From a virus: DNA of 24,645 nt. A model generated the notes under the pieces. The model made no database searches, had not been told where the DNA came from, and saw nothing but the letters and a program-made list of their open reading frames with translations. This document shows, in pieces, positions 1-24,645 of the stretch. Location: positions 1 to 24,645 of the IMG/VR virus record IMGVR_UViG_3300007539_000207; one strand, given 5' to 3'. Every line of letters starts with the position of its first letter. Positions within the stretch are counted from its first letter, which is position 1. Position numbers and translations under genes: made by a program.

Positions 1-3000
1 ATTTACAGATGTGGGAACATTTGTTGTTCTGGTTCTCGTTGTTTCAGTTACTTCTTTACCTGTCCAGTTGGTTTCCCAGGCATTCCAAATCGTTGGGGCA
101 AAACCTGTCTGTGGATCAACGCCCTGTTCCTCAACAGATCTTGCCATCACATTTTCATAATCACCTTCAACATCAATAATTTTTGCTTCAAGTCTTACAG
201 TATCTACCCAAGTATCAGATGCTGGAGTCAATTCAAGGGTTCCTTGCCAGAAACTTACCAAGAAAGGAGTTACACTTTCAGTTCTTGTGGCAAATGATTG
301 TCTAAGCCACTCAACATCAGCATAGTCTAGAGTAATAATATCATTAGACTTTCTTACATTGACGCCTTCTGGTTGCTCAACTGAAAAATCAGCATCGGCA
401 TTTACATTTACTACTGGGCCCTGAATCAGATCAATTGCATTTGTATAGTGCTGTGGTCTTAAAGTTTTTAACTCAGCATCTAAACTATTTCTAAATGGAA
501 CTGATTCTTCTTGTGCGTTCAGAGATGTAAAATTATCAACAAAGAATCCTGACTTGAATCTATTAAGACCATCTCTATCGGGAACAAAGAAGTTTGCGGT
601 ATTTGTCTCAAGCAGAGAAAGTGCAGTATAATACTCAAGATTTCTAATTCTATTCTCAAGATTCTTGATATCGGACATGCGATATCTCTTATGTTGTAAG
701 AAATCTAATTTGACCTGAGATGTATCGTAAAGATATGGTGGAAGAGTAATAGTCGCTATTTCAATAGCATCATCGACAGCCAAAGGTCTTTCAATCTTTT
801 CAGATGGAACGCCATATTGAACCTGGAATTTGCCAGATTGAGTTAAGAAAATTCTATCAATTCTTGGAAGATAGAATGAGAATGATACATCAAATGCATC
901 ATCAGAAGAAAGTACGCTTGATGAATTTCCTGCCCCATTAAATGCTCTTCCATAGAACTCAAATGGTGATCTTGCACCCTCAGTTACAGTATAATCAGAA
1001 GTTTTTGGCCTAATATCAATAATATCAGTGTTTCTATTTCCATCAACAGATCTAACATCTTTTACATAATCAAATTCACTGTATGAATTATTGGTGATTA
1101 TGTCTCCTGTATCTGCTGCTTCAAAATAACCATTAGTGAAATATACTTTCAATTGTCTAGTTGGAGCATCAATACCATCTTTTCTTACTATAGAGGAACC
1201 GCCATAAAATGATCCTCTCTGTCCAGTGCTGAACTTAAAGTTTTTAGATATATTAAAACTTGGTTCATCTACAACAGAAACAGTAGCATCAAGTCCTGTT
1301 TCGCCAAAGATAACAGTCTCCCCTTCAATAAGAGAGTTGGTATTTTTTGGAATATATGAAATCTTAGTATCAGTTAATTTTTCCGCGACTACACCGACAG
1401 CACCACTTGTAAGTCCTCTAAATTTTTCACCAATCAAGAGATCACTTGTCTTTCCTTGAGGGCCAGAGAGGGATGCCAAAATAACAGTCGGAGCAGATGC
1501 TGGAGAAGTATCTGTAGATTCATAGATTGCCTGAATACTAACGACATCACTAACATTTAAAGAAATTCTTTCATCTTGAACTCTTGTTCCAAATGCATAA
1601 TTTCCATATGTGAGACCATCATTAAGTGTTGTTGCGCCAACACCAGAAGCAACTAATTTTGACTTATCAACAATAACAGAATTTACTCTATTTTTCTTCT
1701 TTTTCTTAGCAACTGGTTTGAGTTTTTTAACTGTATAAATTAACTGTGCTCCAGTGTCATCACTTCCCAGGTTATAAATTTGAAGTTCTGTATTATTATT
1801 TGCAAGAGCAAGTTTATTTGCGACCAATACTTCTGTAGAACCATCAGATCTAACAAGAGAGTACCGCTCTTCATCAAATGGTAGGAATGTTTCGTTTGTG
1901 CCAGAAGTAACTACAGCAGATAACTCATTATCTACAATGTTTACTGTTGCATACTTTCTAAGAGTGATGAATGAATCATTCAATGTAAGAGAAGAAACAT
2001 TCTCTTTAGGCAACGCTGTATACAGAGTACTATCACTTGATGTTGATAACTTAGTTCCAAGAACTTTAAAATCGGTTACTTCAATTCTTGATCCAGTTGT
2101 TGGAAGTCTTCCTTCGCAAATTCCAGTGACAGTTGTAACGCCGGAAATAACAATACTTGCATCATTGACCGTTTGGACAGTAGCAAAAACCGGATCTGTA
2201 AAACTTTGATTGACATCAGTACTCGTGTAACTGACAAGATCACCAACGCTAACTAATCCGGGGAACTGTGGGTTTGCTGAGATTACTGTGCTTTCTCCAC
2301 TAGCATTTACAGTGGAAATTGTGGCGATACCAATTGTAGATTCAGTTGAAGGAATAACATCAGCAGCAAAGGTCGTTCCTACTCCAACTTTACCATAGAT
2401 GGATTGAACATCAGATAGTCCATAAGAAGTTATTGCTGTAGCAACTCTTCCATTTTCAATACCATCAAACACAAACCCTTCATATCTAATAAACTCGCCA
2501 GAAGTCTCATATAGTTCAATGACATTGCTGTCAGTAATACTATTTTTTAAGAATCCAGTTGCTCCACTATTAGTTCCTTTTACGAATGTTGGAGTTGTTA
2601 GTGTAGTATTTTCATTCAGAGTAATCTTAGTAATTGTCTGAACATCAAATAAAGAGATGTTCCACTCATTCAAATCTCCATTTGAAGTATTGTATGAACC
2701 AGACTCTAATCTAAAGTCATAAACTCTAGCAACGCCAATTTCTGCACCAGCAGGTTCTGTTTGAGCAGCACCAACTGCACCATCAACAGATCCAACTCTT
2801 TCATCTCTTAAACTCAAAACATAAGTATTTCCCGCACCAACTAAAGGTGCTCCATACACTCTATTCAAGTTGAGAGTTGAACCAGTATTATAGAAAATTG
2901 ATTGGTTCTCAATTGTTTTTGTAGTTCTTGGTTTAGGTAAGTCGAGTAGAGTCGATCCTACTGTTTCAATCTCATATCCCTTTACATATGCCTTTCCAGG

Positions 3001-4074
3001 GGAAACTTGATATAGAGCCAAATCAGTAGATGGAACTGAACCTCCTGAGGTTACTTGATCTGCTTCTAAAAGACCTCTATTTCCTTCTCCATCATTCAGA
3101 GATTCTTTGACAACAATGTCAAATGGTTTTACATAGTAGTTTCCAGATTCATCATAAGTTCTTCTTGCAAGTTCGTCATTGATGACACTGTACTGAGAAG
3201 AAGTTCTAATAGTTTTTAAAATGCCATTTTCTACGGTGGCAAGTTCTACAAAGTTTTCGTCATTGAAATCTGTCAGAGACTTCTTGAAGAGAAAAACGCT
3301 AACTTTGAGTCTATCTGCACCAGGTGCAGCATAGTTATTATACCCTTGAGAATTGTCGGTCAGAGTCTCATCTTGATCTGGAGTGACAATCTCCTCATTA
3401 ATGTAAAGACCAATTCTATATGAGGGTGAATTTGTATATTGATCTAGGATTAGAGTTTCATCCTCAACATTTACAAATTGACCTCTTATAAAGTAAACTC
3501 CGTTGGAGATTGAAAATGCTGAACCAGTTGAAGTCGCACTAGTGGCAATTGTTGATCCAAATGCTTCTCCACTTGCAATGACTTCATTTCCTAGAAGTCC
3601 ACTAACAATATCTCCCTCTGCACTCAGAATTTCACCATCGGCAAATACTTGAGTCGCGTTGTTTTGAGTACTTGACCCAAGATAGTTCAAATAGAGAGTA
3701 GGATTTCCTCTCTCAGAATCCGAAGAGGTTAGAATGCTACTGACAATTGCGGTAACACCAGAAGTTCTTCCAGTAATCTTAAGGCCAATTAATTGATCAA
3801 TATACGCATCAATAGGAACACCTTGATGCGTTGTATTTAGTTCTACCGCAAAGTAATTTCTACTATATGCAGTGTTTCCGGGAATTACTTTCCCACCTTC
3901 TTTGAAAAAATGTTGACCAAATCTCTCAATCTGATTCTGAAGAATCGATTGGAGCGCTGTTAATTCTCTAGCCTGAACTGGATATCCAGGTTTAAACAAT
4001 ACCCTGTGATAGTTGTCCGTTGGATCAAAATCATCATAGTATGGGGCAACATTGAGATTGGTGATTTGCGACAT
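1..4074 (-). CDS. DUF4815-type virion structural protein, C-terminus cut by window edge
   Basis: An open frame of 1358 codons runs without a stop from ATG at 4074 to the window edge, so the C-terminus is missing. The N-terminus (residues about 5-67) has the conserved pattern of the DUF4815 family of T4-like cyanophage structural proteins: NVAPYYDDFDPTDNYHRVLF, then KPGYPVQARELTALQSILQN. A lysine run (KKKKK) lies near residue 790. A short coiled-coil-like stretch (DIKNLENRIRNLEYY) lies near residue 1132. Most of the rest is Ser/Thr/Gly/Val-rich and probably beta structure. The start follows the gp8 stop by 6 bases, with TAAGGA overlapping that stop as ribosome site, so the two genes are coupled. 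Its position after gp8 matches T4 gp9/gp10, which suggests a peripheral baseplate or fibre-attachment role; that role is inferred from synteny only. Family assignment is from motif memory. Confidence 0.85.
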   Translation of the reverse strand, partial: MSQITNLNVAPYYDDFDPTDNYHRVLFKPGYPVQARELTALQSILQNQIERFGQHFFKEGGKVIPGNTAYSRNYFAVELNTTHQGVPIDAYIDQLIGLKITGRTSGVTAIVSSILTSSDSERGNPTLYLNYLGSSTQNNATQVFADGEILSAEGDIVSGLLGNEVIASGEAFGSTIATSATSTGSAFSISNGVYFIRGQFVNVEDETLILDQYTNSPSYRIGLYINEEIVTPDQDETLTDNSQGYNNYAAPGADRLKVSVFLFKKSLTDFNDENFVELATVENGILKTIRTSSQYSVINDELARRTYDESGNYYVKPFDIVVKESLNDGEGNRGLLEADQVTSGGSVPSTDLALYQVSPGKAYVKGYEIETVGSTLLDLPKPRTTKTIENQSIFYNTGSTLNLNRVYGAPLVGAGNTYVLSLRDERVGSVDGAVGAAQTEPAGAEIGVARVYDFRLESGSYNTSNGDLNEWNISLFDVQTITKITLNENTTLTTPTFVKGTNSGATGFLKNSITDSNVIELYETSGEFIRYEGFVFDGIENGRVATAITSYGLSDVQSIYGKVGVGTTFAADVIPSTESTIGIATISTVNASGESTVISANPQFPGLVSVGDLVSYTSTDVNQSFTDPVFATVQTVNDASIVISGVTTVTGICEGRLPTTGSRIEVTDFKVLGTKLSTSSDSTLYTALPKENVSSLTLNDSFITLRKYATVNIVDNELSAVVTSGTNETFLPFDEERYSLVRSDGSTEVLVANKLALANNNTELQIYNLGSDDTGAQLIYTVKKLKPVAKKKKKNRVNSVIVDKSKLVASGVGATTLNDGLTYGNYAFGTRVQDERISLNVSDVVSIQAIYESTDTSPASAPTVILASLSGPQGKTSDLLIGEKFRGLTSGAVGVVAEKLTDTKISYIPKNTNSLIEGETVIFGETGLDATVSVVDEPSFNISKNFKFSTGQRGSFYGGSSIVRKDGIDAPTRQLKVYFTNGYFEAADTGDIITNNSYSEFDYVKDVRSVDGNRNTDIIDIRPKTSDYTVTEGARSPFEFYGRAFNGAGNSSSVLSSDDAFDVSFSFYLPRIDRIFLTQSGKFQVQYGVPSEKIERPLAVDDAIEIATITLPPYLYDTSQVKLDFLQHKRYRMSDIKNLENRIRNLEYYTALSLLETNTANFFVPDRDGLNRFKSGFFVDNFTSLNAQEESVPFRNSLDAELKTLRPQHYTNAIDLIQGPVVNVNADADFSVEQPEGVNVRKSNDIITLDYADVEWLRQSFATRTESVTPFLVSFWQGTLELTPASDTWVDTVRLEAKIIDVEGDYENVMARSVEEQGVDPQTGFAPTIWNAWETNWTGKEVTETTRTRTTNVPTSVN

Positions 4075-4080
4075 AATTCC

Positions 4081-5637
4081 TTAGAATTGTAATATAACCT
4101 TGATGTCTTCTTTTTGATTGGTTGATCTTGTCACAGATGGTCTATTGTCAACATAAATGATGTTTCCAGAGTATTTTGCAACCTCAGGGTTTGCAATTCC
4201 ATTAGTAAATGATTGACCAAGGTAGAATGTTCTATTATTTATTACGGTTGATACACCCGTAAAAGTACTATCAATGGATAAACCTTCAGCGACAGTTCCT
4301 CCAATAATTTTCAGAGAACCATCTCCAGTCGGTGATGAAGTAAAATCAACTTGATCAAATCCATACTGCGGATTTGTAATTGCAGCACCAACAGTATTGA
4401 AACCAGATTGTGATCTATCTTGCCATACTTTTAAAACACCAGTAGATTGATCATAACTTACAACCCTAGCAACAGCAGTAGTTCCAGTTGAAACTGTTTG
4501 TGTTACAAATGAATCAGCATCATAACTAGCAGAACTATAACCAATTCCAGTCAATCTAAGGGCAGTTACCGCACTTGCTTTATCTGCGGTAAGAGGAGTA
4601 TTTGTTCCAAAAGTGTTCGGTTTTTCTACAATACCAACTCTTGCAATTTGATTTCCTGTAACAAAGTCGGGATTTTGAATGTCATTCTCAAATCTGGAGT
4701 ACATGAGAACATTTTTTGCTCCCAATTCTCTATAAATGTCTGCTCCATGGCCACCCTGCGGAGAAATGATGACATCAAAGGTTGGTCTTGTAGTTCCAGT
4801 TGGAACTCCACCAGCAACTAAATCTATATTACCATAAGTATATCCCGAACCTTGAGATGAAACTACAACAGATGCAACTTGGGAGTCGGCATTCATCGTA
4901 ATTGTACACTCCGCACCTGTTCCGTTTCCTTTGATTGGAACATTAGTGTAGACTGCATTTGCAGTTCCTAGTGCTACACCTCTACCGGTGATAACTACCG
5001 TTTTAATTGATCCATCTACAGCATTATCCCGAACAGATGCATTTGTTGTTGAATCTGCCCAGTCAGATGGAACAGGAATATAATTTGTAGAATCAAACTT
5101 AACAATGTCTGCTGGCGCAATAGTGTACAAATATTTCCAAATATATCCGTCTCCGCTAGAACCAGCAGCCCTTGGTTCTAAGTCTACAAATGTTGGTTCA
5201 TCAAGAGATGGAGCTCCATTTGGAGTCTCTGGAGTTGTTCCGTTCTGAAGGCAAACATAAACTCTATAGTCACTGTTCATTACATAAAATGATGCCCCAT
5301 AAAGATTAGTTGCTCCAGATACTTTCGCAGTATTTGAAGTGTTGTAATCATGACGATACATGTCAAATGTATTGCCAGATTTCCACTCGATTTTTGGAAC
5401 TACTAATCTTACATCACTACTCGTAATTTTTTTCAGTCCAATCATGGTCTCCCAGATTTCATTCTCATTATCAAAATTATCTACAGGAGATGGAGGACTG
5501 TTATCCCAATTTGACTGAATATCGGTAGCGTTTGGCAGTCCAATAAAAGAGTAATAAGAACTACCAGAAGTAGTGATGCCGGCAAGAAAATTTCTTGCAT
5601 TCAATATTCTAATTTGATCAGTAATTATTGCGGCCAT
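4081..5637 (-). CDS. 8: Baseplate wedge subunit gp8 homologue
   Basis: This 518-aa protein matches T4 gp8 in diagnostic segments. GDGYIWKYLYTIAP (about 162-175) followed by NYIPVP corresponds to T4 DGYVWEYLFEIPP and its EYIVVP. The C-terminus GNIIYVDNRPSV...EDIKVILQF (491-518) corresponds to T4 GEMIYMENRPP...EEINILFTF. The N-terminal half (WETMIGLKKI, RLVVPKIEW) is also colinear. gp8 is a wedge component that contacts gp6, gp7 and gp10 in T4. The protein is about 180 residues longer than T4 gp8 (334 aa). The extra material in the second half includes a GSGYTYG repeat (263-269) of the type abundant in the neighbouring giant protein. The start codon has no clear Shine-Dalgarno sequence. A late-promoter-like motif lies about 19 bases upstream, so gp8 and the next gene may have their own transcript. 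Confidence 0.9.
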   Translation of the reverse strand: MAAIITDQIRILNARNFLAGITTSGSSYYSFIGLPNATDIQSNWDNSPPSPVDNFDNENEIWETMIGLKKITSSDVRLVVPKIEWKSGNTFDMYRHDYNTSNTAKVSGATNLYGASFYVMNSDYRVYVCLQNGTTPETPNGAPSLDEPTFVDLEPRAAGSSGDGYIWKYLYTIAPADIVKFDSTNYIPVPSDWADSTTNASVRDNAVDGSIKTVVITGRGVALGTANAVYTNVPIKGNGTGAECTITMNADSQVASVVVSSQGSGYTYGNIDLVAGGVPTGTTRPTFDVIISPQGGHGADIYRELGAKNVLMYSRFENDIQNPDFVTGNQIARVGIVEKPNTFGTNTPLTADKASAVTALRLTGIGYSSASYDADSFVTQTVSTGTTAVARVVSYDQSTGVLKVWQDRSQSGFNTVGAAITNPQYGFDQVDFTSSPTGDGSLKIIGGTVAEGLSIDSTFTGVSTVINNRTFYLGQSFTNGIANPEVAKYSGNIIYVDNRPSVTRSTNQKEDIKVILQF

Positions 5638-5655
5638 TTTGCTGGGGTTTTTACT

Positions 5656-5663
5656 TATTTATT
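5656..5663 (-). promoter_or_regulatory. Late promoter-like motif AATAAATA ahead of gp8
   Basis: The minus strand reads AATAAATAAGT, close to the T4 late promoter TATAAATA and sharing TAAATAAGT with the sites ahead of the giant gene and gp25. It lies in the 57-base gap between the giant gene stop and the gp8 start. It would give a leader of about a dozen bases. The motif is short and the genome AT-rich, so the shared extension and the position carry the call. Confidence 0.55.
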
Positions 5664-5674
5664 AGAGGTTTAAT

Positions 5675-5693
5675 AACTAAATTTTATTTAGTT
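5675..5693 (-). other. AT-rich hairpin just after the giant gene stop
   Basis: AACTAAAT and ATTTAGTT form a perfect 8-bp stem around a 3-base loop, starting 1 base after the TAA of the giant gene. There is only one G-C pair and no U-run, so it is not a convincing intrinsic terminator. It might mark a transcript end or a processing site before gp8. It also contains a second CTAAATA on the minus strand (5685-5691), without the AAGT extension. Confidence 0.35.
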
Positions 5694-5694
5694 G

Positions 5695-8600
5695 TTATAC
5701 ATCATAATTGGATATCTTCAGTGGCACAAATCTTCTGATTGTAGCGGAGGTTGAAATTCCAGTTACGCCATTTTCATTATAGAAGTTGAAGTCAGATGAT
5801 GAAGTTCTCGCCGTGGTGTTAATTTTACCAAAACTATAATCTCCAAAATAAGTGTTTACTCCAACATCGGTGAAGTCATAACCATTGTAACTCAGAACAC
5901 TAACAGTAATATCGTTAACCGTAGTAGAACCATATCCAGGGAGAGTCTTTTGGGTAGTTGCTGTACCAACAACCTCATAAACATTATCAATGCAGGTGGT
6001 TCCTACTCCAACTGCAACTGCATTTCCATATTTGAGTGAAGTAACACCAAATCCGATGTTAGAGTTTCTAACAACAAAGAAGTCACCAACCGCAAGACTG
6101 CTAACAGTAATTGCTGTTCCTACCAGAGTATCATTTCTTAGTGCAGAATTAGTAGGAATAAACATACTTAGAATCAATCCAGTAGATGCAACACCAACAA
6201 TGCTAGTAGTTGCTACTCCAACAATAGTTCCAAAGTCACCACTATAAGTAATTCCCGCATTAAGTCTTTCAGCAAGAGCTGCTGGAGATTCAATAAGAAC
6301 AACTGGTGGATTTGATTGTGAGTATCCAGTCTTGGCAGTACCTAGAGTGATTGAAGTTACGACCCCAGCAGTGATAGATGCCGTTGCAGTTTGTCTTTGC
6401 TCAGACCCAAGCCCAACAGGATTTCCAATAACAACAGTAGGTGCTGTGGTATATCCAACACCACCATCAGAGATTAAAATTGATGTGATTGTTCCCGCAG
6501 AACCAACAATAGCAGTAGCTGCTGCTCCTACTCTTGCATCTTGTGAGACTAACAGAACATCCTTCTGGAAAGACAGTGATGTTCCACTCTCATTGTCTTG
6601 ATTAAACAGAACTTGAACATTCTCGACATAGATATTTGTTGAACCAACTCCAACAGTCTGAATTATATTAGTTGTTGGGAAAATATTTGCTTTATATTGA
6701 GGTCTGTCCTTACCTACTCTTTCTCCATTAATAATCTTGTCTTCAGTTTGTTTGCACCAAGTAACCGGTCTTTCCATAGTGATGTTATTCGCAAGACCGG
6801 GACCATAGTATGCATTTGTAGTTACTTGTTCCGTGGAATCAATGCTGTAAACAAGTCTTCTGTCCTCATCAAAGTAAGATGACTGTCCTCTTGTCGAATC
6901 ATAATCAATATCTAAAGTATCACCTTCTTTGACAGTCTCAAGGATATCGACGGTCTTAACATCAACAGCTCCATTTCCTTTGTAGAAAAGAATATCCACA
7001 GTGTCACCAGGTTCTAATGGTTCTGGGAATACAATTGTACTTCCTCCATTAAAAATATATCCTTCACCTGGTACTTGAAGAATGTTATTGACGAGGACAA
7101 TTAAGACATCTTGAATAACAATACTTGAACCCTTAGATGCAATAATAGAAGTAATGCTTCCATCAATTTTGAGTTGGAAATCAGTTTTCTGCCCATCAAA
7201 TTCATCATCAAAACTATCCATTGTTTGAAGTTGACCAATAGACCATCCAGCAAACTTATCCGAATAAATCTTTTCGATATTGATAGTAAATCTTTCAAAA
7301 TCACCACCAAGAGTTGGATTTGTTGGAATTCCTGTAGGACCACCCGTGGGAAGAGTCAAGAATTGACCTGCTCCATATCCAAATCCAGTGTTAGAAATTT
7401 CAAAGTCAACAATATCAGAACCAAATCCAACATTAACATTAATTTTAGCTTGAGAACCAACTCCAGTTGAAGGTTCAGCAAGACCATCAGTTTGATAGAC
7501 AAGAGGAATGTTCTCATAAGAAAGTGGGTCTTCAATAATCACTTCTGGTGGATTTATAGAAGTATATCCCTCACCAGGACTTGTTATATGCACTGTTTCA
7601 AGAAGGTGTCCAGCACTAATAGTAGCGACACCAATATGAGTTACTGTTTGAATACCAACAGAACTGCTTGCGACACCAACGCGAACAATGCCAACTGATG
7701 GATTGAAAACCCTGACGAGGACAGAAGTGCCTGCTGGAATATCAAGAGAAGATACACTACTAATACCTATAGTTACCGAAGTTGTTCCAAAACCAGTGAT
7801 TGTAGTTGGTCTGCTGAAGAAAGTTCCAACGCCAATTGAGGTCGCAGCCCCAGCATTAAATTCAAGGAACTTAAATACGCTATTTTCATTATTAAGAGTG
7901 ATTGTCGTGCTGCTAGCAGCAACTGTTGTTGCCACACTGGTAAGAACATCATATTGTGTAGATGCTCTATATCCAGAACCTGTACTTCCAATAGTGATGG
8001 CAGAAATAGTTCCAGCGACAGATACTGTTGCTGTGCCACCAGCAGAGACGAGAGGTTGATAACCAAATCCACTAGAAGAACCAACAGAAACTATAACGCC
8101 ACCAATAGGAAGATTAGAAGAATTTACATCATTGGTGATAGTTTGTCCATCATTAACAAAGATTGCAGATGTAATACCTGCCTGTTCTGCAAGAGTGAAG
8201 TTTTGATTTAACCCTGGAATTTGAATGATATCGTTAATTAGGATAATGGCGTTGTCATCTTCATATCCAGTAGTATCCGAACCACTAGACTTTAATGCGA
8301 ATGTGTCATTAGATCCATTAAATTGGTCAGAAATGTCATCAAAGAGATAATTTGTGCCATATGTTCTGGTAATTGATCCTGGAGTTCCAGATCTTAAAAA
8401 CACTCTTCCTTGGAATGTGGAACTGGTTTCAATTCCAGTCCAATCTCTCTCCGATGGTCTAACGAAATTGATATCAAAAACAGGAAGATTTCCATAAGGA
8501 GCTTCGACAAAATTTAGAGTATTATTTACAATATTGTAATTTCCCTGAACCTTAGTTACAAGTGCTCCAGTAGAATAACCTGCTCTTCTTGTTCCAAGCC

Positions 8601-11600
8601 ATGCTCTTTGAACTCTTACGATATTTGTAGAACCAACGCCAACTGATTCCACTTTCATAATTTCATCACCGATCTGAATTAAGTCACCGCCAGAAATAGA
8701 TCCAATTCCACTCATATACATGGAACTTTGACTTGAGAATAATTGATCACTCAAAGAAGAAGTAAGCGCAGTTGCAACGACTGGAGACTGAATATAGTTA
8801 TCAATAGCAATTAGACACTTAGTATTTTGGTCATTTGCAGTAAATGTATGTGAAGTTCCAATACCGACTGTAGTGATGTCAAAATAATCGGTTGGTACAG
8901 GTGCCAGTGCCTTTTCTGCAGTATCTGTAAGTCTAATTTTATTGGAATCAATTTTAATTACATATACATCTTCTGGAAGTTTGTCAGTGTTACCAATTCC
9001 AGAAATGTTTGTTAATCCAATACCAATATTTTCCGTTGTTCCTGCACCTGGAGTAGAATAAGTTAATTTTTCTCCCGTTACAAAGAAATGATTTGGTATT
9101 GTAATTGCATTTTGAATTTCAATTTCTGTACTAGAACCAATAACACTTTCATCAGTGGAATCAATGTACCTTTCAAAAACATCATAACCACCATATTGGA
9201 GCCTAAATGCTCTTCTGATATCTACATGAGTTCCTGAATATGAACCATACTGAGTATCAATATAAGCATTATTAAAATTAATATCTACACTAGCAGAACC
9301 ATCATCATCATGTTTAATATAATTGTAGAAGGTTTTTACTTCAGCATTAATTCCCGAATTCGGTGTGAATGTCAATCTAACGATATCGCCATCAACAGTT
9401 GCGCCAAAAGTACCAAGACCCGCTGAAGAAACGCCATCGCTAGTTATTACTCCATATTCGCTTAGGAAAGTATCTTCAAAGTCAGGGCCCTTATCAACTA
9501 GAAGCAATTCGCTCAACTGATGCTGATTATTATCTGGGTCAGATATCTGAACAATAAAGTATGCTCCATTATATGTTCCATTATCAAACTCTGCGATTGC
9601 ATTTTCGGTTGGAGAACCACTAGATGCAATAGAAGTTGGTAAAGCGCCTATTTCTGCATGAGTTAATCCGAAAGATCCAACACCAACCCCCTCACTTGAG
9701 ATTGCAACAACCACTGTATTGACAGAAGATGCTATTGATACATTTGGTGTAAAGTCTACCTTAACATTAGACCCATCAATATATGCATTATATGTGCCAA
9801 ATCCAGTATATCCTCCAGACCAAGCATCAAGGCCAATGGTTGACAGTTCGCCATATTCAACCAAATCTACAGTAGTACCATCGTGGATGAGATTTATTTC
9901 ATCATATTCATAATCATTGTCAACAGTTTTTACTTGAACAAGAATTTTGGCTGCTTGATATGTACTCGCAATACTTACAATATTTGTAGTTGTGCTAACA
10001 GGAACAGATTCACTAGTAGTTGTTATTTTAACTGCCCCACCATAATGAGCAGTTCCAATACTAGTAACAACATCACCAATATTATACGAAAGAGTGAATA
10101 TATTATATGGATTGAACTCATATTTGTTTGGGTAGAATTGTAGAACACCATCCGTCCCATCAAGAGAATAATCAAAAGAGCCCAACTCTGTTTCTGTGCT
10201 TGTTATAGCATATTGATTCAAATATCCGGCACCAAGTTTGTCATGAAGAACGCTAACAATTTGAATCTGAGCTTCCGCAGTATTGTCTGGATCTTGAATA
10301 TAAGTTACGAACTTATGGGAATGTGCATCTCTAATTGACCAACGAGCAACTTCACTAAATCTAGTTGCCCTTGGTCTACTATTAAACTGACCTGCCACAT
10401 TGTCAACATTAAGAACCCTGTTTCCTACAGACTCTTCATAATCGGTCAAAATTTTGTTTTTAAAGTTTATTATATCAGAGAAACCAGACTTATTATTTTC
10501 AGTTACAATATCAAAATTAGTTACGCAATTTAGATCAGGATATCCAATAAAATCAATAGTATTACTAAAGTAGGATTGTGTCGTTCCCAATCCAACTATT
10601 GGATTAACTTCTGGAGAATTTTCAATAATAAGATCAGAGAATCTCTTAAATCCAGATGTATGATTTAAAGACCCAACAAGATCATCCCAAGTTTCTAAAT
10701 CAACTTTAGATCTGAGAGAATAAGAGAACTTTTGGTAATAATCACTATCCTGAATAACTTGTCTAGTATCATTTAAGAATCCAGTGATATCTTCCCATCC
10801 AGATTCAACTCTGGAAGTAGCAGCAATATCATAACTTGAATCAGATTTAATAATTGATGAAATAGTTCCTCTAGTTCTAGAAGATTGTCCTTCAACAATA
10901 TGCCCCTTTGTAAAATCTCTGTTGGCTCTAATCTTCAGATATCCATTATTGTTGTCCCACCTTTCAACAACACCGGTTGCATTTTCATCGCTGAGTGAAA
11001 TAATATCTTCACCAATGATAAAGTCGGTTGTTGTCAGAGTAACATCAAAAGTTGGGAAGTGCTTTTTGGGAATAATTCTTCCAGCAGACCTAGAAGAGCT
11101 AAATGTCCCTGGAGATTCTCCAGTCGAAAGATATCCATCAAGACTGAATGTTACAATACCAATTCCACCAATATTTTCATTAATATCAGAAACAACGAAT
11201 AACTTATAATTATAGTTCTCAGAATTATAACCCCTACCAGTGTTTACAATCTCAACAATACCTTGTGGATTAGTTGATGCAATTCCAACACTAGTATTTT
11301 CAATCATAATTTCATCACCAATCGCAAATGGGAAAGCACCAACAGTGCTGATTCCAGATGCCAAAGTAACAGTGACATTTTTTGTTCCAGAATCATATGA
11401 CATGGAACCTATTCCCATGCCATTACTATTTTTAGTTGCGAGAAGTATTGGTTTGACATAAGAAATGCCATAAGTATTGCTTACAATTTCGAGTTGATTT
11501 GAACCAAATTCAAATCTCAAATCAACTTCAGTCTTTTGCTCTCCAGTCTCACCATCAAGTAGAATAATCTTTGGTTCAAGTGAACCATATCCATATCCAT

Positions 11601-14600
11601 AAGATGTAACGCCAACAGTATCAAGAACTCCAAGATTATCAATCTTAACAATTTCAGGGAGCTTTGCACTTGGTCTCAGTGTCTTATCGGATGGATAATC
11701 AAAACCAATATCTCTAAGTTTTGTCTTATTAATAGAACCTATTGTATTGCTTTTAACTTCAAAAACGGCATTTGAACCAATTCCACTAACAACTCCATCA
11801 ATTGATGGAAGTTTATAATAATTTGCACCTTTATTAAAGGTTTTTAATTCCGCAATAGAACCAATACCTGTTGCGGAATCGGTGCTGTAATTAATAATAG
11901 CCGTGCTTGAAGTGTATGATGTTCTTTCTGGAACTTCCTCAAGAAAATACTTGAAAGAAGTTGAAGATTCTATAGAAACACTATGTTTTCCAGAATAATC
12001 ACTATTGAGAACTTGAAGTTGATTATATCCAACAACTTCTGGGTCACAAACAATTAAACTCTTTTCTCTTGGGATCAAATCATTTGAAATTGGAATCAAC
12101 TTGTAATACAGAATTTTTGGAAGTTTATTACTTGTGGTTAAAGTAACTTTTCCATCTACACCAACAGTGCCAGTAGTTAACACTTCAAAATCTTCACTAT
12201 CAGCAACTTTATCGTATTCTGTATCAAAATTGCTATCAGCATATAGTGTAAATTTAAAAGCAGGATACTTAATAGAATTTCTACTGAAGGTCAGACTAGA
12301 ATCTGAAAGGTCAAATTCAACTGTAGTGTCTTTATAAACTTTAATAGGTGGATTGATTGGAGAAAGTTCTGAATCTGCCGCAGAAGTAATATCTACAATT
12401 GTTGGAACTGAACTGATTGAATCATAATAAGATTCTGACAACCTAATCTTATCTTTATCGACAATCACAACATAGTAAATTTTCTCATCCACTAAACCAC
12501 CAGCAGGAGTGGACGCGGTATAAATTACCGATTGCCCTAATTGATATCCATGATTTTCAATCGTGATTTCATTTGTTTCTACATTTATTTCACCTGCAGA
12601 AATTTCTTTCTTATCGATAACAATTCGATTATTATAATCATTATAAGAAACTGCAAAAGATGTAGTGATTGATGGTCTTACATCAACATAAACATTATCT
12701 AAAACAGTCAATCCATGGGTGGCTGCAGTAGACACTGTAACGATATTTTTAAATGCAGAGACTGAAACTACATTTGGATAGTTTGTGGCAAAACTATGAT
12801 TTGACCCTTGTCCATATCCTGTGAAGTACAATAGACCCTGATTTGCATTAGTAGAACCAATACCAGTAAATGTTCCAGTAGAGTTTAAACCAACTCTGAC
12901 TGTAGAAACACCTATTTGGTCTTCGTTAATTTTAGCCACGAACAGTTTCTGTTGATCGGCAAGAGCAAATGTAGAAACTCCTGCTGTAGAAACGCCAATA
13001 GATTCATCCTGATTATTCAGTTTGTAAATTAATTCGTCACCAGTTTTAAGTCCATGTCCTGGAAGATACAATGTCTGTGTTGGGAGGAATATGTTAGTTG
13101 CGCCAGACCCTGGATTAACGAAAGTAATTGTAGTTCCAATACCAACTCCAGAACTCATACCAAGTGCTAAAGTATTTTGAGGGTCAAAATACAATTCCTT
13201 ATTAAGTTTGAAGTCAAATGATGTATTAAATCCTACTTTAGCAGTGAATCTTCTGGGTTCTTCATAGAAAATTGTTGTCGCCGTATGAGCGGCACCAGAA
13301 GTTCCAAGAACTTCTCTAAGAACTCTAATTCTCGAAGATACTTTATCAATATTGAGAACTTTTACTTTTTCGTCTTCAATTTTAAAAATATCATTCTCAA
13401 CAATATTATCAATACCAACGCCGTAAATGTTGAAGTAGGTTACGATTCCAGTGGCTGCAGTATTACCAACACCTTCTCTAAGAACTAAAGTAGAGGTGGT
13501 AACTCCAATATTATACTTACCCGTCAGTTTAACTGCTGTTGTGCTTAATCCGGCAATAGAAACAAGTTCTTTATTCAGAAGTTCATGTGGAGAACTTGCA
13601 CTGAATGAATATTCTCCGGTTTTTCCTGTTGGAATGACTTCTACAGAACTAATAGATGTAGTTGCACAACTGATAGATGATACAGATTTGCCTCCAACTT
13701 TTGATACTCTAACATCAGCATTATATCCGCTGGTGTCAGTATTATTGAAAATTAGACTATCGCCAACCTTATAATTTGTACCTCCAGTAATAATTCCTAC
13801 ATTATCAACAGTGCCTGGAGTTGCAAAAGTAACTTTCGATAATTGATTAGAGTTTAATCTGAATGGGCTTTCAATATAATCATAAGAAATTTCCGTTTCT
13901 TCCAGGTTATAATATTTTGTGTTTCTTAACCAATTATTTGCTTCAACATCATAATCATCATGGTTTGATGATTTAAGATAACTTAGATTTGAAGGTTTTG
14001 ATTGTAAAGCATTACCAATTAAATATGGAAACTCTGGAACTTTATAGTTAGTAAATACTCCCTGACTTTCTGGATTTTCTGACAGCGTTGCAAAATACGC
14101 ATAAGTTCCATTTGGAAATTCTGGAGTAATACAAAATCTTCCATTATTTTCGTCAAGAACTGCATCACTTGCAGAATTTACATATTCATAATCTTCAACA
14201 AAAAATCCTTCTGGAAATACTGAAACTGGAGGCCTATTTGGTCGAAGTTTTAGTTTATATCCAGTTTTCATCTGGACAATGGTTCCACCATTTTTCTTCA
14301 AATAACCAAATGGACCATAAATTGGATTTCCATCATATGCCCATCCAATAATTGGTGAGTGATTTCTTGATGTTATCTTTTCCGCACCATTATCTAACAC
14401 CAAATCTGGCGAGTTGTATATTATAGTCCCATCTTGGTTATTTTGATATAATATTTTTCTCAGATTCCTTGGTGCATATAAATTTGCACACTGAAGTCCA
14501 TTTTTTTCATTGAGGCCAGGAACGATAAAACTATCATCCGAGGATATATTTACAAGTTCTTTTGCAAACTGGTTTACACCCCACCTTTGTAGTTTTGTTC

Positions 14601-16899
14601 TGAATACTGCTTGAGAACCTGGGTATTCAATGTCAATAACAGTATCAGATTGTGAATAACCAGTTCCACCCCTAATAACAGTTACTGAAGATATTTGGCC
14701 ACCAGAAATAACGGGAGTGATTACGCATCCTTGACCGCTTTCTGAGTTTACTGTTAATTTTGGAAGTGCATTAACATTTTTTCCACCATTATTCACAATT
14801 ACTTGAATAACCTTACCATTAGCAATGACAGGTGTTAATTGAACATCAGAACCAACCTGAAGCACAACATCTGGTTCTCTATAGTGATTGAGAACTTCTG
14901 AAGAACCATACCCAACACCTTTGTTTACAAGATTAATCGCAGTGATACCGCCCCTTACGATTGGAGAAACTCTTGCTTTGAAAGTTTCTGAACCAATAGA
15001 AGAAATGCCAACTTTTCCTATAACAGATACTGAAATCTCTGGATAGTTAAAATGGTGAATTCCAGTGTCAGCATCAACAAATAATGATGTTATATTTACA
15101 TACTGCTTAGTTCTGTAATATAAATCTTTATCCGAATTTGGGCCAACAGAAGATAACTTAATAGTATTTTTATCAACTACTGTGGTGTAGTATTCTGTTC
15201 CATCAACTAATCCACCTATTGCATAAGAATCAGCAGAATATTTAATTTTTTCACCGGAAGAATATCCATGAGACTCAATAGTAATCTCATTCAGTGCAGT
15301 TGATAGACCTACAGCGGTTGTTTTTCTATTTTGATATTCGGTTCCTGGATTCGCTATATCAACAGAAGCAACAACTTTCTTCAAGTCGGTTGCAAGAAGA
15401 GTGTGTCTACCAGAGCCATAACCAGTGAAAATTACTGTATTAATACCAGAAATAGCATCATCTTTGGTTTTGTGTAATTTTACATTAGTGTTGCTTTGAA
15501 TATTGACATAATAAAATCCACCTGTGGTAAGACCAGAAATCCCATTCTGACCATTTGATTGGTAGATTACCCTCTCATAATTTCTAAATTTATGATATGT
15601 TGAAAATCCAATAGCAGAAGTAGAAGCAATAGTAACAAGACCATCGACTTCTGCTGAGTTAAAGTCTGCCTTATGTTTAACTAAAGTTGTATTAGCACTT
15701 GCGGAAGCATTTTTTCCATTTCCGCCACTAATTTCAACAATAGGATCTTCAATATAATCAAAACCACCATCTAATAGATCAATTCTAACAAAAGAACCAC
15801 TAACAGCAGCATTCGCTGTAGCGCCAACTCCGGCATTATCTGAAATAACAACATTTGGCGGAGAAACTACATCGTAACCACTACCAGATGAATCTACAGT
15901 AATAGATTCAATTTTTCCATAATCAATTCCATCAAGAGACTTATAGTTTAGAATTTCTACCCCATTGAGGAGTATTCCATTTTTTGTTCCAGGTTCTGTT
16001 ATAGTTTTACTTAGATCATTATTTTGTCCTGGAATCTCTCTAAACAATTTTTGATTGTTGAGAGTTTTATTCTTATGGATATAAAGTTCAATAGTGTTGT
16101 CAGTAACCGAAATTGGTTCTGTGGAAACATATTCTTCATTATAGAGTTGAGATCTACTCTTAGCTAACTTAATAGTTGTAGAATCTGCAAGACGCTTTAC
16201 AAAATACACTCCTTCTTTGGCAATGCCAGTTTGAACTGTTGAAGTAGTAACTGTGTTGCCGTCAATATCGGTACTAGTTGTTGTTATCGTTTGTGGAGTG
16301 TAATAAACAAGGTCTCCAGTGTAGAACCCATGGTCACCAGATGATATAATTTTAAATGTATCTGTGGTAGCAGTTCCTGTTGATGGAAATGTTCCACTAA
16401 ATGTAACTTTAGTTTTTCTAATTGCGAGTTCTTCCCCAGAATAACTTGGAATAGAAGAAGACGCAACTAATGTAGAAGTTCCTTTCTTGTATACATTTTG
16501 AACATTTGATGCAATATTGGAGATATCATAATTCTTTGCATCTCCTTTGGAAATATTTCTTCTAATTACAAGAGAATCTAAAGGAACATTATCTAAGTTT
16601 CCTTGATCTCCGATTGTAATTTGATTTGCAGAGTTTACCGAATAAACCCTTGAAGTTGATGAGTAATTACTTCCAGTGATTCTTAGAGTATCACCAATTC
16701 GGAAAATATGCTCATTATTGAGAGTAAGTTTATATCTAAAATTAACTAAATTAATTTTCTCTAATTTTTCTACTTCGTAAGTAGTTGCAGCATTTAAAAT
16801 CCAAGTATTGGATGCAGCATCGTTAGCTGTCAACCCAAGAGTTTTTACTCGGATGGTATCGCCCTTCTCGTAGTACCTGTTATTCAACTGCTGCGACAT
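5695..16899 (-). CDS. Giant modular YHYH-domain virion protein (3734 aa)
   Basis: One uninterrupted frame encodes 3734 residues, nearly half the window. A YHYH-type domain (residues about 835-960) has the hallmark GWAYDGNPIYGPFGY at about 850-864. The rest is built of recurring modules. (a) At least six segments have the pattern NHGY..G..V.Y...GL....YYV..VD...I.L (near 188, 435, 545, 1280, 1450, 2600), resembling the small barrel that databases label FCCH in phage proteins. (b) About 15 have the form ..I.I...GSGY...P.V.I (e.g. ITSILISDGGVGYTTAPTVV). (c) Three tandem copies of about 85 residues lie near 2190, 2315 and 2442. (d) Two tail-fibre-like modules (ILINDIIQIPG, VLVNNILQVPG) lie near 2875 and 3260. 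No signal peptide or membrane segment is seen. AAGG sits 6 bases before the ATG, and a late-promoter-like CTAAATAAGT lies upstream. The location between gp7 and gp8 suggests a baseplate-associated fibre or host-contact protein; that role is inferred. Confidence 0.88.
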   Translation of the reverse strand: MSQQLNNRYYEKGDTIRVKTLGLTANDAASNTWILNAATTYEVEKLEKINLVNFRYKLTLNNEHIFRIGDTLRITGSNYSSTSRVYSVNSANQITIGDQGNLDNVPLDSLVIRRNISKGDAKNYDISNIASNVQNVYKKGTSTLVASSSIPSYSGEELAIRKTKVTFSGTFPSTGTATTDTFKIISSGDHGFYTGDLVYYTPQTITTTSTDIDGNTVTTSTVQTGIAKEGVYFVKRLADSTTIKLAKSRSQLYNEEYVSTEPISVTDNTIELYIHKNKTLNNQKLFREIPGQNNDLSKTITEPGTKNGILLNGVEILNYKSLDGIDYGKIESITVDSSGSGYDVVSPPNVVISDNAGVGATANAAVSGSFVRIDLLDGGFDYIEDPIVEISGGNGKNASASANTTLVKHKADFNSAEVDGLVTIASTSAIGFSTYHKFRNYERVIYQSNGQNGISGLTTGGFYYVNIQSNTNVKLHKTKDDAISGINTVIFTGYGSGRHTLLATDLKKVVASVDIANPGTEYQNRKTTAVGLSTALNEITIESHGYSSGEKIKYSADSYAIGGLVDGTEYYTTVVDKNTIKLSSVGPNSDKDLYYRTKQYVNITSLFVDADTGIHHFNYPEISVSVIGKVGISSIGSETFKARVSPIVRGGITAINLVNKGVGYGSSEVLNHYREPDVVLQVGSDVQLTPVIANGKVIQVIVNNGGKNVNALPKLTVNSESGQGCVITPVISGGQISSVTVIRGGTGYSQSDTVIDIEYPGSQAVFRTKLQRWGVNQFAKELVNISSDDSFIVPGLNEKNGLQCANLYAPRNLRKILYQNNQDGTIIYNSPDLVLDNGAEKITSRNHSPIIGWAYDGNPIYGPFGYLKKNGGTIVQMKTGYKLKLRPNRPPVSVFPEGFFVEDYEYVNSASDAVLDENNGRFCITPEFPNGTYAYFATLSENPESQGVFTNYKVPEFPYLIGNALQSKPSNLSYLKSSNHDDYDVEANNWLRNTKYYNLEETEISYDYIESPFRLNSNQLSKVTFATPGTVDNVGIITGGTNYKVGDSLIFNNTDTSGYNADVRVSKVGGKSVSSISCATTSISSVEVIPTGKTGEYSFSASSPHELLNKELVSIAGLSTTAVKLTGKYNIGVTTSTLVLREGVGNTAATGIVTYFNIYGVGIDNIVENDIFKIEDEKVKVLNIDKVSSRIRVLREVLGTSGAAHTATTIFYEEPRRFTAKVGFNTSFDFKLNKELYFDPQNTLALGMSSGVGIGTTITFVNPGSGATNIFLPTQTLYLPGHGLKTGDELIYKLNNQDESIGVSTAGVSTFALADQQKLFVAKINEDQIGVSTVRVGLNSTGTFTGIGSTNANQGLLYFTGYGQGSNHSFATNYPNVVSVSAFKNIVTVSTAATHGLTVLDNVYVDVRPSITTSFAVSYNDYNNRIVIDKKEISAGEINVETNEITIENHGYQLGQSVIYTASTPAGGLVDEKIYYVVIVDKDKIRLSESYYDSISSVPTIVDITSAADSELSPINPPIKVYKDTTVEFDLSDSSLTFSRNSIKYPAFKFTLYADSNFDTEYDKVADSEDFEVLTTGTVGVDGKVTLTTSNKLPKILYYKLIPISNDLIPREKSLIVCDPEVVGYNQLQVLNSDYSGKHSVSIESSTSFKYFLEEVPERTSYTSSTAIINYSTDSATGIGSIAELKTFNKGANYYKLPSIDGVVSGIGSNAVFEVKSNTIGSINKTKLRDIGFDYPSDKTLRPSAKLPEIVKIDNLGVLDTVGVTSYGYGYGSLEPKIILLDGETGEQKTEVDLRFEFGSNQLEIVSNTYGISYVKPILLATKNSNGMGIGSMSYDSGTKNVTVTLASGISTVGAFPFAIGDEIMIENTSVGIASTNPQGIVEIVNTGRGYNSENYNYKLFVVSDINENIGGIGIVTFSLDGYLSTGESPGTFSSSRSAGRIIPKKHFPTFDVTLTTTDFIIGEDIISLSDENATGVVERWDNNNGYLKIRANRDFTKGHIVEGQSSRTRGTISSIIKSDSSYDIAATSRVESGWEDITGFLNDTRQVIQDSDYYQKFSYSLRSKVDLETWDDLVGSLNHTSGFKRFSDLIIENSPEVNPIVGLGTTQSYFSNTIDFIGYPDLNCVTNFDIVTENNKSGFSDIINFKNKILTDYEESVGNRVLNVDNVAGQFNSRPRATRFSEVARWSIRDAHSHKFVTYIQDPDNTAEAQIQIVSVLHDKLGAGYLNQYAITSTETELGSFDYSLDGTDGVLQFYPNKYEFNPYNIFTLSYNIGDVVTSIGTAHYGGAVKITTTSESVPVSTTTNIVSIASTYQAAKILVQVKTVDNDYEYDEINLIHDGTTVDLVEYGELSTIGLDAWSGGYTGFGTYNAYIDGSNVKVDFTPNVSIASSVNTVVVAISSEGVGVGSFGLTHAEIGALPTSIASSGSPTENAIAEFDNGTYNGAYFIVQISDPDNNQHQLSELLLVDKGPDFEDTFLSEYGVITSDGVSSAGLGTFGATVDGDIVRLTFTPNSGINAEVKTFYNYIKHDDDGSASVDINFNNAYIDTQYGSYSGTHVDIRRAFRLQYGGYDVFERYIDSTDESVIGSSTEIEIQNAITIPNHFFVTGEKLTYSTPGAGTTENIGIGLTNISGIGNTDKLPEDVYVIKIDSNKIRLTDTAEKALAPVPTDYFDITTVGIGTSHTFTANDQNTKCLIAIDNYIQSPVVATALTSSLSDQLFSSQSSMYMSGIGSISGGDLIQIGDEIMKVESVGVGSTNIVRVQRAWLGTRRAGYSTGALVTKVQGNYNIVNNTLNFVEAPYGNLPVFDINFVRPSERDWTGIETSSTFQGRVFLRSGTPGSITRTYGTNYLFDDISDQFNGSNDTFALKSSGSDTTGYEDDNAIILINDIIQIPGLNQNFTLAEQAGITSAIFVNDGQTITNDVNSSNLPIGGVIVSVGSSSGFGYQPLVSAGGTATVSVAGTISAITIGSTGSGYRASTQYDVLTSVATTVAASSTTITLNNENSVFKFLEFNAGAATSIGVGTFFSRPTTITGFGTTSVTIGISSVSSLDIPAGTSVLVRVFNPSVGIVRVGVASSSVGIQTVTHIGVATISAGHLLETVHITSPGEGYTSINPPEVIIEDPLSYENIPLVYQTDGLAEPSTGVGSQAKINVNVGFGSDIVDFEISNTGFGYGAGQFLTLPTGGPTGIPTNPTLGGDFERFTINIEKIYSDKFAGWSIGQLQTMDSFDDEFDGQKTDFQLKIDGSITSIIASKGSSIVIQDVLIVLVNNILQVPGEGYIFNGGSTIVFPEPLEPGDTVDILFYKGNGAVDVKTVDILETVKEGDTLDIDYDSTRGQSSYFDEDRRLVYSIDSTEQVTTNAYYGPGLANNITMERPVTWCKQTEDKIINGERVGKDRPQYKANIFPTTNIIQTVGVGSTNIYVENVQVLFNQDNESGTSLSFQKDVLLVSQDARVGAAATAIVGSAGTITSILISDGGVGYTTAPTVVIGNPVGLGSEQRQTATASITAGVVTSITLGTAKTGYSQSNPPVVLIESPAALAERLNAGITYSGDFGTIVGVATTSIVGVASTGLILSMFIPTNSALRNDTLVGTAITVSSLAVGDFFVVRNSNIGFGVTSLKYGNAVAVGVGTTCIDNVYEVVGTATTQKTLPGYGSTTVNDITVSVLSYNGYDFTDVGVNTYFGDYSFGKINTTARTSSSDFNFYNENGVTGISTSATIRRFVPLKISNYDV

Positions 16900-16922
16900 A
16901 TCTGCCTTGAGACTTTTTTACT

Positions 16923-16929
16923 TATTTAG
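16923..16929 (-). promoter_or_regulatory. Late promoter-like CTAAATA ahead of the giant gene
   Basis: The minus strand reads CTAAATAAGTAAAAAA. It shares TAAATAAGT with the sites before gp8 and gp25. It overlaps the gp7 stop codon (TAA at 16926-16928) and lies about 24 bases before the giant gene start, a sensible distance for a T4-like late promoter. A start here would let the giant gene be transcribed independently of gp25-6-7. Confidence 0.5.
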
Positions 16930-18440
16930 TAACCATATCCACCGCTTCCGCCACCTGAAGAGGAGGAACTTCCTCCTCCACCACTACTAAAAGATGTGCT
17001 GGAAACTATGCTTGCAGAAGCAGAAATGCTAGAAGAACTGCCACCAGTTCCAGAAGTTGATGCACTGTCTTCTCCAAGATTCTTTAAACTGGATTCTTTA
17101 GTATCATAGATGTAATCATGTGGACTCGAAACATGTTTTGCCCCAACCATTTTTCTTCCTCTATGGATATGATATGGTCCATAATATGGTTTTCCTTTTA
17201 CCCAACCAACTTGCTCTCCTACATGATAACCACTTAAAACATTAACAATTCTGACAGTCACCACAGTTTCATCATCTAAAACAACCGTAGCAAAAGTATT
17301 AATACCAACCACACTTTTATCCGAAATTGTATCTGTAACTCCACTAACACCATAGAATTGAGTTATTGATTTTGATGCATATGAAACTATTCCAGTAGTT
17401 CTATCATCATAAGTCACAATTAACTCTCCAGAAGTTGGGAAACCCACTGTTGAATCAACATCAAAAGTTGTGGAGGAAGATGTATAGTTTCCAATCAGTT
17501 TGGTTTTTGGATATGCAACAAATTCTCCATATTTTACGCCATCAAACTGAAGGTCTCTATTGTAATTTGCATCAAAACTTATTCTATAATAATCTGTAGT
17601 TGCTCCACCAACAAGAACACGCTCTACATCAGTAATTGGTGCGTATGACTTATTGATTAAATCTTTGTATGCATATTGATACAGAGTATATCCCCTAATA
17701 TCCATCACATTACCTGAAATTGGCTCAACAATCATATCTTTTGTAATTTTATATAATGATTGTGATGGCGAAAGTAGATTTTCCGCAGGTTTTATGATAT
17801 TGACTTCTTCACCATAAAGTGCTTTGAATAGAATCTTAAAAGATTGATCAGTTCCCTTTGATGTATAAAAATCCTTTGCCTGTTTTACAAAGAGGTTCTT
17901 ATTAATTTTGTCGGATAATGTAGTATCTTCAAGTCCAGGCAAAAATTGATGTTTTACTTTCTTAAAAAATCTTGATAGGAAATCAACACTTAAATTTTCT
18001 ACAGTTGCTTCTGCATCATGGCTGCTAGAAATAGTATTTGAGAAAGTAAAAGTCTCATTTACATCGTTTTGTGAATAACCTTGGAAACCACGAATACAAC
18101 CAGTAAAACTAAAACTATTCTTTCCAGTATAAGTTATAATTTCATTATCAATTTTAATTAATCCATATTCATCAGGAAAACCATTCGTGTTTGACACATA
18201 TATGATATCATCATAGTATGTAATGTCACTTCTCAGAGAAACTGACTTAGTAACATTTGCATTATTGTTTAACTTGATATATCGATCAATATTTTGCAGT
18301 AAATCAAGAGGAGCACCTTGAAATTCTTGGGAAAGATAATATTGGGATAAAAATTCTCCCAAAAGAGGAAACTCATCCCGAACATAATCGGGAAGTTGAT
18401 TCTTTACAATAGTCTTGAAAGGAACTCTAGTCTGTGTCAT
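16926..18440 (-). CDS. 7: Short baseplate wedge gp7 homologue with Gly/Ser-rich tail
   Basis: This 504-aa protein follows gp6 as gene 7 does in T4. It matches only the C-terminal part of T4 gp7 (1032 aa). Residues about 185-215 (KQAKDFYTSKGTDQSFKILF, then KALYGEEVNI) align with T4 FESRSYDFYSTKGIEASYKF and its LFKVLYNEEVEI. The N-terminus (DYVRDEFPLLGEFLSQYY) fits the T4 helix before it. The N-terminal half of T4 gp7 is absent. Residues about 96-122 (LIKIDNEIITYTG...CIRGFQGYS) resemble a module also seen twice in the giant protein. A histidine motif YGPYHIH...VGAKHVSSPHD lies at 420-442. The last 50 residues are almost only Gly, Ser, Thr and Ala, ending GGYGY. The start is 1 base after the gp6 stop, with AAGG about 7 bases upstream. 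The gp7 assignment is from remembered T4 sequence. Confidence 0.78.
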   Translation of the reverse strand: MTQTRVPFKTIVKNQLPDYVRDEFPLLGEFLSQYYLSQEFQGAPLDLLQNIDRYIKLNNNANVTKSVSLRSDITYYDDIIYVSNTNGFPDEYGLIKIDNEIITYTGKNSFSFTGCIRGFQGYSQNDVNETFTFSNTISSSHDAEATVENLSVDFLSRFFKKVKHQFLPGLEDTTLSDKINKNLFVKQAKDFYTSKGTDQSFKILFKALYGEEVNIIKPAENLLSPSQSLYKITKDMIVEPISGNVMDIRGYTLYQYAYKDLINKSYAPITDVERVLVGGATTDYYRISFDANYNRDLQFDGVKYGEFVAYPKTKLIGNYTSSSTTFDVDSTVGFPTSGELIVTYDDRTTGIVSYASKSITQFYGVSGVTDTISDKSVVGINTFATVVLDDETVVTVRIVNVLSGYHVGEQVGWVKGKPYYGPYHIHRGRKMVGAKHVSSPHDYIYDTKESSLKNLGEDSASTSGTGGSSSSISASASIVSSTSFSSGGGGSSSSSGGGSGGYGY

Positions 18441-18441
18441 T

Positions 18442-20373
18442 TTATGGCCTTACCAACAAACCTCTGTTATAGTCGTAACTTGAAGAAACGACATATGATG
18501 ATGCGGATGGGTCTAGCCCAGAAGCAATAGAATCATTTACCATCTCAAAAACACTATTATTAACATCTAATTGCAAGTACAAATCTTGCAATCCAATCAC
18601 ATCATTTGATTGTGGTGTCACTACAATTTGAATTGTTGATTGGCCATCAATAACTTTCTGAGTTGATTGAATGTTGATTGGATTTAGGGTAATAACTCCT
18701 TTCACATAATCAATTCTTCCAACATTTCTCCTAACAATCGTTGGATCAGTTGCATTTGGATTTTGGAGCGTAAACAAGAACAAAGAACCATTCGTTCTGT
18801 TAGTATTTGGAATGTCTCCAAGGTAAACATTTTGTGTAATACCAGCAACCTTGAATGCACTAGAGCGAATATTATATCCACTCATCCTTGAAATGTGGAG
18901 TTGATTGCCGAACCCTATAGAGTACTCTGCAAGGGTGTTGAGGGCAGCCCTGACATCTCTACGCATCGATACAGCGGTGATATTTGAAGTGATTGATTCA
19001 TGACTATCATCAATAATTTTTAAGAATTTACTATACTTAAATCTTGCACCATACTTATTGAGTTCACTTGAATCTGCATATGACTCAATATTATTTTGTA
19101 TTATGGAAGAAACTTCAGAGGCAGATGATGCTTGATTGCTGTTGTAATAAATCTTGGAAGATACCTCAAGGTAAAGATACTTGAGGTCTAAAATTTCTGG
19201 AACGATTCCTGCAACTGCATATTTTTTCAAATCTCTCTTAATATTCTCTTTGACGAGATTTGGAAGAAATTCACCTGTTCTTGGTTTAATACTAATAAAA
19301 ACTTTTCCATATTGAGGAGGAACTAACTCTTCACCACCAAATACAGAAATAGATTCTGTTTCTGGATAGATTTTTGCCGGAATTAGAGTTTCATAATCAT
19401 TTGCAGTTAAAGCTCTGTTCTGAGAAGCATAGATTCTAGGAGCAAACTTTTTAATCGAATCTACTTTTTCAATAACATCTCCACCAGTAGCAGAAATATC
19501 AGTTGTGAGAATTGAAATTCCTTGAGAAATAGTATATGTAACACCATTTCTCACATAAGACATTCGACCATTGAAGGCAAAACTACTTAATCCATTAGAA
19601 CCACCGCCAGAAGTGGTCAAATAAGTAATTTCAACGACATTTCCTTCACTTAGTGCCTTGCCAAAGATCCCATCACCAAAAAGTATTTCATATCTTTCGT
19701 CTTCTACCTCTTGTAAGAAGAAAACTCTTGAATCTCCATCAATATCAAATAAACTATCTTGTTTTGTGTAGGTTCTTTTTGCAGTAGAACTATTTGTTCC
19801 TACTCTAACACGGATTAAATCAGTATCTGCCCCAGGATTGTTGATTAAAAATCTCTGATTTGGGTTTCTTGAACTATAAGTATATGATTCGGTAATATAT
19901 GTTCCTTCATAAATCGGTAGTGTATCAAATGATGCTTCTCCATTCACTACAGGAACTGTTATATCATCCATAATGGAGAATATATAAGAATTTCCACCAA
20001 AAGTACCTCCCGATGTTGCGATTGGGCCCTTATTCAAGGTAATTGATGTTGGTGCTGGGGTAATTCCAGTAGTATCAACGAAAAAACTAATAGTTGCTCT
20101 TGAAGCTTTTCTTGATCTTGGGGTATATCCAATATTTCTTGCAAGCGAAACAACATTTTCTCTTAATGTTGCGCTATCAATGAAACACTCATTTGATACC
20201 ATATTGGCATTGTATGATGCCAAGTAAGTATTGTATGCTAAAACATCTAAAATTGTGGACAGGTTAGACCCTTCAAAGTCATAGTCCGTAAAATTAGAAT
20301 TGTTTCTTAGATATTCTCTAAGTGTAGATTTAATCTGGGCGAAATCCAGATTTGCGTAGTTTACTAGTGCCAT
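18442..20373 (-). CDS. 6: Baseplate wedge subunit gp6
   Basis: This 643-aa protein is close in length to T4 gp6 (660 aa). gp6 forms the ring that joins adjacent wedges of the T4 baseplate. The N-terminal signature FTDYDFEGSNLSTILDVLAY (28-47) corresponds to T4 LDYDFEGSRLNVLCDLLAY. The segment NRALTANDYETLIPAKIYPE (about 316) followed by GKVFISIKP is the baseplate J/gp6-type core, matching T4 RCVTATDYDTFVSERF...YAFIAAKP. The ATG directly follows the gp25 stop (TAA then ATG, no gap) and has no independent ribosome site, so translation is likely coupled to gp25. Confidence 0.95.
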   Translation of the reverse strand: MALVNYANLDFAQIKSTLREYLRNNSNFTDYDFEGSNLSTILDVLAYNTYLASYNANMVSNECFIDSATLRENVVSLARNIGYTPRSRKASRATISFFVDTTGITPAPTSITLNKGPIATSGGTFGGNSYIFSIMDDITVPVVNGEASFDTLPIYEGTYITESYTYSSRNPNQRFLINNPGADTDLIRVRVGTNSSTAKRTYTKQDSLFDIDGDSRVFFLQEVEDERYEILFGDGIFGKALSEGNVVEITYLTTSGGGSNGLSSFAFNGRMSYVRNGVTYTISQGISILTTDISATGGDVIEKVDSIKKFAPRIYASQNRALTANDYETLIPAKIYPETESISVFGGEELVPPQYGKVFISIKPRTGEFLPNLVKENIKRDLKKYAVAGIVPEILDLKYLYLEVSSKIYYNSNQASSASEVSSIIQNNIESYADSSELNKYGARFKYSKFLKIIDDSHESITSNITAVSMRRDVRAALNTLAEYSIGFGNQLHISRMSGYNIRSSAFKVAGITQNVYLGDIPNTNRTNGSLFLFTLQNPNATDPTIVRRNVGRIDYVKGVITLNPINIQSTQKVIDGQSTIQIVVTPQSNDVIGLQDLYLQLDVNNSVFEMVNDSIASGLDPSASSYVVSSSYDYNRGLLVRP

Positions 20374-20775
20374 TTATCGAGTTGATTCTAATACAAACTC
20401 TAACTGTTGAGGTGGTATATCAACTCCAATAATTCTGTAGATAATAGTTACATTAAAACCGTTGTTATCGAAATCAGGATCGACCACAACGGAAGATAAT
20501 GAAACTCTTGGTTCATAGTTAATGATGGAGTTTTCTATTTCATCTCTAATCGTCACTGCAGTAATGTTATCAATGTTTTCAAACAGTGATTGACTAATGT
20601 TTGATCCAAAATCTGGATCAAAAAACTTTTCACCAGGAGCAGTAAAGACAATGTTTCTAACAGATCTTGCGATTGCAGAAGCATTATTCAAAGCAATGAC
20701 ATCATATGTAAGGGGATTGGCCTTAAATGATGCACTAATATCTTTGAAACCTTGACTTACCCTTTCTAAAGGCAT
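20374..20775 (-). CDS. 25: Baseplate wedge subunit gp25 (lysozyme-like gpW/gp25 family)
   Basis: This 133-aa protein is nearly the same length as T4 gp25 (132 aa). The core RSVRNIVFTAPGEKFFDPDF (37-56), then GSNISQSLFEN, is the typical gp25-family motif, followed by IRDEIENSIINYEPRVSL (76-93). gp25 sits where the sheath meets the baseplate hub and wedges and helps trigger contraction. It is the first gene of the late block: the T4-consensus late promoter TATAAATA lies about 30 bases upstream. No Shine-Dalgarno sequence is visible; the leader is AT-only just before the ATG. gp6 follows without a gap. Confidence 0.95.
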   Translation of the reverse strand: MPLERVSQGFKDISASFKANPLTYDVIALNNASAIARSVRNIVFTAPGEKFFDPDFGSNISQSLFENIDNITAVTIRDEIENSIINYEPRVSLSSVVVDPDFDNNGFNVTIIYRIIGVDIPPQQLEFVLESTR

Positions 20776-20804
20776 TATCTATAATTATATTATAAGTTCT
20801 GACT

Positions 20805-20812
20805 TATTTATA
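20805..20812 (-). promoter_or_regulatory. Late promoter TATAAATA ahead of gp25
   Basis: The minus strand reads CTATAAATAAGTC, an exact match to the T4 late consensus TATAAATA. It lies in the 47-base gap between the upstream small gene and gp25. In T4 this motif is read by the gp55 sigma factor with the gp45 clamp; T4-like cyanophages keep this system. It is the best-supported late site in the window and marks the switch to virion genes. Confidence 0.75.
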
Positions 20813-20822
20813 GGGGCAAATC

Positions 20823-20975
20823 TCATTCGTAAAGTGGTTCTGGATCACTTTGAGGATCAAATAATTCACCCTCTTGTTGCAATTTCTTCTTTTTAGGTGT
20901 CAAATCATCATTTGAGATTTCACGAAGCATTTTTTGATGATTATGATTAGCTAAATTGTCTAAAAAATCATTCAT
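20823..20975 (-). CDS. Hypothetical small protein (50 aa)
   Basis: I do not recognise this 50-residue protein (MNDFLDNLANHNHQKMLRE...). It is hydrophilic, with a lysine cluster (PKKKKLQQ) and an acidic, proline-containing end (DPQSDPEPLYE). The frame is open upstream to 21119, but the start at 20975 is preferred: AAGGAG lies 7 bases before it, inside the end of the preceding gene, and the first 8 bases overlap that gene in an ATGAATGA junction typical of translational coupling. It is the last gene before the gp25 late promoter. Confidence 0.75.
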   Translation of the reverse strand: MNDFLDNLANHNHQKMLREISNDDLTPKKKKLQQEGELFDPQSDPEPLYE

Positions 20976-21645
20976 TTTCGTTCTCCTTAGGTAAATTTTC
21001 GCGTTCTTTAGCAGTTTTCCAAAAATATTCGTCCTCACGACCCATTCCAAGTCGATCAAAACCATTTTCAACACTATAATATTGAGTTGATACCTTAAAA
21101 TCAGGCATTTTGGGTTCAACAGGTGTCAAACTATTATCAAAAATACGCATTCTATTGTTTGGATAGAGTGCATATTGTCCATTATTCAATTTAATGAGGT
21201 TATGAGACTTATGTTCAGCTGGATTTTCACTGGTTGCATAATCAATTACATCACAATCTTGATGATAGTTATCAATTGTGCAAATATATTCGCCTTTTAT
21301 TATACCATGATCGCGAGTATAGCACTCAAAATCCATTGAACCAATAAATTGTTTATGAATTGATACCACACCATAATCCATACAATTCCAAAACTGTAGA
21401 TTTGGTAGGTTCATATCAGGTGTAGGTGTTACTGGTTCACTTACAAAAGCACTAATAGGTAATTTATCATACATTGCAGCATATTCTGGTAAGTAAGTCT
21501 CAAAATAAAAAGCACGCCCAGGTATCGATTTACACGATACCCAAACGCCCTTTACAAATTCACCATGACCACTTTGATGATCAGTGAGATATTCTTTTCT
21601 TACCCATACTTCAACAGAAGGTAAGTTACAAATTAATGCTGACAT
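20968..21645 (-). CDS. Hypothetical protein (225 aa)
   Basis: This 225-residue protein begins MSALICNLPSVEVWVRKEYL. I recognise no domain. It is aromatic- and His-rich, with no membrane segment or signal peptide. The C-terminal third carries polar segments (GMGREDEYFWKTAKERENLP). Codon use and placement fit the surrounding phage genes, and proteins of this look occur in T4-like cyanophages. The start at 21645 has no Shine-Dalgarno sequence. Instead a perfect 7-bp hairpin (21649-21666) ends 3 bases before the ATG, immediately after the stop of the 48-aa gene. The end overlaps the next gene by 8 bases. Confidence 0.8.
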   Translation of the reverse strand: MSALICNLPSVEVWVRKEYLTDHQSGHGEFVKGVWVSCKSIPGRAFYFETYLPEYAAMYDKLPISAFVSEPVTPTPDMNLPNLQFWNCMDYGVVSIHKQFIGSMDFECYTRDHGIIKGEYICTIDNYHQDCDVIDYATSENPAEHKSHNLIKLNNGQYALYPNNRMRIFDNSLTPVEPKMPDFKVSTQYYSVENGFDRLGMGREDEYFWKTAKERENLPKENENE

Positions 21646-21648
21646 AAA

Positions 21649-21666
21649 GTAACAAAGGATTGTTAC
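21649..21666 (-). promoter_or_regulatory. Hairpin abutting the start codon of the 225-aa gene
   Basis: GTAACAA and TTGTTAC form a perfect 7-bp stem with a 4-base loop, TCCT in the transcript. It lies 3 bases upstream of the ATG at 21645 and 2 bases after the preceding TAG. It occupies the place where a ribosome site should be. It could limit initiation unless upstream translation or a protein opens it. It is not followed by a U-run, so a terminator is unlikely. Confidence 0.45.
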
Positions 21667-21668
21667 AT

Positions 21669-21815
21669 CTATTTACCTTGTCCACGATACATCTTCTTTT
21701 TACCATTACGGGAAGTGGCAGCATACTTAGTATGTTTACCTTGTCCTTGACGAGTATTTTTGGGCTTTGATTCAATAATCTTATTGCCCGAAAGACCAAC
21801 TTTTGATCGTGCCAT
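21669..21815 (-). CDS. Small, strongly basic conserved-type protein (48 aa)
   Basis: This 48-residue protein begins MARSKVGLSGNKIIESKPKN and ends NGKKKMYRGQGK. Fourteen of 48 residues are Lys or Arg and only one is acidic, so nucleic-acid binding is plausible but unproven. I recall similar small basic proteins in T4-like cyanophages without a known function. A strong AAGGAG lies 8 bases before the ATG, inside the end of the preceding 50-aa gene, whose stop is 2 bases upstream. It belongs to the tightly packed run that starts at the glycosyltransferase. Confidence 0.8.
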   Translation of the reverse strand: MARSKVGLSGNKIIESKPKNTRQGQGKHTKYAATSRNGKKKMYRGQGK

Positions 21816-21817
21816 AA

Positions 21818-21970
21818 TTAAATCTCCTTAAGTTGAATTTTTTGTGGTTCAATAGTACCTTCACCCGAGAAAAATTTTTCGGAGAAGTCTTGTAGAACCT
21901 CTGCTGCTTCTTCAAACGAGAGGTTGCTACAAATCATCTTATCCTCATAATATAAGTTAAAACGAGTCAC
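21818..21970 (-). CDS. Hypothetical small acidic protein (50 aa, GTG start)
   Basis: The frame encodes 50 residues beginning (V)TRFNLYYEDKMICSNLSF, with an acidic helical middle (EEAAEVLQDFSEKFF). The pattern of a YY-D strand followed by EE-A-EVL resembles a common family of tiny cyanophage proteins of unknown function. The GTG at 21970 lies 2 bases after the glycosyltransferase stop, consistent with coupling. An in-frame ATG at 21937 has GAGG 5 bases upstream and is the alternative start, but it would remove the conserved-looking N-terminal strand. The stop is 2 bases before the 48-aa gene. Confidence 0.65.
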   Translation of the reverse strand: MTRFNLYYEDKMICSNLSFEEAAEVLQDFSEKFFSGEGTIEPQKIQLKEI

Positions 21971-21972
21971 GC

Positions 21973-22746
21973 TCAAATAACACGAGTTTTTTCATGCCCA
22001 ACACGAATCCGAGGATCACACCAAATATCATAACCTGCTTCAATAGCATCAAGACAGAATGAGACATCCTCACCACACATGTCCTGAACACTTCCAGATT
22101 CAAAAACTTGCATCTTAGGTGCAAACCATGGATACTTCATCTTCTCATCCTCAAAGACACCCTTCTTAATCATAACCCATCCAAAACCAGTGTAGTCAAC
22201 AGTAAATGGCTTCTTACGCTTCTGGATGGAATCGACAGTTTCGTGATTCATTACTCCACCATTCTTACGGAAATCATCCTCTTCTAACCAGTGTGCGACA
22301 GAAGTTGTGTGTCCATCCTCAGTGGCATACCACCCAGCAGTGATTTCACGCTCTGTGCCATCTTCTGAGATAGCAAGATCACAAAGCTGCCAAAACTTGT
22401 TAGTGTCAAATACAATATCACTATCAATCCACAGTTGATAATCATACTGCAACTTACCATCCCAAGGAATTTGATCAGGTCCACGCAATACATTCGCACC
22501 AAGTACCTTACATCGTGCAAAGTTTACCATTGAACTATAGTCTTGACTAATCTGAATGGCCATACCATTCTGTACCATGTCAAAACAAAGTTGAACAAAG
22601 TTCTTCAGAAAGATATATGATACTCCTCGTCCAGGTAAACAAAAAACAATCGTCTTGCCTTTCATTCGTTCTTTGATAGCAGCAATGTCCCACTCCTCTT
22701 TCTTTGTAGTAGGTGTGTTTGCTTTTACAGTAAATCCTTTTGCCAT
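21973..22746 (-). CDS. GT-A-like glycosyltransferase (257 aa)
   Basis: The fold pattern is that of a GT-A nucleotide-sugar transferase. A first beta strand and loop TIVFCLPGRGVSYIFLKNF lie at about 32-50. The segment YQLWIDSDIVF (103-113) carries a DSD motif at 108-110, the usual metal and sugar-nucleotide site. An acceptor-side GEDVSFCLDAIEAGYDIWCD lies at 225-244, and a conserved-position His (GHEK, 250-253) ends the domain. There are no membrane segments, so it should be cytoplasmic. Donor and acceptor cannot be told from sequence; host-surface, virion or DNA modification are all open. It heads the small operon behind a perfect sigma-70-type promoter and has no visible Shine-Dalgarno sequence. 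The predicted leader is only about 17 bases. Confidence 0.78.
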   Translation of the reverse strand: MAKGFTVKANTPTTKKEEWDIAAIKERMKGKTIVFCLPGRGVSYIFLKNFVQLCFDMVQNGMAIQISQDYSSMVNFARCKVLGANVLRGPDQIPWDGKLQYDYQLWIDSDIVFDTNKFWQLCDLAISEDGTEREITAGWYATEDGHTTSVAHWLEEDDFRKNGGVMNHETVDSIQKRKKPFTVDYTGFGWVMIKKGVFEDEKMKYPWFAPKMQVFESGSVQDMCGEDVSFCLDAIEAGYDIWCDPRIRVGHEKTRVI

Positions 22747-22769
22747 AGTTTTGAAATTACTTCAGTTCA

Positions 22770-22798
22770 ATTATAACTCCTAGTATGTAGTCTGTCAA
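22770..22798 (-). promoter_or_regulatory. Consensus host-type promoter TTGACA-17-TATAAT
   Basis: On the minus strand TTGACA (22793-22798) and TATAAT (22770-22775) are both perfect and exactly 17 bases apart. The site lies in the gap between the 74-aa gene and the glycosyltransferase start at 22746. It should be read by the unmodified host sigma-70-type polymerase, as for T4-like early promoters. The transcript would start near 22763. Confidence 0.85.
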
Positions 22799-22802
22799 TG
22801 GT

Positions 22803-23027
22803 TCAGTATGAATCATCACCTGCAGGTTCTATAGTGTTATTACCACCAGCTCCTCCCCAATACCTTGTACATTCCTCATAAGAAAGATCAGTGGGCGAAT
22901 AATCAGTATGCAATAATCCTACTATTGCATTCAGTTCTGTCCACTTCTCAGTAAACTCATCTTCACTTAAATTGTTGTATATACACTTATTCTTTGTGTA
23001 TATGTGATAAACCTTTGTGACGTTCAT
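22803..23027 (-). CDS. Hypothetical small protein (74 aa)
   Basis: This 74-residue protein starts MNVTKVYHIYTKNKCIYNNL and has an acidic helix-prone segment (SEDEFTEKWTELNAIVGLLH), then LSYEECTRYWGG and a Gly/Asn-rich end. I recognise no domain; the architecture resembles other small cyanophage proteins with an N-terminal strand pair and an acidic helix. A strong Shine-Dalgarno GGAGG lies 5 bases before the ATG. The upstream neighbour (46-aa membrane protein) ends 29 bases earlier, with a degenerate GAATAAGT motif in the gap. Confidence 0.75.
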   Translation of the reverse strand: MNVTKVYHIYTKNKCIYNNLSEDEFTEKWTELNAIVGLLHTDYSPTDLSYEECTRYWGGAGGNNTIEPAGDDSY

Positions 23028-23056
23028 TTTACCTCCGGGAATTTTTTTCTACTTAT

Positions 23057-23197
23057 TCAATTCATAATCGCATTATATATCAAAACAATAAAAAATCCAA
23101 GAGGTACTAATACCACCTTGGACATTGTTTTTGGATATCGAATACACCAACCTGCTAATACAACTTTCCAAAAATTCCAATACGGTCTCTTTTTCAT
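23057..23197 (-). CDS. Small single-pass membrane protein (46 aa)
   Basis: This short frame encodes 46 residues. The basic, aromatic N-terminus MKKRPYWNFWKVVLAGWCIR is followed by a hydrophobic segment at about 28-44 (VVLVPLGFFIVLIY) that could span the membrane. The positive N-terminus predicts an N-in orientation. Function is unknown. A late-promoter-like CTAAATA lies 26 bases upstream; the ribosome site is weak (CCCGG just before the ATG). The frame ends with TGA 29 bases before the next gene. A near-consensus TATAAT inside its 3' end may be chance. Confidence 0.65.
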   Translation of the reverse strand: MKKRPYWNFWKVVLAGWCIRYPKTMSKVVLVPLGFFIVLIYNAIMN

Positions 23198-23222
23198 ATC
23201 CGGGATTTTTTTATGAGAGTGA

Positions 23223-23229
23223 TATTTAG
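23223..23229 (-). promoter_or_regulatory. Possible late promoter CTAAATA ahead of the 46-aa gene
   Basis: The minus strand reads CTAAATATCAC, matching the core of the giant-gene site but not its AAGT extension. It lies 26 bases before the ATG at 23197. A hairpin (AGAGGT...ACCTCT, 23228-23248) touches its upstream edge. Support is limited to core and spacing. Confidence 0.3.
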
Positions 23230-23249
23230 AGGTCGATTTGTCACCTCTG

Positions 23250-23345
23250 TAGGTTAGGGTAGTGAGGGGTTTTTATCACGCCGCCCGCGACGATATAAAT
23301 CAACGCCGCAAATAACTGCTGGTCACGCACGCATCATTCTATCAA
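23250..23345. other. GC-rich intergenic patch
   Basis: This stretch between the 85-aa and 46-aa genes is clearly more GC-rich than its surroundings, with CGCCGCCCGCGACG at about 23279-23292 and CACGCACGC near 23325. On the minus strand GCGGCGT occurs twice, each followed by a TGAT or GATA. No tRNA cloverleaf, no open frame of note and no clear promoter was found. It may be a structured RNA or a remnant of a lost gene. Confidence 0.4.
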
Positions 23346-23350
23346 ATTAC

Positions 23351-23375
23351 AGGGGCAAAGTCAAGCTCTGCCCCT
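23351..23375 (-). terminator. Hairpin after the 85-aa gene, possible terminator
   Basis: AGGGGCA and TGCCCCT form a perfect 7-bp GC-rich stem with an 11-base loop, 14 bases after the stop of the 85-aa gene. The sequence after it on the minus strand is only modestly T-rich (GTAATTTG), so it may be a weak terminator or a stabilising 3' hairpin. Confidence 0.5.
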
Positions 23376-23388
23376 GCCACAGTTAGCA

Positions 23389-23646
23389 TCAAAGTTCGTC
23401 GAACATTTGATCCATCTCGATAACATTGATTTTAGGGTCATTCCACTTAACACCGTCGCGAGTAGCTGCATGATTGAATGAACATGCTTCCAGACAATCA
23501 ACAAAGGTACGATAATCCTTTGCCTCACGCGCTAAGTGATAAAGACCCTCATCATTACCGATCCAGAGTGCAACATTCCAAGTCTCATAATTGGTCCACC
23601 CGTTATAAGTGGTATCGGTGAGATTAGTCTGGAAAGTGGTGGTCAT
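23389..23646 (-). CDS. Small NYETWNV-motif phage protein (85 aa)
   Basis: This 85-residue protein carries GWTNYETWNVALWIGNDEGL at residues 16-35. The motif is characteristic of a widespread family of small phage proteins of unknown function (labelled DUF7249 in some databases, from memory). The rest holds a helical segment (YHLAREAKDYRTFVDCLEAC) and an acidic C-terminus. No catalytic residues are evident. The gene lies between two hairpins and so may be a single-gene unit. It has no Shine-Dalgarno sequence. Its leader is a near copy of the leader ahead of the 42-aa gene at 24074. Confidence 0.85.
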   Translation of the reverse strand: MTTTFQTNLTDTTYNGWTNYETWNVALWIGNDEGLYHLAREAKDYRTFVDCLEACSFNHAATRDGVKWNDPKINVIEMDQMFDEL

Positions 23647-23653
23647 AGAAGTT

Positions 23654-23695
23654 TGAGTTGTGCTTACATAACTAGGACACTTTAGAGGCTACAGT
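23654..23695 (-). repeat. Duplicated leader element, copy A
   Basis: This 42-base segment directly upstream of the 85-aa gene matches 24082-24123 at about 36 of 42 positions. The 20 bases nearest the gene (23654-23673) are identical. On the minus strand it includes GTTATGTAAGC, a start codon followed at once by a stop, and ends in AACTCA a few bases before the true ATG. Confidence 0.75.
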
Positions 23696-23710
23696 TAGTA
23701 GCCCCTAAAG
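23680..23710 (-). terminator. Strong hairpin between the 49-aa and 85-aa genes
   Basis: CTTTAGAGGCTAC and GTAGCCCCTAAAG form a 13-bp stem with one A-C mismatch and a 5-base loop. It lies 11 bases after the stop of the 49-aa gene. There is no U-run downstream, so termination would be inefficient; transcript processing or 3'-end protection is an alternative. One arm lies inside leader copy A. Confidence 0.55.
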
Positions 23711-23721
23711 TACGATGATAC

Positions 23722-23871
23722 TCAGAAGGTCACAGATTCCCCACTAACATAACTCACTGCGTCACCTTGATTGTCACTTTGCACATCACTCTCAATAACA
23801 TCGAGGACTGCCAAGATGTCATCACCAGTGTTAGCAACTGACAGAAGACCAAGCATCATTTCGCGGGACAT
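23722..23871 (-). CDS. Hypothetical small acidic protein (49 aa, start uncertain)
   Basis: From ATG at 23871 the product is 49 residues, beginning MSREMMLGLLSVANTGDDIL. An N-terminal amphipathic helix is followed by an acidic, polar tail. It resembles a class of tiny cyanophage proteins with a MLxLLS..NTGDEILxxLD pattern, recalled without a function. The frame stays open upstream to a GTG at 23937, which would give 71 residues and place the start 8 bases after the previous stop. That GTG has AAGG directly touching it, which is too close for a good ribosome site. The ATG is preferred because the family-like sequence begins there, though it also lacks a clear ribosome site. Confidence 0.65.
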   Translation of the reverse strand: MSREMMLGLLSVANTGDDILAVLDVIESDVQSDNQGDAVSYVSGESVTF

Positions 23872-23945
23872 AATAACGAAGAAAAGTGAAGTAAACTGTG
23901 TGTCGAGTAGTTTATAGTCTTGCTCAGGACTTGACACCTTAACTA

Positions 23946-24074
23946 TTAATAATCAGTGTCACCGTTGATGTACTGTTCCACATCAAATTTTCTATCAGTC
24001 ATCTCAGGGATGTCATAGATTTCTCCAGGAGCATCAGCAATCTCTTGGAACATATCAAACACGGTGTCATCCAT
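23946..24074 (-). CDS. Hypothetical tiny acidic protein (42 aa)
   Basis: A 42-residue frame begins MDDTVFDMFQEIADAPGEIY and ends INGDTDY. It is strongly acidic (about a dozen Asp/Glu and only two Arg/Lys). Function is unknown; small acidic early phage proteins often bind host enzymes, but nothing specific supports that here. It is the first gene after the consensus promoter at 24159-24187 and is preceded by leader copy B. There is no Shine-Dalgarno sequence. The next frame begins shortly after its stop. Confidence 0.65.
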   Translation of the reverse strand: MDDTVFDMFQEIADAPGEIYDIPEMTDRKFDVEQYINGDTDY

Positions 24075-24081
24075 GTGGTTG

Positions 24082-24123
24082 TGAGTTGTGCTTACATAAC
24101 TGAGACATTTTACCAGCTACAGT
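24082..24123 (-). repeat. Duplicated leader element, copy B
   Basis: This is the partner of 23654-23695, with the same 20-base core (24082-24101) and about 36 of 42 bases matching overall. It ends 7 bases before the start codon of the 42-aa gene and again includes the start-stop ATGTAA. It would lie in the transcript from the promoter at 24159-24187. Confidence 0.75.
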
Positions 24124-24158
24124 AGTGCTTACTTCCCCCTCCTGTAAGTTACTCTGAT

Positions 24159-24187
24159 ATTATAAAGCTTCTCAGCACTGATGTCAA
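24159..24187 (-). promoter_or_regulatory. Consensus host-type promoter TTGACA-17-TATAAT
   Basis: TTGACA (24182-24187) and TATAAT (24159-24164) on the minus strand are perfect and 17 bases apart. A start near 24152 gives a leader of about 78 bases to the 42-aa gene, which includes leader copy B. An early, host-polymerase promoter is the natural reading. Confidence 0.85.
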
Positions 24188-24311
24188 GAATGTCGCGGAG
24201 ATTGATGAGCAATCCTTATAGTGTGCTGATGTCAAGTCCCGAAGAAACTTATCAGCGGGGGGTTGACAATTCTCTGAGTCTCGTGTAAGCTTATGCACGC
24301 TAAGATCACAA

Positions 24312-24444
24312 GACCTGAGCACATTAAAAGACTCATAAAACACAAGGTCTCGGAGGATTTAGAGAGACATAAAACACAAGGTCTCAGAGGATTTAAGAGA
24401 CATAATCTATCAGGTTTCAGAGGATTTAAGACACATAAAATCAA
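24312..24444. repeat. Four tandem degenerate 32-34 bp repeats
   Basis: Units at 24312-24345, 24346-24379, 24380-24412 and 24413-24444 are 34, 34, 33 and 32 bases. The last three share GGTYTC.GAGGATTTA followed by GA-AC-ACATAA; the first is diverged. Units 2 and 3 contain GTCTC...GAGAC, an inverted repeat around a GAGGATTTA loop; unit 4 keeps it imperfectly. There are no unique spacers, so this is not a CRISPR array. Confidence 0.8.
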
Positions 24445-24474
24445 GACTTAAAGTGTATCTAACTGCTTATTGCA

Positions 24475-24487
24475 ATTGATTATCAAT
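24475..24487. repeat. Perfect inverted repeat ATTGAT-T-ATCAAT
   Basis: This is a 6-bp palindromic pair around one base, flanked by AT-rich DNA next to the tandem array. It could be an operator-like protein site, but it is short enough to occur by chance in AT-rich sequence. Confidence 0.35.
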
Positions 24488-24597
24488 AACAACAAAAGCT
24501 TTCAGCTTTAATTAAAAAAGGCTTTTTAAGCACAATCTTTATCTATAAGCATAAAAAACCCCTAATTTCTGATAAAAACCCTCTAAAAGTAGACATT

Positions 24598-24622
24598 AAA
24601 AAAGAGGGGTAAAAACCCCTCT
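24598..24622 (-). terminator. Intrinsic terminator
   Basis: On the minus strand AGAGGGG and CCCCTCT form a perfect 7-bp stem with a 6-base loop, followed by a run of six T. This is a textbook intrinsic terminator for a gene upstream of the window's right edge. It isolates the control region to its left. Confidence 0.85.
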
Positions 24623-24645
24623 CTAAGTGTATGTAATAGGTGTTA

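Follow-up and report, generated by a model that had tools for sequence, protein, structure and literature searches.

The window, meaning the whole stretch of 24,645 nucleotides that was analysed, is a 24.6-kb viral fragment whose long genes have T4-like structural relatives in phage records. The end studied here, on the right, matches Synechococcus phages, and the three of these that were examined belong to the Kyanoviridae. Two small genes lie there on the minus strand: an 85-aa gene (23389–23646), assigned to DUF7249 (PF23907) and phrog_871, and a 42-aa gene (23946–24074), whose product has no Pfam or PHROG match. By tblastn, the latter has a relative in S-SKS1 (E 6e-6) and weak ones in S-SCSM1 (0.01) and S-SRM01 (0.9). 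Between the two, on the same strand, lies a 71-aa ORF (23722–23937) that begins with GTG or, in a shorter form, with an internal ATG.

A sequence-only reading of this region had described two 42-base segments, sharing 20 bases, a few bases ahead of both gene starts, and had proposed that a start-stop (ATG followed at once by TAA) within them tunes initiation as part of a shared translation-control element. The description holds. The minus-strand segments 23695–23654 and 24123–24082 are 86% identical over 42 nt and have AGTTATGTAAGCACAACTCA (20 nt) in common, and exactly 7 nt separate each of them from the ATG of the 85-aa or the 42-aa ORF. A search of the window for AGTTATGTAAGCACAACTCA with up to three mismatches gave two matches, compared with none in 100 shuffled sequences; the repetition is beyond chance expectation. 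Both segments contain ATG-TAA (23669–23664 and 24097–24092). As the same reading had noted, neither gene has a Shine-Dalgarno sequence at normal spacing; the string AGGAGGGGG, 61–69 nt upstream of the ATG of the 42-aa gene, is too distant to serve.

Two other features of the window were recorded. Near the right end, the segment 24334–24440 holds about three 33-nt units (CATAAAACACAAGGTCTCAGAGGATTTAAGAGA) in tandem. What appears to be one gene at 20968–21645 of the window, at 58–774 of locus L009, and at 818–1501 of locus L010 carries conflicting annotations: one of the two loci gives purM/phosphoribosylaminoimidazole synthetase, the other gives gene purM with the product ferredoxin, and the window protein matches phrog_3704 “ferredoxin”. 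At least one of these names must be wrong.

The leaders are copies of a recurrent 37-nt element

Both leaders are variants of a 37-nt element that heads several to at least a dozen genes in some ocean cyanophages. The element consists of a common core, AAAGTGTCCC-WRTAGTRTRAGCA, and a 9-nt tag upstream of it; positions are numbered from the first A of an invariant AAA, which is position 0. Copy 1 in the window (23661–23697, minus strand; positions −14 to +22; PWM score 42.0) lies upstream of the 85-aa gene and has its first A at 23683 and position 16 at 23667. Copy 2 (24089–24125, minus strand; PWM score 24.5), upstream of the 42-aa gene, has these at 24111 and 24095. The 42-nt repeats correspond to element positions −12 to +29, and both genes start 21 nt past position 16. 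The 71-aa ORF between them has no copy of its own.

A search for further copies in relatives had been proposed in the sequence-only reading, and it turned up many: 184 copies in 23 element-bearing records of Synechococcus T4-like phages, with none in the reversed control. Most of these records came in by way of the 85-aa gene's relatives and were picked for carrying the element, so that 184 is no survey figure. The weight matrix, which was refined on its own hits in 26 loci, found copies in 25 of the 26, on a single strand in each locus. Of 80 relatives of the 85-aa gene that were retrieved, 56 had their upstream regions inspected; many of these regions had a recognizable version and others had none, the recognizable leaders being of the type CCTCTAAAGTGTCCCTATAGTGTAAGCATGACTC ahead of ATG. 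Matches at E ≤ 0.01 were found in 32 of 36 IMG/VR records, a selection made mainly by relationship to the 85-aa gene, and a pattern search matched 7 of 12 records, with none in its reversed control.

In 14 reference phages, a model built from the sequences of 30 leaders found 4 to 12 copies in each of five (SynMITS9220M01, 12; S-SM2, 11; S-B05, 8; RN05-S, 6; S-B43, 4) and none in ACG-2014d, Syn9, S-SKS1, S-CREM1, S-SRM01, S-SCSM1, S-PM2, P-SSM2, and Syn1. Searching the reference phages by blastn with the two window leaders gave one match, at E 0.9, and in a second run none. At a lower score, complete genomes yielded weak extra matches away from the cluster, two in S-SM2 and one in S-B05, and the reversed control yielded one, in S-PM2. 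S-B05 (MK799832) also has two more element-like copies, near 156038 and 156966, on the opposite strand and far from the main cluster.

A common core and a phage-group tag

Written out in full, the core reads CC-N3-AAAGTGTCCC-WRTAGT/RTRAGCA, where the slash separates positions 15 and 16. Over the 184 copies, C at −5 is conserved in 99% and AAA in 100%, followed by GTGTCCC; further downstream come T12 (98%), A13 (89%), G14 (84%), and T15 (97%), then a purine at position 16 (A 53%, G 46%, C and T 0%, in whole percents), T17 (97%), a purine at 18, and A19 (89%). The A at position 11 reaches just 55%.

The tag, at positions −14 to −6, behaves differently from the core. Examples are AAGGGGGGT in S-SM2, TATTACTCA in SynMITS9220M01, AACTTGGAT in record G001, and TAACTGAAG in record G006. 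Across the 18 records with at least four copies (183 copies, one at a record edge having been dropped), tag identity is 94% within records versus 37% between them, a difference reached in none of 1000 label permutations, whereas core identity is 79% within and 71% between. One-position shifts among tag types lower the between-record tag value slightly. About ten tag types could be told apart by eye among these 18 records; the commonest, TTACTCA, is common to six of them, so the tag marks a phage group and not always a single phage. Uniformity within records and difference between them is the pattern of co-evolving recognition. When a 12-mer version of the tag was searched with up to one mismatch, it occurred only at elements in the complete genomes of SynMITS9220M01 (10 of 10 matches, covering 10 of its 12 copies) and S-SM2 (12 of 12). 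In S-B05, 14 of 15 matches had the core, and two lay near 156 kb on the other strand.

A complementary guide RNA was considered and rejected, as no antisense 12-mer tag (up to one mismatch) is present in SynMITS9220M01 or S-SM2. A structured cis-regulatory RNA was likewise rejected: RNAalifold predicted 0 pairs and hence no consensus structure for 30 leaders, and no Rfam family was hit, either by the end of the window at E values up to 1 or by four element-rich loci at the gathering cut-offs. An inverted repeat that could form a hairpin is directly visible in the window at 23679–23711 (minus strand), its 3′ arm overlapping the tag, the AAA, and the next two letters of copy 1; given the lack of consensus structure in the 30 leaders, it is no general feature of the element.

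Start codons within and behind the element

Positions 16–18 read ATG in 66 of the 184 copies, and in 64 of these 66 this ATG opens the longest downstream frame (distance 0). SynMITS9220M01 and S-SM2 together have eight such copies, and for each of them the GenBank start is the embedded ATG. ATG at position 16 is thus found almost only where it is the gene's own start. The other 118 copies include three with no start found (no ORF of 35 codons opening with ATG in the following 150 nt), two with an ATG at offset 2, and six with an ATG at offset 6, five of which head DUF7249 genes with a conserved ATG 15 nt later and one of which has an ATG 12 nt later. In the remaining 107, the start lies at least 14 nt past position 16, with a cluster at 15–21. 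At 2942–3157 of L010 (S-SM2 gp90), the GTG start given in GenBank reads through the element; the gene probably begins past the element.

These counts bear directly on the start-stop, which occupies positions 14–19 in copy 1. At this site the 184 copies read GTATGA (64), GTGTAA (44), or GTATAA (18), among others; ATGTAA or ATGTAG occurs in just 11, two of them with TAG. Relatives that keep the leader therefore mostly do not keep ATGTAA, the outcome that the sequence-only reading had itself named as counting against its proposal. Since ATG-TAA/TAG is present in 11 of 184 copies and the gene's own start codon sits at the spot in 64, the start-stop is not a conserved feature, and in the two window copies it is only an incidental, minority variant. 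What survives of the earlier proposal is what looks like a shared expression-control element at gene starts, of which the start-stop is not the essence.

Predicted 5′ ends of the transcripts

The distances from element to start codon were compared with those of sigma70-type sites in the same loci (at least 5/6 in both hexamers; n = 117), where only exact duplicates were removed and related phages were counted separately. At 85 of the 117 sites, an open frame beginning with ATG follows the predicted transcription start site (TSS) within 150 nt: four at distance 0, one each at 3 and 7, 52 at 12–25, and 27 at 35–144. The element distances best fit this predicted spacing when the 5′ end is placed at position 17 (Kolmogorov–Smirnov distance [KS] 0.08; bootstrap 95% range, positions 15–19), whereas a TSS at position 22 fits poorly (KS 0.43). 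The leaderless share differs between the two sets, 64 of 184 elements versus 4 of 85 sigma70-type sites, which argues against a promoter.

With an mRNA 5′ end near position 17, the A and T of the window ATG-TAA would not be transcribed. With a 5′ end near 16, 64 genes would be leaderless and most others would have leaders of about 14–30 nt. Judged by these patterns, control of transcript 5′ ends appears to fit the element better than start-stop tuning does.

A candidate promoter class

The reading that we prefer, and to which we give about an even chance, is that the element represents a phage-specific class of promoters yielding leaderless or short-leader mRNAs. Action as a DNA promoter, the position of the TSS, and the factor acting in trans are all things that we infer from sequence patterns. 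In this scheme, the element would set 5′ ends at the heads of small-gene clusters; tag and core would be read together by a factor that the phage specifies; and transcription would start at about the T/R step, core positions 15/16. If the next three letters are ATG, a leaderless mRNA would result, and otherwise the start codon would mostly follow 14–30 nt downstream. In the window, each copy would drive its own gene, giving both the 42-aa and the 85-aa gene a leader of about 21 nt. Copy 2 is additionally preceded by a host-type sigma70 promoter, the site with consensus hexamers (TTGACA-17-TATAAT, 12/12) at 24159–24187 on the minus strand.

The neighborhood of the element offers evidence on both sides. 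Orthologs of element-headed genes were examined in five phages that lack the element: 12 of 30 are preceded by a correctly spaced −10, as against 5 of 46 among the remaining genes of that region (Fisher p = 0.0045), a contrast that partly reflects cluster heads versus internal genes; the orthologs with a −10 include those of the SynMITS9220M01 (L123) genes at 12209, 14359, and 9682. Within SynMITS9220M01 and S-SM2, a good sigma70 promoter is present at 1 of 19 element-headed clusters versus 6 of 28 others, so that the two rarely coincide, although the difference is not significant (p = 0.22); the first count becomes 2 of 20 if a weaker S-SM2 copy at 51.9 kb, near a sigma70 site, is added. In three phages (L134, L138, and L141), the element follows the end of an intrinsic terminator by 16–36 nt, and the gap holds no sigma70 site. 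Against a promoter, just 3 of the 31 terminators within the arrays stand ahead of an element, 6 of 142 sigma70-like sites are followed by an element within 120 nt, and a sigma70-like promoter lies just upstream of copy 2, of the S-SM2 copy at 58.5 kb, and of the L047 and L084 types. The element contains no host-like −10 at the spacing demanded by a TSS at 16–17.

As a separate observation, element-negative phages have promoter-like sites of their own that share CTATAAGAGTCAAAG just ahead of gene starts. With up to two mismatches, Syn9 has four (46346, 47261, 48615, and 51057) and ACG-2014d has three (28288, 30367, and 32607), and three element-bearing phages have 0–1 stray matches. S-SKS1 has two sites with TATAGAGGTAA-CAAG.

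Alternative explanations

The strongest rival, which we consider unlikely though worth serious attention, places the element in RNA: a transcribed leader, to which the ribosome or a phage protein binds, would control translation without a Shine-Dalgarno sequence, from the embedded AUG or from a downstream start. The start codons inside 64 copies, with GenBank agreement for eight, speak for it, as does the absence of a Shine-Dalgarno-like string at 18 of 19 element heads; moreover, the copies behind sigma70 promoters would fall in the 5′ UTR. However, distances to the start that range from 0 to about 30 nt and more are odd for ribosome positioning, and a start at either 0 or at least 14 nt mirrors the spacing of sigma70 TSSs. 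The missing consensus structure and the terminators directly upstream in three phages also count against an RNA-level element, and the translational repressor family RegA occurs in nine of nine records, with or without the element.

Cleavage is a less probable option. A nuclease would cut polycistronic RNA near position 15/16 and so produce leaderless and short-leader mRNAs; the geometry of the 5′ ends would be the same as for a promoter, and the tight intercistronic location of the element suits such a site. Promoters account better for the terminators just upstream in three phages and for the sigma70-type promoters that other phages have at the corresponding position.

An ordinary host sigma70 promoter with TATAGT (core positions 10–15) as its −10 is improbable to a still higher degree. 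Such promoters have −35 and −10 hexamers 16–18 nt apart and a TSS about 7 nt past the −10. Cores with TATAGT do match the −10 consensus at five of six letters, and some orthologs in other phages have a similar −10 region in front, but the resulting TSS at about 22 would exclude the start codon of 64 genes from the mRNA and is the one that fits the spacing so poorly; these two observations contradict it. In addition, position 11 is weakly conserved for a −10, no −35 is conserved, and the tag varies among records. Finally, a minimal upstream ORF tuning initiation of the two genes can hardly be upheld: ATG-TAA in both window copies and, elsewhere, GTG-TAA (44), GTG-TAG (9; 53 together), and ATG-TAG copies favor it, yet the own ATG of the gene overlaps the spot in 64 copies, 18 have GTATAA without any start, and part of the ATG may escape transcription.

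Candidate recognition factors

If the element is a phage-specific promoter, a factor should read it, and several candidates were tried. A T7-type RNA polymerase (PF00940) was rejected, being absent from eight records, seven of them element-bearing, in a search that found the T7 and Syn5 controls and would miss a very divergent enzyme. RegA, with its presence in all nine records, was rejected as the cause of element presence or absence. A phage-peculiar sigma factor was rejected as well: Sigma70_r2 matches weakly in eight of nine records (E ≤ 1; three over the cut-off), including element-negative ones. Subtraction of gene content yielded 16 SynMITS9220M01 ORFs for which S-SM2 and S-B05 have relatives but a set of five element-negative phages does not. 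Several of these are structural or look spurious, and none is visibly DNA-binding. One, the 80-aa phrog_19748 protein (L123 13880–14122), is itself element-headed and was found in 4 of 17 element-bearing fragments.

Relation to known systems and biological meaning

T7-type promoters are short, conserved, phage-specific repeats that are AT-rich just before the start and contain a TATAG string, and they are read by a single-subunit RNA polymerase that the phage encodes. The element resembles them as a short, repeated, phage-specific block with AT-rich sequence before the inferred start and TATAG in many copies. It differs in that its phage-specific part lies about 22–30 nt upstream of the inferred start, versus −12 to −5, and in the lack of a T7-type polymerase gene in the seven element-bearing records. 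In T4 middle promoters, a MotA box lies about 30 bp upstream of the start, and the phage has genes for MotA and AsiA. An upstream phage-specific box combined with a downstream −10-like part is common to both, but the spacing is different, the strongly conserved AAAGTGTCCC stands between the two parts, and a −10 reading clashes with the embedded start codons.

The closest known system is SAS/ESAS of cluster K mycobacteriophages, which is similar in kind. Those repeats are described as numerous in each genome, nearly always oriented alike, and placed directly ahead of the start codons of unrelated genes in the non-structural region, with an ESAS consensus specific to the subcluster (PMC3203893). 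ESAS was later reported to hold putative promoters (Adephagia, 2024; PMC11373665), and the function of SAS/ESAS is given as still unproven in a 2025 report (Yasnaya_Polyana; PMC12699233). The cyanophage element, too, is repeated, mostly in one orientation (S-B05 being the exception), at the starts of unrelated non-structural genes. Its sequence is unrelated, so that it is not a member of that system. The consensus of the 184 copies has neither the 13-bp GGGATAGGAGCCC that SAS places a few bp ahead of the start codon nor the AGGAG that SAS contains (judged from the consensus). Unlike in SAS/ESAS, tag and core form one unit in fixed order, the tag switches fully between phage groups, and a third of the copies contain the start codon of the gene.

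Intergenic repeats of halovirus HF2 carry promoters according to reporter tests (PMC8707807); HF2 is an archaeal virus, and the likeness, as intergenic viral repeats, is one of description only. A comparison of T4-like cyanophages (PMC3037559) looked for sites of four kinds, namely sigma70, T4 late, Pho, and NtcA; its passages on promoters mention no element of this kind. A literature search that covered few subscription papers returned no description of the tag/core element. Tentatively, and with the balance somewhat against it, the element may be an undescribed promoter class of ocean T4-like cyanophages, made of a core and a phage-uniform 9-nt tag, read by a fast-evolving factor or polymerase accessory of the phage's own, and giving leaderless transcripts in about a third of cases.

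That each phage keeps to one tag while phage groups differ in theirs implies a phage-specific regulator that co-evolves with the tag, and the tag/core pattern is a direct way to find that regulator. The element would also help to set gene starts and to explain the expression of many small genes of unknown function. If the element is such an undescribed promoter class, the gene clusters of each phage would answer only to its own type of factor, and about a third of the transcripts would be leaderless.
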